This document shows positions 1-64,000 of a stretch of DNA of 64,000 nt, piece by piece (positions within the stretch are counted from its first letter, which is position 1; each line of letters opens with the position of its first letter). The notes beneath the pieces were generated by a model. It saw only the letters and a program-made list of their open reading frames with translations. It did not search any database and was not told the origin of the DNA. Made by a program: the position numbers and the translations under genes. The stretch covers positions 1 through 64,000 of the forward strand of contig CAMLLD010000005.1 in the NCBI GenBank assembly GCA_946480785.1. The letters run 5' to 3'. The stretch is from an uncultured Blastocatellia bacterium. Its GTDB lineage: Bacteria; Acidobacteriota; Blastocatellia; Pyrinomonadales; Pyrinomonadaceae.

Positions 1-570
1 CTCGAGCGGCCTGATGCGGGCAGTGTTTTGCTCGGTGCTGAAGACCTGACGAAACTGCCGATGTATCTGCGCGCGCGTCTCGGCATCGGCTACTTGCCGC
101 AGGAACCATCGGTGTTTCGCAAGATGACGGCCGCGCAAAATATTCTCGCGGTGCTCGAGACTGTCGGCCTGCGACGGCGCGAACAGTTGAAGCGTCTGGA
201 AGAGTTGCTGGAAGAGTTCGGCATCGGTCACGTGCGCAACACGCGCGGTGACGCTCTGTCAGGTGGCGAACGCAGGCGGACCGAAATCGCGCGCGCACTC
301 GCGACCGAGCCGCAGTATATCTTGCTAGACGAGCCCTTCGCGGGCATCGACCCGAAAGCCGTCGACGACATTCAAAATGTAATACTCTACCTGCGCGATC
401 GCGGCATCGGGATCTTGATTACTGATCACAACGTCAGAGAGACACTCGGGGTCACGGACCGGGCCTACATCATGGCCGAGGGACGCATTTTCAGATCGGG
501 CCAGCCGCAGGATCTGACCGACGATGCCGAGGTCCGCCGCCTCTATCTGGGCGAGAAATTCCGCATGTAA
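1..570 (+). CDS. lptB: LPS export ABC transporter ATP-binding protein, 5' end cut by window edge
   Basis: The open frame runs in from base 1, so the N-terminus with the Walker A motif lies outside the window. Visible are the Q-loop region ([10 protein letters not shown]), the ABC signature (LSGGERRR), Walker B ([12 protein letters not shown]) and the switch histidine ([10 protein letters not shown]). [14 protein letters not shown] and a C-terminus ending LYLGEKFRM are typical of LptB, the cytoplasmic ATPase that powers LptFGC extraction of lipopolysaccharide from the inner membrane. It sits directly upstream of rpoN, the same order as the proteobacterial lptB-rpoN-hpf locus. This implies an outer membrane with LPS-like lipid. 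The internal TTG at base 28 is not the true start. Confidence 0.93.
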
Positions 571-653
571 GCGACTGTTTAGATTCTCGTGTAAAGTTTG
601 TGCTGTTTCTGCTGCTTTGAGCGAAGCATCTGCCACAGTTGCCGCTAATCGGT

Positions 654-659
654 TATAAT
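654..659 (+). promoter_or_regulatory. Candidate -10 box for the rpoN operon
   Basis: A perfect TATAAT lies 15 bases before the preferred rpoN ATG at 675. The best -35 candidate (CTGCCA, 630-635) is weak with an 18-base spacer. If used, the 5' leader would be very short. It would give rpoN a start of its own separate from lptB. Confidence 0.4.
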
Positions 660-674
660 CTCCGCCGAACCCAA

Positions 675-2276
675 ATGTCACTCAAGTTAACCACCAGTCT
701 TTCCCAGCGCCTCGTACTGACGCCGCAGTTGCGCCAGCGCATCGAGATGTTGCAGATGACGTCGCTCGAATTAACCGATCTCATTCAGCAACAGTTGCTC
801 GAAAATCCGGTGCTGGAAGAAGTGCCGAGCCAGGAAGAAGTCCGCGAGATCGCCGAGAAGGTGCTCGATCATTTAGCCAGCGCCGATTCGGCAAATTCGT
901 TTGAAGAGCCGGGTGGTGAAGGTGAAGCGCCGGCAGTCTCAACCAACGGTTCCAGCGGCGATGCGGAAGTGGTTACGAGTCTCGCGCACACGGATGGTGA
1001 AGGTGGTGAAACAGTCGCCGCGGGCGAACATGCGGATGATGCCGTAAGCGAAGACGGCGGCACTGGCGAAGAACAGCGCGATGCGTTTGAAGAGATCGAT
1101 TTCGGACGTGAGTTTCAGGACTATCTCGATCCCGGTTACAAGACGCAGGAGATCGAGTACAAGGAAGATGCGCCGACTTTCGAACAGTTCCTGACTCGCC
1201 CGCCTTCCCTCGCCGAACATCTCGAATGGCAACTTCATATGACGACGGTCGAGCCTGAAGTTCTCGAAGCGGCCATCGCCGTGATCGGAAATCTGGACGC
1301 AGACGGCCGTGTGCATGCGACTAACGAAGAGATCGCCGGCATGCAGAAGTGTCCGGAAGAGATCGTCGAGAAGGCGCGGCAAACCGTGATGCGGCTCGAT
1401 CCCGTTGGCTGCGGCGCGCGCGACGTGAAGGAATGTTTGCTGGTGCAACTTGAAGTGCGCGGCGAAAGCGATCGTCTGGCGGCGCGTCTGATCACCGATC
1501 ACTTCGCTGATTTGCAACAGCATCGTCTGCCGCATCTCTCGAAACAGATCGGCATCGACGTCGAGACGTTGCTGGAAGAGTTGCAGTTTATCCGCACGCT
1601 CGATCCGTATCCGGGGCGGCGCTACTCGTCAGACGAACCGATACTCATCAGTCCCGAGATCTACATCGAGAAGCTCGACGAAAACGACGATGAGTATGTG
1701 ATCTACTTCGCCGACGACGGCAGTCCGCGTTTGCGCGTGAGTGCGCAGTACCAGCAGATGCTCAGCCAGGGCGTGAGCAACGAAACGAAGAGTTTCATTC
1801 GCGAGAAGATGCGCTCCGCGGTGGACCTGCTGCGCAACATCGAGCATCGCCGGCAGACGATTTATAAAGTCGTGGAGTCGATCGTGCGGCGGCAAAAAGA
1901 TTTTCTCGATCACGGCGTGCAGCACATCAAGCCGATGATGTTGAAAGACATTGCGGAAGACATCGGCATGCACTTGTCGACCGTGTCGCGCGTCGTGAAT
2001 CGCAAGTACGCGCACACGCCGCAGGGCGTGATCGAATTGCGCCGGTTCTTCACTGAAGGCATGTTGAACGAAGACGGTGAAGAGGTCTCGACGCGCATTA
2101 TCAAGTTGCAGATCAAGAAACTTATTGAAGAGGAAGATTCGCGCAATCCCATCACCGACGATCAGGTGGTGAAGATTCTGGCAAAGGATGGCATAAAGTT
2201 ATCGCGCCGCACCGTTGCGAAGTATCGCGACCAGATGTCGATCCCCGGTTCGCGCGAACGTCGCGCCGTCGTTTAA
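675..2276 (+). CDS. rpoN: RNA polymerase sigma-54 factor
   Basis: Sigma-54 directs RNA polymerase to -24/-12 promoters and needs an AAA+ activator for melting. The 533-residue product has the glutamine-rich activator-interacting region I ([19 protein letters not shown]), an acidic variable region II (about residues 60-150), the core-binding domain, a helix-turn-helix ([15 protein letters not shown]) and the RpoN box near the C-terminus ([13 protein letters not shown]). I prefer ATG 675 over the in-frame ATG at 639 because homologues begin with M-(S/A)-L-K-region I and the upstream 12 codons cover the TATAAT box. Length is slightly above the usual 470-500 because of the long acidic linker. A sigma-54 activator is encoded at 10746-11798. 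Confidence 0.96.
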
Positions 2277-2396
2277 GCCCCTCGAGACGACGCGCTAATC
2301 AAGGTTTAGTAATTAATTACTGTTGCGTCGAGCCCGGCTTCCTTTCGCTGTCGGCTGATGCATTGATCTCTTTTCAATAGTTCGAGGAGGCAGCGG

Positions 2397-2933
2397 ATGA
2401 AATTTGAATACACTGGACGTCATGTCGAGGTCTCGCCCGCGATCCGGCGTCACGTTGAAGATCACTTCAAGAAGTTGGACCACATTTTCAACGGCGATAC
2501 GACGTTGAGCACTCACGTAATCATCGACGTCGAGAAGAACCGCCAGATCGGCGAGATCATCGTCAACTGGCGCGACCACACTTTGACCGCCACCGACACC
2601 AACGCCGACATGTACATGGCGTTGACGCGCGCGATGGCGAAGATCGAAAAGCAGGCGCTCAAACTCAAGAAGAAGATCATCGATCGCAAACAGGGCGCGA
2701 GGTCGACAGCGAGTGTAGCGCCTGAGCCTGACGGCGTTGTCGAAGCGACGCCGCGTGAACCGCGCATCATTCCCGCGCGGCGTTATGTTGTGAAACCGAT
2801 GACCGCGGAAGAGGCATCGATACGCCTTTCGGAGGAGCAGAACCAGTTTTTGCTGTTCCGCGATGCAGACACACAGCGGCTCGGCGTGATATACAAGCGG
2901 AAGGACGGTAATTACGGGCTCATCGAGCCGTGA
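2397..2933 (+). CDS. hpf: Ribosome hibernation promoting factor, long form
   Basis: Long-form HPF binds the 30S subunit near the decoding centre and drives ribosome dimerisation through its C-terminal domain. The 178-residue product has the N-terminal S30AE domain (residues 1 to about 100, opening MKFEYTGRHVEVSPAIR) and a C-terminal dimerisation domain (about 118-178, RRYVVKPMTAEEA through FRDADTQRLGVIYKRKDG). A strong Shine-Dalgarno, GAGGAGG, precedes the ATG. Its position after rpoN is conserved in Proteobacteria and many other phyla. The stop overlaps the GTG of rapZ by four bases, suggesting translational coupling. Confidence 0.95.
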   Translation: MKFEYTGRHVEVSPAIRRHVEDHFKKLDHIFNGDTTLSTHVIIDVEKNRQIGEIIVNWRDHTLTATDTNADMYMALTRAMAKIEKQALKLKKKIIDRKQGARSTASVAPEPDGVVEATPREPRIIPARRYVVKPMTAEEASIRLSEEQNQFLLFRDADTQRLGVIYKRKDGNYGLIEP

Positions 2934-3850
2934 CAGAGACTTCATCAACCAAAGACAGCTTTCCCGATATCGTGATCATCACCGGCTTGAGCGGGTCGGG
3001 GATGTCGTCGGCCACCAACGCTTTTCAGGATCTGGGATATTTCTGCGTCGACAACCTGCCGGTAACGATGCTGCCGACTTTCGGCCGGCTCGTTTCCAGC
3101 GACGACGAGGAAAAAGGGATTCGTCGGGCCGCGCTCGTCATTGACATTCGCGAAGGTGAGTTTCTCGCCGACTTCGAAAAGCAACTCGAAGCTTTGCGCG
3201 CTTCGGGCCTCAACGTCACCGTTCTCTTCTTCGAAGCTTCCGACGACGTTCTTCAATATCGCTTCAGCGAGACACGCCGGCCGCATCCCGCAGAAAAAGG
3301 CCAGGGACTACTCGCTGCGATCGGCGCCGAGCGCCAGGCGATGTCGAGTATTCGCGCGCATGCCGATCAGATCATCGACACTTCCGATCACACTGTGCAC
3401 ACGTTGCGCAGTTTCCTGTTGCAACGGTTCAGTCCGGACCGGCGGGGAGCGCCGATGCGTGTGGAGCTGCGGAGCTTCGGGCACAAGTATGGCAACCCCG
3501 GCGATCTGGAGTTATTGTTTGACGTGCGGCATCTGCCGAACCCGCACTTCGTGCCGGAATTGAGAAGACTGTCGGGCCACGACAGCCGCGTCGTGAAGTA
3601 TCTGCGCGCGCAACCGGAAGTGCAGGAGACGTTGAAACGGTTCACGGATCTGCTGTCGTATCTTCTGCCGCTTTACCAACGGGAAGGGAAGTCGTACGTG
3701 ACGGTGGGTATCGGTTGCACCGGCGGACGGCATCGTTCGGTAATGGTCGCGAACGCGCTGGCCCGCGCGCTGCGAGGCAGCGGCTTCGACGCGCACTCGT
3801 CGCATCGCGACGTGCGCAAAGCCAATCGATCGCGTTCGCGAACGGAGTGA
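2930..3850 (+). CDS. rapZ: RapZ-family nucleotide-binding protein / RNase adapter, altered Walker A
   Basis: The 306-residue product matches RapZ (formerly YvcJ/YhbJ). The N-terminal P-loop domain has the conserved DLGYFCVDNLPV segment. The C-terminal domain has VGIGCTGGRHRS, the phosphate/ligand-binding motif of RapZ. In E. coli RapZ binds GlcN6P and targets small RNA GlmZ to RNase E. Elsewhere RapZ has nucleotidase activity and affects envelope growth. The Walker A here reads GLSGSGMS (residues 19-26), so the usual lysine is Met25, from an ATG codon in unambiguous frame. The GTG start overlaps the hpf stop by four bases. No hprK lies between hpf and rapZ, where it is found in some bacteria. 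Confidence 0.92.
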   Translation: MTETSSTKDSFPDIVIITGLSGSGMSSATNAFQDLGYFCVDNLPVTMLPTFGRLVSSDDEEKGIRRAALVIDIREGEFLADFEKQLEALRASGLNVTVLFFEASDDVLQYRFSETRRPHPAEKGQGLLAAIGAERQAMSSIRAHADQIIDTSDHTVHTLRSFLLQRFSPDRRGAPMRVELRSFGHKYGNPGDLELLFDVRHLPNPHFVPELRRLSGHDSRVVKYLRAQPEVQETLKRFTDLLSYLLPLYQREGKSYVTVGIGCTGGRHRSVMVANALARALRGSGFDAHSSHRDVRKANRSRSRTE

Positions 3851-3856
3851 GAAGCG

Positions 3857-4303
3857 ATGAGTACACCGTCTGTTGAAGCGAAGAGAGTTGCCGGCGTGAT
3901 CGTGACGCACGGGCAGCTCGCGAGCGAGTTGCTCGCGGCCGCGGAGATGATCATTGGACCAATCTCGCACATCGCCGCTGTTTCGATTGGCTGGCACGAC
4001 GACGTCGACGCCGCGCGCGACGAAGTGCAGCGCGCGATCACGCGCGTTTCGCAGGGCGGCGGCGTGCTGTTGCTGACGGACATGTTCGGCGGCACGCCCA
4101 CAAACATCGCGTCGATGTTTCTCGAAGAAGGCGTGATCGAGGTCGTGACCGGCGTCAACCTGCCGATGGTGATCAAGCTCGCCACTTCAACCGCCGACGA
4201 TCCCCTGCCCGAGATCGCGCGCAAAATCTGCGACCAGGGCCGCCAGGGAATCTATCTCGCCGGCGCGCTGCTCGCGCCGCCCACGAAGTCCGGAGCTGAC
4301 TGA
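3857..4303 (+). CDS. PTS system mannose-type EIIA component
   Basis: The 148-residue product has the EIIA-man fold start GVIVTHGQLASELLAAAEMI, where the histidine of THG is the phospho-accepting residue. It also has GGVLLLTDMFGGTPTNIA, typical of the family. It would take phosphate from HPr. No EIIB, EIIC or EIID gene is present, so a regulatory role (like the IIA of nitrogen PTS systems) is more likely than sugar transport. It lies 6 bases after rapZ and 2 bases before the HPr-EI fusion. Confidence 0.9.
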   Translation: MSTPSVEAKRVAGVIVTHGQLASELLAAAEMIIGPISHIAAVSIGWHDDVDAARDEVQRAITRVSQGGGVLLLTDMFGGTPTNIASMFLEEGVIEVVTGVNLPMVIKLATSTADDPLPEIARKICDQGRQGIYLAGALLAPPTKSGAD

Positions 4304-4305
4304 AA

Positions 4306-6366
4306 GTGGCTGAAAGCACAGTCGAGGTAACCAGCCGTCTCGGTCTCCACGCTCGCGCCGCCGCCAATCTTGTCCGCGTGGCCGGCAGATTCAGAAGCAA
4401 ACTCACGTTGCAACGGCCCGAAGGCGGTCTCGAAGCAGACGCCAAATCGATTCTCGACATTCTGAGTTTGGCCGCGAGTCACGGCACGGCTTTGAAGCTC
4501 GTGGCGATCGGCGACGACGAGAACGAAGCGCTCGCAGCGGTCGTTGGTCTGTTCTCACGCGCGTTCGATGAAAACGAAAAGGCCGAGCCGCAGCGTCAGC
4601 TCACCGTGCGCCACGAGCTGCGTTCTCAGGGTCTTGGTGTTTCTGACGGCATCGTAATGGGCCGCGTGTTGCGCTTGCAGAAGGGCGCACGTGATGTTTA
4701 TCGCGCGGAGATCGAGGATCTCGAACACGAGCGACGCCGCTTTCGCGCGGCAGTGCGGCTGTCGCGGCGTCAGCTCGACGCCATCAAGCAACGCGCGGAA
4801 AAGGAACTCGGCCGCGGTCACGCCTACATCTTCGACGCGCACCTGCTGTTTCTCGAAGACGCGAAACTCACGCGTGACGTCGAAGACTTCATCGTCAACG
4901 AACGCTCGAACGCCGAGTGGGCCACGAAAGTCGTCGGCGATCGACTGCTCTCGATCTACGCGCAGATGAATGATGAGTATCTGCGCGAGCGCGGCTCGGA
5001 CATCGAAGACGTGATTCAGCGACTGCTCGCAAACCTGACGGGCGAGGGTTTGAAGTATCCGAACCTTTCGGAAGACGCCGTGATCGTCGCGCCGGATTTG
5101 TTGCCGTCGACAGTCGCCGAACTCGATCGCAACCACGTCAAAGCGATCGCCACCGATTCAGGCGGTTGGACTTCACACATGGCCATCATCGCGCGCGGCC
5201 TCGGCCTGACGGCCGTCGTCGGGCTACGTGATTTTTATCAACGCACGCGCACGGGCGATCGCATCATCGTCGACGCACGCCAGGGCGAAGTGATTTTGCA
5301 CCCGTCCGCGGAGACGATCGCCCAATATGACTTCAACCTCACGCCGCGGCGTGAGGTTGAAGGAAGCGCTTTTGAGACTGGACCAGTCACGACGCGCGAC
5401 GGCGTCTCGATCGCACTCCGCGCGAACGTTGAGCTGCCGGCGGAGTTTCAGGCGGTGCGCAAGTACGGCGCCTGCGGCGTTGGTCTGTTTCGCTCGGAGT
5501 TTTTGCTCTCGCGTCCCGGGTTGATGAACTCGGAACAGGACCAGTACGAGGCCTATAGAGCTCTGGCTGAAGCGGCCGGAACCGACGGCGCGATCGTGCG
5601 TTTGTTCGATGTCGGTGGCGAGACCGGACACGACACGGGCGAAGCGGAACGCAATCCCGCGCTCGGACTGCGCGCAGTGCGTTTTGGTTTGCGCAACAAG
5701 GACGTGATGCGTACGCAGATCCGCGCGGTGCTGCGTGCAGCGGCGACGGGACGGTTGAGTCTCGTAGTGCCGATGGTGGCGGACGTCGCCGACGTGAAAG
5801 CGGCGAAGCGCGTGATCGCCGAAGAGCTTGAGAAGCTAAGCGCCAACGGCGAGTTGTTTTCCGCAGTGCCGATCGGCGCGATGATCGAAGTGCCCTCGGC
5901 TGTCCTGACGGCCGAGAAGATCGCGACCGAGCTCGACTTCTTCGAACTCGGCACAAACGATCTGGTCCAATACACGCTCGCCGTCGATCGCGGCAACGAC
6001 CAGGTCGCGCACTGGTTTCGCACGTTACATCCGGCCGTGCTTTACGGTATTAATCGCACGTTGCAAGCCGGACGCGATGCGAAGATTCCCGTGATCGTCT
6101 GCGGCGAGATGGCGTCGACGCCGGCGTACGCTGTTTTGCTCGCCGGTCTCGGCGCTACGGACTTGAGTATGACGCCCGCGATGATTCCGCGCGTGCGCTC
6201 GGTGCTCAAGCAGATCAATACGAGCGAAGCGAAAGCGGTGGCCGAAACGTGTCTCGCCGCCGCCAGCGCCGACGAAGTCGAAGCGATCGTGCACGACGAA
6301 TACAAAACGCGCTGGCCCGATCTGTTTTCGCTGAATATGCTGCCGCGCTCCTCTGACAACGTCTGA
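4306..6366 (+). CDS. Fused HPr - Enzyme I phosphoenolpyruvate-protein phosphotransferase
   Basis: The 686-residue product fuses HPr (about residues 1-88) to a full Enzyme I. HPr carries the phosphohistidine in RLGLHARAA (His15) and the serine-loop region (ADAKSILDIL). Enzyme I has the PEP-derived phosphohistidine in GGWTSHMAIIARG (His291), the C-terminal PEP-binding barrel (LFRSEFL, FFELGTNDLVQYT) and the catalytic cysteine (VIVCGEMAS). It transfers phosphate from PEP to His291, then HPr, then the EIIA just upstream. Start is GTG 4306. An oddity is a perfect 32-bp DNA palindrome (5331-5362) in the linker before the PEP-binding barrel. With rpoN, hpf and rapZ it forms a regulatory PTS locus. 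Confidence 0.94.
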   Translation: MAESTVEVTSRLGLHARAAANLVRVAGRFRSKLTLQRPEGGLEADAKSILDILSLAASHGTALKLVAIGDDENEALAAVVGLFSRAFDENEKAEPQRQLTVRHELRSQGLGVSDGIVMGRVLRLQKGARDVYRAEIEDLEHERRRFRAAVRLSRRQLDAIKQRAEKELGRGHAYIFDAHLLFLEDAKLTRDVEDFIVNERSNAEWATKVVGDRLLSIYAQMNDEYLRERGSDIEDVIQRLLANLTGEGLKYPNLSEDAVIVAPDLLPSTVAELDRNHVKAIATDSGGWTSHMAIIARGLGLTAVVGLRDFYQRTRTGDRIIVDARQGEVILHPSAETIAQYDFNLTPRREVEGSAFETGPVTTRDGVSIALRANVELPAEFQAVRKYGACGVGLFRSEFLLSRPGLMNSEQDQYEAYRALAEAAGTDGAIVRLFDVGGETGHDTGEAERNPALGLRAVRFGLRNKDVMRTQIRAVLRAAATGRLSLVVPMVADVADVKAAKRVIAEELEKLSANGELFSAVPIGAMIEVPSAVLTAEKIATELDFFELGTNDLVQYTLAVDRGNDQVAHWFRTLHPAVLYGINRTLQAGRDAKIPVIVCGEMASTPAYAVLLAGLGATDLSMTPAMIPRVRSVLKQINTSEAKAVAETCLAAASADEVEAIVHDEYKTRWPDLFSLNMLPRSSDNV
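5331..5362 (+). repeat. Perfect 32-bp palindrome inside the Enzyme I coding sequence
   Basis: The 16-base arm CTTCAACCTCACGCCG at 5331-5346 is followed with no spacer by its exact reverse complement at 5347-5362. It encodes FNLTPRREVE in the EI linker, and because it is self-complementary the opposite strand reads the same peptide. It looks like a palindromic insertion tolerated in a flexible linker. Confidence 0.9.
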
Positions 6367-6374
6367 CAACCAGC

Positions 6375-6806
6375 ATGAAGCCGACCCGCCCGCAGCTCGT
6401 CAATTTACTCATCGGCAAGTCGATCCTCGAGACACTCTTTGTCTCCGCGCTCGTTGTCATCGTTTGGACGAACGCGTTTCCGCCGACGTTTCACGGCTGG
6501 GGCGAAGCGCTCAACTCGCAATCGATCGCGGGCTGGGCTGTGAACAATGCGTCGCCGTGGGAACGCGTTGAAGTGCAACTGTTCATAGACGGAAAACTCT
6601 ACGCGTCGCAAGTGGCCCAACTCTCGCGGCCCGACATTGTCAAAGCCGGTTGGGCCAAGGACGAGTGGCATGGTTACAACTTCGACGTCGCAGGACTCGC
6701 ACCGGGCCGCCACGAGGCGCGCGTTTACGCGCTGCACCGCAGTGGTGAGCGAATCACTCTCCAGCTACTAGGCGATCCGATTCCTTTCGCGGTGGGCCAC
6801 AAATGA
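6375..6806 (+). CDS. Membrane-anchored beta-sandwich protein, function unknown
   Basis: The 143-residue product has one N-terminal membrane segment (about residues 15-35, [17 protein letters not shown]). The remaining ~100-residue extracytoplasmic domain has motifs [51 protein letters not shown]. This pattern (GWAxD/N, RPDI..AG, HGFxF) occurs in small beta-sandwich domains attached to some glycosyltransferases, so a carbohydrate-related role is possible but not shown. It starts 8 bases after the HPr-EI gene and its stop overlaps the next start, so it is probably co-transcribed. Confidence 0.7.
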
Positions 6807-7453
6807 ACACAGACTCGACACGGATGAACACGGATCGGAAGCTCCCCGCTTGGGAAATTGCGTCCGTCGTCACATCGTGTTTGATCGCGGAGTGGGTGGT
6901 GCTGGCTTTCGGCGGCGACAGCAAGGTCCTGCTGGCCGTTCCGGTGGTGCTCGCCTTGGTGCTGATGATCTTTTCTCATCGCGTTTACGGCGAGAGCGCG
7001 CATGAGCTCGGCTTTCGTTGGGACAACTTCACCCCCGCCATAAGGCTGCTCGCGCTGCCAACCATCATCGCTGTCGGTGCGATCATCGTGGGCTCGAATC
7101 AGTATCACCCGCGCGACCCGTGGCGTTGGCGATTCTTACTGGTCCCCCTCTGGGCGCTCTTCCAGCAGTACGCGTTACAAGCCTTCATAAACCGACGCGC
7201 TCAACTTATCTTCGGCCCCGGCAGCAGGAGCATCATTCTGACCGCTTTGCTGTTTGCTTTACTCCACCTGCCCAACCCGCTGCTCGCTGTCCTCACGTTC
7301 ATCGGCGGCTTGATCTGGGCCATTGTCTATCAAAAACGCCCAAATCTCTTTGCTCTCGCACTGTCTCATGCGGTGACATCGATCGCGCTCGTCCTTTTCC
7401 TGCCGTCCGCATGGGCAAACAGCCTCCGGGTCGGGTTCAAATATTTTGGCTAA
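6803..7453 (+). CDS. CPBP-family intramembrane protein lacking the catalytic glutamates
   Basis: The 216-residue polytopic membrane protein matches the CPBP (CAAX protease/bacteriocin-processing) family. The family motif is EExxxR in one helix plus histidines in later helices. Here the first motif reads [16 protein letters not shown], with two glutamines where the glutamates belong. The histidines are kept ([17 protein letters not shown]). Either the protein is a non-proteolytic member or a divergent subfamily. The ATG overlaps the upstream stop (ATGA). The first dozen residues ([12 protein letters not shown]) are encoded by a copy of a dispersed repeat (6806-6838), so the native N-terminus may lie further in. 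Confidence 0.8.
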
Positions 7454-7485
7454 TATGTGCTATACCCGTTTGAACACCCGTTTGC

Positions 7486-7491
7486 TATAAT
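7486..7491 (+). promoter_or_regulatory. Extended -10 promoter element for rnpB
   Basis: TGCTATAAT (7483-7491) is an extended -10 (TGnTATAAT), 19 bases before the first base of the RNase P P1 helix. No good -35 at 17 bases is visible, which fits an extended -10 promoter. Confidence 0.55.
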
Positions 7492-7509
7492 CGCCCCCGC
7501 CTTGCAACA

Positions 7510-7924
7510 GAACAGGTCGGGCGGTTGCTGCCGGCACCAGCCGGGAGAGGAAAGTCCGAACACTACAGGGCAGCGAGCCCGCTAACGGCGGGGCGTTCGA
7601 TGGGAAACCCGTCGGGCGACGACAAGTGCAACAGAAAACAGACCAGCCCTTTGAGAATATCTCGAAAGGTGATGGGTGAAATGGTGCGGCCCCTTAGTGG
7701 GCTTAATGTAAGAGCGCACCGGCGCGTGTGGTGACATGCGCGGCCAGGCAAACTCCTCGCAGTGCAAGACCAAATAGGGAGGCGTCATCAGGGCTGCCCG
7801 CCCGAAGCCTTAACCGGCTACGACCTCCGGGTAGGTCGCTGGAGCCAACCGGCAACGGTTGGACTAGATGAATGATCGCCACTTCGATTTATCGAAGGAC
7901 AGAATTCGGCTTACAGACCTGTTC
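7510..7924 (+). ncRNA. rnpB: RNase P RNA, bacterial type A
   Basis: RNase P RNA is the catalytic RNA that removes tRNA 5' leaders. The hallmark GAGAGGAAAGTCCGAACA segment (CR I) is near 7545. The 3' part contains AGACAGAATTCGG-like sequence at 7899-7909 and the terminal ACAGACC. The ends pair as P1: GAACAGGTC (7510-7518) with GACCTGTTC (7916-7924). That gives about 415 nt, in the normal range. Open frames crossing this interval are not genes. Confidence 0.96.
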
Positions 7925-7970
7925 CGCTATTGCAGGGTAATCCCGACGAACCAAGTGAGGGCGACGACAG

Positions 7971-8261
7971 ATGGCTAATCGAAAAGGGGTTTTTATCGGT
8001 GCATACGTTCCTAATCACTTGAAGGAATCGTTGCGTCGCCGCGCTGCTGCCGAACATCGCACTCTCTCGCAGGAGATTACCCGCATCCTCGAAGAAGCTG
8101 TTCATGGTCGTGGCCTGCCGCCCGGAAGTCTCGATCGACGGACGAGGGAATCGCAACCGCGCCGCCGCTCGACTGATCCGATGCCGCGACGTCGTGCGAC
8201 TGACGCGCCTTTTCTCGGTGGAGGCGGAAACAACCGGGCCGGCGATGAAAGACGAAGCTGA
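7971..8261 (+). CDS. Ribbon-helix-helix DNA-binding protein with basic tail
   Basis: The 96-residue protein has an N-terminal Arc/CopG-like ribbon-helix-helix domain: a beta strand (GVFIGAYVPNHLKESLRRRA) then two helices (LSQEITRILEEAVHGR). The C-terminal half is arginine-rich and probably disordered (RRRSTDPMPRRRATD). Such proteins are dimeric repressors or antitoxins; no toxin partner adjoins it. The next gene starts immediately at its stop. Confidence 0.65.
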   Translation: MANRKGVFIGAYVPNHLKESLRRRAAAEHRTLSQEITRILEEAVHGRGLPPGSLDRRTRESQPRRRSTDPMPRRRATDAPFLGGGGNNRAGDERRS

Positions 8262-8567
8262 TTGAAGTACCTGATTATCGCCTTCCTGCTTGGGATAGTC
8301 TTCGTTCTCGTCTATTCCCGTGTCCGTCCGTATCTCAAACTATTTCGCAAGGTAGTTGACTCGCTGAACGCCGCCACGGACGGCACGGCGACGCCTGTGA
8401 GCGCGCAGCGTACGCCGCCGAAGAGCAAACTCGTGCGTTGTGATAGTTGTGGCACGTGGGTGCCGGCGGATCGCGCGATACATCTCGGGTCGGGGCTCGC
8501 GAGTTTCTGCTCGCCCGAATGCCTCACGAAGAACTCTCAGTCGAAGGAACAGAAGCTTGCTGGATAG
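8262..8567 (+). CDS. PP0621-like membrane-anchored zinc-ribbon protein
   Basis: The 101-residue product begins at TTG 8262, right after the preceding stop. It has one N-terminal membrane helix (LIIAFLLGIVFVLVYSRV), a short linker, and a C-terminal metal site with two CxxC-like pairs: VRCDSCGTWVP and FCSPECL. This layout resembles the PP0621 family, whose function is unknown. The last 44 bases overlap the convergent MFS gene on the other strand. Confidence 0.65.
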   Translation: MKYLIIAFLLGIVFVLVYSRVRPYLKLFRKVVDSLNAATDGTATPVSAQRTPPKSKLVRCDSCGTWVPADRAIHLGSGLASFCSPECLTKNSQSKEQKLAG

Positions 8568-9867
8568 CTTTGTCAGTGTTCGTCAGCGCGAGCACGATCA
8601 GTCCCACGATAAAAAAGAAGATCAGCGATAGCAGCGCCTGGCGATAGGAGCCGGTGCGCGCGACGACGATGCTGAACAGCAGCGGTCCCATCCACGACGT
8701 GCCGCGTTCGGAAACTTCGTAAAGTCCAAAAAAGCTCGCTTCTTTACCGGGCGGAATCATGCGCGCGAACAGCGAGCGCGACAACGCCTGCGAACCGCCG
8801 AGCACGATCGCGATCACGCCTGCCATCACCCACGCCTCGGAAACGCTGCTGAGATAACGATAAGCGTAGATCACGACGCCCGCCCAAAGGACCAACGAGA
8901 CGATGATGGCGTTCTTCGTTTTGATCAGGTAAGCGAGCCGTTCGAAAAGCAATGCGCCGACGACCGCGACGAACTGCACGAACAGAAAAATCTTCAACAG
9001 AAATTCTGGATTGCCGGTGGTCGGAAACAGTTCCTGTTCGAGAAACGCGCTGGATGCGAAGATCACCGTTTGAATACCGTCGTTGTAGATCAGATACGCG
9101 ATGAGATAGCGCAATGTCAGCGGCAATCGACGCAGCTCTCTGAGTGTCGACGCGATCTCGGCAAAGCCCGCGCCGATATAGCTCATGCCTGGCGGCAGGC
9201 TCTTCTTCTGCGGCCGTGACTTGAGCAGCGTAAAAGTGATCACCGCAAATGCGCCCCACCACACACCCGCCGACAACAGCGAAAGCCGCACGGCAAGACC
9301 GGTCGACATTCCGAATGCTTCCGCGCGCGTCACCATGAGCAAGTTCAACAAGAGCAGCAGCGCGCCGCCGAGATAACCGTACGCGTAGCCGCGGCTCGAC
9401 ACCTTGTCCGATTGATCGTCAGTCGCGATCTCCGGCAGAAACGCGTTGTAGAAAACGTTCGACGCGCCGAAGCAGATGTTGGCGATGATGAACAGCACGC
9501 CGCCCCACAAATAGAGATCGCCCTTAATGAAGAACAGCAGGCAGTTGGCGAGGACGGCGACGTAACAGAACAACGCCATCATGCGCTTCTTCAGATCGGA
9601 GTAATCGCCGAGTGCGCCGAGCACCGGCAGCAGAAATACCTGTGCGGCGACGGAGATCGACACGCAAAGCGTGGGCAAAGACTTTGCGGTCACGTTGCCG
9701 AGTGGTCCAAGATGCAGCACCACGCCGTTTTCGCCGACCGCGGTTTGGGCCAGGCGCGTGAGGTAAGGGCTGAAGAGCGCGCCGACGACGGTGGTGTAGA
9801 AAGCCGAGTTGGCCCAGTCATACATTTTCCAGCCGAAGATCTCGCGCGGGTTGTTTTTGTCAGTCAT
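8524..9867 (-). CDS. MFS transporter, UMF1 (Atg22-like) family
   Basis: The 447-residue protein has about 12 hydrophobic segments and opens EIFGWKMYDWANSAFYTTVV, the signature of the UMF1 group of the major facilitator superfamily (related to the vacuolar amino-acid exporter Atg22). The substrate in bacteria is unknown. Its ATG overlaps the stop of the upstream phosphatase-superfamily gene by 8 bases (ATGACTGA), so it is the last gene of the hem operon. The 3' end overlaps the convergent 8262-8567 gene. Confidence 0.85.
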   Translation of the reverse strand: MTDKNNPREIFGWKMYDWANSAFYTTVVGALFSPYLTRLAQTAVGENGVVLHLGPLGNVTAKSLPTLCVSISVAAQVFLLPVLGALGDYSDLKKRMMALFCYVAVLANCLLFFIKGDLYLWGGVLFIIANICFGASNVFYNAFLPEIATDDQSDKVSSRGYAYGYLGGALLLLLNLLMVTRAEAFGMSTGLAVRLSLLSAGVWWGAFAVITFTLLKSRPQKKSLPPGMSYIGAGFAEIASTLRELRRLPLTLRYLIAYLIYNDGIQTVIFASSAFLEQELFPTTGNPEFLLKIFLFVQFVAVVGALLFERLAYLIKTKNAIIVSLVLWAGVVIYAYRYLSSVSEAWVMAGVIAIVLGGSQALSRSLFARMIPPGKEASFFGLYEVSERGTSWMGPLLFSIVVARTGSYRQALLSLIFFFIVGLIVLALTNTDKAIQQASVPSTESSS

Positions 9868-10759
9868 TACTGGTCAAGAGCGCGACAATGGCAGGTGTAA
9901 TGTCGGCAAGCGTTTGAATTCTGGCGGCAACCGCTGCTCGTTTCGCACCCCAAATAATCGTCGGCACGTCGTGCAGCGTGTGATTGCGTAACGAAAGATC
10001 TTCGATATTGCCGTGGTCGCTGGTGAGTATAACTGTAGTTCGCTTTAGATCAAGTCTGGTTAACAACTCGCGGATGAAAAGCGCGAGACTCGTCAGCACG
10101 AGTTTTGCGAGCTGCATGTCCTGCGCGTGGCCCACCTTGTCCGTGATGAAGTATTCGTAAAGCGTGAAGCGGTTCTCGGCGGCGATGCGCGCGAGCACGT
10201 TTGCGGCCTGCGCTTCGCTTTGTTCGGGAAGGTCCTCGCCGCGTTCGATCAGCAGGCGATTGGTGTAGTCCATGAAAACAGCGGCGCCGTTTCTGACATC
10301 GTCCACGGTGCGGAACTTCAGGCCTGCTGCTTCGACGGCTGCTGTCGTTGCCGACACCCAACGCGGGCGCTCGTCGAAGAAACGACTCGTGTAAGCATTC
10401 GCGAAAGTGACCGGCGCGACGCCCGCGGAGCTCAGCTGACGAAAGATCGAATGCTTCTCGATGATCTCGAGTAGCGCTTTGTTGGGAAAGCCCTGTTTGT
10501 GATAACCAACTGCCGCGGGCGCGTTGATGCCTGTCAGAATCGTTGTTTGACCGGACGCGCTCTGCGGTCGTCCGTCGATACCGAGCCGCGGATCAGTCGG
10601 CACGACGATCGAATCCAGGAATGTTTCGGGCGGTTCGTTCTGAAAGACTGCGAGCGGCGCAGCGTGCGGCAGGTTGTCGAGAGGATTGTGTGGACCGCGT
10701 GTGCCGATGCCCAGTCCGTCGATGAAGAACAGCAGGACCGAAGCGTCACTCGTCGTCAT
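9860..10759 (-). CDS. Alkaline-phosphatase-superfamily metalloenzyme
   Basis: The ~299-residue protein has the superfamily's first metal site ([13 protein letters not shown]) and the C-terminal metal site ([14 protein letters not shown], then HDVPTIIWG). The segment [15 protein letters not shown] probably holds the serine or threonine nucleophile. Cofactor-independent phosphoglycerate mutase and phosphopentomutase share this pattern, but the protein is too short for iPGM and its substrate cannot be told. I chose ATG 10759 (MTTSDASV), which overlaps the upstream stop as ATGACGACGAGTGA. A start four codons earlier at 10771 is possible. Confidence 0.75.
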
Positions 10760-11798
10760 GCAGCAGGCCACGCTCGCGATAAAGATTCAGCTTGTTGTGC
10801 AGCGTCTTGAGGCTGATGCCCAGCAACTCCGCCGCGCGCGTTTTGTTGTTCTTCGTCTTCTGCAACGTGCGCATGATCATCTGCCGTTCGACTTCTTCGA
10901 GCGGCGTGCCGACCGGCAGCGTCAACGTGTCTTCGTTGCGCAGACGCTCGCGTTGTTCGATCGGATACGGCGCGAAGTGATGGCGTTCGATCTGTTCGCC
11001 GGAACAGATGATCACCGCGCGCTCGATCACGTTGCGCAGTTCGCGGATGTTGCCGGGCCAGTTGTGAAACTGTAGCGCTTCAATCGCCGAGCGGCTGAGA
11101 AACTTCGCGGGCCGGCCGTGTTTCTCGGCGAGCTGTGTGACGAGGTGTTGGGCCAGCAACGGCAAATCTTCTTTGCGTTCCCCAAGTGGCGGCAGATGTA
11201 TGCCGAACACGTTGAGACGGTAGAGCAGATCGCTGCGGAGTTTGCCTTCGGCGACTGCCTGTTGCGGCGGACGATTCGTCGCGGCGAGCAGGCGGACGTC
11301 GACGCCGATCTCTTTGCGGCTGCCCAGCCGTCGCACCGCGCGTTCTTCGATGACGCGCAAGAGTTTTGCCTGCAGCAACGCGGGCATCTCGCCGATCTCG
11401 TCGAGCAGCAGCGTGCCGGTGTCGGCGAGTTCGAAACAACCCTGGCGGCGCGAAGCGGCGCCGGTGAACGCGCCTTTCTCGTGACCGAAGAGTTCCGACT
11501 CCATCAACGTTTCGGGAATCGCCGAGCAGTTGATGGCAACGAATGGACGATCGCGGCGCGGGCTCATCTGGTGAATGGTGCGCGCGACGAGTTCTTTGCC
11601 GGTGCCCGACTCCCCCGTGATCAGGACCGAAGCGGATGAAGGCGCGACCTGTTCGATGAGGGTGTAGATCCTGCGGATCGATTCGGAGGCGCCGACGAGC
11701 TCGCCAAACGCGCCGCGCTCCTGTAACTGGCGTCGGAGCAGCTCGTTCTCTCGTTTTGCTTCATCTAGTTCGGTGGTCGAGTCGAGGGTCGAAGACAT
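10746..11798 (-). CDS. Sigma-54-dependent transcriptional activator without a sensor domain
   Basis: The 350-residue protein consists of a short charged coiled-coil N-terminus (residues 10-30), an AAA+ domain (Walker A GESGTGKE, sigma-54 contact loop GAFTGA, Walker [10 protein letters not shown]-finger region [11 protein letters not shown]) and a FIS-type helix-turn-helix ([21 protein letters not shown]). It would hydrolyse ATP to open sigma-54 promoters. Most NtrC-family members carry a receiver, GAF or PAS input domain; none is present, so control must be by abundance or a partner protein. It lies 6 bases after hemD, inside the heme operon. Confidence 0.92.
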
Positions 11799-11804
11799 CG
11801 AGGG

Positions 11805-12611
11805 TCAGTTTAGCATATCGCTTGAGTAATATTCGGCGATTGCTTTGGCGAGGTCTTTTGCGGTGGATTGGGCGGCTTGAATCTCAATTTTTAATCCGTA
11901 CTCAGTGGCGGTGGCGGCGGTGACGTCGCCGATGCAAGCGATGGTGACACCGGAGAGGATCTTGCTGAGGTCGTGAGTGTCGAAGAGTAGCGCGAGGTTC
12001 TTGACGGTGGAAGAACTCGTGAAGGCGATGCAGTCGGCGCTGCCTGCGAGCATCGCGCTCAGCCGCCCGCGATCGAGATCTGCAGGAACGACCGTGCGGT
12101 AAGCAGTGACGACATCGACGCGTGCGCCGGCGTCTTCGAGCGCCTTCGGCAGGTAGTCGCGGCCCACTGCCGCGCGCGGTAGCAGGATGTTGAGTCCGTG
12201 AAGGTGTTCGCTGCCGCCGACAAAATTACTCAACGCGGCAAACACGCCTTCGGCTTTTGCGTGCGCGGGGATAACGTCGACGTGAACGTGTGCATCGCGG
12301 AGTTTGTCTGCCGACGCTTGTCCAATCGCGCAGACTTTTATCTCGTCAAGATCTTCAACTCTCACACTGCGGTGGTTCAATCGACGCAGAAAAAACTCGA
12401 TCGCATTTGCGCTCGTGAAGATCAGCCAGTCGTAACCGTAGAGATGATCGATAGCTTCGTCGAGACGTTCGTAACTTTCAGGCTCAGCGATCTCAATGGT
12501 GGGACAAACAATCACCTTCGCCCCGTAGCTTTCGAGCTCGTTCACGAACTCAGCCGCTTGCGCTGCGGCGCGCGTTACCACGACCGTTCGCCCGTCGAGC
12601 GGCTTAGCCAT
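11805..12611 (-). CDS. hemD: Uroporphyrinogen-III synthase
   Basis: HemD cyclises hydroxymethylbilane to uroporphyrinogen III with inversion of ring D. The family is poorly conserved, but the 268-residue length, the opening (LDGRTVVVTRAAAQAAEFVN, ESYGAKVIVCPTIEI), the middle LIFTSANAIEFFLRRL and late DCIAFTSSSTVKNLA are characteristic. Position right after hemC supports it; the ATG overlaps the hemC stop by 8 bases. Confidence 0.9.
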   Translation of the reverse strand: MAKPLDGRTVVVTRAAAQAAEFVNELESYGAKVIVCPTIEIAEPESYERLDEAIDHLYGYDWLIFTSANAIEFFLRRLNHRSVRVEDLDEIKVCAIGQASADKLRDAHVHVDVIPAHAKAEGVFAALSNFVGGSEHLHGLNILLPRAAVGRDYLPKALEDAGARVDVVTAYRTVVPADLDRGRLSAMLAGSADCIAFTSSSTVKNLALLFDTHDLSKILSGVTIACIGDVTAATATEYGLKIEIQAAQSTAKDLAKAIAEYYSSDMLN

Positions 12612-13539
12612 GTTGCTGTCCGCTGAGAAGCGACCCCGCGCCTTGATTTATTAAGCGCGCGGCCAACACGGCTCCAATCCCTTCACCCTCTTCGGCCGTG
12701 CCCGAGGACGTTCCGCGTAGGATCTCAGACCCGTCAGGCCTCGCCACCAGGCCCTCAAGTGTCAACACTTCACCGTCAACCACAGCGTGCCCGGCAATCG
12801 GGAACTGACACCCACCACCGAGCCCCCGCAAAAACGCGCGTTCAGCCCGACACGCAAGCTCCGTTGCTCGATGGTTCAACTTCAACGTCGCGGCCACAGC
12901 AACTTCATCATCCGCACGCGTCTCGATCGCAATCGCGCCTTGCCCCACAGCCGGCAAGATCTCATCAATTCCTACAGCCGCACTGATCCGTTCCCTAAGC
13001 CCGAGTCGAATCAAACCAGCCGACGCGAGAATCAGCGCATCGTACTGCCCCTCATCAAGCTTCCGCACACGCGTATCAACATTCCCACGCAAGTCTTTCA
13101 CGACGAGATCGTCACGCAACGCCTTGAGTTGCGAGAGTCTCCTCTGACTCGACGTACCAATCACAGCTCCACCCGGCAGCTCATGCAGCGACCCGATCTC
13201 CGCATACCTTCTCAACACGAGCGCATCGCGCGGGTCTTCACGCTCGCAAATCGCGCTGATCGCCAAACCCTCGGGAACAATCGTCGGCAAGTCTTTCAAC
13301 GAATGCACCGCGATATCGATGCGCTTGTCGAGCAACGCTTCTTCCAGTTCCTTCGTGAATACACCCTTACCGCCGATCACCGACAAGGGATCTGACTTCA
13401 CGTCGCCCGTGGTCTTTATGACGTCGATCCGGATTTCAAAACCGGGATTTAAGCTGAGCAAGCCCGCTTTGATCTTCTCTGCTTGCCACAAAGCCAGGCG
13501 AGAACCGCGTGATCCAATTATAAGAACGTTCTTACTCAT
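12604..13539 (-). CDS. hemC: Porphobilinogen deaminase (hydroxymethylbilane synthase)
   Basis: HemC polymerises four porphobilinogens on its dipyrromethane cofactor. Seen are GSRGSRLALWQAEKI at the start, the catalytic DLP loop (AVHSLKDLPT), the substrate arginines (GTSSQRRLSQL, LRGNVDTRVRKL) and the cofactor cysteine region (LACRAERAFLRGLGGGCQFPI). I chose ATG 13539 (MSKNVLIIGS), which overlaps the hemA stop as ATGAGTAA; the frame extends 13 codons further upstream but those overlap hemA. The product is 311 residues, the usual size. Confidence 0.96.
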   Translation of the reverse strand: MSKNVLIIGSRGSRLALWQAEKIKAGLLSLNPGFEIRIDVIKTTGDVKSDPLSVIGGKGVFTKELEEALLDKRIDIAVHSLKDLPTIVPEGLAISAICEREDPRDALVLRRYAEIGSLHELPGGAVIGTSSQRRLSQLKALRDDLVVKDLRGNVDTRVRKLDEGQYDALILASAGLIRLGLRERISAAVGIDEILPAVGQGAIAIETRADDEVAVAATLKLNHRATELACRAERAFLRGLGGGCQFPIAGHAVVDGEVLTLEGLVARPDGSEILRGTSSGTAEEGEGIGAVLAARLINQGAGSLLSGQQHG

Positions 13540-14803
13540 CGAGGTCGAAGCTATCTTCAAGCTGCGGCGCAGACGCATCCGGTTCGCTCGTCTCGTAGAA
13601 GCGGCGCATCTGGTTCAGGATGGGATGTGAGATCTTGTTTACCGTGGAAACGAGCAGCGCCTCGATCGCCGCTTCCTGCTCTTTCGTCAACACGCCGAGT
13701 CGCTTGCGTTGCCGCGCCATCTCCGCGCGCGCGACTTCCTGAAACTTCTCGCGCATCGCGCCGATCGTTGGCCCAACATCCATCAGCCGCAACGTTTGCT
13801 GAAACTGCATCACCTCCGACTTCACAATCAGCTCCGCGCGTTCAGCTTCACGCTCGCGCTCGCGAATGTTCGACGTGATTACCGACTCGAGGTCGTCGAT
13901 ATCAAACAGAAACACGTTCGGCACTTTCCCCACCGCCGGATCGATATTCCGCGGCACGCTGATGTCGATGAAACACGTGGGACGATTACGCCGCCGTCCC
14001 AACGCGCGCCGTGCCTGCGCTTCCGTGAGAACATACGTCGGCGCGCCAGTCGAGCAGATCACCACGTCTGCTTCGGCGAGTCCCTGGTCCAACTGGTCGA
14101 ACGGCACCGTCACCGCGCCAAACTCCTCCGCCATCTGTCGCGCCGTTTCTTCCGTGCGGTTCGCAATCAACACGCGCGACGCGCCCGCATTCACTAGGTG
14201 ACGCGCGGAAAGTTCGGCCATCTCACCCGCGCCGATGAGCAACACGGTGCAGCCTTTCAAAGAGCCGAAGATCTTCTTGCCCAATTCGACGGCCATGAAA
14301 CTGATCGACACCGCGTTCGCTGCGATACCCGTCTCATTCCGAACGCGCTTCGCCACGCGAAAGGTGTGGTGCACCAGCCGGTTCAAAACTCTTCCCGCTG
14401 TGCCCGCTTCCACCGCGACCGAGTACGCGCGGCGCACCTGGCCCAGCACCTGCGGCTCGCCGACGACCATCGAGTCCAGCGAAGACGCGACCCGAAACAG
14501 GTGCCGCACCGCCTCTTCGTCCGTGTGGCGATAAAGATGATTGTTCAGAAACCCGGTCGGCAAACTCGCCGCGGCGTCGAGAAACTGCGCCAAACGTCCC
14601 GCGCCCGATTCCATTTGCTCCGCCGTCGTCGCACTGAGAATCTCCACGCGGTTGCACGTTGAAACGATCAATCCTTCGCGCACGACTTCACCGTCGACGA
14701 GACGGCGCAGTCCGTCCGCGCACGCCGCGTCGCTGAACGCGAGCCGCTCGCGGATCTCGACCGGAGCGGTCTTGTGATTAACTCCGATGAGGATGATCGA
14801 CAT
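13532..14803 (-). CDS. hemA: Glutamyl-tRNA reductase
   Basis: HemA reduces glutamyl-tRNA to glutamate-1-semialdehyde, the first step of the C5 route to tetrapyrroles. The 423-residue product starts MSIILIGVNHKTAPVEIRE and has the catalytic cysteine in IVSTCNRVEI, the NADPH domain (VLLIGAGEMAELSARHL) and the C-terminal dimerisation helices. The open frame extends 33 codons upstream, but those overlap ccsA and are not homologous, so ATG 14803, 5 bases after the ccsA stop, is preferred. Confidence 0.96.
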   Translation of the reverse strand: MSIILIGVNHKTAPVEIRERLAFSDAACADGLRRLVDGEVVREGLIVSTCNRVEILSATTAEQMESGAGRLAQFLDAAASLPTGFLNNHLYRHTDEEAVRHLFRVASSLDSMVVGEPQVLGQVRRAYSVAVEAGTAGRVLNRLVHHTFRVAKRVRNETGIAANAVSISFMAVELGKKIFGSLKGCTVLLIGAGEMAELSARHLVNAGASRVLIANRTEETARQMAEEFGAVTVPFDQLDQGLAEADVVICSTGAPTYVLTEAQARRALGRRRNRPTCFIDISVPRNIDPAVGKVPNVFLFDIDDLESVITSNIREREREAERAELIVKSEVMQFQQTLRLMDVGPTIGAMREKFQEVARAEMARQRKRLGVLTKEQEAAIEALLVSTVNKISHPILNQMRRFYETSEPDASAPQLEDSFDLDE

Positions 14804-14808
14804 ACCAG

Positions 14809-15630
14809 TCAGATTAACAAACCAAACGTGTGATACCCGCCGAGCAAGCGCGCGCCAAACAGGGTGCAAAGCACGAGCGCAAAGCCCAACACGCCGAGCC
14901 ACGCGGCTCTACGCCCGCGCCAACTCGCGGTCGAACGATAAATGATCAGCACGAGGTAAACGAGCCACGTGAGCGCCGCGAAGATCTCTTTCGGATCGTT
15001 GTGCCACATGCGGCCGTCACGATTCAACGACCAGATCATTCCGGTCGCGATGCCGAGCGTCAGCAACGTCAGCCCAACGACGGCCGAGCTTGTGGCGAGC
15101 TCGTTGATGGTCGTCAACGGCGGCAAACGATGAAAGATCGCACTGAAAGTTTTTAATTTCAGTTCGCGTTCCTGCAAGAGGTACATCACGCTCGCCATGA
15201 AAACAATGAAGAACGCGGCGTAAGCAAAGATGACGAGCGTCGTGTGAATCGGGAAAAGCCGCGTGGCCGAAAACGCTTCGGGCGCGTCGGTTGGGCCAGG
15301 ATTCACGAGCAGCGCGATGAAGAGCAGCACGGAAATCAACGGCATCGTGAACGCGCCGACGGCTTGCGCGCGATACCGATAAAGTACGAGCGCGTACACA
15401 GCGACGAGCGCCCAGGCAAGAAACGAAAGCGTTTCGCGCAGGAAGAACAGCGGGTAGTGGCCGTCAATCATCCAGTCGACCGCGAGCGTTATCGTATGAA
15501 GTATGAACCCCGCGATTGTTGCCCATTCGGCGACACGTTGCACCGACCGGCGTTTGTTGATGAACGCCAGGATGGAGTGAATCGCGGCGATCAGATAGGC
15601 CGCTAAAACTGTCGCGAGCAGGGACCTCAT
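14809..15630 (-). CDS. CcsA/HemX-like cytochrome c assembly membrane protein
   Basis: The 273-residue protein has about eight membrane segments. It shows a CcsA/CcmC-type heme-handling region in short form: GMIWSLNRDGRMWHNDPKEI followed by FAALTWLVYLVLI, with conserved histidines in FPIHTTLVIFAY and near the C-terminus (GGYHTFGLL). Proteins of this class, called HemX or YpjD, commonly precede hemA and are thought to affect heme delivery or GluTR level. It is the first gene of the hem operon. Confidence 0.85.
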   Translation of the reverse strand: MRSLLATVLAAYLIAAIHSILAFINKRRSVQRVAEWATIAGFILHTITLAVDWMIDGHYPLFFLRETLSFLAWALVAVYALVLYRYRAQAVGAFTMPLISVLLFIALLVNPGPTDAPEAFSATRLFPIHTTLVIFAYAAFFIVFMASVMYLLQERELKLKTFSAIFHRLPPLTTINELATSSAVVGLTLLTLGIATGMIWSLNRDGRMWHNDPKEIFAALTWLVYLVLIIYRSTASWRGRRAAWLGVLGFALVLCTLFGARLLGGYHTFGLLI

Positions 15631-15672
15631 TGGGGAACTAACTCAGAGCAACGATTCTATGATCTAGTCAGA

Positions 15673-15702
15673 TTCGAGGGCAAACGTTATGCTTGCCTCG
15701 AA
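15673..15702. promoter_or_regulatory. Inverted repeat between the divergent hem operon and VWFA gene
   Basis: TTCGAGGGCAA (15673-15683) and TTGCCTCGAA (15693-15702) are inverted copies apart from one extra G, separated by 9 bases. The site lies in the 117-base gap between two divergent starts and could be an operator or a leader hairpin for the right-hand gene. Confidence 0.4.
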
Positions 15703-15747
15703 CATCGTAGCCGTCGACTCGCCGATCTCTCGTTCAGGAGCTTACAA

Positions 15748-17055
15748 ATGTTCTCGCCCGCAACGCGCCGCGTTTTCTCCCTGGTCTCAGTCCTCCTGTT
15801 GAGCCTGTCGTTGTCGGTGGCCCAAAACCCTTCGCAGGACCCTTCGCAAGGTGTCGACACGATCAAGATCGACACTGATCTGGTTACGGTGCCCGTCATC
15901 GCGACCGATCGCAACGGCACGTACGTCGCCGACCTGCGCCAGGAAGAGTTCTCGCTGACTGAAGACGGCGTCGCCCAGCAGATCGCGTTCTTCGGCAAGG
16001 TCTCGATGCCGTTCCACGTGGTGTTGATGCTCGACACGAGCTCAAGCACGCAGGACAAGTTGCCCTTGATCCAGAAGGCGGCGTCTGCGTTTATCGATCA
16101 GTTGCAACCGGCGGATCGCGTGAAAGTGATTTCGTTTGATGATCGCGTGCGCGACTTGAACGAGTTTACGAATAATCGCGAAACGGTGCGGAACGCGATC
16201 TACAGCACGCGCTCGGGTGAGGGAACGAAAGTCTACGACGCGATCGATCTGGCGTTGAATACTATCCGGCGCATTCAGGGTCGCAAAGCGATCGTGATCT
16301 TTACCGACGGTATGGATTGGCATAGCGACAGTGCGACGTTCGCGAGCACGGTGCGCTGGTTGGACGAAGAAGGCGTGGTGGTCTATCCGATTCGTTACGA
16401 CACGCGCGCGACGACTGAACGACTCGCGCGCGAACAGGCGAATGAGCCGGCGCAGTTGCCGACCATCGGCGTGATTCGCCAGACGCCGAACGGCGGCACC
16501 GCGCCGACGTTTCCGAGTGACGATCCGACGCCGGGCGCGAGTAGCCGGCCCAACACTGGTCCGTTTGGTCTACCGAGCGCCGCGGAGATCATGCGACGTC
16601 GTCGTGAAGAAGAAGAGCGCCGGCGGCAACGGAATCCCGATCCGAATGAACCGTTGCCGGGAACGGTGGAGCCTGTGCCGGAGCGGCGTGTTCCCGGGGT
16701 GCCCGGTTCGCGTCCCGAAACCATTCCGGGCACGACCACTTCGAGGACCACTTCGCGTCGCGGGCCTGACGATTCGATCGGGCGCATGTTGGATCTCGCT
16801 TATTCGACCGCGGACAGTTATCTCGAAACGCTCGCTGAAAAAACCGGTGGCCGTCTCTTGCGCGCCGACACGCTCGACTCGTTGCCGGATGCGTTTGCGA
16901 AGATCGCCGCCGAGCTCCGTACGCAATACCTGCTCGGTTACTATCCTGCGAACAAAGAACGCGACGAGCGTTATCGCAAGATCAAAGTCACTGCGGCGCG
17001 CAAGGACGTCATCATCCGCGCCCGCCCCGGCTACCTCGCCACCACCGGCCGGTAA
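15748..17055 (+). CDS. Secreted VWFA-related protein, acidobacterial type
   Basis: The 435-residue protein has a signal peptide (cleaved near SLSVAQ), a leading beta-rich segment (IDTDLVTVPVIATDRNGTYV, LRQEEFSLTEDGVAQQIAFF) and a von Willebrand A domain with the MIDAS motif DTSSS (VVLMLDTSSSTQDK) and later FTDGMDW. A proline/arginine-rich insert (about 215-330) interrupts the domain before the final strand (LRTQYLLGYYPANKERDERY). This layout is the VWFA-related domain amplified in Acidobacteria genomes. The role is unknown; metal-dependent adhesion or protein binding outside the inner membrane is likely. Confidence 0.9.
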   Translation: MFSPATRRVFSLVSVLLLSLSLSVAQNPSQDPSQGVDTIKIDTDLVTVPVIATDRNGTYVADLRQEEFSLTEDGVAQQIAFFGKVSMPFHVVLMLDTSSSTQDKLPLIQKAASAFIDQLQPADRVKVISFDDRVRDLNEFTNNRETVRNAIYSTRSGEGTKVYDAIDLALNTIRRIQGRKAIVIFTDGMDWHSDSATFASTVRWLDEEGVVVYPIRYDTRATTERLAREQANEPAQLPTIGVIRQTPNGGTAPTFPSDDPTPGASSRPNTGPFGLPSAAEIMRRRREEEERRRQRNPDPNEPLPGTVEPVPERRVPGVPGSRPETIPGTTTSRTTSRRGPDDSIGRMLDLAYSTADSYLETLAEKTGGRLLRADTLDSLPDAFAKIAAELRTQYLLGYYPANKERDERYRKIKVTAARKDVIIRARPGYLATTGR

Positions 17056-17058
17056 CCC

Positions 17059-17105
17059 ATCCACAGATTACACAGATTGGTTTTTTATCTGCGTATCTGT
17101 GGATT
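17059..17105. repeat. Dispersed repeat forming an inverted pair after the VWFA gene
   Basis: ATCCACAGATTACACAGAT (17059-17077) faces an inverted near-copy, ATCTGCGTATCTGTGGAT (17087-17104), around a T-rich loop. The unit CACAGATTACNCAGAT recurs at 39330-39350, so it belongs to a dispersed repeat family and is not just a terminator. Confidence 0.7.
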
Positions 17106-17140
17106 GCTTTGAGTGTCTCCCCGTGCTAGTTTGACGCTTC

Positions 17141-17725
17141 ATGCCGGATCGCGCCGAAGCCTGGGAATTGTTGTGTGAGTACACGAAGGGCGATAGCCTG
17201 CGCAAACACGCGCTCGCTGTCGAGGCCGCCATGCGCGCGTGCTCCAAACGCTACAACGAAGGGCCCGCGGATGAAGACGAGTGGGGCATGGTCGGACTCC
17301 TCCACGACTTCGACTACGAGATGTTTCCCTCAGCCGATCAGCACCCGTTTACCGGCTCGAACATTCTTTGCGGCCGCGGCTATTCCGAACGCATCATCCG
17401 CGCGATTCTCGGTCACGCCACTTACACCGGCGTACCGCGCGACACAGACATGGCCCGCGCACTCTTCGCCACAGACGAGCTCTGTGGCTTTTTAGTGGCC
17501 TGCGCTCTGGTGCGGCCTTCGAAGAGTCTCGACGATCTCGAAGTCTCGTCAGTCAAGAAGAAACTGAAAGACAAAGCGTTCGCGCGCACCGTGAATCGCG
17601 ACGACATTCGTCAGGGTGTGGAAGAGCTAGGCGTGAGTCTCGACGATCACATTCGCTTCGTGATCGATGCGTTGCGTCCGGTGCAACGCGAGATTGGGTT
17701 GAACGCGGCGAGCACTCAGAATTGA
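17141..17725 (+). CDS. HDIG/HD-domain phosphohydrolase-like protein
   Basis: The 194-residue protein has an HD fold: a first helix (RKHALAVEAAMRACSK), the metal-binding HD pair (GLLHDFDYEMFPS), a following histidine (HPFTGSNIL) and helix IIRAILGHATYTGV. Such proteins hydrolyse phosphate esters or nucleotides; the substrate is not evident. The 3' 99 bases overlap a small convergent membrane-protein gene. Confidence 0.82.
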   Translation: MPDRAEAWELLCEYTKGDSLRKHALAVEAAMRACSKRYNEGPADEDEWGMVGLLHDFDYEMFPSADQHPFTGSNILCGRGYSERIIRAILGHATYTGVPRDTDMARALFATDELCGFLVACALVRPSKSLDDLEVSSVKKKLKDKAFARTVNRDDIRQGVEELGVSLDDHIRFVIDALRPVQREIGLNAASTQN

Positions 17726-17992
17726 AGCGAGTATGAACAACGTGAGCGTGAGTAACGCCGCAATGATCGCAGTCACAAAAGCCTGTAGCTTGCGCCGTCG
17801 CGCAGTATGACGGTAGACAAAAATAGCAGCGAAGACGATCGTAGCGATGGGCAGAAGAAGCGTCGAAGCCACCAGTAGACCAGGACTCGACAAAGCCTTA
17901 ACCGAGAAGACGCCCAGGACGAGCGCGATGCAGGAACCAGCCCCGACGAGTGCCGCGAGCGCCGCAGCAGCGAATACAAGTTTTAGTCGCAT
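17627..17992 (-). CDS. Small three-helix membrane protein, function unknown
   Basis: The last 121 codons of a longer open frame look like a real gene. It starts at ATG 17992 with AAGGA ten bases before it and encodes three hydrophobic helices (LVFAAAALAALVGAGSCIAL, LLVASTLLLPIATIVFAAIF, AFVTAIIAALLTLTLFI) with positive charges between (YRHTARRRKLQ). Everything upstream in the frame is antisense to proline dehydrogenase and is discounted. The C-terminal part lies opposite the HD gene. I do not recognise a family with a known role. Confidence 0.6.
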   Translation of the reverse strand: MRLKLVFAAAALAALVGAGSCIALVLGVFSVKALSSPGLLVASTLLLPIATIVFAAIFVYRHTARRRKLQAFVTAIIAALLTLTLFILASILSARRVQPNLALHRTQRIDHEANVIVETHA

Positions 17993-18121
17993 TCGCCACG
18001 GTTCCTTGATTTGGTTTCGGGCAAATTTACCCTCCCTCGGGTTGGTGGGAGAAAAACGCCGCCAAGAATACCACATGGCAGGACCAGACACGGCGGTATC
18101 TGAACTCATAACATTCAACGG

Positions 18122-19042
18122 ATGATCTCTCGAAGCGCGCTGATTTGGCTTTCCCGTCAGGAAGGCCTCAAGGAATTCGCCACCCGTTTTGGATTTTTCA
18201 AAAAACTCACGACGCGCTTCGTCGCCGGCGACACGATCGACGAGGCGGTCAAATATATTCGCGAGCTGAACGCGGAAAACTGTACCGCGTCTTTCGATCA
18301 TTTGAACGAGTCGGTCGGATCGGAAGCGGAAGCGGAAGCCGAGGTCAGCGAGTATCTCGACATCCTCGCGCACATCAGTGAAACCGGAATTCGCTCGAAC
18401 GTCTCGATCAAGCTGACGCAGTTTGGCCTCGGACTCGATCCGGAGCTTGCTTACCGCAACGCGCGACGAGTCGTGGTTGATGCGCAACGCCGCGGCAACT
18501 TCGTGCGCGTCGACATGGAAGACTCGAACGTCACGCAAGTCACGATCGATATCTTCAAACGTCTGCGCAGTGAATTCGATCTGAACGACGTCGGCATCGT
18601 GTTGCAGTCGTACCTGCGCCGCACTTACGCAGACGCGCAGGAGCTGGTGAAACTGCCGGCGCGGATTCGCATCTGCAAGGGCGCGTACAACGAGCCGCCG
18701 GAAGTCGCGTTTCCCGACAAGAAAGACGTCGACGCGAATTACGTGAAAGTAATGCAGCTACTGCTCGCGAGCGGCACTTACCACGGGATCGCGACGCACG
18801 ATCCGAAGATGATCGACGCTACGATCGACTTCGTGCAACGCGAAGGCATCAGCAAAGAAAAGTTTGAGTTTCAGATGCTCTTCGGTATCCGGCGCGATCT
18901 GCAGCGACAACTCGCGCGCGACGGCTACAACATGAGGATCTATGTGCCCTACGGAAAACATTGGTATCCTTACTTCATGCGCCGGCTCGCGGAACGTCCG
19001 GCGAATGTTTGGTTCGTTATGAAGAACATGTTCAAAGGATAG
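18122..19042 (+). CDS. Proline dehydrogenase
   Basis: The 306-residue protein is a monofunctional FAD-dependent proline dehydrogenase, oxidising proline to pyrroline-5-carboxylate and passing electrons to quinone. Visible are the barrel strands VSIKLTQFGLGLD, FVRVDMEDSN, GIVLQSYLRRTYAD, RICKGAYNEPPE, the late FEFQMLFGIRRDLQRQL, and the C-terminal RIYVPYGKHWYPYFMRRLAER helix, whose YxxRRxxE substrate signature is kept. No P5C dehydrogenase adjoins it. Confidence 0.93.
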   Translation: MISRSALIWLSRQEGLKEFATRFGFFKKLTTRFVAGDTIDEAVKYIRELNAENCTASFDHLNESVGSEAEAEAEVSEYLDILAHISETGIRSNVSIKLTQFGLGLDPELAYRNARRVVVDAQRRGNFVRVDMEDSNVTQVTIDIFKRLRSEFDLNDVGIVLQSYLRRTYADAQELVKLPARIRICKGAYNEPPEVAFPDKKDVDANYVKVMQLLLASGTYHGIATHDPKMIDATIDFVQREGISKEKFEFQMLFGIRRDLQRQLARDGYNMRIYVPYGKHWYPYFMRRLAERPANVWFVMKNMFKG

Positions 19043-19058
19043 GATCTAGCGAACGTAG

Positions 19059-19550
19059 ATGAGTGATTGGCTTTGGATCTTGTGGGCTGTGCTCGGCGGG
19101 ATACTGATCGTGGCCGAGATCTTCACGACCGGCTTCGTGCTGTTGTGGTTCGGCGTCGGCGCGCTCGCTGCTGCGTTCGCCGGCTTCATCGGCATCAACA
19201 GCCTCGTGGTCCAGTTCCTGATCTTTGCGTTCGTCTCGATCGGTCTGACCGCGGCATCGAGAACGATCTTCATCAACTACTTCTCACGTGAAAAGACGGG
19301 TCAGTCACTGCGCAGCGGTGTCGACGCGTTGCCGGGAAAGATCGGCACCGTTGTTTCGTCGAGCAAAGGCGCGCTACAGGAAGGCGCGGTGAAAGTCTTC
19401 GGTTCGACGTGGACGGCATATCCCGCCGCGGGCGAACCGCCGCTGGAAGCGGGCGAGCGTGTTTGCGTGGACAGTGTCGAGGGCGCGTCGATCTACGTGC
19501 GACGCGTCGGCGGCGAACCAGACTGGAGACCGAAAACCTTACCGGAATAA
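19059..19550 (+). CDS. NfeD family membrane protein
   Basis: The 163-residue protein has two or three N-terminal membrane helices (WLWILWAVLGGILIVAEIF and following) and a C-terminal OB-fold domain (GKIGTVVSSSKGALQEGAVK, SVEGASIYVRRV). NfeD proteins partner with stomatin/SPFH proteins in membrane quality control; no such partner is adjacent. It meets the convergent PP2C gene end to end (19550/19551). Confidence 0.88.
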   Translation: MSDWLWILWAVLGGILIVAEIFTTGFVLLWFGVGALAAAFAGFIGINSLVVQFLIFAFVSIGLTAASRTIFINYFSREKTGQSLRSGVDALPGKIGTVVSSSKGALQEGAVKVFGSTWTAYPAAGEPPLEAGERVCVDSVEGASIYVRRVGGEPDWRPKTLPE

Positions 19551-20477
19551 TTAGTGAGGCTCGGTGTCCGCTTCGTAGTTGTCATCGAGGGTTTTGTCTT
19601 CTTCGAGTGGTGGTAGTTCGATGGTGATGCGATCGGTGGCTGGCGCTTCGAGATCGTCGCCCTGAAAGCGCGCGAGCACGACCGTGATGTTGTCTTCACC
19701 GCCGCGATTGTTTGCTTCCTCAATCAATCCTTCACACGCTTTTGCGAGATCGTCCTGGCTGTTCACGACTATCTGCTGAATATCTTCCGCGCGCAGTTTT
19801 CCCGAGAGGCCGTCGCTACACAGCAACAGCACGTCGCCCTGGCGTAAATGAATCCTTCCCGTCACCGGCGCGACTTCGCTCTGCGCGCCGAGCGCTTGCA
19901 GGATCACGTTGCGAAACATGTGCGTCTCGGCTTCCGACTCGCTGATCTGACCGACGTCGACGAGTTGCTGGACCAGCGACTGGTCCTTCGTCGCGAGCCG
20001 AATGTGATCTTTGCGAATGACGTAGCCGCGGCTGTCGCCGACCTGCACGAGATCGAGATTGTCGCCGCGAATCGCGGCGCCCGTGAACGTCGCGCCCATC
20101 CCAGCGCAACGCGAGTCTTCCTGACTCTTCTGATGGATCGATGAATTCGCGTAGTGGGTCGCGTTTTTCAAACACTCGACGAGGTCCAGGTCCGGATCGC
20201 ACGCTTCCTCGCCTTCGTTGCCGAGCAGCATCTCGCGCACGGAATCGACGGCCATGCGGCTGGCCACGTCGCCCGCGAGCGCGCCGCCCATGCCGTCGGA
20301 AACAACGAGCACGAGCCCGCGATCGCCGAGCGTGAAACGCGTCAGCTTTTCGGGTGGCGTCGCGCCGTCCGAGCCGCTCCAGGTTTGTTCTGTTGTCAGA
20401 TCGAGGACCAGAAAATTATCTTCGTTGCCACGTCGCACCCGGCCCACGTCTGATTTGGCATATAACTCTACGATCAT
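19551..20477 (-). CDS. PP2C-family protein serine/threonine phosphatase
   Basis: The 308-residue protein has the PPM motifs in order: SDVGRVRRGNEDNFLVLD, VVSDGMGGALAGDVAS, AGMGATFTGAAI, LVQVGDSRGYVIR, LLLCSDGLSGKL and GGEDNITVVLARF. It would remove phosphate from serine/threonine in a Mn/Mg-dependent way and could oppose Ser/Thr kinases such as the one at 60820-62415. ATG 20477 (MIVELYAKSDVG) is chosen; the frame's 59 extra upstream codons lack homology features. Confidence 0.93.
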   Translation of the reverse strand: MIVELYAKSDVGRVRRGNEDNFLVLDLTTEQTWSGSDGATPPEKLTRFTLGDRGLVLVVSDGMGGALAGDVASRMAVDSVREMLLGNEGEEACDPDLDLVECLKNATHYANSSIHQKSQEDSRCAGMGATFTGAAIRGDNLDLVQVGDSRGYVIRKDHIRLATKDQSLVQQLVDVGQISESEAETHMFRNVILQALGAQSEVAPVTGRIHLRQGDVLLLCSDGLSGKLRAEDIQQIVVNSQDDLAKACEGLIEEANNRGGEDNITVVLARFQGDDLEAPATDRITIELPPLEEDKTLDDNYEADTEPH

Positions 20478-20538
20478 AAGGAGAGCGTGTATAAGGGAGC
20501 TATAAAGGTTGAGAACGCGCCAAATTGTAACCTTGAAC

Positions 20539-21678
20539 TTAAACCTTTTCCAGTGCTTGATCCAGATCAGCAATGATGTCGTCGGTATCCTCGATGCCGA
20601 CCGAGATCCGCACGAGGCCGTCGGTGATGCCGAGACGTTCGCGTTTGGCCGCATCGACGGAGGCGTGCGTCATCGTTGCGGGATGCGAAATCAGCGTTTC
20701 CACGCCGCCGAGACTCTCGGCGAGCGTACACAGTTTGACTGACTCGACCACTGCGCGGGCCGCTGCCAACGATCCGACGTCAAACGAGACCATGCCGCCG
20801 AAGCCGCGCTGCTGGCGCATCGCCAGTGCGTGCTGCGGGTGCGACGCCGACCCGGGATAATAAACTCTGCGCACCTTCGGATGCTCTTCCAAGAACGCCG
20901 CTACCGCCCGTCCTGACTTGTCGTGCTGCTCCATGCGCAACGCGAGCGTTTTTGTACCGCGCACAACGAGCCACGAATCAAACGGCGAGAGAATCGCGCC
21001 GACGCTGTTCTGCACAAAACCGATCCAGTTTGCGTCTTCTTCGTCGTTCAGCACGACGATGCCGCCGATGCCGTCGGAATGGCCGTTGAGATACTTGGTC
21101 GTGGAATGGACCACGATGTCGACGCCGAACTCGAGCGGCCGTTGCAGGTAAGGCGACATGAACGTGTTGTCGCAAACGACGCGCGCGCCGACGCGATGCG
21201 CAATCTCGCTGACCTCTTTCAGGTCCGTGACGATCATGATCGGGTTCGTCGGCGTTTCGACGAAGACCATCTTCGTGTTTGGTCTGATCGCAGCTTCGAC
21301 GTTGAGCGGATCGGAAGTGTCAACGAAATCAAATTCGATGTTGTAGTTGGCGAGAATGCGCGTGAAGAGACGCGCAGTGCCGCCGTAAGTGTTGTCGGAA
21401 ACGACGACGTGTTCGCCTGCTTTGACAAGACGCATCGTCGCGTCGATCGCGGCCATGCCCGAAGCGAAAGCAAAACCGAAGCGCGCGCCTTCGAGCGCAG
21501 CGATATTTCGTTCGACCGCGGTACGCGTCGGGTTCTGCGTGCGTGCGTATTCGAAGCCTTTGTTTTTGCCGATCGATTCCTGAGCGTAAGTTGAGGTTTG
21601 ATAGATCGGAACCGTGACCGCGCCGGTGGCTTCGTCGGGTTCCGAGCCGGTGTGAATAGCTGTTGTTGCAAATCCCAT
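20539..21678 (-). CDS. Cystathionine gamma-synthase / gamma-lyase family PLP enzyme
   Basis: The 379-residue enzyme belongs to the Cys/Met metabolism PLP family: YARTQNPTRTAVERNIAALE near the start, SGMAAIDATMRLVKAGEHVV, and the PLP lysine in VVHSTTKYLNGHSD. It could form cystathionine from O-acyl-homoserine or cleave cystathionine; sequence alone does not decide. Five bases separate it from the cysteine-synthase-like gene upstream, so the pair could carry out forward or reverse transsulfuration (mccA-mccB type). Confidence 0.92.
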   Translation of the reverse strand: MGFATTAIHTGSEPDEATGAVTVPIYQTSTYAQESIGKNKGFEYARTQNPTRTAVERNIAALEGARFGFAFASGMAAIDATMRLVKAGEHVVVSDNTYGGTARLFTRILANYNIEFDFVDTSDPLNVEAAIRPNTKMVFVETPTNPIMIVTDLKEVSEIAHRVGARVVCDNTFMSPYLQRPLEFGVDIVVHSTTKYLNGHSDGIGGIVVLNDEEDANWIGFVQNSVGAILSPFDSWLVVRGTKTLALRMEQHDKSGRAVAAFLEEHPKVRRVYYPGSASHPQHALAMRQQRGFGGMVSFDVGSLAAARAVVESVKLCTLAESLGGVETLISHPATMTHASVDAAKRERLGITDGLVRISVGIEDTDDIIADLDQALEKV

Positions 21679-21683
21679 AAAAG

Positions 21684-22610
21684 TTATCCGTCAAAAATGC
21701 CCTGGCTGCGGTAGCGTTCCGCGCCGTCGGGAAAAACCGTCACCACTCGTTTGCCTGGACCTAAACGTTCCGCGACTTTGTAAGCCGCTGCCGCTGCGGC
21801 GCCCGTCGACCAGCCGCCGAGAAGTCCTTCGAGGCGCGCGATCTTTTTCAGCGCCGCGCAGACTTCGTCGTCCAGCACCATCAAGATCTCGTCGGCTAAC
21901 GAACGGTCAAAGATCTTCGGAATGAAATCCTTCTGGCCGATGCCTTCGACCTTCTTCGGCCCGGGTGGTCCACCACCGTAAATCGACCCTTCCGGCTCCA
22001 CCAAAACGCACAAGACGTTTGGGTTCTGTTTCCTGACCGCGCGACTCACGCCGCAGAAAGTTCCAGAGGTGCCCGCGCCGATCACTACGGCGTCGATCGC
22101 TCCGTTCATCTGTTCCACGATCTCGCGGCCGGTTGTGTGCTCATGAAAACACGGGTTCGCCGTATTCTCAAATTGCTGCGGAACGAAACTGCCTTCGATA
22201 TCCGCGGCGAGTTCACGCGAACGCGCAATCGCGCCCTTCATGCCCGCTTCACCCGGCACGTACTCGATCTCACCGCCGAGCACTTCAATGAGCTTCATTT
22301 TCTCTTCCGCGAAACCGCGCGGGACGCAGAGGATAACACGATAGCCACGCGCAACTCCCACGAGCGCCAGCCCGATGCCCGTGTTGCCCGCGGTCGGCTC
22401 GATGATCGTGCCGCCGGGTTTCAATAGTCCCTTTTCTTCGGCGTCGAGAATCATGCCGAGCGCGGCGCGATCTTTCACGGAGCCACCCGGATTGAGCCAT
22501 TCAATCTTGGCGTAAACGTCAGCGAGAGGGGGTTGAACGAACCGGGCGAGATGCAGAAGAGGAGTCTGGCCTATCAGGTCGAGAATGCTTTCTGCGATGC
22601 CAGTTGACAT
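21684..22610 (-). CDS. Cysteine synthase / cystathionine beta-synthase family PLP enzyme
   Basis: The 308-residue fold-type II enzyme has the PLP lysine in NPGGSVKDRAA, the substrate loop EPTAGNTGIGLALV and the phosphate-binding GAGTSGTFCGVSR. It would make cysteine from O-acetylserine and sulfide, or cystathionine from serine and homocysteine if working with the downstream MetB-like enzyme. It lacks the C-terminal CBS domains of larger CBS enzymes. Confidence 0.92.
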   Translation of the reverse strand: MSTGIAESILDLIGQTPLLHLARFVQPPLADVYAKIEWLNPGGSVKDRAALGMILDAEEKGLLKPGGTIIEPTAGNTGIGLALVGVARGYRVILCVPRGFAEEKMKLIEVLGGEIEYVPGEAGMKGAIARSRELAADIEGSFVPQQFENTANPCFHEHTTGREIVEQMNGAIDAVVIGAGTSGTFCGVSRAVRKQNPNVLCVLVEPEGSIYGGGPPGPKKVEGIGQKDFIPKIFDRSLADEILMVLDDEVCAALKKIARLEGLLGGWSTGAAAAAAYKVAERLGPGKRVVTVFPDGAERYRSQGIFDG

Positions 22611-22658
22611 TCCGCGCGATGGTAGCTTGCGGGTCGTGAACTCGTCAAACTAGACGGT

Positions 22659-23306
22659 CTATCGATTTCGCACTCTCCTTCGCATTTTCACGACGACGCC
22701 GATCAGACCTGTGCCGAAAAGGAATATTGTCGCCGGCTCGGGAATCGGTCCTGTGAATTCGAAACTGTCCGGGGAATCGAAGGTAGCGTCGCCATTGATA
22801 ACTACGACAAGGGTTGAAACGGCTATGTTTGCTATGGCCTGCTCTCCTATTACAGCTACTGAGAAAGTACCACTGTTGACGAAGTGCTCGTTGATAACAA
22901 CTGGCGGACCGCCAAGTCGACCAGTGAAAACGATGTCGACCGATGCTCCCTGTCCGCGAATCGTCACCGTTCCACTTCCACTTGCCAGGACTAACACGGG
23001 GCCTGGAATCGTCCACTGAGGAAATGACTGAACCGTCATCATGAACGTGTTAATTTGCCCCGCATTTCCGGTAACTGTTACCGGTGAGTGGAGATTAAAG
23101 AAAAAGTCCGTGCCTGAAATGGCCTGCGCGCCATAGCTGGCGGTGCCGCCGCCGGCGAGTGCACAGGGACCGAGCATTGGGTGTTGGAATCCTATGATGT
23201 TCGCATTGCCGCATGGACCCAACACAATACCGTCAGCGAATGCCGCCACTGGAAGCAGCAACAGACAGAAAGCGGCCAGGGCGAACTTCCTGGAAAAGCT
23301 TCTCAT
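22659..23306 (-). CDS. PEP-CTERM sorting-domain secreted protein
   Basis: The 215-residue protein has a signal peptide (FALAAFCLLLLPVAAFADG), a beta-rich middle, and a C-terminal sorting signal. That signal consists of PIPEPATIFLFGTGLIGVV followed by an arginine-rich tail. PEP-CTERM proteins are processed by exosortase and usually reach the surface or exopolysaccharide matrix. No exosortase gene is in this window. GGGGG lies before the ATG, and two palindromic boxes lie upstream. Confidence 0.9.
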   Translation of the reverse strand: MRSFSRKFALAAFCLLLLPVAAFADGIVLGPCGNANIIGFQHPMLGPCALAGGGTASYGAQAISGTDFFFNLHSPVTVTGNAGQINTFMMTVQSFPQWTIPGPVLVLASGSGTVTIRGQGASVDIVFTGRLGGPPVVINEHFVNSGTFSVAVIGEQAIANIAVSTLVVVINGDATFDSPDSFEFTGPIPEPATIFLFGTGLIGVVVKMRRRVRNR

Positions 23307-23332
23307 TTAAAACCCCCTTTGACTTGCTGGCG

Positions 23333-23366
23333 GGAGTGAGACTCTTAGGGTAAGGAGTGAGACTCT
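23333..23366. promoter_or_regulatory. Two identical palindromic boxes upstream of the PEP-CTERM gene
   Basis: GGAGTGAGACTCT occurs at 23333-23345 and again, identically, at 23354-23366. Each box has inverted arms GAGT/ACTC. Start-to-start distance is 21 bases, two turns of B-DNA, so a dimeric regulator could bind both on one face. They sit 27-60 bases before the ATG at 23306. Confidence 0.6.
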
Positions 23367-23437
23367 CGTCAATCCGAATCCTGAGTTATGGCCTGAGGGC
23401 TTGAAAGAACAACAAGAATAGCACGGTCAGAGACTAT

Positions 23438-24268
23438 CTAGTACTGGATCAGGCTGCCTTCGCGTTTGGCGCGTTTGACGGCGCGGCCGAAGACCCACAG
23501 GGAAAAGGGAAGCAGGACGGCGAGGAAACAAAGCAGCGTGAGGAGTGGCTGCGTGACTTCGCTGAGGCCGTGGCCTTCGATCAGGACCTGGCGAATGCCG
23601 TCGAGGCCATAGGTGGCGGGCAGGAGCAGCGAGATGTTGCCGAGTTTTGGTCCGGCGTACTCACGGAGTAGTTGCGTGGGGAAGAAGACGCCGGAGAAGA
23701 GTGCGGAGCCCGCGCCGAGAAAGATGCCGAACGGATCGCCGCGTTTGAAGACCATCGCGAAGCTCGCGGAGAGTATGCCTAAACACGCGAGCACGACGGT
23801 CGTGAGTAAGAGAAAGACGACGGCGAGGAAAAAACTGCCGCGGTAATGAACGCCGAAGAAGACGCGGCCGAAGAAGAGGTAGAGAAACGAGAAGAAGGTC
23901 GTTTCGAGGAAGTCCCACGCGGAGCTGGCGACGATCACGGTCGGGAGGTTGATTGGTGTTAAGAGTACGCTTTCGAGTGTGCCTTGCATCTGTTCCTGGC
24001 GAATCGAGTTCGCGAGGCTCGAGAAGCCGGTCATAAAGTAGTTGAGCACCGCGAGACCGGTGAGCCAGGAGGCGAGGGGATCGCGCCATTGCACGTATTG
24101 CGGATCGGTAAAGCCGGCGAAGATCTTGGAGATAAAGAAGAGCGTCGTCACCACCGCCAGCACCGAGACGATCCGCAGAAAGAACTGCATGCGATAACTG
24201 ACGAACAGGCGAAAGTCCCGCGCGACAAATGCGAAGATCCTTCTCGGTAAAAGTCTCAAGTTACTCAT
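23438..24268 (-). CDS. ABC-2 type transporter permease
   Basis: The 276-residue protein has six hydrophobic segments in the ABC-2 exporter layout, with a long amphipathic N-terminus (RRIFAFVARDFRLFVSYR) before the first helix. The motif QEQMQGTLESVLLTPINLPT is the conserved cytoplasmic coupling segment of the family. It pairs with the ATPase 14 bases upstream. The substrate is unknown; polysaccharide, lipid or drug export are family roles. Confidence 0.88.
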   Translation of the reverse strand: MSNLRLLPRRIFAFVARDFRLFVSYRMQFFLRIVSVLAVVTTLFFISKIFAGFTDPQYVQWRDPLASWLTGLAVLNYFMTGFSSLANSIRQEQMQGTLESVLLTPINLPTVIVASSAWDFLETTFFSFLYLFFGRVFFGVHYRGSFFLAVVFLLLTTVVLACLGILSASFAMVFKRGDPFGIFLGAGSALFSGVFFPTQLLREYAGPKLGNISLLLPATYGLDGIRQVLIEGHGLSEVTQPLLTLLCFLAVLLPFSLWVFGRAVKRAKREGSLIQY

Positions 24269-24282
24269 AAAGGTTCTGGCGT

Positions 24283-25254
24283 TTATCGGTTTTTTCGTTG
24301 GGATTTAATTTCCTCCCCGCTTTCGTACAGTTCGAGCACGTCGAACAAAGTGGCCCGTTCGACTTCGACGTCGACAATGCGTGCGCCGCGCTTTTGCAGG
24401 TCACGCAATCTTTCGTCGAGTTCGTTATCACCGGACTGGCGCGTGAAAGAGATCCTTTCGCTCTCGTGCGTGCCATTCAAGCCGGATACGGTCACCTGAA
24501 CCTGCTCGGACTTCGACGTCAGACTGCGCAGATGTTGCGGTGTGTCGATGGCGCGAATCGTGCCGCGGCTAATGATCGCGACGCGCTCGCAAAGCGTCTC
24601 TACTTCCGCGAGGTTATGTGACGTGAGCAGGATCGTCACCGGCGGATCCTGCCGTCCTAGCGAACGGATCAAGTCGCGCATCCGCGCCGCCGCCAGCGGA
24701 TCGAGCGAACGCGTCGGCTCATCGAGCAACAACACCGGCGGCTGCGACAACATCGCCCGCGCTACTGCGAGCCGTTGCTTGTTACCCGTCGACATCTCAC
24801 CAAAGCGACGCCGCCGTAGTTCTTCCAACTCGAGCTTTGCAAACAAATCGCGGATGCGTTGCTTCGCCGTGCGATCACTTAGTCCGTGAAGGCGCGCAAA
24901 GAACATCAGGTTCTGTTCCGCAGTGAGACGCCAATAAAAACTGCGCTCTTCAGCCGTCGCGAGACCAATCTGCCGCCGCACGCGTTCGTCCTGCGAAACG
25001 CTGTCATCGCCGTGAACTGCAACGGTGCCCGTCGTCGGCTGGACCAGCGTGGCAACGATCTTCGTAAGCGTCGTCTTGCCAGCGCCGTTGCGTCCGATCA
25101 ACCCGAAGATCTCACCCGCGCGAACGTCAAACGAAACGTCACGCAACGCTTCGACCGGCTCTTTCACCGGCCGGCGCAAGAACGCACGCAGACGTCGAAA
25201 CGGCGAGGGATAAGTCTTCGACAAATTGTGAATTGAAATAGCGGGCTGACTCAT
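24283..25254 (-). CDS. ABC exporter ATP-binding protein
   Basis: The 323-residue ATPase has Walker A GRNGAGKTT, signature MSTGNKQRLAVARA (LSGGQ variant STGNK), Walker B VLLLDEPTRSLD and the switch histidine ILLTSHNLAEVE. The C-terminal ~100 residues form the extension common in ABC-2 exporters. ATG 25254 (MSQPAISIHNL) is chosen; it overlaps the upstream permease stop as TGATG. The preceding 54 codons of the frame are inside the permease gene. Confidence 0.92.
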   Translation of the reverse strand: MSQPAISIHNLSKTYPSPFRRLRAFLRRPVKEPVEALRDVSFDVRAGEIFGLIGRNGAGKTTLTKIVATLVQPTTGTVAVHGDDSVSQDERVRRQIGLATAEERSFYWRLTAEQNLMFFARLHGLSDRTAKQRIRDLFAKLELEELRRRRFGEMSTGNKQRLAVARAMLSQPPVLLLDEPTRSLDPLAAARMRDLIRSLGRQDPPVTILLTSHNLAEVETLCERVAIISRGTIRAIDTPQHLRSLTSKSEQVQVTVSGLNGTHESERISFTRQSGDNELDERLRDLQKRGARIVDVEVERATLFDVLELYESGEEIKSQRKNR

Positions 25255-26069
25255 CAACGCGCTCGTTGTCGCGGATCGAGATGTTCGCGCAGGCCATCGC
25301 CGATAAAGTTGAAGGCCAGCACGGTAAGGGCGATGGCGATGCCGGGAAAAATGAGTGCGTGCGGCGCGGCTTGCAGTGTGGAAAGGTCGCGCGCCTCTTC
25401 GATCATCACGCCCCACGACGGCGCGGGCGGCGGCACCCCAAGTCCGAGAAACGACAGCGATGCTTCGGAGAGCACCGCGCCTGCCATGCCGAGACTCGCT
25501 TGCACGATCAACGGCTGAATCGCGTTTGGCAGGATGTGCACGAGCAGGATGCGAAGATCGCTCGCGCCGAGCGCGCGCGCCGCTTGCACGAAATCATACT
25601 CACGAACTTTCAGCACCTGCCCGCGAATGAGGCGCGCGTAACCGACCCAGCCGATGATACACAGCGCGAGAATCAGTTTGTTCAACCCCGCGCCCAGAAA
25701 CGCAACCATCGCGATCGCCAGCAGCAGACCGGGAAACGCGAGAAACACGTTGAAGACGTAACCGGCGACGAAACGATCGACCCAGCCGCCGTAGTAACCG
25801 GCAATCGCGCCGAGCATCGTGCCGACCACAGCGGAGACAGTGACGACGATGATGCCGACCTGAAGCGAGATGCGCGCGCCGAACACGACGCGCGAAAAGA
25901 TGTCGCGGCCGGTTGAGTCAGTGCCGAACCAGTGCAGCGCGGACGGCGGCAGGTAACGCATCGACAGATCGGTGGCGCCCACGTCGTACGGCGCAATCCA
26001 CGGCGCAAACAGCGCCACGAACACCAGCACTACCACGATTACGAGTCCGATTATTGTGAGTCGATTCAT
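25254..26069 (-). CDS. DppC-type peptide/nickel ABC permease
   Basis: The 271-residue permease has the N-terminal segment and motif of oligopeptide DppC proteins (HWFGTDSTGRDIFSRVVFGAR) and the EAA cytoplasmic loop (QAARALGASDLRILLVHILP), with about six membrane helices. It follows the DppB partner directly. No solute-binding protein or DppD/F ATPases are adjacent. Confidence 0.92.
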   Translation of the reverse strand: MNRLTIIGLVIVVVLVFVALFAPWIAPYDVGATDLSMRYLPPSALHWFGTDSTGRDIFSRVVFGARISLQVGIIVVTVSAVVGTMLGAIAGYYGGWVDRFVAGYVFNVFLAFPGLLLAIAMVAFLGAGLNKLILALCIIGWVGYARLIRGQVLKVREYDFVQAARALGASDLRILLVHILPNAIQPLIVQASLGMAGAVLSEASLSFLGLGVPPPAPSWGVMIEEARDLSTLQAAPHALIFPGIAIALTVLAFNFIGDGLREHLDPRQRAR

Positions 26070-27074
26070 TTACGAGACGCGAATGCGCGGGTCCAGCCAG
26101 CGATAGACCATGTCTGTGAGCAGGTTCGCGAGAATGTAAGTCATGCTGATCACAAGCACGCAACCCTGCACGACGCGGTAATCGCGTTTGCCGATGCCGT
26201 CTTCGACGAGTAACAGACCGAGACCGGGCCAGCCGAAGATCTTTTCCGTGATGATGGCGCCGGCCAGCAGCACGCCGAGTTGTAAACCGAGAATCGTGAC
26301 GACGGGAATGAGCCCGTTCTTCAGCACGTGTTTGTAAACGACAGTGCGCTCGCTCAAGCCCTTTGCGCGCGCGGTACGCACGTAGTCTTCGCCGAGCTCT
26401 TCAATTACTGACGAACGCACCATGCGCGTCAGGATCGCCGAGAGCGCCGCGCCGAGCGTGAACGCGGGCAGAATGAGATCGCTCCAGTCTTCGTAGCCGT
26501 ACGGCGCGAGCACGCGCAGTTTGACCGCGAAGATGTAGACAAGCATCGGGCCAATCACAAAACTCGGTAGACTGATGCCGAGCAGTGCGATCACTGACGC
26601 GAAGTTGTCGACGAGTGTTCCGCGATGTGTGCCGGCGATTACGCCGAGCGGGATCGCAATCAGGATCGCGATGAACATCGCGGCGAAGGCGAGGGCGATC
26701 GTTGCCGGATAACGTTCGAGAATGAGATCGCGGACGGGTTGATCGTTACGAAACGACAGACCCATGTCGCCGTGCAGCAGCGCGGTCCAGTAATCGACGT
26801 AGCGATTGTTCGCGCCGTGCCAGACGAAATGGCGGTGACCGTTGTCGTCGCTGGGAAAAGAGAAGAAGAACGGCGGGCGATCGAGTCCGTGCTTCTCGCG
26901 AAACTGCTGAAACTGCTCGGGTGTCGCTTGTTCGCCGAGAACGGCGACGGCCGGATCGCCCGGGACGAGTTCGATCAATAGTGTGACGAGAGAAACTACG
27001 GTCCAAACAACGAGGATCAGTATCAGGACTCGGCGCAGTATGCCGAAGATCTTAAACCGAAGGTTGGTTCGCAC
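26070..27074 (-). CDS. DppB-type peptide/nickel ABC permease
   Basis: The 334-residue permease shows the DppB-type start (LVTLLIELVPGDPAVAVLGE) and the EAA loop (YVRTARAKGLSERTVVYKHV, LKNGLIPVVTILGLQ). A periplasmic insert (about residues 68-110) holds FFFSFPSDDNGHRHFVWHG. It heads the four-gene transcript dppB-dppC-ABC ATPase-ABC permease. Confidence 0.92.
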   Translation of the reverse strand: MRTNLRFKIFGILRRVLILILVVWTVVSLVTLLIELVPGDPAVAVLGEQATPEQFQQFREKHGLDRPPFFFSFPSDDNGHRHFVWHGANNRYVDYWTALLHGDMGLSFRNDQPVRDLILERYPATIALAFAAMFIAILIAIPLGVIAGTHRGTLVDNFASVIALLGISLPSFVIGPMLVYIFAVKLRVLAPYGYEDWSDLILPAFTLGAALSAILTRMVRSSVIEELGEDYVRTARAKGLSERTVVYKHVLKNGLIPVVTILGLQLGVLLAGAIITEKIFGWPGLGLLLVEDGIGKRDYRVVQGCVLVISMTYILANLLTDMVYRWLDPRIRVS

Positions 27075-27091
27075 TGCGGCGAATCATAACA

Positions 27092-27110
27092 CGGCAGAGA
27101 TTTACGCGGA
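27092..27110. repeat. Fragment of the dispersed GATGAACAC repeat family
   Basis: The sequence GATTTACGCGGATGAACAC resembles copies at 6815-6836 (CACGGATGAACACGGATCGG) and 37476-37494. It lies in the intergenic gap 27075-27272, in which I see no gene and no convincing terminator. Confidence 0.5.
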
Positions 27111-27272
27111 TGAACACAAAAACAAAAACGTAGCCCGAGGTACGATCCGAATACTCGCACAGCCCCGACAACCGCGCGCTTACCAAACCATACCCCGTGA
27201 CTACGTATCTGGTTGCAAAGTTCTATGAACGCTGCAACCAATCCTCATACTCATTCGGCCGGCGAGCCAAAA

Positions 27273-28001
27273 TCATGTTGGCCTACGGCCCATATGCAAG
27301 GCCGCTATCCCGCCGGTCAGGTTCTCAAACTGAACCTGATCAAAACCTGCCCGTTGCATCAAGAGCGAGAGTTGTTGCTGGTCCGGAAACTTTTCGACCG
27401 ACGCCGGCAGGTAACTGTACGCGTAATGCGAACCACTGATGAGCCCGCCCATCAACGGCAGCACTTTCGTGAAGTACAGACCAAACACCGGCCGCAGCAG
27501 CGCATTGGCTGGTCTTGAAAACTCGAGCACTGCCACCCAGCCGCCCGGCTTCAACACCCTTCGCAGTTCTGCCAAACCACCCTCGACACTCGCGAGATTG
27601 CGCAACCCGAATGCGATCGTTACCGCGTCAAACGAACCATCGCGAAACGGGAGGTTCAACGCGTCGCCTTCGAGCAAAGGCAACTCGCGCGGAACCTTCG
27701 CCGCGGCGATCTCCAGCATCGGTCGACAGAAATCCGTTCCGATAACTCTGGCCCCTGTGCTTTCAAACAACGTGAGCGATAAATCGCCCGTACCACACGC
27801 AACATCAAGTACGCGCGCACCGCTTGCCGAAAGCTTATCGCGCACTCTCGTTGCCACGATCCGGCGCCATCGCTTATCGACGTTGCCGGAAAGTAAGTGG
27901 TTCAAAAGATCGTACCGCTTCGCGATCCCCGAAAACATTTCGCGAACGCGGCCCGCATGTTCATTTGCGGCGTTCGTACTGTCAGGCACAGTTAAACTCA
28001 A
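27273..28001 (-). CDS. Demethylmenaquinone/ubiquinone C-methyltransferase
   Basis: The 242-residue SAM-dependent enzyme matches UbiE/MenG: VREMFSGIAKRYDLLNHLLS, the SAM-binding VLDVACGTGDLSL, FDAVTIAFGLRNLASVEGGL and YSYLPASVEKFPDQQQL are family signatures. It methylates the quinone ring in the last step of menaquinone (or ubiquinone) synthesis. Menaquinone is expected for this phylum. Confidence 0.95.
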   Translation of the reverse strand: MSLTVPDSTNAANEHAGRVREMFSGIAKRYDLLNHLLSGNVDKRWRRIVATRVRDKLSASGARVLDVACGTGDLSLTLFESTGARVIGTDFCRPMLEIAAAKVPRELPLLEGDALNLPFRDGSFDAVTIAFGLRNLASVEGGLAELRRVLKPGGWVAVLEFSRPANALLRPVFGLYFTKVLPLMGGLISGSHYAYSYLPASVEKFPDQQQLSLLMQRAGFDQVQFENLTGGIAALHMGRRPT

Positions 28002-28046
28002 ATGACGTTCAGCTTTGGTTGCAAGACGCTTGCGAACACTTTGTGA

Positions 28047-29459
28047 TTACCTGGGATTCGCGTTGCTTGGAGTTTTTGCTGGTGGTTTCGGTGAAGGCGC
28101 CGGCGGCGGAACTTCGCCGAGCACCTCATACTGCACCCGTCCCTGTAAGGTGGCTTTAAGCTGCGCGGCTTCACCAGTGACGATCGAAGCAATGGCTGCG
28201 TTCGTGAAGAGACGCGCCGCGACGCGCTGAATGTCTGCGGCAGACACAGCTCGCAGCAACGATGCTTGATCTTGTATCTCCTTAAAACGATAGGTGTCGG
28301 CATCGAGCCACGGATCGGGAACCGCTTCCGCTTTAGCTGTCGCAGCCACGGACTCGTTGACGACCTCGCTCCTGGCTCGCTCGAGTTCCTCGGGAGTTGC
28401 GCGAGTGGTGATGAGCGACTCGATCACTTTGCGCGCGCTCGCGATAGCATCCGCGGCTTTCTCCGTACTGACGCTCGCGCCCATCACAAACGAGCCCGGC
28501 AACACGTGACCATTACTTCGCACGAACAAAGGTTGATTCGCGAGCTCCGGCGCGATTGCTTGCCAGCGATGTTGGGCGAGCCGCGCCATCACCGTCGAAG
28601 CCGCGAAGTCTGAATCAGATCGCGCGAGACCACGGACAGCTAAACGAAGTTCGCTGCTTGGTCCAGGAACGTTGACGATTAGAGTGTGCGAATCGGGAGC
28701 TTTGGGCTGAGTAAAAGTCGTGGGCACGATGGTTTCACTCTTGCGCCATGGCCCGAGCAGTTGTCGCACGGTGCGAATCGCTCGCGCTTTAGTGACGCCG
28801 CCGACGATCGCGAGCGTAGCGTTGTTGGAATTGAAGAAACGTTCGTGCGCCTGCATCAGATCGGCACGTTGCACGCGCGCGAGATCTTCGGGCGTGCCGC
28901 CGGCGAGACGGCCATAAGGAAAATCGTCAAATAGTCTCGCCGCGATCGCACGATCGGCGACCAACGCGGGTGAAATGGTGGCGTCGCGCAAAGTCTTGAT
29001 GCGTGCGTCGCGCACTCGCGTCACGACCTCGGGCGTGAACTGGGTTGACAACAATCCGTTTCGCAGCACCGAGATGACCTGTTCGAACTCGGCTGCTTTG
29101 CCAACCATCGTGATCGTAATGGAATCGTAGTTGACGCTGACGTCCAGTTTTCCACCGAGCTCTTCCGTAAAGAAGTCGACTGTAGCGGCGTCCGGGAAAA
29201 GCAGATCTCCGAGCAGCGCCATCTGTCCCGACTTGCCGGCGAGATCGAAGGCCGCGCCGCTGTTGATGCGTAGCTTGACCAGTAACTCCGGACTGCCCGG
29301 CTGCGACCAGACCAGCACGCGCAGCCCATTCAGCAACTGCTCGCGCTCCGGCTCTTTCGGCATCTGTGAAAGCGCGGGTTGCACGAGGAGGACAAGGAGG
29401 AGGGCTGAGACCGCAAGTCCGCGGAATACACGGATTAGTACTGGTATCGACATGGGCAA
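28047..29459 (-). CDS. M16-fold (insulinase-like) protein lacking the zinc motif
   Basis: The 470-residue protein has a signal peptide (LAVSALLLVLLVQPALSQ) and two M16-type repeats (NGLRVLVWSQPGSPELLVKL at the start; FFNSNNATLAIVGGV at the domain boundary). Where active members carry HxxEH after NSG, this one reads INSGAAFDLAGKSGQMALLG, with no HxxEH anywhere. It is therefore probably the non-catalytic partner of a two-subunit periplasmic peptidase; an active M16 gene is not adjacent. The C-terminus is a proline-rich tail. Confidence 0.85.
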   Translation of the reverse strand: MPMSIPVLIRVFRGLAVSALLLVLLVQPALSQMPKEPEREQLLNGLRVLVWSQPGSPELLVKLRINSGAAFDLAGKSGQMALLGDLLFPDAATVDFFTEELGGKLDVSVNYDSITITMVGKAAEFEQVISVLRNGLLSTQFTPEVVTRVRDARIKTLRDATISPALVADRAIAARLFDDFPYGRLAGGTPEDLARVQRADLMQAHERFFNSNNATLAIVGGVTKARAIRTVRQLLGPWRKSETIVPTTFTQPKAPDSHTLIVNVPGPSSELRLAVRGLARSDSDFAASTVMARLAQHRWQAIAPELANQPLFVRSNGHVLPGSFVMGASVSTEKAADAIASARKVIESLITTRATPEELERARSEVVNESVAATAKAEAVPDPWLDADTYRFKEIQDQASLLRAVSAADIQRVAARLFTNAAIASIVTGEAAQLKATLQGRVQYEVLGEVPPPAPSPKPPAKTPSNANPR

Positions 29460-29716
29460 AACATCTTAGATGGCGTGTGTTTGCCCGTCAACCGTTTGGC
29501 ATTTGAACGCATCCTAAGCGCTGGTTGCCATGTGAGATGGGCGGTCCAGCCCGGCAAGCAAGCAAAAGACGGTGTACTTGCCGCCCCTTCGGGGATTAAT
29601 ATCGCGGCCGAATGCGAATTTTCAGTCGCGCGCAAGTTTTTTAAGTCAGGCCCCATAACTTTTTTCCGGGCCGGGGTAACTACAGCAGGAAGCGTCCTGC
29701 AGGATCGAGTGCTTGA

Positions 29717-30322
29717 TTGCCCGAGAGAACCACAGACGAGGCTTTACTGAAGAGAGCGGGCGAGGGTGACCAGGCAGCCTTTCTGGAGTTGTACGACCGG
29801 CACCGGCAGCCAATCTTTCGTTTCGCTTACCGGCTACTGGGCGAAGTTGATATTGCCGAAGACGTCACGCACGACTGTTTCCTGAGCTTGATTCGCAAGC
29901 CGGAAAACTTTCGTCCGGAACGCGCATCTTTGAGAACTTACTTGTTTGCGGCGGCCAGGAACCTGGCCTTGAAGTACTTCCGCAATTCGGGTCGCGAGAC
30001 CGGACTCGAGGAGATGACGGAAGAACCTCAGCTCTCGCCACGGCACGAGCCGTTGCGAAAGTTGCTTGATGAAGAACTTGCCGCGGAGGTACGCAGGGCT
30101 GTTTTCAGTCTGCCTCCGCTGCAACGTGAAGCACTCGTCCTCTTCGAATACGAGGGGCTCAGCCTCAACGATATCGCGGAGATCACGGGTGCGGATGTCG
30201 GCGCGGTGAAGGGCCGTTTATACCGGGCGCGGGAGCGACTGAAAAGCATTCTGCGGCCGTATCTAAGCGGTGACAGGCAATTGAATAGTGGTCGGGAAAT
30301 TGTTACTTTGAAGGAGGCCTGA
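29717..30322 (+). CDS. ECF-type RNA polymerase sigma factor
   Basis: The 201-residue protein has sigma region 2 (AFLELYDRHRQPIFRFAYRL, DIAEDVTHDCFLSLIRKPE) and region 4 (LPPLQREALVLFEYEGLSLN, AEITGADVGAVKGRLYRARE). It lacks region 3, as in ECF sigma factors. Start is taken as TTG 29717 (MPERTTDEALL), which fits the usual distance to region 2. The downstream gene starts one base after its stop and has an anti-sigma-like N-terminus, so the pair may be regulatory partners. The 257-base gap before it (29460-29716) holds no gene I can support. Confidence 0.9.
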   Translation: MPERTTDEALLKRAGEGDQAAFLELYDRHRQPIFRFAYRLLGEVDIAEDVTHDCFLSLIRKPENFRPERASLRTYLFAAARNLALKYFRNSGRETGLEEMTEEPQLSPRHEPLRKLLDEELAAEVRRAVFSLPPLQREALVLFEYEGLSLNDIAEITGADVGAVKGRLYRARERLKSILRPYLSGDRQLNSGREIVTLKEA

Positions 30323-30323
30323 A

Positions 30324-32159
30324 ATGGGCGTTGAGCCGGAAAACGAATTAGTTTCCGACGATGAGCTGAAGTCAGTGCTCGAACGCTGGAACGCGCCAGG
30401 GCCTTCGAGAGTTCTCGACAAGCGAATCGCAAACAGTTTTGCAAGAGAATTTTCAAGTGCAGACGGGCTGTCTCAGTCGGTGCTGCTCACCCAAAGGCGA
30501 GAAGAGGAAGTATCGATGAAGTTCTGTTCCAGATGTGAAGAAGAGTTCGCTGACAAGTTCAGCTTCTGCCCGGTCGACGGGACGCCGCTAACGCCCGTCT
30601 CGCAGCGAGTCGAGAAGCCGAGCGAGACCACAGCGGCGCGCAGCGAAATGGTCGAGCCGAGCGTGACGATCGCGCGCGATGAGCCGAGCGTCACAATGAG
30701 TCGCGACAATGCTTCAGCCAGTCAGTCGACCGGCAATGATGAGTCGGTGACGAGAGCTGACGGCTACCTGCACGTAGTGCCGTGGATCGAGCCGGTCAAG
30801 CAACCTTCCCATGCGACTGCCGGCGCCTCCCGGGCACTCGTTCCGCGCGGTGAATACCACCTCACATTCATGAGCGATACAGGACTGGCCTCGCGTCTCG
30901 GTCACGAATTTGGTGACGTCGCCCAGGAATATAAATTGACGTGGCCCGAGTTCAAACGCGATCCCTTCGGCTTTACCAAGCGCACGTTCGTCGGCTACGG
31001 CCAGATGTTCATGAGGTTCCTGCGCAAGCCGAACGTCATGCTGGCGATGGGCGCGGCAGTGCTCGGCGTGCTCGCCCTCGTTGGCGCGGTCTCTTTGATG
31101 GAGCGCTCGCACTCGGCGAACACTTCGCGCATCGGCCTCGTCGTCTTTGCCTTGTTCGCCGGCGGTTTGCTCGTGGCTTTGTTTTCGACCTGGCTCGGAC
31201 GCGAGCGCGGCGCCGCAGTGATGGGAGCTGAGCCTTCCGATTCACGCAGCGTGGTCGCGGCGATGGTCACGTCCTTCGTGTTCCTGTTTGCCATTCTCGG
31301 CGTGATTGTCGCGATGGATTACCGGCACCGGCAGCAGGCGCTGGTGGCGCAGAACGAAGAAGGCGAAACGGTCGATCAGATTTTTGATATTCCCAACGAA
31401 CAGCCGACGCCCGATCCGGGAAATGCCGGATTGAACAAGGGCAACGGTGGCGGCAGCAAGCCGAAGCAAGAGAAGGCCGGCGGCGGTGGCGGTGGTGGCC
31501 GTGAAGAAGCGAAGCCCGCTTCGTTCGGTAAACTTCCGCAGGCGTCGTTGACAGTGCCGCAGATTCTGCCGCCGGATCCGAAGCCGGTGCTGCCGAAGAA
31601 CCCGGCGTTGCCGGTGGCCGCGACCGTGGTTGCCGATCCGATGCTGGTTCCGCCTGATGCACGGGTGTTGAATTACGGCGACTACAAATCGAAGAGCACT
31701 GATCCATCGTCTGGTCCGGGTACCGGCAACGGTATCGGTAATGGAACGGGCACCGGCGTTGGTCCGGGTGAAGGTAACGGCGTTGGCCCGGGCCGCGGCG
31801 GAAACATCGGCGGCGGTGACCGTAATGACGGTGGTGGTGGTCCCGGTGGCGGCGGTGGTGGTGGCGATCGAATCTACACGGGTAAGGATGTGACCTCGAA
31901 GGCCCGTCTGATTTCGAAGCCCGAGCCGCAGTACACCGAAGACGCCCGCAAGAACCAGATTACCGGTACGGTCGTGTTGAAGGTGGTGTTCGGTTCGAAC
32001 GGAACGGTTTCAAACATCCGCACCGTGTCGGGTCTGCCTTATGGATTGACTGAGAGGGCGATTGCCGCCGCGCGTAATATCAAGTTCGTGCCGGCAACGA
32101 AGGATGGGCATCCGGTTTCGATGTGGATGCAACTCGAGTACAACTTCAACCTTTACTAG
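30324..32159 (+). CDS. TonB-family protein with cytoplasmic N-terminus, zinc ribbon and glycine-rich linker
   Basis: The 611-residue product has, in order: a 64-residue acidic helical segment (ELVSDDELKSVLERWNAPGP), a zinc ribbon (FCSRCEEEFADKFSFCPVDG), a disordered stretch, three membrane helices (about 240-340), a proline/glycine-rich periplasmic linker (long G-rich run 470-520) and a TonB C-terminal domain (RLISKPEPQYTEDARKNQ, GTVVLKVVF). The zinc ribbon normally begins at an initiator Met, and here an internal ATG at 30516 has GAGGAAG before it, so this may be a fusion of a small sigma-linked gene with a TonB gene. The first ATG has a strong AAGGAGG. Energy transduction to outer-membrane receptors is the usual TonB role. 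Confidence 0.82.
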   Translation: MGVEPENELVSDDELKSVLERWNAPGPSRVLDKRIANSFAREFSSADGLSQSVLLTQRREEEVSMKFCSRCEEEFADKFSFCPVDGTPLTPVSQRVEKPSETTAARSEMVEPSVTIARDEPSVTMSRDNASASQSTGNDESVTRADGYLHVVPWIEPVKQPSHATAGASRALVPRGEYHLTFMSDTGLASRLGHEFGDVAQEYKLTWPEFKRDPFGFTKRTFVGYGQMFMRFLRKPNVMLAMGAAVLGVLALVGAVSLMERSHSANTSRIGLVVFALFAGGLLVALFSTWLGRERGAAVMGAEPSDSRSVVAAMVTSFVFLFAILGVIVAMDYRHRQQALVAQNEEGETVDQIFDIPNEQPTPDPGNAGLNKGNGGGSKPKQEKAGGGGGGGREEAKPASFGKLPQASLTVPQILPPDPKPVLPKNPALPVAATVVADPMLVPPDARVLNYGDYKSKSTDPSSGPGTGNGIGNGTGTGVGPGEGNGVGPGRGGNIGGGDRNDGGGGPGGGGGGGDRIYTGKDVTSKARLISKPEPQYTEDARKNQITGTVVLKVVFGSNGTVSNIRTVSGLPYGLTERAIAAARNIKFVPATKDGHPVSMWMQLEYNFNLY

Positions 32160-33388
32160 GTCTGCAAAATCTTTTCTGCAAGGCGTCGGATTCGTCCGGC
32201 GCCTTCTTTTATTTGGTCCATTGACGTCGCGTAAGAGATCCGCACAAAACCTTCCGCTCCGAAACCCGCGCCATCAGTAACGACCGTCTGCTCTTCTTCG
32301 AGCAAGCGTTGTGCAAACTCGCCTGACGTTTTCAACCCGTTCTGCAAAAGCCCGCGCACGTCGGGAAAGGCGTAGAACGCGCCTTCCGGCTTGGCGCACT
32401 GCATTCCGGGAATCTCGCACAAAGCTCGCAACAGCCACTCTCTGCGGCGCGTGTATTCGGCGAGCATTTGGCCCACCGATTCCTGCGGGCCGTTGAGCGC
32501 TTCGACCGCGGCCCATTGCGCGATCGAGTTGGTGTTCGAGGTTGAGTGGCCCTGGACCTTGAGCATCGACTTGGTCCACGCGGCGGGCGCGAGCGCATAA
32601 CCGACGCGCCAGCCTGTCATCGCGTAAGTCTTGGAGAACGATCCGGCGATGCACAAATGCGATCTGAGTTCGGCTGGCAAGCTCGCCGCGCTGAATACTT
32701 CCGCCGGTGGATAAACGAAACGCAAGTAGCATTCGTCAGACACGACGTAGATGCCACGCTCGCTGGTCAGTTCCATGATGCGGCGGAAGTCGGCGGGCGG
32801 TAACACGCGTCCTGAAGGATTTGAAGGGGAGTTCAGGACTAGCAGCTTCGTGCGCGGCGTGATCGCCTCTTCGACCTGCTCCGGCGTCAGCACGAAGTTT
32901 GTTGCTTCAGTTTCGATAAAGACGGGAGTGCCGCCGGCAAAGACCACTACTTCCGGAAATGTCACCCAATATGGTTTTGCGATCAGGACTTCGTCGCCGG
33001 GATCGATCAGCGTGACGACTGCGTTGAAGATCGCCTGCTTGCCGCCTGCTGTCGCCATTACCTCAGTCAGCTGATAATCGGCGCCGAACGCTTTGCGGTA
33101 GAACTCGATGATACTTCGCTGTAGTTCGCGAATGCCGCCCGCGGCGGTGTACTTCGTGCGGCCCGCTTTCATGGCGGCGATCGCGGCTTGTTTGATGTTC
33201 TCGGGCGTGTCGAAATCTGGTTCGCCCGCGCCGAAGTCGCAAACGTTTACACCCGCGGCGCGAAGGGCCTCCGCGGCCTGCATCGCGGCCATCGTGGCGG
33301 ACGACTGCATGCGCGCGACGTTGTGCGAAGCGGAGAATGCGTTTTGCGAGATCGTGGCAGACTCGGGCGTAGCGGAAAGCGTTTTCAT
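32156..33388 (-). CDS. Aspartate aminotransferase-like class I/II PLP enzyme
   Basis: The 410-residue enzyme has the fold-type I signatures CDFGAGEPDFDTPENIK, TAAGGIRELQRSIIE, LNSPSNPSGRVLPP and the PLP lysine in CIAGSFSKTYAMTGWRVGYA. It moves an amino group between aspartate (or a related amino acid) and 2-oxoglutarate. ATG 33388 (MKTLSATPE) overlaps the coaD stop as ATGA; the upstream 99 codons of the frame are antisense-like and lie in coaD. Its 3' end carries the terminator of the opposing gene. Confidence 0.92.
   Translation of the reverse strand: MKTLSATPESATISQNAFSASHNVARMQSSATMAAMQAAEALRAAGVNVCDFGAGEPDFDTPENIKQAAIAAMKAGRTKYTAAGGIRELQRSIIEFYRKAFGADYQLTEVMATAGGKQAIFNAVVTLIDPGDEVLIAKPYWVTFPEVVVFAGGTPVFIETEATNFVLTPEQVEEAITPRTKLLVLNSPSNPSGRVLPPADFRRIMELTSERGIYVVSDECYLRFVYPPAEVFSAASLPAELRSHLCIAGSFSKTYAMTGWRVGYALAPAAWTKSMLKVQGHSTSNTNSIAQWAAVEALNGPQESVGQMLAEYTRRREWLLRALCEIPGMQCAKPEGAFYAFPDVRGLLQNGLKTSGEFAQRLLEEEQTVVTDGAGFGAEGFVRISYATSMDQIKEGAGRIRRLAEKILQT
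32182..32214 (+). terminator. Intrinsic terminator of the TonB-family gene, inside the end of the aminotransferase gene
   Basis: GGCGTCGGA (32182-32190), loop TTCG, TCCGGCGCC (32195-32203) form a 9-bp stem with one G-U pair, followed by TTCTTTTATTT. It lies in the coding end of the convergent aminotransferase gene, so one sequence serves both. Confidence 0.8.
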
Positions 33389-33879
33389 CGTTGAGCGATC
33401 TTTTCCTTCATGCGTCTTTCGATTAGCGGTGGTACGAGCCCTTCGACCGTGCCGCCTAACTGGAACACTTCTTTTACCAGCCGCGAACTGACGTAAGAGT
33501 AACTCTCGGCGGGCATCATGAACACGGTCTCGATACCGGGCTCGAGTCGTCGATTCATGAGCGCCATCTGTAGCTCGTACTCGTAATCGGAGATCGCGCG
33601 GATGCCTCGCACGATCACGTCCGCCTGTTGTGCGACTGCGTATTGCACGAGCAGTCCGGAGAACGAATCGACGCGCAGTTCGCACTTGCGACGATCGATC
33701 TGCTGCAACACTTCGGCGAGCATCTCGCGGCGTTCTTCAACGCTGAAGAACGGCTGCTTCTCCGGGTTCACGAGGATGGCGATGATGATCTCATCGAACA
33801 GTTTGCACCCGCGTTCAATAATATCCAAATGGCCATTGGTGACGGGGTCAAACGAACCGGGATAGATGGCGCGTCGCAT
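33385..33879 (-). CDS. coaD: Phosphopantetheine adenylyltransferase
   Basis: CoaD couples ATP to 4'-phosphopantetheine to make dephospho-CoA. The 164-residue product has the nucleotidyltransferase motif AIYPGSFDPVTNGHLDIIER, the RGIRAISDYEYELQMALMNR core and the second motif YSYVSSRLVKEVFQLGG. Length is normal. It is translationally coupled to the aminotransferase gene. Confidence 0.97.
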   Translation of the reverse strand: MRRAIYPGSFDPVTNGHLDIIERGCKLFDEIIIAILVNPEKQPFFSVEERREMLAEVLQQIDRRKCELRVDSFSGLLVQYAVAQQADVIVRGIRAISDYEYELQMALMNRRLEPGIETVFMMPAESYSYVSSRLVKEVFQLGGTVEGLVPPLIERRMKEKIAQR

Positions 33880-33930
33880 GTAAGAGCATGGTAAGTGCTA
33901 AACGGGAAATGGTAAATAGGGGACGCGCAT

Positions 33931-34308
33931 TTACCGCCGTTTTGGCAACTCCTGTAGGCGGCGCGGCACGTAGGTTACCCGATCCCGAACGTTGGCCTCA
34001 GACATAGTTTTCAAAAGCTGTTCCAAGTTTTTAACAGCAATCCCAATCGACAATAGCTCTGGAACCAGGATCACCCCTGCCATGGGCCTTCCTGACTCTA
34101 CCAGGTGGATAGCATCGCTCGTCATGGTGCTAACGTCGTGCGTAACTATCACGCGGTTTGCTAGCGCCGCCCAGTGAAGCAATTCGACGTCCGCTTTCCC
34201 TGCAAGGCCGACTTCTCGAACGAACACAAAATCAAGATCCGGCAAGCGGAGCTTCAATCCGCGCAGAATACTATGGTCAACGTTTTCGTCGATGAGGAGA
34301 CGAAGCAT
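33931..34308 (-). CDS. DUF5615 PIN-like toxin component
   Basis: The 125-residue protein starts with the family pattern LLIDENVDHSILRGLKLR, then DVELLHWAALANRVIVTHDV, with acidic residues placed as in PIN-like nucleases (DEN, D in HD). It lies 23 bases after a DUF433 gene on the same strand, the usual antitoxin partner. A type II toxin-antitoxin role is inferred, not shown. Confidence 0.75.
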   Translation of the reverse strand: MLRLLIDENVDHSILRGLKLRLPDLDFVFVREVGLAGKADVELLHWAALANRVIVTHDVSTMTSDAIHLVESGRPMAGVILVPELLSIGIAVKNLEQLLKTMSEANVRDRVTYVPRRLQELPKRR

Positions 34309-34331
34309 TCGTGTGAGGCTGTTCTTTTAAC

Positions 34332-34691
34332 CTAAGCTTTCGTTAATTGTGCCTCTCGGCGCTCCAATTCTGCCGCCCGGCGCTCGAACTCCTTAAGAAA
34401 CGCTTGATAACTAGGCTGGCTTTCGATTTTTTGGCGGAGTCTCTCTGCTTTCTCGTTTTCCCTTCGAATATACTCGTCGACTTCGCTCCGGTTAGCCAGA
34501 TACCAGTGGATAATCTTTTGAATCGCCTCGATTGACACCGAAGGAAATCCTTCGTGTATTTCCTCAAAAGTATCTCCTCGCCAGTATCGGGCAACGAGGA
34601 TGTCGATAGTGACTCGCGATCCTGTGACTCGAATCATGCCGCCATCGTCTTGTCTGAGTGGTGTGTCAGGTGTGAAGTTCATGCGGTCCAT
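34332..34691 (-). CDS. DUF433 antitoxin-like protein
   Basis: The 119-residue protein carries the DUF433 domain (about residues 15-70): RVTGSRVTIDILVARYWRGD, TFEEIHEGFPSVSIEAIQKI and IHWYLANRSEVDEYI. A charged helical tail (residues 78-119) follows. DUF433 proteins have a winged-helix-like DNA-binding fold and pair with PIN-like toxins. ATG 34682 (MNFTPDTP) is an alternative start. Confidence 0.75.
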   Translation of the reverse strand: MDRMNFTPDTPLRQDDGGMIRVTGSRVTIDILVARYWRGDTFEEIHEGFPSVSIEAIQKIIHWYLANRSEVDEYIRRENEKAERLRQKIESQPSYQAFLKEFERRAAELERREAQLTKA

Positions 34692-34795
34692 TGTAGCCGT
34701 TTGCAGAGGGAATCAGAAAGAGCATGTGACGAGGCACATGCGACGGCAGATTTACAGAACTCGCCATGATATGCTTCAATACGCTTTGACAATTG

Positions 34796-34846
34796 ACGTG
34801 GTGAGTTAAAGCGACTTGCGGCCACGTAAAATAATCCGCTAAACAG
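34796..34846 (+). promoter_or_regulatory. SAM-II riboswitch upstream of metH
   Basis: The segment has the SAM-II layout. P1 is ACGTGG (34796-34801) paired with CCACGT (34822-34827). The loop starts TGAGTT and ends CTTGCGG. Then come TAAAATAAT and the conserved CGCTAAA (34837-34843). The pseudoknot forms between loop GCGG (34818-34821) and CCGC (34836-34839), where proteobacterial examples have a TTGCA-type loop. The pairing is kept although the bases differ. SAM binding would lower methionine synthase expression, by the hairpin just downstream or by masking translation. Confidence 0.85.
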
Positions 34847-34865
34847 CTCGATGCCAGTTCTTGAG

Positions 34866-34894
34866 GCTCCGCGTTGTTAGGCGCGGGGCTTTTT
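34866..34894 (+). terminator. Terminator-like attenuator hairpin between riboswitch and metH
   Basis: GCTCCGCG (34866-34873) pairs along 8 bp with CGCGGGGC (34882-34889, one G-U) and is followed by TTTTT (34890-34894). It lies 29 bases before the metH ATG, placed as expected for SAM-controlled attenuation. Confidence 0.75.
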
Positions 34895-34923
34895 CATTGG
34901 CAATTGGAGATCCGCCGTAGACC

Positions 34924-37900
34924 ATGCCCAATCTGCTCGACGCTATCAAAGAACGCATCGTCGTCTTCGACGGCGCAATGGGGACTAACATCCAGGTCCA
35001 GAACCTGACGCTCGACGACTTCGGTGGACCACGCTTCGAAGGCTGTAATGAAAACCTGCTCGTGACTCGACCCGACGCCGTGGAAAACGTGCACACCGCG
35101 TTTCTCGACACCGGCTGCGACGTGATCGAGACGAACTCGTTCAACGGCACGCCCTTCGACTTCGCCGAATACGGTATCGCCGACAAAGCGTACGAGATGA
35201 ACGTGCGCGCCGCGCAACTCGCCAAGCGCATCGCCAACGATTATTCGACCAAAGACAAACCACGCTGGGTGGCCGGCTCGATGGGCCCGGGAAGAAAACT
35301 CCCGACACTCGGCCAGGTCTCATTCAAAGATCTACGCGACGCTTACATGGTCCAGGCGCGCGGTCTGCTCGACGGTGGCGCCGACATGCTAATAGTCGAG
35401 ACGTGCCAGGATCTCCTGCAAACGAAGGCCGCCCTCGGCGCGATCTTTTCGGTGTTTGAAGAGAAGCACGTGCGTGTGCCCGTCATCGCGCAAGTCACGA
35501 TCGAAACATTCGGTACGATGCTCAACGGCACCGAGATCGCGGCCGCGGTGACTGCGCTCACGCCGTTTCCCATCGACGTCATCGGCATGAATTGCGGCAC
35601 CGGTCCCAAACACATGACCGAGAGCATCCGCTACATCTGCGAAAACGCGCTGCTGCCCGTGTCAGTCTTGCCGAACGCGGGTTTGCCGTCAGTCGTCGAG
35701 GGCAAGATGCACTACGACGAAACGCCGGAGACTTTCACGGCCCAACTGGTCCACTTCGCGAGCGACTTCGGCGTCAACATCGTCGGCGGTTGTTGCGGCA
35801 CGACGCCGGCGCACTTGCGCCAGGTCGTCGAAGCGATGAGTCGCATCACCCCGAAGCAACGCAACCCGAAGTTTGTTCCGGCAGCGTCGTCGATCTACAT
35901 CCAGCAGCCTTACGTGCAGGACGCTTCATTCCTGATCATCGGCGAGCGCGTCAATGCCAGCGGTTCGCGAAAAATGAAGGAGCTGCTGAACGCCGAAGAT
36001 TGGGACGGTCTGGTTAAGCTCGGCAGGGAACAGGAACAGGAAGGCGCGCACATCCTCGATGTGAACGTCGACTTCGTCGGCCGCGACGGCGAAGCCGACA
36101 TGCACGAGCTCGCGTCGCGTCTCGTGACGCAGGTCAAGATCCCGTTGATGTTCGACTCCACCGAGTGGCAGAAGATGGAAGCGGGCCTGCAACACGCGGG
36201 CGGCAAGTCGATCCTCAACTCCACGAACTACGAAGACGGCGTGCCGCGTTTTCTCAAGGTGATCGATCTCGCGAAGCGTTACGGCGCGAGCGTGGTGATC
36301 GGCACGATCGACGAAGAGGGCATGGCGCGCACCGCCGAAGGGAAGTTCAAGATCGCGAAGCGCGCTTACGAGCAGGCTACCCAGGAAAGCGGTCTGCCGG
36401 CGTCGGACATCTTCTTCGATCCGCTCGCGTTGCCGATCTCGACCGGTCTCGAAGCGGATCGCCGCAACGCACTCGAAACCATCGAAGGGATCAGACGGAT
36501 CAAGAGCGAGCTGCCCGGCGCTTTCACCCTCCTCGGCGTGTCGAATATTTCTTTCGGTCTCAGTCCCGCCGCGCGCGTCGTGTTGAATTCCGTGTTTCTA
36601 CATGATGCGGTCGAAGCCGGGCTCGACGCCGCCATCGTCAACGCCAGCAAGATCGAGCCGTTGAATCGTATCGGTGAAAAGGAGCTCGCCGTCGCGCGCG
36701 AGTTGATTTACGACCAGCGCAAGTTCGAAAACGACGTCTGCGTTTACGATCCGTTGACCGAGTTCACGAAACTCTTCGAAGGCGTGCAGGCGAAGACGGC
36801 GAAGAAGGCGTCGAAGGGCGAGACCGTTGAAGAACGTTTGAAGAACCACATCATCGACGGCGAAAAGATCGGTCTCGAAGACGAGCTGAAACTCGCGCTC
36901 GAAACACATCCCGCGCTCGACATCATCAACAACATCCTGCTCGACGGCATGAAAGTCGTCGGCGATCTTTTTGGCGCCGGGCAGATGCAGTTGCCGTTCG
37001 TGTTGCAGTCGGCGGAGGCGATGAAAGCGGCCGTAAAGTTTCTCGAGCCGTTCATGGAGAAGAAAGGCGGCGCGACTGCGAAGGGCACGCTGGTGCTGGC
37101 GACCGTGAAAGGCGACGTGCACGACATCGGCAAGAACCTCGTCGACATCATTCTCACGAACAACGGTTACAAGGTGCACAACCTCGGCATCAAGCAACCG
37201 ATCGAGGCGATTCTGCAAGCGTCTGCTGAGACGAATGCCGACGCGATCGGGATGAGCGGCTTGCTTGTGAAGTCGACGTTGATCATGAAAGACAACCTCG
37301 AGTTGATGAACGAGCGCGGCGTGAAAGTGCCGGTGATTCTCGGTGGCGCGGCGTTGACGCGGCGGTACGTGGAAGAGGATCTGAAGTCGCTGTATCACGG
37401 ACGGTTGTTTTACGCGCACGATGCGTTTGCGGGTTTGCGCACGATGGACCAACTGGTCGGGGCCACGGATCAGACGGATGAACACGGATCGGACCAACGG
37501 ACACCAGCTGTAGTCGAGGACGTCGAGGATTTAGTTGGTGAAGAGGCGAAGCTCGGCATTCGCAAAGCGGCGCGGCCGCGCGGCGCTGCCCCGAGTGGAA
37601 ACACGACGCACACGACGCGTTCGCTCGTGAATCCCGATGTGCCGATTCCCACGCCGCCGTTTTACGGTTCGCGCGTGGTTGATGACATCGCGCTCGAAGA
37701 CGTCTTTGCTTTTGTCAACGAAAACGCGTTGTTTAAAGGGCAATGGCAGTTCAAGCAGGGCAAGTTGCCGCCGACGCAGTATCAACTCATGGTGCACGAG
37801 CAGGTGCGGCCGATTTATGAAGAACTAAAAGCGCGATCGGAATTTGAACGGTTGCTTGTGCCGAAAGTCGTTTACGGATATTTCCGTTGCCAGTCGTCCG

Positions 37901-38436
37901 GTAATGATTTGATTGTTTACGATGAGAACCAGCGCGAACAGGTGCGGTTCACGTTCCCGCGGCAGCCGGCGAACAGGCATCTGTGTCTCGCAGACTTTTT
38001 TGCTTCGGAAGAGTCGGGACGAATGGACGTGGTCGGGTTTTCTCTCGTTACGGTTGGACGTCGAGCAAGCGAGTATGCGCACGAGTTGTTCAAGTCAGAC
38101 AAGTATGCGAACTATCTTTACTTTCACGGGTTGAGTGTTGAAGCGGCCGAGGCGCTCGCGGAGTTCTGGCACAAACGCATGCGTGAAGAGCTCGGGATCG
38201 CAGGCCATGATGCGAAGATGTTGTCGCGGCTGTTTCACCAGGAGTATCAGGGTTCGCGTTACAGCTTCGGCTACCCGGCGTGTCCGCGGCTCGAAGATCA
38301 GGAGAAGCTCTTCACACTGCTCGACCCCGGCCGCATCGACGTCAGCCTCTCGGAGGAATTTCAACTGGAGCCGGAACAGTCGACATCGGCTATCATTGTG
38401 CACCATCCGGAGGCGAAGTACTTCTCGATCGAGTGA
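34924..38436 (+). CDS. metH: Cobalamin-dependent methionine synthase
   Basis: MetH transfers the methyl of methyltetrahydrofolate to homocysteine via B12. The 1170-residue protein has all modules: homocysteine domain (GAMGTNIQVQ; zinc cysteines in GGCCGTTPAHL near 288), pterin domain (LIIGERVNASGSRKMKEL), cap domain, B12 domain with the cobalt-ligand motif DVHDIGKN (about 731), and the reactivation domain (C-terminal, RYSFGYPACPRLEDQ). It is slightly shorter than E. coli MetH (1227). The linker between B12 and reactivation domains contains TDQTDEHGSDQRT, encoded by a copy of a dispersed repeat (37470-37500). A SAM-II riboswitch precedes it. Confidence 0.97.
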   Translation: MPNLLDAIKERIVVFDGAMGTNIQVQNLTLDDFGGPRFEGCNENLLVTRPDAVENVHTAFLDTGCDVIETNSFNGTPFDFAEYGIADKAYEMNVRAAQLAKRIANDYSTKDKPRWVAGSMGPGRKLPTLGQVSFKDLRDAYMVQARGLLDGGADMLIVETCQDLLQTKAALGAIFSVFEEKHVRVPVIAQVTIETFGTMLNGTEIAAAVTALTPFPIDVIGMNCGTGPKHMTESIRYICENALLPVSVLPNAGLPSVVEGKMHYDETPETFTAQLVHFASDFGVNIVGGCCGTTPAHLRQVVEAMSRITPKQRNPKFVPAASSIYIQQPYVQDASFLIIGERVNASGSRKMKELLNAEDWDGLVKLGREQEQEGAHILDVNVDFVGRDGEADMHELASRLVTQVKIPLMFDSTEWQKMEAGLQHAGGKSILNSTNYEDGVPRFLKVIDLAKRYGASVVIGTIDEEGMARTAEGKFKIAKRAYEQATQESGLPASDIFFDPLALPISTGLEADRRNALETIEGIRRIKSELPGAFTLLGVSNISFGLSPAARVVLNSVFLHDAVEAGLDAAIVNASKIEPLNRIGEKELAVARELIYDQRKFENDVCVYDPLTEFTKLFEGVQAKTAKKASKGETVEERLKNHIIDGEKIGLEDELKLALETHPALDIINNILLDGMKVVGDLFGAGQMQLPFVLQSAEAMKAAVKFLEPFMEKKGGATAKGTLVLATVKGDVHDIGKNLVDIILTNNGYKVHNLGIKQPIEAILQASAETNADAIGMSGLLVKSTLIMKDNLELMNERGVKVPVILGGAALTRRYVEEDLKSLYHGRLFYAHDAFAGLRTMDQLVGATDQTDEHGSDQRTPAVVEDVEDLVGEEAKLGIRKAARPRGAAPSGNTTHTTRSLVNPDVPIPTPPFYGSRVVDDIALEDVFAFVNENALFKGQWQFKQGKLPPTQYQLMVHEQVRPIYEELKARSEFERLLVPKVVYGYFRCQSSGNDLIVYDENQREQVRFTFPRQPANRHLCLADFFASEESGRMDVVGFSLVTVGRRASEYAHELFKSDKYANYLYFHGLSVEAAEALAEFWHKRMREELGIAGHDAKMLSRLFHQEYQGSRYSFGYPACPRLEDQEKLFTLLDPGRIDVSLSEEFQLEPEQSTSAIIVHHPEAKYFSIE
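37470..37500. repeat. Dispersed GATGAACACGGAT repeat inside metH
   Basis: ACGGATCAGACGGATGAACA and the following CGGATCGGA match the copy at 6815-6838 at the 5' end of the CPBP gene. The copy is in frame in the inter-domain linker of MetH. Confidence 0.6.
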
Positions 38437-38455
38437 CTACTGCGGAGTTAGCGGC

Positions 38456-39352
38456 TTGGAAACTGTTGAGTCAAGTTTGGAGCATTCACAAGAACTAACA
38501 TCCGTCTCCCCACAGTCCACTACCGTCGTCCCCACCAAAGAAGAACTCGCCGCCCTCTCAGCATTCGAACGCTTCGCGTATCGACTCACGCGCCGGATGA
38601 ACCGAGGCGCGTGGAAACGTTTCTGGACGTGGTGCCAGAGCACGATGGGCGCGGGCTGGATCCATCTCTCCACTTACAACATCATGAACGTCTACGGCCT
38701 CGAACACATCGAGGCTGCGTCGCGCGAACGGCCGCTGTTGCTCGTCGCGAACCATCGTTCGTTCTTCGATATGTACGCCGTCTCAACGGTGCTCTTTTAC
38801 AAAACCACGTGGCGCAAACAGCTTTTCTTTCCCGTGCGCGGCCGCTTCTTTTACCAAAATCCGCTGGGACTCTTCGTGAATCTAGTCATGGGCTGGTGGT
38901 CCATGTATCCGCCGTTCTTCGCCACCGGCGACAATCCGATTCCCGAGAAACGAACGTTCGATAAATTCTCGTTTCGCGTGTTGACCGAGCTCGCGCGCAC
39001 CGGCCCCGGCAACGTCATCGGCTTTCATCCCGAAGGCACGCGCAACAAAGGCGACGATCCCTATTCGTTTCTGCGCGCGCAGCCCGGCGTCGGGAAGTTG
39101 ATCATGGACGCAAAGCCGCAGGTCATTCCCGTGTTCATTGCCGGGCTGTGCAACAGTCTGCCGCGCCAGGTCGCACGCAACTGGAACCGCGAAGACGTGA
39201 TTCGCATTCACTTCGGACCGCTCATCGATCTCAGCGAACACCTCAACAAACCCGATCGCTTGCGCACACACAAAGAGATCGCCGACGCAGTCATGGAAAA
39301 GATCGCCGCGCTCGCCGAACAAGACAAGGCAATCCACAGATTACGCAGATGA
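38456..39352 (+). CDS. PlsC-type 1-acyl-glycerol-3-phosphate acyltransferase family protein
   Basis: The ~298-residue protein has acyltransferase motif I NHRSFFDMY (HX4D), the motif III-like FHPEGTRNKGDD and a motif IV-like VIPVFIAGL. It would acylate lysophosphatidic acid or a related lipid at the inner membrane. The first in-frame candidate start not inside metH is TTG 38456; no ATG is available until inside the domain, so the start is uncertain. Its C-terminal AIHRLRR comes from a copy of the CAGATTACGCAGAT repeat. The stop overlaps the next start (ATGATG). Confidence 0.82.
   Translation: METVESSLEHSQELTSVSPQSTTVVPTKEELAALSAFERFAYRLTRRMNRGAWKRFWTWCQSTMGAGWIHLSTYNIMNVYGLEHIEAASRERPLLLVANHRSFFDMYAVSTVLFYKTTWRKQLFFPVRGRFFYQNPLGLFVNLVMGWWSMYPPFFATGDNPIPEKRTFDKFSFRVLTELARTGPGNVIGFHPEGTRNKGDDPYSFLRAQPGVGKLIMDAKPQVIPVFIAGLCNSLPRQVARNWNREDVIRIHFGPLIDLSEHLNKPDRLRTHKEIADAVMEKIAALAEQDKAIHRLRR
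39330..39350. repeat. Dispersed CACAGATTACGCAGAT repeat at a gene junction
   Basis: AATCCACAGATTACGCAGAT repeats the arms seen at 17059-17104. It supplies the last codons of the acyltransferase and abuts the start of the lipid kinase gene. Confidence 0.6.
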
Positions 39353-40293
39353 TGCCCTTAGTGATCGTTAACCCATCGTCGGCAAGCGGCAGCACGGGCG
39401 CCGCATGGCCCGGCGTGGCGAGCGATCTGCGCGCGGAGTTCGGCGCGTTTCAAATTGCTTTCACAAAGGTGCGCGGCGACGCGTCGTCAATCGCCGCTGA
39501 CGCCGCACGCAAAGGAACGAAACTGATCATCGCGTGTGGTGGCGACGGCACGATCTCGGAAGTCGCGAACGGAATTCTTTCTTCGGGCAAGGACGCGGAA
39601 CTCGGCATACTGCCGAGCGGCACCGGCGGCGACTTCCGCCGCTCGCTCGAAATTCCGGCGCAAAGCCGTGCTGCCGCGCGCATCCTGCGCGAAGGACGCA
39701 CGCGCCGCATCGACGCGGGCCGCGTTTCGTTCGTCGATCACCACGGCGGCGAAGCGATGCGTTACTTCGTCGGCGTCGCGTCGTGCGGCATGAGCACGAA
39801 GGTGATCGAGCGCGTGAAAGCCGGCGGTCCCGGCTGGTTACCGGCGAGTACGCCGAAGTGGCTCGGCGGCCGCATCTCGTTTGGCGCATCTCTGCTGCAA
39901 ACAGCCATGCGCAGCGAAGCGACGCGTTTGCTCGTGCAACTCGACGACTCCCACGAACGACAGCTTTTCGTCACGAACCTCTGCGTCGCGAACGCGCGTT
40001 ACTTCGGCGGCGGGATGAAGATCGCGCCGGAAGCAAAACTCACCGACGGAAAGTTTGACGTGGTCGGCGTCGGCGATCTCGGCGCGCTGAAGCTCTTAAC
40101 GAGCGCGCCGCGAGTCTACTTCGGTTCGCACCTCTCGCTGCCGGAAGTCAGCCACGGATTAGCGCGAAAGGTAACGGTGCGGCCCGCCGAACGCGACGCG
40201 CAAATAGATCTGGAAGTCGACGGCGAACTTCCAGGAAGACTGCCCGCCACGTTCCAGATCATTCCCGCCGCCCTCCGCGTCCGCTGCCTGTGA
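39349..40293 (+). CDS. Diacylglycerol kinase / YegS-like lipid kinase
   Basis: The 314-residue protein has the DAGK catalytic domain: LVIVNPSSASGSTG, the nucleotide-binding IIACGGDGTISEVANGIL and LGILPSGTGGDFRRSL, and a second beta domain (CVANARYFGGGMKIAPEAKL). It phosphorylates diacylglycerol or another lipid alcohol. The frame opens far upstream but those codons are antisense-like; ATG 39349 overlaps the acyltransferase stop. Together the two genes suggest phospholipid recycling. Confidence 0.9.
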   Translation: MMPLVIVNPSSASGSTGAAWPGVASDLRAEFGAFQIAFTKVRGDASSIAADAARKGTKLIIACGGDGTISEVANGILSSGKDAELGILPSGTGGDFRRSLEIPAQSRAAARILREGRTRRIDAGRVSFVDHHGGEAMRYFVGVASCGMSTKVIERVKAGGPGWLPASTPKWLGGRISFGASLLQTAMRSEATRLLVQLDDSHERQLFVTNLCVANARYFGGGMKIAPEAKLTDGKFDVVGVGDLGALKLLTSAPRVYFGSHLSLPEVSHGLARKVTVRPAERDAQIDLEVDGELPGRLPATFQIIPAALRVRCL

Positions 40294-40353
40294 CCACCTG
40301 ATTTAGATTTTTCTTTGCGCGCTTCATTAAAAAATTTATGATGGCCTCAGGCC

Positions 40354-40707
40354 ATGGATGAACGACGATCTAAACCCCGGTTGAGCGTGCGGCTCGACGC
40401 GGTTTGGCAAGCCGAAGACGAACGCCACTCTGCCCGCGTCACCGATCTTTCCGAAGGAGGTTGCTATCTCGACACGGTTGGTGAAGTGATGGTCGGCGAG
40501 ATCGTCGCTTTCCGCGTCCTGCTGCCTGACGACGAGTGGCTTTATCTCGAAGGCGAAGTGCGGCACCATCGTCACGGCTTCGGATTTGGTGTGCAGTTTG
40601 TCGACTTAAACGAGGAACAGACGCAGAATTTGCAACGTCTGCTGGAAATCGCGCGCGCGGCTGGACCAGACGCCCCCGTGATTTCAGCGGATCTCGTCGA
40701 AGATTAG
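40354..40707 (+). CDS. PilZ domain protein
   Basis: The 117-residue single-domain protein has the c-di-GMP binding motif RRSKPRLS (RxxxR) and DLSEGGCYL (D/NxSxxG), followed by the PilZ barrel. It would bind cyclic di-GMP and act on motility or exopolysaccharide. An in-frame ATG 12 bases earlier is absent; the chosen ATG follows an AT-rich gap (40294-40353). Confidence 0.9.
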   Translation: MDERRSKPRLSVRLDAVWQAEDERHSARVTDLSEGGCYLDTVGEVMVGEIVAFRVLLPDDEWLYLEGEVRHHRHGFGFGVQFVDLNEEQTQNLQRLLEIARAAGPDAPVISADLVED

Positions 40708-40743
40708 GCAGCCCAGGGCCTCACGTCAGCGCAAACACAGCTA

Positions 40744-41874
40744 ATGGCGATTCAAGGTACTTTGCAGACAATGAGCCTGACCGACCTGCTGCAGTTTTTG
40801 GCGGCGGGAAGGAAATCGGGAACGCTCAAGTTCGATCGCGGCAAGATCACGAAGCAGGTCTATTTCAAGAACGGCCTGATCGTCGGTTCGAAGTCAAACG
40901 ATCCGCGCGAGTACCTGGGCCAGGTGCTGTTGCACTACGGCAAAGTCAACGACGCACAACTCAAAGCGGCGCGTGAAGCGCAACGCAGCTCGGGCGCGAA
41001 ACTCGGTGAAGTGCTCGTCGCGCAGGGTTTCTTAACCGAAAACGAAGTGCTCGAGATCCTGAAGACGCGCACGCTGGACGCGATCTACGACCTGTTCATG
41101 TGGAACGAAGGCGAGTTTGAGTTCTACGACGACGAACCACTGCCCGACGATCTGCTGCTCATCGAAGTCGAACCGACGAACGTGATCATGGAAGGCATTT
41201 ACCGCATCGACGAGCTTGCGCGTTATCAAACGCTCGTGCCTTCGGATCGTGCACTGCTGGAGCTCGCTTCGGGTTGGACCTCATCCCTCGCGAAACTCGG
41301 CAAGGAGTTTCATCAGATACTGTTTCTGATCGAGAAGCGCATGTCGGTCGCGGAGATCTGTTACCACATGCACGCGTCCGCCTTTCATGTTTACGGCCAG
41401 CTCTACACGTTGATTAGCGAGGGCATCGTACGCGTGAGCGGTGAGAAAGCGGAGGACGCCTCGGCGCCGGAGGTTGACATCGAAGACCTGCCGGAGAGCG
41501 TGACGGAGATGGTCTGGTCCGCCGAACGCAAACTCGAGAGCGATCCGGAAAAGGCATTGCAGATCATTCACGAAGCGTTGCAGCAACAGCCCAACAATCC
41601 CGAAGCGCAGGCGTTGTTGCCCACCGCGGAAGAGAAGTACGTCAAACACGTCTACGCGACGAGTGGTCTAACGCCGCGCTCGGTACCGCAGTTGCGCATC
41701 TCGCCGGCCGAGATGACGGACCTGCAAATCGATCCGCAGGAAGGTTTCGTATTGTCGCGCATCAACGGCGCGTGGGACATCCAGTCGATCCTCTCAATCT
41801 GTCCCTTTCGCGAGGCTGACTGCCTGCGCATGATCAAGAAGCTGCGGGAACGCGGCGTGATCGCGTTTGAGTAA
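40744..41874 (+). CDS. DUF4388 (PATAN-like) protein
   Basis: The 376-residue protein starts with a DUF4388 domain (IQGTLQTMSLTDLLQFLAAG, SGTLKFDRGKITKQVYFKNG), then a helical region that resembles the GspE N-terminal fold (LGEVLVAQGFLTENEVLEIL), another DUF4388-like unit and C-terminal tetratrico-like helices (ALQIIHEALQQQPNNPEAQA). Proteins of this type occur with gliding or two-component systems and are thought to be scaffolds. It follows PilZ by 36 bases. The 3' end overlaps the convergent methyltransferase by 81 bases. Confidence 0.82.
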   Translation: MAIQGTLQTMSLTDLLQFLAAGRKSGTLKFDRGKITKQVYFKNGLIVGSKSNDPREYLGQVLLHYGKVNDAQLKAAREAQRSSGAKLGEVLVAQGFLTENEVLEILKTRTLDAIYDLFMWNEGEFEFYDDEPLPDDLLLIEVEPTNVIMEGIYRIDELARYQTLVPSDRALLELASGWTSSLAKLGKEFHQILFLIEKRMSVAEICYHMHASAFHVYGQLYTLISEGIVRVSGEKAEDASAPEVDIEDLPESVTEMVWSAERKLESDPEKALQIIHEALQQQPNNPEAQALLPTAEEKYVKHVYATSGLTPRSVPQLRISPAEMTDLQIDPQEGFVLSRINGAWDIQSILSICPFREADCLRMIKKLRERGVIAFE

Positions 41875-42492
41875 GCGGCTGTCCGCGTAATCGTTGGCTT
41901 GCAAAACAAAGAAGCGGCGCGCGACCGGATGCGCGAGGTTGCGCCACCGCGACAAAGGGCGCTCCGTTAAGATTTCAAAGCCCGCGAGATTGAATGTCTT
42001 GCGCCAGCCGTGTGCATGTTGAAACGTGCATGGCCCCGTGCGGCCGCGCCACTGGCGATCATGCGTCCAGCACACGATGCGATCCCACCACAGCGACGGA
42101 ATGTCTTCGTAAATGATCGCCAGACCACCGTCGCGTAAAACTCGGCTCACTTCGTTCAGCACCAGACGCGGATCGTGCGCGTGATGCAGCACGTAACAAA
42201 GCAGCACCGCGTCGAAACTCTGATCGCGCACCGGAAAATGGCGACCGTCATAAGGCAGATACTTGATCTGCGCCGCGGTGCTGTCGCCGACGTCCAGACC
42301 GACAACGGGTTTACCCAACAGACTGCTGAGATGATGCGCGATGAAACCATTGCCGCAACCGACGTCGAGCACATCAGCCCACGGCGGCAACACACGCGCT
42401 ACTTCGAGCGCCATATCGTACGCGCGGCCGACTTTGCGCCGTCTTCGCATGCGCCGGTAGCGGCGTTTGATAGTGGTCAGTAGCTTGGTCAC
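41794..42492 (-). CDS. SAM-dependent class I methyltransferase
   Basis: The core has SAM motif VLDVGCGNGFIAHHLS, the acidic end of strand two (VVGLDVGDS), and FDAVLLCYVLHHAHDPRLVL then VLRDGGLAIIYEDIPS. Substrate unknown. The open frame extends to 42648, but that ATG lies within a terminator hairpin for the upstream gene. GTG 42492 (VTKLLTTIKRRY) is preferred, giving about 232 residues; start uncertainty remains. A basic N-terminus (RRYRRMRRRRKV) precedes the fold. Confidence 0.82.
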   Translation of the reverse strand: MTKLLTTIKRRYRRMRRRRKVGRAYDMALEVARVLPPWADVLDVGCGNGFIAHHLSSLLGKPVVGLDVGDSTAAQIKYLPYDGRHFPVRDQSFDAVLLCYVLHHAHDPRLVLNEVSRVLRDGGLAIIYEDIPSLWWDRIVCWTHDRQWRGRTGPCTFQHAHGWRKTFNLAGFEILTERPLSRWRNLAHPVARRFFVLQANDYADSRLLKRDHAAFPQLLDHAQAVSLAKGTD

Positions 42493-42607
42493 GCTCGCGC
42501 TTTTGCAACGACAGTGCCTCAACAGTTTGCTTGAAAATTCGCGCTGCGCGGCGTGGGCCACTGCAAAGAATGACCGACACGTGGCAGCGTAGCGCGCTGA
42601 ATCATGA

Positions 42608-42641
42608 GGTAAATGAAACGGCCCGGCGCGAACGCCGGGCC
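42608..42641 (-). terminator. Intrinsic terminator of the S74 gene
   Basis: Read on the minus strand: GGCCCGGCG, loop TTCG, CGCCGGGCC (42641-42620), a perfect 9-bp stem followed by GTTTCATTT. It lies 30 bases after the S74 protein stop (42671). Confidence 0.75.
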
Positions 42642-42670
42642 TCGTCACATCAACTCGTGGTTAGCAGATC

Positions 42671-44428
42671 TTATCTGCGCCTTCTTGTTCTCGTCGCGCG
42701 AAGTTGTTGAATCTCTTTCTTCAACTCTTCGATCTGACGTTGCTGTTCCTGAATCGCATTCACCATACTCCACAGAATCGGATCGCTGTTGACCATCAGG
42801 TATCCTGCCGCGTTCGCGTTTACGGCCTCCGGAATAACCTTCTGCACCGCTTGCGCGCTGAACCCGATGTACTCTCGGTCCGACTTGATTCCCACCGGAT
42901 TGTCTCGTCGATATTCATAACGCAGTGGCCGCAATTGCATGACCGCGTTGAGGCCGGTGCGAAACTGTCCCTTGATGACCTTCAAGCGCTCGTCCGAAAA
43001 CGTCTGCCACGATCCGCCACCGACTTTGCTCGCGTCGCCGTTGACTGAAAGCGTCTGGTCCGGTGCGGTCGTGCCGATGCCCACTCGGCCGGTGTTACTG
43101 ACATCGAAGAACACGTTCTTCAACGACGTGCCATTGAAATAACCAAGCCGCAGGTATTCGGTCGCCTGGTTTGCGCTCACAAACCCATATTCCGTTTGCG
43201 CGCCGTCACTCGAGGAAATCTGGATCGCGTTCGTCGTGCCGGCGTCATTGCCGCCGAAGATGAACATCTTGGCGCCGGTCGGACTCGCGGTGCCGATACC
43301 CACGTTCCCACTCGCGGCGATGTCGATACTACTGGTCGGTGCGCCGGGACGAATACGGAACGGCAAGCGGGAACCACTCGTCACATCGCGCACGAAGAAG
43401 TTTGCTTCGTTGCCGGCCACGTCCCACGTCTGCGCGGTGAAGCCGCCCGTGTTGTTCTGCTCGAGTCGAATTGCAGGCGTGTCGCTCGTATTGGCGTGCA
43501 TGTCCAAAACGGGAGTGGCGGTTCTGAATCCTACTTTACCCGTGCTGGCAACTCTGAGGGAATTGGCAGGCGCTCCCGCATCAACTTCGAAAACGATCGT
43601 TCCGGTTTCAGAGTTACCGGTCGTACCCTGGTCCACGAAACTCAGAAAATTCCCGCCGCCGCTGCCCGAAGCATTGGCTCGTATTTGCCAGTTGTTGGCG
43701 GGGAACCCGGCAGAGGTACTGGTGTCGTCAAACTGAATACGCGTGTTGTTCTCCTTCACGCGGATCGTGTCGAAACCAAAATCTTCGTTGTTAACGCAAT
43801 CGAGACCGGCGCAGATACTGCCCTGAACGATCAGGTCGTCAGGAATGACCTGATCGAACAGCAGCGCCGGGTGATTCCGCCGGACTGCGTACTCCACGCG
43901 CCCTGAAGTTGCTTTCGGAAAACGCGGCGGTTGGAGCAGGTTCACTTTGGCCGAGCGCTGGCTTTCCGAAGCTCCAGCGACCACGACTGAACCATTCACC
44001 ACCGCGAAAGCGCCCGCTTGGACAAGCGGCTGCGACGGCAGGAGTCCGCGCTTGCGGAAATCGCGCACCACTTCGTCTGAATTTCCTTTTTCGCGAGACT
44101 TGGCCAAAGCCTCTTTCACGTCTGGTCCAATTACCGGTGTCACGCGCAGCTCGTAGGTATACTGCCCGTCAGCTAAGTCCTTGATCTTAAATTCGGGGGC
44201 GTTGCCGTTCTTAAACTCTTTCGTGATGACCTGGCCGTCGGGGGCAGCGACTGTAAGCGTCACTGCGGCATGTGGTGCTTTCACGTCGAACCTGACACCC
44301 GAACCTACTGAAGTAATGGTCGCAAATTGATTTCTGTCGTCTGTTGATTGCGCGAACACAACAGAAGACAGGCAGAGAACTACAAAGAGCGTCCACAGAA
44401 TGGAGGGGAAACGTTTTGAGTTTTTCAT
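42671..44428 (-). CDS. Secreted protein with C-terminal S74 (intramolecular chaperone) domain
   Basis: The 585-residue protein has a signal peptide (WTLFVVLCLSSVVFAQ), a beta-rich passenger with repeats of GNVGIGTASPTG/GRVGIGTTAPDQTL type (typical of trimeric tail-fibre shafts), then a C-terminal S74 domain. It starts at SDERLKVIKGQFRTGLNAVM, whose SDxRLK holds the autocleavage dyad, and ends in a coiled coil (NAIQEQQRQIEELKKEIQQL) that drives trimerisation. In phage tailspikes the domain folds the trimer and cleaves itself off. No other phage gene is near. ATG 44428 (MKNSKRF) has GGAAAGG upstream. Confidence 0.88.
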   Translation of the reverse strand: MKNSKRFPSILWTLFVVLCLSSVVFAQSTDDRNQFATITSVGSGVRFDVKAPHAAVTLTVAAPDGQVITKEFKNGNAPEFKIKDLADGQYTYELRVTPVIGPDVKEALAKSREKGNSDEVVRDFRKRGLLPSQPLVQAGAFAVVNGSVVVAGASESQRSAKVNLLQPPRFPKATSGRVEYAVRRNHPALLFDQVIPDDLIVQGSICAGLDCVNNEDFGFDTIRVKENNTRIQFDDTSTSAGFPANNWQIRANASGSGGGNFLSFVDQGTTGNSETGTIVFEVDAGAPANSLRVASTGKVGFRTATPVLDMHANTSDTPAIRLEQNNTGGFTAQTWDVAGNEANFFVRDVTSGSRLPFRIRPGAPTSSIDIAASGNVGIGTASPTGAKMFIFGGNDAGTTNAIQISSSDGAQTEYGFVSANQATEYLRLGYFNGTSLKNVFFDVSNTGRVGIGTTAPDQTLSVNGDASKVGGGSWQTFSDERLKVIKGQFRTGLNAVMQLRPLRYEYRRDNPVGIKSDREYIGFSAQAVQKVIPEAVNANAAGYLMVNSDPILWSMVNAIQEQQRQIEELKKEIQQLRATRTRRRR

Positions 44429-44608
44429 TGAGAACCTTTCCTTAGCGGCACACGAATGCCGGTTGTGAGCTGGAAGAAATGTCTTCAAGCGGTGCCGAGA
44501 GTTTTGTACAGCGAGGTAAGAAATGAGCGACGTAGGTATAGCAGTGCCGGGTAAATTGAGTCAAGATAATTCTGTGAACGCACGAGCGCGGTATGGCAGA
44601 ATGCGTTC

Positions 44609-46393
44609 ATGACAAGAATAGTAGCAGGATTGATCATGACGTTGCTGATACCCGTCGGTTACTGGCCCCTCGAAAAGAGCCAGCCACTCATCGAAAAGAC
44701 CCAAACGATTCGGCTTGCGCCGGACACTGGAAAACTGTCGCCAGGCGAGCGTCAGGCAGTCGCGAAGTTGATCGAGGTGGGCCAGATCTTTCAGCAACTC
44801 TACGAACGGCAGCGCCATCCGCAGGCGCTAACGTCGTATCGCGCGCTCGAACAACTCAACAAGCAAAACGGCGGCGCGGCACAGACGCAGAATCTGCTCA
44901 CGCTCTATCGCCTCTTCCAGGGTCCAATCGCCACCACGCTCGAAAACAAGCGCGAGCCGTTTCTGCCGGTCGATGCGTTACAGCCCGGCAAGAACATGTA
45001 TCCGTATGGCATCACGAAGGAAGAGGTCGAACGGTTCATCAACTCTGCGAAGAATCCGGACCAAACACGCAGCGAGCTGCTCGATGTTCGCACCGTAGTG
45101 CGCGCGGCCACGCCACAGAACCTCCGCGAAGACACCGCTAAACTCACGAAGTACCCCGTGCTGCAAACTCTGCACCCGCAACTCATGGCCGAGTTGCAGC
45201 AATTGGCGAAAGCTCCCGCTAACCGCGAAGGCCGCGCAGCGTTGTACGCGATTCCATATTCGCTCGCTTACGCGGACGAGCTGGTCAAGAGTTACGGCCT
45301 GCTCAACGAAGCCGCCGATGCAGTGCAGAAAGACGACGAAGAGTTTGCGCGTTACTTACGCAATCGCGCGCGCGATCTGCTGTCGAACGACTACGAATCA
45401 GGCGACGCGAGTTGGGTAACGGGGCACTTCAAAAACCTCAACGCGCAGATCGGATCTTACGAGAGTTACGACGACGAGCTTTACGGCGTGAAGACTTTCT
45501 TCTCGTTCTGCCTGTTCCAAACTCGCCAGGAAGAAACGACCGCGTTGCGCCAGGCGATGAAAGGTTTGCAGGCGCTCGAAGACTCGCTCCCGTATCAGAA
45601 TCACAAGAAAGTGCGCGAAGACATTCCGGTGGGCGTTTACGACGTGGTCGCTGACTTCGGCCAGTCGCGCGGCGGCAACACCGCGACAATTCTGCCGAAC
45701 GAAGCGTTATTCGCGCGTCGCTACGGCCGCACGATTCTGTTGCGCGCGAACATCATGCGCAATCCCGACATTTTCGAAAGCACGCAGAAAACGTTCGCGG
45801 CCGCGGTTGGGGAACAACAAGCCAGTGAGCTCACTTCCGACGGCAACTTCTATCGCACGCTGTGGCACGAAGTGGGCCACTATCTCGGCGTCGATCGCAC
45901 GAAGGACAATCGCGATCTCGACGAAGCGTTGCAGGACAACTCCAACACGCTCGAAGAGATGAAAGCGGATCTCGTTTCGCTCTTTGTCGCCGACGCGCTG
46001 CACAAGCAGGGTTATTACAACGACGCGCAATTACGCAGCGTTTACGCCGGCGGCATCCTGCGTGTCTTGCAGAACAATCGCCCGCGCCGCGACCAGCCTT
46101 ACAACACGATGCAGTTGATGCAGTGGAACTTCTTTCTGCAGAACGGACTGCTGAGTTTCGATCCGGGAACAAAGACGCTGCGCATTCACTATGAGAAGTA
46201 TCACGACGTGGTGGGCAAGATGCTGGAGCGAACGCTCGCCGTGCAGTACGCGGGCGACAAAGGGGCGTCAGACAAGTTCATCGACGATTACAGCCAGTGG
46301 GACGAAAACCTGCACGGCGTGATCGCGGCAAACATCCGTGCGCAACAGCGTTATCGTTTTCGTTTGTTCAAGTACGCGGCGCTGGGTGAATAA
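44609..46393 (+). CDS. M49 (dipeptidyl-peptidase III-like) zinc metallopeptidase
   Basis: The 594-residue protein has a signal-like hydrophobic start (VAGLIMTLLIPVGYWPL), then a helical domain and a catalytic domain with LWHEVGHYLGVD (HExxH, near residue 420) and, 24 residues on, TLEEMKADLVSLFVADAL, the third zinc ligand motif (EExxAD). This resembles the bacterial DPP III-like group in which the motif is pentapeptide HExxH and not HExxGH. It would cut dipeptides in the periplasm or at the membrane. Classic DPP III has a longer gap between motifs, so the substrate is uncertain. Confidence 0.75.
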   Translation: MTRIVAGLIMTLLIPVGYWPLEKSQPLIEKTQTIRLAPDTGKLSPGERQAVAKLIEVGQIFQQLYERQRHPQALTSYRALEQLNKQNGGAAQTQNLLTLYRLFQGPIATTLENKREPFLPVDALQPGKNMYPYGITKEEVERFINSAKNPDQTRSELLDVRTVVRAATPQNLREDTAKLTKYPVLQTLHPQLMAELQQLAKAPANREGRAALYAIPYSLAYADELVKSYGLLNEAADAVQKDDEEFARYLRNRARDLLSNDYESGDASWVTGHFKNLNAQIGSYESYDDELYGVKTFFSFCLFQTRQEETTALRQAMKGLQALEDSLPYQNHKKVREDIPVGVYDVVADFGQSRGGNTATILPNEALFARRYGRTILLRANIMRNPDIFESTQKTFAAAVGEQQASELTSDGNFYRTLWHEVGHYLGVDRTKDNRDLDEALQDNSNTLEEMKADLVSLFVADALHKQGYYNDAQLRSVYAGGILRVLQNNRPRRDQPYNTMQLMQWNFFLQNGLLSFDPGTKTLRIHYEKYHDVVGKMLERTLAVQYAGDKGASDKFIDDYSQWDENLHGVIAANIRAQQRYRFRLFKYAALGE

Positions 46394-48487
46394 TTACTTC
46401 GCCGCTTGAATCGTTTGCTGCGCGATGTCGAGATACACGCGCAAGCGGACTTCCGGTAGTTGGAACCGGCCGGTCGTCGTCTTCGCGCGTTCGAAGTTCG
46501 AAATCGCGAGCGAGCCCAACGCACCCGACATCTGAATCACGAGGTTCGAGATGGTGTTGCCGTTTTGCAGGTTCAGCTCGTCGTCCTGGTAGAAGTCCAT
46601 GCCGAAGCCGTCGAGCGTGTGCGCCGCCGCGCAGATGTCGTTCAACTGGTCCACGAGCGGATCGAGGATCTCGAACGCGCGCTTCACGTCGTAACGGGAA
46701 AACGCCCGCGCCAGCTCGAGCAGTACGAGCATCTGTTCCTGGTCCTGCGCCTGCGCGCCCGGCGCCAGCAGCGTGCGCGCCTGTTCGAGAAAATTCAGCG
46801 CGTTCGTACGCTTTTGTCCTGGTCCAAGCTGCCGGATGATCTGCATCAACATGTTGGCGCGTTCGCGCGGCGTCTTCAACGCGGCGATGGCCCGCAGCGC
46901 CTCATCCACTTTGCCGCTCCCAACAGCGCGATACATTTCCTGTTGGTCCAGGTTGCGCAGCGCGTTGCGGCGCTCGTACGGGTTCTTCAGATTGTCGAGC
47001 ACCTGGCGCGCCCGTGCGATGTCGCCCTTGGCCGCGAGGCTGTTCGCGAGCTGATTGTAGAGTTGGTTCCTGATCTCCTCCGGCGCTTTTTGAATCGACT
47101 CCAGGGCGGCGTCAGCGTTGCCGTTGTCGACCTTCGTCTGTAGCGCCTGAAACGATTCCTGATAAGGGCTCGTAGCGTTTTGCAGTTCCGCGAACCTCTT
47201 TTCGACTGCGGCCGCGCCTCCTTCGACAACTCCGTCGAGATCCTGGCCCAACCCGCGAAGACTACTCAACATCTGCCACGCGGCGTCACGTTCCGGCGTG
47301 TAGTTGTTGTGCGGCGGCAATTGATAAGACATCGCTTCCTGGGCCGCCTTTTGCAACAAGTCGTGACACGTTTGGTCGGGCAGTAATGGATCGGCAGGCG
47401 CGGCGGCGTGATTTGCTCCCTGGTATCTCGCCGGTCTCGCGTTGCACATGCTGAGTAGACTGACGGTGACGGCCACGGCCTGGGGAGTGGTGAGCAGCTT
47501 CTCGTTGAGCACTTTGTTGGCGACCTCGGTGGCGAGATCGCTCGCGAGTTCGGGACTCTTTTGCCTCAGCATCGTGACGGTGTTGACGAGATCCGACGAG
47601 TAACCGCTCTTCAGATTTTGCCGCGCGATCTGAAACGCGCGCTTCGGATCCTTGGCGGCGATCTGGTTGGCGATCGCCAGCTCCATGCTGCGTTCCTGAT
47701 CCTCCTGCTCGCGTTCGTTGCCGTAAGGATTCATCGGCGTTTTGGTCGAATGCAGAAAACTCAGTGCCGCCTCGGGATCGTGCTCGGCCAGTACGCGAAT
47801 GATTTCCCACCGCAGTTGCGACATCGGGCCGTAATTTCTCTCGTAAGTGTCCGCGTTCGTATCAACGGTCGCCCAATACTCCTTCACGCCCGTCGCCGCG
47901 TCGTTCAGAAACTTCGCAGCGCGTTTCTCGTCTGTCGACCACAGCAGTTGGGCAAGCTGGAGTTGGGTTTGAAGGCGGGTCTGGGGCGAATGGATCTCGG
48001 GAATGAGTGCTTCGATGTCGCTGAGTAGATCGAGGCCCTTGGCTTTAACCGTTTCAAGGTTCTTGCTGGTGTTGAGCTCCTGGTCGGTGGCCTGGCGCAG
48101 CTCGACGATCCGGACCTCGATTTTGCCGCTTTCCATGTTTCCGTCCTGGCGGAGTGGCGTGACGAGGATGCGGTATGTACCGGCTGTCACCGCAACGAAT
48201 GAGACGTTTTCCGGGCCGTCGTCGCCGTTTGGTGAGTCAAACTCGCCGAGACTTTTTCCGGCCGGTGAAGCGACGCGCACCACGACGTCGATACCGTGTT
48301 GTTCGACGACGAGCTGAGCATACTGGTTCTCCTGGAGCGTGATGGTGAAAGCCTGTGAGTCGTTTGGTCCTAGCTGGCGTTCGATCGTTGTGCCCGGTTG
48401 GAGTGATTGTTCCTGGGCCTCGACCACGGCGGTTTGCAGGCAGCAGATAAGAAAGGACGCGGCAAGCAGAGCCCTGAGTTGGCGCAT
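46394..48487 (-). CDS. Secreted PPC-domain, alpha-helical repeat protein, function unknown
   Basis: The 697-residue protein has a signal peptide (LLAASFLICCLQTAVVEAQ), then a PPC-like beta domain (residues 30-130, NDSQAFTITLQENQYAQLVV, VAVTAGTYRILVTPL) and a long helical repeat region (residues 140-690) rich in paired helices such as LYNQLANSLAAKGDIARARQ. It may be a tetratrico-like scaffold. The first two domains are known from pre-peptidase segments and protein binding; no catalytic motif is seen. It shares its end with the convergent M49-like gene. Confidence 0.75.
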   Translation of the reverse strand: MRQLRALLAASFLICCLQTAVVEAQEQSLQPGTTIERQLGPNDSQAFTITLQENQYAQLVVEQHGIDVVVRVASPAGKSLGEFDSPNGDDGPENVSFVAVTAGTYRILVTPLRQDGNMESGKIEVRIVELRQATDQELNTSKNLETVKAKGLDLLSDIEALIPEIHSPQTRLQTQLQLAQLLWSTDEKRAAKFLNDAATGVKEYWATVDTNADTYERNYGPMSQLRWEIIRVLAEHDPEAALSFLHSTKTPMNPYGNEREQEDQERSMELAIANQIAAKDPKRAFQIARQNLKSGYSSDLVNTVTMLRQKSPELASDLATEVANKVLNEKLLTTPQAVAVTVSLLSMCNARPARYQGANHAAAPADPLLPDQTCHDLLQKAAQEAMSYQLPPHNNYTPERDAAWQMLSSLRGLGQDLDGVVEGGAAAVEKRFAELQNATSPYQESFQALQTKVDNGNADAALESIQKAPEEIRNQLYNQLANSLAAKGDIARARQVLDNLKNPYERRNALRNLDQQEMYRAVGSGKVDEALRAIAALKTPRERANMLMQIIRQLGPGQKRTNALNFLEQARTLLAPGAQAQDQEQMLVLLELARAFSRYDVKRAFEILDPLVDQLNDICAAAHTLDGFGMDFYQDDELNLQNGNTISNLVIQMSGALGSLAISNFERAKTTTGRFQLPEVRLRVYLDIAQQTIQAAK

Positions 48488-48569
48488 AAAAGCCTCTCCA
48501 GTCCTGGTTTGAGAAGGATACGGTTGTTAAGACGTCGCCGGTGTTAAAGAGTTCCCGACACTGGATGAT

Positions 48570-49667
48570 TTACTTCGCAAACGCGTTGCCGCCGAGGAAG
48601 TTTTCACGCAGGTAGGTAACGGTGTCGTGCAGGGTTTCGCCGGGATCGCGCGGCCGGAAGCCGAGCTCGCGTGACGCTTTGGCGCAGTTCAAGTACCAGA
48701 AATACTGCGCCATCTCGATCGCGCCCGGTTCGACGGGGGAACTCATGTCCCACTGTTTGAAGAGCGAGTCGAGCAACTGCGAGCCCGTGATCGCGAGCCG
48801 CGAAGGGAGAGCAAGCCATGGCGCGGAGACTTTGGTCAGCCGCTCCAACCGGCCGAAGAACTTCGCAAAGGTCCAGTTTGCCGCGCCCAGCAGGTAACGC
48901 TCGCCGTGCCGGCCCTTCTTCATCGCCGCACGAAACGTCTTCGCCGCGTCACGCGCATCGACAAAACTCACGCCGCCGGTCGGCACCGCGCTAATCTTTC
49001 GGGCCATGAAATCCAGCACGAGTTTCGTCGAGCTCAAACGATCGTCGCCCGGCCCGAGCAACAGGCTCGGATTCACGATCACGAGCCGCAGTCCCTTGCC
49101 GTTGAAACGTTCGAGCGCCGCCATCTCCTGGTAAGCCTTGCTCGCGTAGTACGGCCAGCGCGAGATGATCTCGAGCGGTTGCGGATAAGTCTCGTCAGGG
49201 ATGATGTCGCCGTCTTTAGTGACGGCGATCGTGCCGCTTGTTGACGCGAGGACAATCGTCTTCGTGCCGGCGGCTTTCGCGGCGTCGCAGAGCAGGCGCG
49301 TGCCTTCGACGTGAATGTCGTACATCTCGCGCGAGTCTTTGTGCTCGCGCGAGACTTTGCCGGCGAGATGGTAGATCTCGCTGATACCTTCGACCGCACG
49401 TTTGTTGTCTTCGGCGTTGGTGATCGAGCCCTCGAACGTCTCGACACCGAGATCGACGAGCCAATCGGGAATCGACGTTGCCATGACGCGAATGTCGCGC
49501 GCGCCTTCGTCGATGAGTTGGCGAACGAGATGCGAACCGAGAAAACCGGTGCCGCCGGTGACGAGTGTTGTGGCGCGCTGGCGTTTCTCAATCGCCGCGC
49601 GGCGCTTCGTGCCGGTCGTGGCCGTCGTCATGCGAGCGGTGCGTTTGCTTGAAGATTTCGTCGGCAT
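48570..49667 (-). CDS. NAD-dependent epimerase/dehydratase (SDR), last gene of the lipid cluster
   Basis: The 365-residue extended-SDR enzyme has the nucleotide-binding loop LVTGGTGFLGSHLVRQL and the catalytic YxxxK in WPYYASKAYQEM, preceded by VLASTSGTIAVT. It resembles the dihydroflavonol reductase/3-beta-HSD group and OleD. Its ATG overlaps the stop of the four-domain gene as TAATG, so it is translated with it. A role in reducing or modifying a lipid intermediate is inferred; it may be the ElbE equivalent. Confidence 0.85.
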   Translation of the reverse strand: MPTKSSSKRTARMTTATTGTKRRAAIEKRQRATTLVTGGTGFLGSHLVRQLIDEGARDIRVMATSIPDWLVDLGVETFEGSITNAEDNKRAVEGISEIYHLAGKVSREHKDSREMYDIHVEGTRLLCDAAKAAGTKTIVLASTSGTIAVTKDGDIIPDETYPQPLEIISRWPYYASKAYQEMAALERFNGKGLRLVIVNPSLLLGPGDDRLSSTKLVLDFMARKISAVPTGGVSFVDARDAAKTFRAAMKKGRHGERYLLGAANWTFAKFFGRLERLTKVSAPWLALPSRLAITGSQLLDSLFKQWDMSSPVEPGAIEMAQYFWYLNCAKASRELGFRPRDPGETLHDTVTYLRENFLGGNAFAK

Positions 49668-52600
49668 TAAACGGCGAGGCTCTCCTCAGGCTCTTCGATC
49701 AACTGCACCTTGCGCTCGCTGCGCCACTGCTTCCGTAACGCTTTCAGATCGAACGGCGTGCGCGTGCGATCGCGCAGGTTCACCACTTCATGCCGCACCT
49801 TCGCGGCGATCAAGCGGTACGCCTCGGCACGCGCGAGGCCGCGCGTCATCTCTTCCAGCTCTTCATGAGAAAGAAATTGACCGATGCGGGCGCCGACTTC
49901 GCGGTTCTTGATCAGCGTCGTGCCCTTCGGCATCGCTTCGTACGTGCCTTCGAGATACATCGGCAGGATCCCGACGCGCGCGTGCAGCGCGAGATAGCCG
50001 ACAACGGGTTTGAAATCCGCCATGACGCCCGTCATCGAACGCGTGCCTTCGGGAAAGATCAGCGCGTTGTAACCCTGATCGAGAAACGAGCGCGCGTGTC
50101 GCAGCGATTGTCGCAACGAACCGGTGCGCTCCATCGGCACGAGGTTCGTGAAGTTTTCCATCACGGCGCGTTTGTACTTCGTGTCGAAGAAGTAATCGGC
50201 CGCGGCGAGCGCCACCATGTCTTTGCCGTACTCGCCGAGGGCCATCTTCGTGAGCCCCATGTCGAGGTGCGAACAGTGGTTCGCCGCGACGATGAAGTTC
50301 GTGTGCGGCGGAATGTTGGAACGTCCTTCGTAATGCGTGCGCAGAAACTGGTCGTACAGGAAGCGCTGCAGGAAGTCGCCCGCTTTAGTTCCCGCCGTGC
50401 GCACGAACGCCGGAATGTGAATCTCGTCGTCTTTCTTCGGTTCGTCGGGACGAAGGTCGCGCTTGGTTGTAGCGCCGGCCCGGCGATTGACGACGCTCAG
50501 CAGCTCGCGCAGGTCCTGAATCTCGTTGAAACGTTCGGGCGCGGAGATCGAACCGCCCGCGTTTTCGATCGCGGTCGCCAGCTCAACGAACATCAGACTG
50601 TCGAAACCGAGATCGCTGAGGCGCGTCTCAATCCTGACTTCCGAACGCGGGCGGTTCGCAACCGTCGCCACGATGCCTATCAACCACAACGAATCCGCAT
50701 CCTGAGATTCCTGGGCCAGCGTTTGGCGTCCCGATTTCTGTTTCTCTTCGAGCGCTTCCATGATTTGCACGACTTCACGCCGTTTCACTTTGCGCGTTGC
50801 CGTGCGCGGCAGCTCGTCGTCCGTGAAATGCAAAACTTTGACGCGCTTGTAGTAGGGCAGGGAAGCCGACACCTCGCGGAAGTGCTCTTCGACGAGCCGG
50901 TGCAGTTCCGAGCGCGAGAGCGAAATGTCGTATTCATCATCAGCCACGACGAGGCACGCGACCTTCTCGCCGATGCCGTCCGCGAGTCCGACGATGCTCA
51001 GCTCCTTCACGTAAGGCGAATTGGCGTAGACTTCCTCGAGCTCGTCGGGATAGACGTTCTTGCCGTTCGTGTCGACGATGATCTCTTTCGAACGCCCGAC
51101 GAGATACAGATTGCCGTCGTCGTCGACGCGCCCGAGATCGCCCGTGTAGAGCCAGCGATCAACGAGCGTCGCGCGCGTCGCCGCTTCATTCTCGTAGTAA
51201 CCGAGCATCACGTTTGGCCCACGCGCGATCACTTCACCGACGCCGCTCGCGTCCGGTTCCGCAATGCGTACTTCAACGCCCGGTAAAGGCTTGCCTACCG
51301 TTCCCGTCAACATGCGATTCTCCGGCCGCGTGACAGTCAACACCGGCGACGCTTCAGTCAAACCGTAACCTTCGAGAATCGTGAAACCGAGGCCGTGGAA
51401 GTCGCGCTGGATCTTCTCGCTCAGCGCCGAGCCGCCGCTGATGAAATAACGAATGCGCCCGCCGAGCCCTTCGTGAATCGGATAGAACAGCACCTGGCCG
51501 AGGTTCACCGACGTCTTGTCGCGCAGCCACGCGTTCGCCCAGATCAGATTGTCGGCGGTCTTGCCGATCCAGTCGCTCTGTTCGTAGAGACGGTTCTTGA
51601 TGCGGCGGTGCAGCAGTTCCCACAACGCGGGCACGCCGACCATGCCGGTGACGTGGCCGTTTTTGATCCCGCGCGCGAGTGCGTCGCTCGTGAGCTCGGG
51701 CAGGTATGTGATCTGCGCGCCGCGACTCAGCGGCGTCAGGAATCCGGTCGAGAATTCAAACGTGTGATGTAGCGGTAAGACCGACAACACGCCGTCGCTG
51801 ATCGACATGTCGAACACCGACGACAGCATCGACACCATGCTCGTCAGGTTGCGATGCGAGAGCATCACGCCTTTCGGCTGGCCCGTCGTGCCGGAAGTGA
51901 AGATCAACGAAGCGACACTCTGCGCGTGAACGCGTTGCGGCAAGAGCGCGATGCGTTCGTCTTCAGTCTGCTCGTCCGGCAGCTCGAAGACTTCGTCGTA
52001 AGTCCAGAGACGTGTGAGTCCCTGCTGTTCGAGTTGTTCGCGCAGGTCGGGATGATCTTCGAGCACTTTATCACTCGTGATGATCCCCGCCGCGTTTCCG
52101 GCGCGCGCGAAGTTGAGAATCTCGCTCGTAGAACTCTCCGGATCGCACGGAATACAAGTCGCGCCGGTCTTCAACACGCCGAAGTAAGTCATGCCCCACT
52201 CGGGCGCGTTCGCACTGACGAGCATCACGCGGTCGCCCTGCTTGATCCCGTGGCTCGCGAGAAATCCGGCAACACGTGTCGCCAGCTCGCGCAGATCGGC
52301 GTACGTGTACTGCTCTTTGCGGCCGTCGCGCTCGATGCGCATCGCGACGCGGGTCGCGTGGCGCTTCGTCGAAGTCTCAAACAACTCGAGCAGATCGCGA
52401 TACGTGTAAACACGTTTCGGCTGCGCGCGCATCTCGTCTTCGAGCGTCGGGAACACCCACTTCGTCAGTCCCGGCAGATGAACGTTGAGCCAGTAGTCGT
52501 ACCAGTCAAACTTTTCCGGGTTCCACGTGAGCAGCGAGCGCTCGTCTTCGCTGATGCGATTAAACAGCGTGCGCACATTCTCCGAACGAAACACGTATGC

Positions 52601-54070
52601 ATTCTCGACCGTGAACGGGCGAAACATATCGAAGGCTTCGGTCGTCTCGCGCGTCAGCTCCTCGACGCGTTCGACCTTGTCTTTCACCATGTCGATCACT
52701 TCACCGACGCGCCCGCCGCCCCAGCGCGGCCGCACGCGATCCAATAGCGACGACGCCTTCTTCGCGGTCGCATTGAACATCGGCACCGACGTGTTCTCGA
52801 ACTTCGACACCGTCACCACACGCGGCTCCATGCGTGCGCCGATACGGTTCAGAATCTTAACGCCGCTGTCTTTCTCTTCTTCGTAGTAACGGCGCTTGTC
52901 GAGACCGCAGAGACCGACGATGCGTTCCATGTTGTTGGCGTTCGAATCGCCCGTCGCTGCCTGATAAACGAGCCGCGGTTCTTCGACGCACGCCTGCGCC
53001 GAGACGGCGAGCATCACGGACGCGACCTGGTCCACGGGCGTGATGTCGAGGATCAGTTTCGGATCGGCGGGAATCTGCGTCTGGCCTTTGCGAATCAGGA
53101 AGATGATGGGCGCCGTGGTCGTGAAGCCTTCGTTCCAACCCGGGAACGGATATGACAAAGCAGATTCGACGATGCTAGGGCGAACAATCGCGCGCACCAT
53201 GTCTTTTTCAGCGGCGACGAGCTGCTCGCCGAGCGACTTCGTGTAGGTGTAGATGTTGGGCCAACCCCAGTATGCCGCGCGTTCGACGCCGAGATCCGTC
53301 AGACGCGTGCGCGTCCAGACTTTTCTTTCGCGTGCGACCGCGAGTCCGAGCGCGTCGGGATCATCGATGTCACGTCCTTCTTCGTTGAGACGTTTGCGCG
53401 CGAGTTCGCGAAACTTCGCCGCCATCATCGCGTCGCGCGCTTCGTCGCGCACGCGATCCGCGAGCTTCGCACAATCGGCGATCTCGTTGTCGACGGAAAA
53501 CTGAACGCCCGGCATTTCTTTGCGCCGCGGAAAGTAACCAAGCACGTCGTCGCTTTCCCAAACCGCGCCCGAACGATTGCCCGCGACGAAGCAAGTCGAA
53601 ACGTGGACCAGCGCCGGACGTTTCATTCGCCTCGCGAACGCGATCACGTTTTGCGTGCCGACCACGTTCGTGCGCAGACCGCTTTCGAGCGTGGGATTGA
53701 AAGTGACGTTGCCGGCGGAGTTGATGATGATGTCGATGTCGTCGGCGATCGACTGGGCCTCTTCTTCGCTGTAACCGAAGTTGGTGTCGGCGATGTCGCC
53801 GCCGCGGATGACGACCTTGTCCTTGATGAAACCTTCGAGCGCCGCGCCGTAACGCTCGCGCAGCGGATCGAACGGCGGCGCGGTGATGATGTTGTTCCAG
53901 AAGCGCGTCTCCGACTCTTCCTGCGAGCGCGCGCGCACGGTGAGATAGACCTTGCCGACGTTCGGAAAGCGATGCAGCAACATGCTCAGCGTGACTTTGC
54001 CGAGAAAGCCCGTGCTGCCGATCAGGAAGATCTTCCGGTCTCTATAAATCTCTGTCGGAGACAACTTCAT
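49667..54070 (-). CDS. elbD: Four-domain reductase / AMP-ligase / ACP / acyltransferase, ElbD-like
   Basis: The ~1467-residue protein has four modules. Residues 1 to about 380 are a fatty-acyl reductase-type SDR (IFLIGSTGFLGKVTL, catalytic WPNIYTYTKSLGE). About 530-1080 is an acyl-AMP ligase (SLIFTSGTTGQPKGVMLS, YTGDLGRVDDDGNLYLVGRS). About 1110-1190 is an acyl-carrier domain with pantetheine serine in LGFDSLMFVEL. About 1230-1450 is a PlsC acyltransferase (NHCSHLDMG, FPEGTRSMTG). This order matches the multifunctional ElbD that makes ether lipids in Myxococcus. ATG 54070 follows GGAG and the upstream stop by 4 bases; ATG 54091 is an alternative. Confidence 0.9.
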   Translation of the reverse strand: MKLSPTEIYRDRKIFLIGSTGFLGKVTLSMLLHRFPNVGKVYLTVRARSQEESETRFWNNIITAPPFDPLRERYGAALEGFIKDKVVIRGGDIADTNFGYSEEEAQSIADDIDIIINSAGNVTFNPTLESGLRTNVVGTQNVIAFARRMKRPALVHVSTCFVAGNRSGAVWESDDVLGYFPRRKEMPGVQFSVDNEIADCAKLADRVRDEARDAMMAAKFRELARKRLNEEGRDIDDPDALGLAVARERKVWTRTRLTDLGVERAAYWGWPNIYTYTKSLGEQLVAAEKDMVRAIVRPSIVESALSYPFPGWNEGFTTTAPIIFLIRKGQTQIPADPKLILDITPVDQVASVMLAVSAQACVEEPRLVYQAATGDSNANNMERIVGLCGLDKRRYYEEEKDSGVKILNRIGARMEPRVVTVSKFENTSVPMFNATAKKASSLLDRVRPRWGGGRVGEVIDMVKDKVERVEELTRETTEAFDMFRPFTVENAYVFRSENVRTLFNRISEDERSLLTWNPEKFDWYDYWLNVHLPGLTKWVFPTLEDEMRAQPKRVYTYRDLLELFETSTKRHATRVAMRIERDGRKEQYTYADLRELATRVAGFLASHGIKQGDRVMLVSANAPEWGMTYFGVLKTGATCIPCDPESSTSEILNFARAGNAAGIITSDKVLEDHPDLREQLEQQGLTRLWTYDEVFELPDEQTEDERIALLPQRVHAQSVASLIFTSGTTGQPKGVMLSHRNLTSMVSMLSSVFDMSISDGVLSVLPLHHTFEFSTGFLTPLSRGAQITYLPELTSDALARGIKNGHVTGMVGVPALWELLHRRIKNRLYEQSDWIGKTADNLIWANAWLRDKTSVNLGQVLFYPIHEGLGGRIRYFISGGSALSEKIQRDFHGLGFTILEGYGLTEASPVLTVTRPENRMLTGTVGKPLPGVEVRIAEPDASGVGEVIARGPNVMLGYYENEAATRATLVDRWLYTGDLGRVDDDGNLYLVGRSKEIIVDTNGKNVYPDELEEVYANSPYVKELSIVGLADGIGEKVACLVVADDEYDISLSRSELHRLVEEHFREVSASLPYYKRVKVLHFTDDELPRTATRKVKRREVVQIMEALEEKQKSGRQTLAQESQDADSLWLIGIVATVANRPRSEVRIETRLSDLGFDSLMFVELATAIENAGGSISAPERFNEIQDLRELLSVVNRRAGATTKRDLRPDEPKKDDEIHIPAFVRTAGTKAGDFLQRFLYDQFLRTHYEGRSNIPPHTNFIVAANHCSHLDMGLTKMALGEYGKDMVALAAADYFFDTKYKRAVMENFTNLVPMERTGSLRQSLRHARSFLDQGYNALIFPEGTRSMTGVMADFKPVVGYLALHARVGILPMYLEGTYEAMPKGTTLIKNREVGARIGQFLSHEELEEMTRGLARAEAYRLIAAKVRHEVVNLRDRTRTPFDLKALRKQWRSERKVQLIEEPEESLAV

Positions 54071-54074
54071 ATCT

Positions 54075-55673
54075 CTACTCCATGTCCGCAATGCCGATCA
54101 TCGGCTGGTGCAGCATCGTGATCTCCGCGGAGTTGCCCATGTAACTGCGGGCCATCGCGATCGCTTCCGTCAGATTATCCGCTCGTTCCCAACCGAGAAT
54201 GCCCGGCACGTGCGCGTTCTCCGCGCCGGCGGCGATCACATGGCCGACGTGTTGCCGCCCGTTCTCGCCCCAGTACCACATGAAGAACGGGTGCGCGCCG
54301 TGATAGGCGTTGCCGCGCCGGTACATCTCGACGTAACTCGGATTGTTTGCAAACTCGCGCTCGTACTTCTCGCGCAACGTAAACGCATCGCGCGTCTCCG
54401 GCAGCAGCCGGTGGAAAAACTCGATGTAGCTCGGATGAAAGTCGTGATCAAATTCGTCGTAGCACGGATGGTGCAAAATCAGCACGCCGCCTTTCTTCAG
54501 CAGCGGCTTGTTGCGATAGAAATTGAAGTGATAACCGAGCGCCATCACCTGGACCAGCAGCGGGTTCAGGATCGAGTAGACATTGTACGGCGAGATGTCG
54601 GGGATGCCGGTGATCAGAATGTCCGCCTGGCCGCGAATCGGAATCGCGTACTGCTCGAAACCTTTCGCCACGATCTTGGCGTGCACTGGCTCCGTCTTGC
54701 CCGCGTGACACGCAATCATTTCATACTGCGACGGGCGCGAGTGCAACAGCTTGCGGCGCGCCGCCCGCGGCAGCTTGCTCATCGTGTAGCGCATGGCTTC
54801 GAACTTCATGCGATCGAACGCGCTGAAGTCGTCTTCGTTACGCAGCAAAAAATCCATGTCCGCGCCGTACATGCGGTTGTTGATGGCCGTCTCGATGTGA
54901 AAAACGTTTAGCTCTTTATCGACGATCTTGCCGAGTTGGACCACCTTGTGATTCAACGCCGAACGCGCGGGGTCCATGTAACTGTCCGAATCGCGAATCG
55001 TCTGCGGATCGTGGTGCATGCGCAGCGACTCGTAGTCACACAAGCCCACCGCGACCGACTTGTGACCGCCGTCCATCGGCACGAAGTTGAGATTGACGTA
55101 GATGAGCAAATCGCTTTCGGCTGCGCGGCGATTGAGCACGAGCGGTTCCTTGTGTCTCGTCTCGCCGATCTTGACGAGCCCGTCGGTCCACTCGGCGTCG
55201 TGGTTGTAATAACGATCGGGGTAGTAGTCGGCGAAGATGCGCGGCCCGACCATGCGCTTCATTTCCCACTCGGTCATCTTCCGGTGCAGGGAATTGGCGA
55301 TGATGATGTGGACGTCGTCGACGCCGTGACCCGCGAGCATGTCGAGCACGACTTCGAGAATCGTTTGCCGGATGTCGGGCGTGGCCATCGGCGGCAACGG
55401 CAGACTGATGTCGTCAACCGCCACCGTGACTTTCATGCCCGGCTCGAGTTGCGCGAACAGCGGATCGCAATCGTGCGGATGATTAAGCGCGTAACGAATC
55501 GCGGCTTCGCGGTTCGGCAGTCCCTTGATCGACGGGTTCGGATAGAGCACGCGCGTGCCGATCGGGAGATCTTCGAGGATGAAGTCTTCGCCGGACGGCA
55601 TGATGCGCGGCGCGCTGTCGCGGTCGATGTAGATGACGGATTCGTGCGTCTTACGTCGGAGTTGCAGTGCCAT
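54075..55673 (-). CDS. DUF2088 (LarA-like) protein in the lipid cluster
   Basis: The ~532-residue protein carries the DUF2088 fold known from LarA lactate racemase. Seen are [15 protein letters not shown], the equivalent of the LarA histidine segment, and the C-terminal [20 protein letters not shown] with [15 protein letters not shown]. LarA uses a nickel-pincer cofactor; whether this protein does is unknown. In elb clusters a DUF2088 gene accompanies the ElbD gene. ATG 55673 overlaps the upstream stop as TAATG; the preceding 60 codons of the frame are discounted. Confidence 0.8.
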
Positions 55674-56347
55674 TATTTGAGATCCAGTATGGGCCAGTCG
55701 TGATGTAACGCGGTCTGCCGCAAACGCATGTCGGGATTGATGACAGCCGGATGCCCGACGATCGACAGCATCGGCAGATCGCTCATGCTGTCGGTGTAAG
55801 CATACGAATCGCTGAGGCTGATGTCTTCGCGTTCGCTGTACGTCCTGATCCACGCGGCCTTCGTAGCTGCGGCCATCACCGGCGGCAAGAGACGGCCCGT
55901 CGCCATGCCGTTCACAAACTCGAGCCGGTTCGTGACGAATTCCGTGATGCCGAGATGCTGCATCAGCGGCTTTACTGACAGATCGAGCGCGCCAGTTATC
56001 ACCACTTGACGCAGCCCGAGCCGGCGCGACTTGTCGATCAGTTCGTAAGCGCCGGGAAACACCGCGGGCTTGATGACGTCCTCGAAAAGCTCGTGCGCGA
56101 AGTAGCGCAGGCGGTCTTCGGACTGTCCTTTGTAGCGCTTGAAGTAGAGGTCGTTAAAGACTTTTCGGCTATACTGGTCCGTCACGGCAAACAAGGGCAG
56201 ACTGAGATAGGTCGCCGCGCTCTTTTTGAAGCTGGCCACCAGCCCTGGCTGACGGCCCGCATAAAATGCGAGCGTGTGCACCAGGTTGGTGCTCACCAGA
56301 GTTCCTTCCAGATCGTAAAATGCTGCCCCAGCCAAGCTCTCCTCCAA
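55673..56347 (-). CDS. HAD-IB family phosphatase-like protein, first gene of the lipid cluster
   Basis: The 224-residue protein has the SerB/HAD-IB layout: motif [12 protein letters not shown], motif [13 protein letters not shown], a lysine in motif III ([10 protein letters not shown]) and acidic motif [16 protein letters not shown]. In motif I the second aspartate of DxDxT is glutamate (DLEGT). It may remove a phosphate from a lipid precursor. It heads the transcript continuing through the DUF2088, ElbD-like and SDR genes, and may be the ElbB equivalent. The first ATG of the frame is accepted. Confidence 0.85.
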
Positions 56348-56447
56348 GTGGACCGCGCCACTATACCGTATTCAGGTGGCTTTCCAGAACGGGAAAGCAA
56401 AAGTATTACAAACTGTATAAAGAGACTAGACAATCGGAGATCGTTTG

Positions 56448-57260
56448 ATGGGAAAAGCCAATAAAAACGGGCAGAAATTGAGATTCATGATGGGTATGTC
56501 GGTGGGTTTGGGGATGGTTTTTGTCGCTATTTCGTGTCATCCGGCGGCCACGCCGAATCAATTGACGACCGGGAGCAGTGACGCGAAGGCGGCGGCCGAC
56601 CGGATTGCCGAAGCCGACACGCTTTATAACGGCCGCGACGACCTGAACAAGGCGCGGGTCGCGGTCGCGGCGCTGCGGCAGGCGCGGACGGCGGATTACG
56701 GTAACTATGACGCGGCCTGGAAACTCGCGCGGGCGGCTTTTTATGTGGGCGACCACACGGATAACAACTCCGAACGGGACGACATGTTTCGCGAAGGGAT
56801 CGAGGCGGGGAAAGTCGCGGTTACGTTGCAGCCGAACAAAGCCGACGGGCACTTTTGGCTGGGCGCGAATTATGGTGGGAGTGCGGCGCACAGCACGCTC
56901 GCGGGTCTTTCGAGTTTTCGCGACATCAAGAATGAGATGGATGCGGTGTTGAAGATTGACGAGAGTTATGAGGGCTACAGCACGTATCTCGGGCTGGGGC
57001 GGCTATACCTTGAGGCGCCGACGGTGTTGGGCGGTGATAGCAAACAGGCGATTGCGTACCTGGAGAAGGGGTTGAAGTTGAATCCCAATCACACGATGAT
57101 GCGCGCGGAGTTGGCCCAAGCCTTTATCGCCACGAATCGCAAGGCCGAAGCGAAGAAAGAGATCGAAACCATCCTATCCGCCACCCCCGACCCCAAATAC
57201 GCCCCCGAGCACAAAGACGCCCTCGCGAAAGCGCAGAAGCTCCAACAGAAGTTGGGGTGA
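56448..57260 (+). CDS. TPR-repeat lipoprotein (TatT-like)
   Basis: The 270-residue protein has a signal with lipobox VAISCH (lipidated cysteine near residue 30), followed by helices of tetratricopeptide type (DMFREGIEAGKVAVTLQPNK, IAYLEKGLKLNPNHTMMRAE). It resembles the TRAP-associated TatT family, which binds solutes in the periplasm. ATG 56448 is used in preference to the TTG three bases earlier. Repeats follow its stop. Confidence 0.75.
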   Translation: MGKANKNGQKLRFMMGMSVGLGMVFVAISCHPAATPNQLTTGSSDAKAAADRIAEADTLYNGRDDLNKARVAVAALRQARTADYGNYDAAWKLARAAFYVGDHTDNNSERDDMFREGIEAGKVAVTLQPNKADGHFWLGANYGGSAAHSTLAGLSSFRDIKNEMDAVLKIDESYEGYSTYLGLGRLYLEAPTVLGGDSKQAIAYLEKGLKLNPNHTMMRAELAQAFIATNRKAEAKKEIETILSATPDPKYAPEHKDALAKAQKLQQKLG

Positions 57261-57269
57261 GTATTGGAT

Positions 57270-57347
57270 CTCGGTAAGTGCCGAAGCTCGGGTAAGTATT
57301 GTGCTCGGTAAGTACCGAAGCTCGGTTAAGTGTTGAAGCTCGGGTTG
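57270..57347. repeat. Short tandem repeat, about 17-bp unit, 4.5 copies
   Basis: Units start at 57270, 57287, 57304, 57321 and 57339, each opening CTCGG and mostly running CTCGGTAAGTNCCGAAG. Periodicity is 17-18 bases with substitutions. There are no spacers, so it is not a CRISPR. Confidence 0.85.
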
Positions 57348-57351
57348 TACT

Positions 57352-57544
57352 AACGCCGAAGGCGTTTGCCAGTGCCAGCCCAGGGTTGCTTCAACCCTGG
57401 GTCATAACAAAGGCGAGGTCGAACTCTGAAGGAGTTCGCGAGTTGCCGCGCCGTAGTCAACGCCTTCAGCGTTGTTATTCGTGTATTACGTGTCCCCAGG
57501 GTTGAAGCAACCCTGGGCTGGAACTGGCAAACGCCTCCGGCGTT
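57352..57544. repeat. Long inverted-repeat element, copy 1
   Basis: The ~193-base element has 50-base terminal arms: left 57352-57401 starts AACGCCGAAGGCGTTTGCC, right 57495-57544 is its near-perfect inverse (only a few mismatches). Inner palindromes include GAACTCTGAAGGAGTTC and CAACGCCTTCAGCGTTG. No coding sequence. Its right edge forms the stop codon of the UPF0182 gene. Confidence 0.85.
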
Positions 57545-60458
57545 ACGGTTTACTTAGCTTGCGGATCTCTTCGAGGGTGCGGCGGTGTTGCTCGAGTTTC
57601 TGGCCGGCCTCGCCGAGTTTGCCTTGTGCAGTGAGGCGCTGGTAGTCGTCAAACTCCAGGATCGCTCGGTCGATCAGTTGTTGTAAGTTTTGTGCGGGTG
57701 TTCCACTCGGCGATGAACCAGGCTGCATTGATTGCGAGGAACTTGGTTGGCCTGATGATGGACCGGCCTGAGCGGAGGAACTAACTTGGCCTGAAGACGA
57801 CGAGCTCGTCTGGCCGGGCGCGGCCTGTGTTGCCGCTTCGCCGAAGAGGTTCGTCATCGCCTCACTGAAGTTCTGCCCGTACGCCAGCTTCTCGTGCGTC
57901 GCCAAAACCACGATCCGCAACTCCGGCATCGGACTGTGTTCCGCCTGTAGATAAATCGGTTCCACAAACAGCACCGAGCGCCCGATCGGTATCACCAGCA
58001 AATGCCCGCGAATCACGCGCGAGCCCTGCGTGTTCCACAACGTAAACTGCGCCGAGAGCTGCGGGTTCTGATCGATGCGCGCTTCGATCTGCAATGGCCC
58101 ATCGATCAAATGCGACTTCGGGAAGTTATAAGCCAGCAACCGCCCGTAGTTCTCACCGTCGCTGCGCCCCGCCATCCACCCGATCAAATTGTTTCGGTTC
58201 GACGGCGTGAACGGCAGGATCATCACAAACTCATTCTTCTGCGGCTCGCCCGGCAACTGCATCAGCACGTAATACGGATCGATCGGCGTGCTCTGCTTCT
58301 TTCCCTGCTCGTCAAGCGTGAGCCGTTGTGCGATGCTCCACACGTCTTCGCGCTGGAAAAACGTCCGCGGATTCTGCGTGTGATAAAGGTTGTAAACCTC
58401 ACCCTGCGCGCGCAAAAGCGTTTCCGGATAACGAACGTGCGCGCGCAAGTCGGCGGGCATCTCGCTCGCATCGCGAAACATGCCCGGGAAGATCCGCTGA
58501 TACGCGGCGATCAGCGGGTCCTGTTTGTCGAACACGTAAAACGTCGCATTGCCGTTGTAAGCATCGATCACGACCTTGACGCTGTTGCGAATGTAGTTGA
58601 CCGAGTTACGCCCGACGCCGTGATGGCTCGAGTAAGGGAAGTAAGCCGACTCGGTAAAGCCGTCGATGATCCAAAACAACCGGCCTTCGTTATTGACGAG
58701 GATGTACGAGTCGGGATCGTAAGTTAAAAACGGCGCGAGGCCGTCGACCATCTTGTTGATGTTGCGATTGAAGAGCACGCGGCTCTCGCTCGTCACGTCG
58801 TTATTAAAAGGCAGCTTCGAGAGATCGCCGAGGCTCCACGCGAGCATCATGCGCCGCAAACGATTTCCGATTTGGATTCCGCCAGTGCCTTCATAAGTGG
58901 TGAAAGTGTTTGATTCGCCCTGCGGATAATCAAACTCTTTCTGATTCGTGCGCACGTAAACGTAGTCGTTCGTCAACTCGCCGAAATAGATTTCGGGACG
59001 CGTGACCTTAATATCGGGCGCGGTGGAATTCACCGGCATGTTCGACAAGACAAACTGCGGCAGACCTTCGGGCGTGAAACCGTTCGCGCTGTTCATCGTC
59101 ACGCCGTAACCGTGCGTGTAGAGCAATCGCTCGTTGATCCAGTTGCGTGATTGATCGGGCAGCTTGTCGTTGTTGATCTCGCGCGGCGCGATCATCATCT
59201 GCCGCGTTTGGCCGGCGACGGTGTAGCGATCGACGTCGACGTCGGGGAAGTCGTAATAAGTGCGAATCGCCTGGATCTGCCGCAGCGTGTCTTGCAGCGC
59301 CTGCCAATCCCAGAGGCGAATGTTATCGATGGTCTCGCGATTGTTCGGCAGGTCGAGGGCGTTAACGGACGTCGCCGCGTCGAAGTCGCGTAGTTCGATC
59401 TGTTCGACGCCGAAGCCGCGGCGCGTCCATTCGATGTTGTGCGTGATGTACGGCGTTTCGCGATCGAGCTCGTTTGGTTTGACGATGAAGCCCTGAATGT
59501 ACGCGGGAACCAGCACGACGCCCACGATGTACACGGCGACTGGCAATCCGATCGCGATGAGCAGCAGGCTAAACCGCCGTACCGTAAACGCATTTATTAA
59601 AGAGACGAGCGCGCCGATGATCAGCGCCACGCACACGAAGAGCAGCGCCGGCAGCGTGTAGTTTGCTTCGGTGTAAGTGACGCCGGAAAACGTCGGATGG
59701 TCCTGCCAGAGGAAAGGGAAGCGCGAGAGATAAGTGCGCCAGCTCAGCACGAGCAACACGAGCGCAAGCGCGCAACAGACGGCGCGAAACGCCGCGCCCG
59801 ACGACCAGCGCACGCTTGCTTTCAAAACCGTCTGCGGCAGACCGAGTAATGAATAAGCAACCGCCGCAACGAGGATGACGATGGCGATGCCAAACAACCA
59901 CGAGCTCAGCAGATCGTAAAGCGGCAGCGAGAACAGATAGAAACCGAGCGGCTTGCCGAAGATTGGATCGTAAGTCGACGTCTGCGGCTGGTTGAGATAG
60001 AGCGCGAACTGCCGCCAACTGTCTTTCAATTGAAACCCGTAAATCAATCCGAAGAAGCCGGACACAAGCCAACCGAGCGGGCGAATAAATCGCGCGGGCG
60101 AAAATTGAAACGGCTGGTTATTGAGAACGATCGTGCGGTTTTCGAAAGCGTACGCGCCGAAGAGTCGTTGAAAGAGCAGAAACGTCGCGCTCAATAGTAG
60201 GGCAGTCAACACCGCCGAGCCGACGAAGAGCAGCGCCTTGGCTTTAAAGATGTACCAGTAGACCGAGGAGTAGCCGAGTGACCCAAACCAGAGCGCCGAA
60301 AGATAGATCGAGAGGACGCGCGAGAACGAAATGAGCAGCAGTATCGCCGCCACGATGAGCCACACCTTGAAGCGGCGTCGCCCACGGCCTACGTCAATAA
60401 TGGTCGGGTTGCGCGAGTTGGCACTCACTGCCCGTAGCATACTCGCAAAGAACGCCAC
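57543..60458 (-). CDS. UPF0182 family integral membrane protein
   Basis: The 971-residue protein matches UPF0182/COG1615: seven or so N-terminal membrane segments (residues 30-330, starting VWLIVAAILLLISFSRVLSI), then a large extracytoplasmic domain with typical motifs (YITHNIEWTRRGFGVEQIEL, IYFGELTNDYVYVRTNQKEF, MRLFPGMF-like stretch). A Ser/Gln-rich linker (about residues 885-930) is followed by a helical end (AQNLQQLIDRAILEFDDYQR). The biological role is unknown. It is flanked on both sides by copies of the inverted-repeat element. Confidence 0.9.
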   Translation of the reverse strand: MAFFASMLRAVSANSRNPTIIDVGRGRRRFKVWLIVAAILLLISFSRVLSIYLSALWFGSLGYSSVYWYIFKAKALLFVGSAVLTALLLSATFLLFQRLFGAYAFENRTIVLNNQPFQFSPARFIRPLGWLVSGFFGLIYGFQLKDSWRQFALYLNQPQTSTYDPIFGKPLGFYLFSLPLYDLLSSWLFGIAIVILVAAVAYSLLGLPQTVLKASVRWSSGAAFRAVCCALALVLLVLSWRTYLSRFPFLWQDHPTFSGVTYTEANYTLPALLFVCVALIIGALVSLINAFTVRRFSLLLIAIGLPVAVYIVGVVLVPAYIQGFIVKPNELDRETPYITHNIEWTRRGFGVEQIELRDFDAATSVNALDLPNNRETIDNIRLWDWQALQDTLRQIQAIRTYYDFPDVDVDRYTVAGQTRQMMIAPREINNDKLPDQSRNWINERLLYTHGYGVTMNSANGFTPEGLPQFVLSNMPVNSTAPDIKVTRPEIYFGELTNDYVYVRTNQKEFDYPQGESNTFTTYEGTGGIQIGNRLRRMMLAWSLGDLSKLPFNNDVTSESRVLFNRNINKMVDGLAPFLTYDPDSYILVNNEGRLFWIIDGFTESAYFPYSSHHGVGRNSVNYIRNSVKVVIDAYNGNATFYVFDKQDPLIAAYQRIFPGMFRDASEMPADLRAHVRYPETLLRAQGEVYNLYHTQNPRTFFQREDVWSIAQRLTLDEQGKKQSTPIDPYYVLMQLPGEPQKNEFVMILPFTPSNRNNLIGWMAGRSDGENYGRLLAYNFPKSHLIDGPLQIEARIDQNPQLSAQFTLWNTQGSRVIRGHLLVIPIGRSVLFVEPIYLQAEHSPMPELRIVVLATHEKLAYGQNFSEAMTNLFGEAATQAAPGQTSSSSSGQVSSSAQAGPSSGQPSSSQSMQPGSSPSGTPAQNLQQLIDRAILEFDDYQRLTAQGKLGEAGQKLEQHRRTLEEIRKLSKP

Positions 60459-60495
60459 CGCGAAGTGCGCGTGACTAGTGGAGTGCCCGTGCTTG

Positions 60496-60701
60496 AACGC
60501 CGAAGGCGTTTGCTAGTTTCAGCCCAAGGTTGGCACAACCTTGGGTAGTACAGTATGAGAGCATCGGAACGCTGAAAGCGTTGGCAAACGCCCGTGCGTG
60601 ATCTGGTCAACGCCTTCAGCGTTGGAAATCCACGACTGGTGTTCCCAGGGTTGTCGCAAGCTCCAACCTCTGGGCTGGAATTAGCAAACGCCTTCGGCGT
60701 T
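60496..60701. repeat. Long inverted-repeat element, copy 2, within the gap 60459-60819
   Basis: The ~206-base copy starts AACGCCGAAGGCGTTTGCT and ends GCAAACGCCTTCGGCGTT, with inner CAACGCCTTCAGCGTTG and AGCCCAAGGTTG..CAACCTTGGG palindromes. Order and orientation match copy 1 at 57352-57544. After it, a partial repeat (TTCGGCGTTTACGG near 60728-60741) is seen; the gap contains no gene. Confidence 0.85.
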
Positions 60702-60777
60702 TACGGAGACCGTGAGCGGCACGCGACTTCGGCGTTTACGGTAAACCCGTCAATCGGTGTAAACCCCGCCGAGCGTG

Positions 60778-60783
60778 TATAAT
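60778..60783 (+). promoter_or_regulatory. Candidate -10 box before the kinase gene
   Basis: TATAAT lies 37 bases before the kinase ATG. No good -35 is visible at 16-18 bases, so support is weak. Confidence 0.3.
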
Positions 60784-60819
60784 CGCCCGGTTTGCAATGC
60801 CCGCGGTGTTTACCTACTG

Positions 60820-62415
60820 ATGCTGACGCCAGACACAATCCTTCAGGGACGCTATCGCATCGTGCGCCAACTCGGTCAGGGTGGCATGGGCGCCGTTTAC
60901 GAAGCGATCGATCAGCGTCTCGACACGACCGTCGCGCTGAAGGAGACGTTGTTCACGGACGAGCGTCTGCGCAAACAGTTCGAACGCGAGGCGCGACTGC
61001 TCGCCCGTCTGCATCATCCCGCATTGCCGCGCGTCAGCGATCATTTCTCCGAGGGCGACGGGCAGTTTCTCGTCATGCAGTTCATTCCCGGTGACGACTT
61101 GTCGGAGATGATGAACCGTAAACGCGGTCCGTTCCCGTCTGATCAAGTCCTGACTTGGGCCGATCAACTGCTCGACGCGCTCGACTACCTGCACACGCAG
61201 GATCCGCAAATCGTTCATCGCGACATCAAACCGCAAAACCTGAAACTCACTTCGCGCGGACAGATCATCCTGCTCGACTTCGGCCTCGCGAAAGGACAAG
61301 GCGGCGACATCTCGCGCGTCACCGCCGCGAGCATCTACGGCTACACGCCAAACTACGCGCCGCTCGAACAAATTCAGGGCCTCGGCACCGATCCGCGCAG
61401 CGATCTCTATTCACTCGGCGCCACCATCTATCACTTGATGACGGGCGTGAAACCGCCCGACGCGTTGACGCGTGCGGCGGCCTTGGTAAACGGCCAACCC
61501 GATCCACTGACGTCGGCGAGTGTCGCCAATCCCGCAATAGCGCGCGACGTCGACGAGGTGCTGAACAAAGCGATGGCCCAGAATCGCGACCAGCGTTACG
61601 CGACGGCGGCCGACATGCGCAAAGCGCTCCACGAAACTGAACAGGCGTCGACAGTCGTGAATCGTGGTGAAGCGCAGACAGTATTGTTTCCCTCGCCCGC
61701 GAAAACCATCCCGACTCCAACACAAACCGCCGCGAGTCACGAGACTGTCCGAACCGGTGAAACTACGGTCGTACGACCGATTCAAAATCGTGCCGGTTTG
61801 CGTGTGTTGCCGTGGGCGTTGTCGTTAGCAGGACTGTTGGTCCTCGCGTGCGGCGTGTTTGCCTTCTTCGCGCTGCAGAAGCGAAACAACAACACGGTCC
61901 AGGTGACTGCGACGCCGACACCCATCGAGAGTAAGCCGGTAAGTTCCCCGAGCGCCGAACCGTCGGAAACTGAAACCGAAACTCCCGAACCCGCCGACGA
62001 AGAAGACACCGCCACCGCCAAGCCGTCGCCGAAGAAACAGGACCGTGCGTCGCGCGATCAGGAAACCGCACGCGAAGAAGAGCAGCGTGCGCGCGAAGAG
62101 GAGCGGCGACAGCGCGATGAAGAGCGAAAGAACCGCCGCGCCGAAGAGCCGCGCGTCGAGGTCGACCCGGAACACGTGGAACCGCCCGACGTGCCGACAC
62201 CGCCAAACGGACGAAGACCAAATCAGCCGCGCAAGATGGAAACGCAGGTGTTACCCGGCGGTGTGATCATCCGGAAGTTTCCCAACGGTTCACAGATCAT
62301 TTCAATGTCTGACGGCACGCGCATTTTCGTCAGTCCCGAGGGGACGCGCACGACAATTCCGCCGCCGAAAAACCGTCAGAATCGGCGGCCACCGCCGGCA
62401 GCTCCGTCGCCGTAA
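60820..62415 (+). CDS. Membrane-bound serine/threonine protein kinase
   Basis: The ~531-residue protein has a Hanks-type kinase domain (about 10-290): glycine loop [14 protein letters not shown], lysine in VALKETLF, catalytic [18 protein letters not shown], activation end YAPLEQIQG. One membrane helix follows ([20 protein letters not shown]) and then a highly charged extracytoplasmic tail rich in E, R and P (about 375-530) ending in proline repeats. It would phosphorylate proteins in response to an envelope signal; the PP2C at 19551-20477 is a possible antagonist. ATG 60820 ([12 protein letters not shown]) is chosen over 60775. Confidence 0.93.
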
Positions 62416-62453
62416 TCGCAAGTCTTAATCGCGTTGTTTCAAGGAGAAACTAA

Positions 62454-64000
62454 ATGACGAAGACGAGACTCATTCGTGTGTCTATTGTTTTGCTCGCCGT
62501 GTGCGCGCTGGTCGCAGTGCTGAACAGCGCGGGTGTAGGAGCGAAGAACGAACCAACGGCGCCAGCGAACGTTCGCATCACGCCTCCGGCGCCGGTGTTT
62601 GACGATAAGGATCGCCTCGCCGAGCTGACCCAACGCCGCGACCGCGTGGCCCAGACCATTGGACCACAGTCGTTCCTGATCCTGTTCAGCACAGAGCCGC
62701 GCGTTTACACCAACGACGTCGACTACCCGTATCGTCAGGAAAACAATCTTTACTATCTCACCGGCTTGAAGCAAAAAGGCGCGACGCTCGTGCTGCTCCC
62801 GGGCAACACGAAGGTGCGCGAGATCCTCTTCATGCCGCGCCGCAATCCGCTCGCGGAAACGTGGACCGGCCACATGTACAGCGCTGAAGAGGCGAGCCAA
62901 CTCTCGGGCATTCGCGAGATCTGGCTAACAAGCGAGTTTGAGCCGTTCATCAAATCGTTGCGCAACCGGCAGCCGTATCGTCCGAAACCGGAGAACATCC
63001 TGCTGTCGGACCAACCCGCAACGACGACCGTGAGCAACGACAACGGCTACAACGCGCTCTTCGACGCGGCGGCCAAAAACGAAGCCGGCGTTTATCTGCT
63101 CGTGCCGGGCGCGGCTGAAAGTCGCGAGTACAAGCAGGAGCAACGCTTCGCGGCCGAGTGGGCGCAGACCGCTTCGGGCTTCAGCGTGAAGAATGCGTGG
63201 CCCGTGTTTTCGCAGATGCGTCTGGTGAAGTCGCCGATGGAGCTGCGTCTGCTGCAGCACGCGGTCGACATCAGTATCGAAGCGCATCAGCGCGCGTGGG
63301 CCATGGCGAGCACGGCGAAGTGGGAATACGAAGTCGACGCGATCATGGCGTACACGTTCAAGCTGCGGAACGCCGACAACTGGGGTTATCCGGACATCGT
63401 CGGCTGTGGTCCAAACGCGACGACGCTTCATTACATCGAGTCGCAGGGCGCGGTAAAACCGAACGATCTGTTGCTGATGGATGTCGGCGCGGAGTACGAC
63501 CATTACACGGCTGACGTGACGCGCACGTTTCCGGTGAACGGCAAGTTCAGTCCGGCGCAGGCGGAGGTCTACCAGATCGTTTACGACGCGCAGGAAGCGG
63601 TGGCGAAAGCTTCGAAGCCGGGCGCGACGTTGTCCGATGTAAACCGGGCGGGCACCGAGGTCGTGAAAGATGGGCTGTTGAAGCTGGGTCTGATCACGGA
63701 CAAGGATTCAATGCCGCAGTGGCGGATGTGGTTTATGCACGGCACGTCGCACTGGCTCGGCATGAACGTTCACGATGTTGGCGGGCCGTCGAAGATCGTG
63801 CCCGGTGTCGTGTTCACGAATGAGCCGGGGATTTACGTGCGGCCGGACGCGTTGGACCAGATGCCGTTTGGTTGGAAGCCTGAAGACTGGGATAAATTTA
63901 AAGCCGCAGTGCGACCGGCGTTTGAGAAATATAAGGGTGTCGGCGTCCGCATCGAGGATGACTTGCTCGTAACGGACAACGGCGTGAAGTGGCTTACCGA
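62454..64000 (+). CDS. Secreted M24B Xaa-Pro aminopeptidase, 3' end cut by window edge
   Basis: The frame is open from ATG 62454 (AAGGAG 8 bases before) to the window end, 515 codons. A signal peptide (IVLLAVCALVAVLNSAG) precedes an AMP_N domain (about 45-190, NLYYLTGLKQKGATLVLLPG) and the creatinase/aminopeptidase fold. Metal ligands are visible in LLMDVGAEYDHYTADVTRTF (Asp, Asp), GTSHWLGMNVHDVG (His), FTNEPGIYV (Glu) and VRIEDDLLVT (Glu). It removes N-terminal residues before proline in the periplasm. It follows the kinase gene by 38 bases and may be co-transcribed. Confidence 0.93.
   Translation, partial: MTKTRLIRVSIVLLAVCALVAVLNSAGVGAKNEPTAPANVRITPPAPVFDDKDRLAELTQRRDRVAQTIGPQSFLILFSTEPRVYTNDVDYPYRQENNLYYLTGLKQKGATLVLLPGNTKVREILFMPRRNPLAETWTGHMYSAEEASQLSGIREIWLTSEFEPFIKSLRNRQPYRPKPENILLSDQPATTTVSNDNGYNALFDAAAKNEAGVYLLVPGAAESREYKQEQRFAAEWAQTASGFSVKNAWPVFSQMRLVKSPMELRLLQHAVDISIEAHQRAWAMASTAKWEYEVDAIMAYTFKLRNADNWGYPDIVGCGPNATTLHYIESQGAVKPNDLLLMDVGAEYDHYTADVTRTFPVNGKFSPAQAEVYQIVYDAQEAVAKASKPGATLSDVNRAGTEVVKDGLLKLGLITDKDSMPQWRMWFMHGTSHWLGMNVHDVGGPSKIVPGVVFTNEPGIYVRPDALDQMPFGWKPEDWDKFKAAVRPAFEKYKGVGVRIEDDLLVTDNGVKWLT

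Follow-up and report, generated by a model that had tools for sequence, protein, structure and literature searches.

The closest described counterpart of the locus reported here is the elb operon of Myxococcus xanthus, which bears on the aerobic bacterial synthesis of alkyl-ether and membrane-spanning lipids, the compounds on which brGDGT climate proxies depend. According to a review (PMC9131029), its genes run elbB-elbC-elbD-elbE, and ElbD combines FAR, ACS, ACP and acyltransferase domains. The same source reports that disruption of elbD causes a strong drop in ether lipids, that disruption of elbE diminishes them and that insertions in elbA leave them unaffected, and it labels elbC a protein of unknown function. 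Ligase and ACP activity of M. xanthus ElbD have both been demonstrated in print. Entire elb operons have also been reported from subdivision 4 genomes (Sinninghe Damste 2018, cited in PMC10087280), so the cluster that we describe belongs to a known kind. It lies in a stretch of 64,000 nucleotides, the window analyzed here, from a Pyrinomonadaceae-like soil acidobacterium of subdivision 4.

A four-gene cluster with a recurrent order

The cluster is genuine: open reading frames and junction bases bear out the four tightly spaced, same-strand genes that a preliminary description had proposed, all of them on the minus strand. As read from the open reading frames and Pfam matches, the order is a HAD-IB family phosphatase-like gene in the position of elbB (55673..56335; PF12710 and TIGR01490, both above cut-off), a LarA-like gene of the LarAH14/15/16 family with DUF2088 (PF09861) in the position of elbC (54075..55673), an ElbD-like four-domain gene encoding 1467 aa (49667..54070) and an extended SDR gene in the position of elbE (48570..49667; PF01370, E 2.5e-30). 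TAATG forms both the HAD/LarA-like junction and the junction between the four-domain enzyme and the SDR, each with an overlap of 1 base, while a gap of 4 bases separates the LarA-like stop from the ATG of the four-domain gene. The HAD gene had been extended to 56347, the first in-frame TTG; the TTG at 56335, preceded by GGAGGAG, is the better start.

Gene linkage was counted across 80 loci, each containing a DUF2088 homologue. Of these, 72 have a HAD gene upstream and on the same strand, the other 8 offering less than 5 kb of flank on that side; 68 have ElbD downstream, again on the same strand, and 11 of the remaining 12 offer less than 5 kb of downstream flank. This degree of linkage indicates that the arrangement is more than chance. 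The SDR gene follows ElbD in only 39/80 loci, and it is absent from 10/80 although the flank extends for at least 3 kb. We considered a secreted protein encoded downstream (46394-48487) as a fifth operon member and set it aside, as it is present in just 4/80 loci. A defense system was likewise discarded, with no PADLOC match among the four proteins.

Pfam recovers, in a single protein and in the order originally read, the reductase, ligase, ACP and PlsC domains of the ElbD-like enzyme: an acyl reductase domain (PF07993; 53012..54022, E 4.7e-54), a Sterile domain (PF03015; 52451..52684, 38.6 bits for a cut-off of 35.4), an AMP-binding ligase domain together with its C-terminal domain (PF00501; 51194..52381, E 1.1e-79), an acyl carrier domain with GFDSL (PF00550; 50498..50686, E 2.6e-9) and a PlsC-type acyltransferase domain (PF01553; 49952..50338, E 1.4e-18). 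The motifs GSTGFLG, YTYTK, TSGTTGQPKG, GFDSL, NHCSHLD and PEGTR are intact, and the domain order agrees with the published description of M. xanthus ElbD (PMC9131029), as had been anticipated. The nearest solved chain to the SDR is 3wj7, a putative oxidoreductase (E 5.7e-33). Its role had been called undescribed; the gene in fact occupies the place of elbE, whose disruption reduces ether lipids. A hopanoid or sugar epimerase was rejected, since the best NCBIfam match, HpnA, scores 212.2 bits, far below its cut-off of 367.65.

A LarA homologue in the position of elbC

DUF2088, also first regarded as undescribed, is the N-terminal domain of LarA and has a named subfamily (Pfam, NCBIfam). The elbC-position protein scores 123.4 bits for PF09861 (Lar_N, DUF2088) and 803.7 bits for NF052592 (LarAH14/15/16; cut-off 740), and the LarA fold spans its full length. 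We compared its active-site positions across the 80 loci and in a divergent alignment of 11 rows with identities down to 33%. Three residues are invariant in 80/80 loci and 11/11 rows: His130, the retained catalytic His (55284..55286); Lys205, which by alignment to Lys195 of S. plurextorum LarA is the NPN-linking Lys (55059..55061); and His221, the nickel ligand by alignment to His211 of the same protein (55011..55013). Asn196 (55086..55088) stands where LarA has its second catalytic His, His174, and aligns to the equivalent His of Mar2; the residue is N in 80/80 loci, and the divergent alignment shows N, S, I or V. With this His missing, we do not class the protein as a lactate racemase proper. 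It has no match among the phage families of PHROGs, and on plasmids it gives only partial matches at 27.7-30.0% identity in 3 records, two of them annotated larA.

Three operon layouts of the Acidobacteriota pair the LarA-like protein with a fatty-acyl reductase; among them, a zinc alcohol dehydrogenase can replace the SDR, a lone reductase can replace ElbD, and PlsY or a diacylglycerol kinase may be added. Cofactor genes are found in nearly all tested relatives that carry the LarA-like gene (LarB 30/31, LarC 35/36, LarE 29/31) and in the five carriers where it encodes the sole Lar_N protein (LarC 5/5, LarB 5/5, LarE 4/5). LarC is, however, widespread in the phylum and also occurs in 43/74 sampled genomes that have no Lar_N protein, so its presence is weak evidence. 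Genome G136 has larB, larC and larE all missing from its data, and no LarE was found in G104. Genomes G044, G066, G111, G151 and G143 (partial) encode a distant ElbD and have no LarAH14-type match at E 1e-100, which implies that the LarA-like protein is not obligatory. The same cluster is carried by Pyrinomonas methylaliphatogenes K22, described as an obligate aerobe whose membrane is rich in glycerol ethers. DUF2229, taken here to mark the anaerobic conversion of esters to ethers (Ger/PlsA), is missing from the operon and present in 1/31 carriers (G104), which makes the Ger/PlsA route improbable in these carriers.

Proposed function and rival readings

The initial reading of the cluster as an ether-lipid system holds in part. 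Domain and gene order, the elb operons of subdivision 4 and the ether-rich K22 speak for it; ElbD genomes without a LarAH14-type protein speak against it, as does Pontiella, for which ElbD homologues are reported and no ethers were detected (PMC11868695). Overall, we consider it probable that this is an elb-type alkyl-ether-lipid operon whose elbC-position protein is a single-His, NPN-dependent hydride mover of the LarA superfamily and not a free lactate racemase; the use of NPN, the substrate and the order of steps we infer. Counting against this reading are the wide occurrence of LarC, the cofactor genes missing from G136 and G104, the genomes with a distant ElbD and no LarAH14-type match, the inconstant SDR and the inactivity reported for the LarAH14 of Frankia in 7 assays (PMC7583248). 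The ElbD-like enzyme, judged by its domains, would load a fatty acid onto its own ACP, its reductase could bring the loaded chain to the aldehyde level, and its PlsC domain may acylate a glycerol lipid. HAD would take off a phosphate, the SDR would act on a lipid carbonyl or alcohol, and the elbC-position protein may shift a hydride within a lipid intermediate. A more daring proposal, to which we give a small chance, is that the last of these makes or prepares the ether bond through an internal hydride relay. A fatty aldehyde produced by the reductase domain of ElbD would join a glycerol hydroxyl to form a hemiacetal, the nickel-pincer cofactor would move a hydride from the neighboring glycerol carbinol carbon to the hemiacetal carbon, and the resulting alkyl-glycerone would be reduced by the SDR or, in other layouts, by the zinc alcohol dehydrogenase. 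If true, this would be an aerobic, flavin-free path to alkyl ethers and the first role for single-His LarA homologues.

Pfam detects no AGPS among the four operon genes. A separate AGPS elsewhere in the genome might form the ether bond using the ElbD fatty alcohol, with the LarA-like protein placed in the operon for co-regulation and serving a head group or hydroxyacid. We find this rather unlikely, given that three separate layouts tie LarAH to genes for acyl reductases and glycerolipids and that no sugar or hydroxyacid gene adjoins it in the scanned operons, even though a LarAH14-type match is missing from some genomes with ElbD, the AGPS-like MXAN_1676 of M. xanthus is reported to have a minor effect on ether lipids (PMC9131029), and the authors of PMC12611868 propose a part in sugar metabolism for the single-His LarA of Streptococcus and Blautia.

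The loss of the second catalytic His could also mean that the LarA-like protein holds no NPN and is a non-catalytic scaffold or lipid-binding protein, as might the missing larB, larC and larE of G136 and the Blautia single-His LarA, which was colorless and cofactor-free when co-expressed (PMC12611868). This seems improbable to us: the NPN-linking Lys, the nickel His and the first catalytic His stay unchanged even where identity falls to 33%, the related single-His protein of S. plurextorum contained NPN on purification (PMC12611868), and LarC, LarB and LarE accompany 5, 5 and 4 of the five sole-Lar_N carriers. Slightly less probable again, in our view, is a cluster product other than membrane ethers, namely a fatty alcohol, wax ester, storage or signal lipid. 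The Pontiella report would fit such a product, and its source regards the involvement of elb in the ethers of acidobacteria as not conclusively demonstrated (PMC11868695); set against this are the effect of elbD disruption in M. xanthus (PMC9131029), the abundant ethers of the obligate aerobe K22, which has the cluster, and the near-absence of DUF2229 from carriers.

Comparison with known systems

By its published description (PMC9131029), M. xanthus elbB-elbE comprises a HAD, one further gene, the FAR-ACS-ACP-acyltransferase protein and an SDR, and we equate elbC with the LarA-like gene by position in the operon; the gene is a LarA homologue here and of "unknown function" in the review. The M. 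xanthus operon starts with elbA, an SDR gene, whereas here none precedes HAD and the next gene is a TPR gene on the opposite strand; because elbA insertions are without effect, we do not treat elbA as defining. M. xanthus is unnamed among the best 120 matches listed for each protein search, and proteins from Myxococcales and Polyangia MAGs are listed. The subdivision 4 operons come from the same bacterial group and are whole (cited in PMC10087280). AGPS and Ger/PlsA routes share their product class with elb, and neither is in the operon.

The single-His LarA proteins of S. plurextorum (9q3k) and Blautia wexlerae (9q3j) are 24% and 21% identical to the LarA-like protein by structural alignment; its Asn loop is one residue shorter than theirs, and its gene context is lipid whereas theirs was interpreted as sugar metabolism. 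Frankia sp. LarAH14, reported as inactive in all 7 reactions tested (PMC7583248), shares its NCBIfam family name, LarAH14/15/16. An orphan LarA group, one assayed member of which was inactive in those reactions, would gain ether lipids as a candidate pathway, and elbC, read as a gene for a single-His nickel-pincer protein of LarA type, a testable chemistry.

The four-gene operon and its neighbors

Four genes encoding a HAD protein, a LarA-like DUF2088 protein (LarAH), an ElbD-like enzyme of 1467 residues and a short-chain dehydrogenase (SDR) lie within positions 48570-56335 of the window, all on the minus strand. The end of the HAD gene overlaps the start of the DUF2088 gene in a TAATG, a gap of four bases lies between the DUF2088 stop and the start codon (ATG) of the 1467-residue enzyme, and another TAATG at the 3' end of the enzyme gene is shared with the SDR start. 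The tightly joined set proposed in the preliminary description stands. For HAD, a start 12 bases inside its 56347, at 56335, fits best, being preceded by GGAGGAG. In the enzyme, Pfam recognizes an acyl reductase, an AMP-ligase, an ACP and a PlsC-type acyltransferase domain, and all motifs sought were found. Among the matches listed from the protein collection, the closest to the DUF2088 protein is 99% identical and is named as a Pyrinomonadaceae bacterium.

Linkage was assessed by scanning contigs with a 14-sequence DUF2088 alignment and keeping the best 80 of 430 confirmed stretches, all titled as acidobacteria bar one titled only "bacterium." A HAD gene precedes the DUF2088 gene in the same orientation in 72/80 loci, the remaining eight having upstream flanks below 5 kb. 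ElbD follows it in the same orientation in 68/80, and 11 others have downstream flanks below 5 kb. At locus L020 no ElbD follows the LarA-like gene; ElbD pieces occur on a different contig of the same genome (G015). The SDR is the loosest part of the cluster: it follows ElbD in 39/80 loci and was not found in 10 despite at least 3 kb beyond ElbD, while in 31 ElbD is absent or the flank too short to judge.

Motif I of HAD phosphatases usually contains a second Asp. The window HAD gene (55673-56335, minus strand) encodes DLEGT, with Glu at that place. Of the 72 HAD matches at the 80 loci, 70 have this Glu and the other two do not include the position, whereas HAD proteins of five loci with other layouts have DxD. 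A 697-aa protein (46394-48487, minus strand) without a Pfam match begins 82 bases past the SDR stop; it probably lies outside the operon, since a relative occurs in just 4/80 loci. The TPR and UPF0182 proteins beyond HAD (56445-60458) hold their position near the cluster in some relatives (36/80 and 15/80 loci, respectively).

Genomic settings of the LarA-like protein

Of 149 sampled Acidobacteriota genomes, 13 encode a protein that passes the LarAH14-type cut-off, and a more remote match of 500.6 bits occurs in G029. An ElbD sharing 55-80% identity with that of the window is encoded in ten of these 13. In a second layout, found in G104, G135 and G166, LarAH (59-61%) adjoins a lone acyl reductase (PF07993 plus a sub-threshold PF03015 match), with a diacylglycerol kinase close by in all three. 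HAD adjoins LarAH in G104, where PlsY precedes HAD, and in G135, while the G166 contig begins at that point; an SDR adjoins in G104 and G166. A third layout emerged among the 38 genomes of the G104 class, nine of which have a match at E 1e-100. In G168 and G170, a diacylglycerol kinase and a distant ElbD (31-32% by blastp) are grouped with HAD, a zinc alcohol dehydrogenase and a LarAH of 35% and 44% identity, respectively. ElbD adjoins LarAH (43%) in G179. In G169 and G171, LarAH has an alcohol dehydrogenase as its neighbor on a 5-kb contig; the ElbD of G171 is on a separate contig, and G169 yielded no full-length ElbD. A divergent LarAH14-type match in G087 (contig C204:10857-12221) falls into two pieces (177 and 143 bits) within one 466-aa frame.

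All three layouts share the acyl reductase and LarAH, mostly accompanied by HAD and a dehydrogenase (SDR or zinc enzyme); the cluster can occur without the ligase, ACP and acyltransferase domains. These arrangements link the LarA-like protein with the reduced fatty chain and with glycerolipid genes.

A distant ElbD is present in G044, G066, G111, G151 and partially G143, none of which has a LarAH14-type match at E 1e-100, and these genomes count against an obligatory role of LarAH. The stretches examined around ElbD of G029, G044, G066, G111 and G151 contain no LarAH; in G029 it lies on another contig (L102:377-3336), where, 33% identical to the window's, it adjoins a 461-aa short-chain dehydrogenase. 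The survey scored at most three ElbD candidates per genome, so copies may be missed. The ElbD match of G151 (L107:265-4629) was reported with one in-frame TAG; the frame in the cut locus is 1455 aa.

Cofactor genes and the ether step

Among 31 carriers of the LarAH14-type protein, LarB scores above the cut-off in 30, LarC in 30 (21/21 and 9/10) and LarE in 29, and LarC does so in 5/5 carriers beyond these 31 as well; G136 has none of the three above the cut-off and G104 no LarE. The DUF2088 protein is the sole Lar_N protein in five (G013, G014, G029, G104 and G135), which have LarC (5/5), LarB (5/5) and LarE (4/5). In the 149-genome control, LarC (E up to 0.001) is found in 69/75 genomes with Lar_N but also in 43/74 without, which weakens this support. 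LarC occurs in 13 of the sample's 14 carriers (Fisher p ~0.015 against the 74 without Lar_N, the genomes being related and not independent). The LarA-like protein likely uses the nickel-pincer nucleotide.

In the proposed pathway, the ElbD reductase domain would form an aldehyde, the PlsC domain would acylate, HAD would dephosphorylate, the SDR or zinc dehydrogenase would reduce a carbonyl and the LarA-like protein would shift a hydride; the diacylglycerol kinase found in other layouts hints that an intermediate is dephosphorylated. In the boldest version of this scheme, the hydride would be relayed internally, leaving glycerol C2 for the hemiacetal carbon of the alkyl chain, and every conserved part would be employed. 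Genomes that have ElbD but no LarAH14-type match count against such a relay as the general ether step, and we consider it unlikely. DUF2229, which we take to mark the anaerobic ester-to-ether reductase, is found in 1/31 carriers. That carrier is G104 (contig C4:179585-180274), which may thus possess two ether routes.

Comparison with the elb operon

Pyrinomonas methylaliphatogenes K22 (L018), one of the 80 loci, has the cluster in the window's order (HAD 76%, LarA-like 83%, ElbD 71%, SDR 65%). According to PMC4644332, iso-branched glycerol ethers and membrane-spanning iso-diabolic acids make up over 40% of its membrane lipid. This is an association, short of proof.

As described in the review PMC9131029, the Myxococcus xanthus operon runs elbA (SDR), elbB (HAD), elbC (unknown function), elbD and elbE (SDR), and ElbD combines FAR1-like, ACS, ACP and AGPAT-like domains, in agreement with the domain order of the window enzyme. 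The same text reports that ether lipids drop sharply on elbD disruption and also decrease when elbE is inactivated, and that elbB effects may reflect polarity; the iso-15 aldehyde of the wild type is absent in elbD mutants, and ligase and ACP activities were demonstrated in vitro, the reductase and acyltransferase activities not. Gene position suggests that elbC encodes the same protein as the window's LarA-like gene. Protein searches, which give no gene context, also listed matches that share about 68-77% identity with this protein and are named from Myxococcales, Polyangia, Deltaproteobacteria and Gemmatimonadaceae MAGs. Our literature search, limited to freely accessible papers without their supplements, found no paper connecting LarA with elb and none on the nickel-pincer nucleotide and lipid biosynthesis; the one paper it gave for DUF2088 concerns LarA enzymes, and the one for elbC of Myxococcus is a review.

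Compared by description, the window cluster shares gene order and domains with the M. xanthus operon, except that it lacks the initial elbA; the next gene beyond HAD encodes a TPR protein on the opposite strand. Homologs of the entire elb operon are stated for several subdivision 4 genomes in PMC10087280. Given this and the elb match, the window cluster is an instance of a known cluster type.
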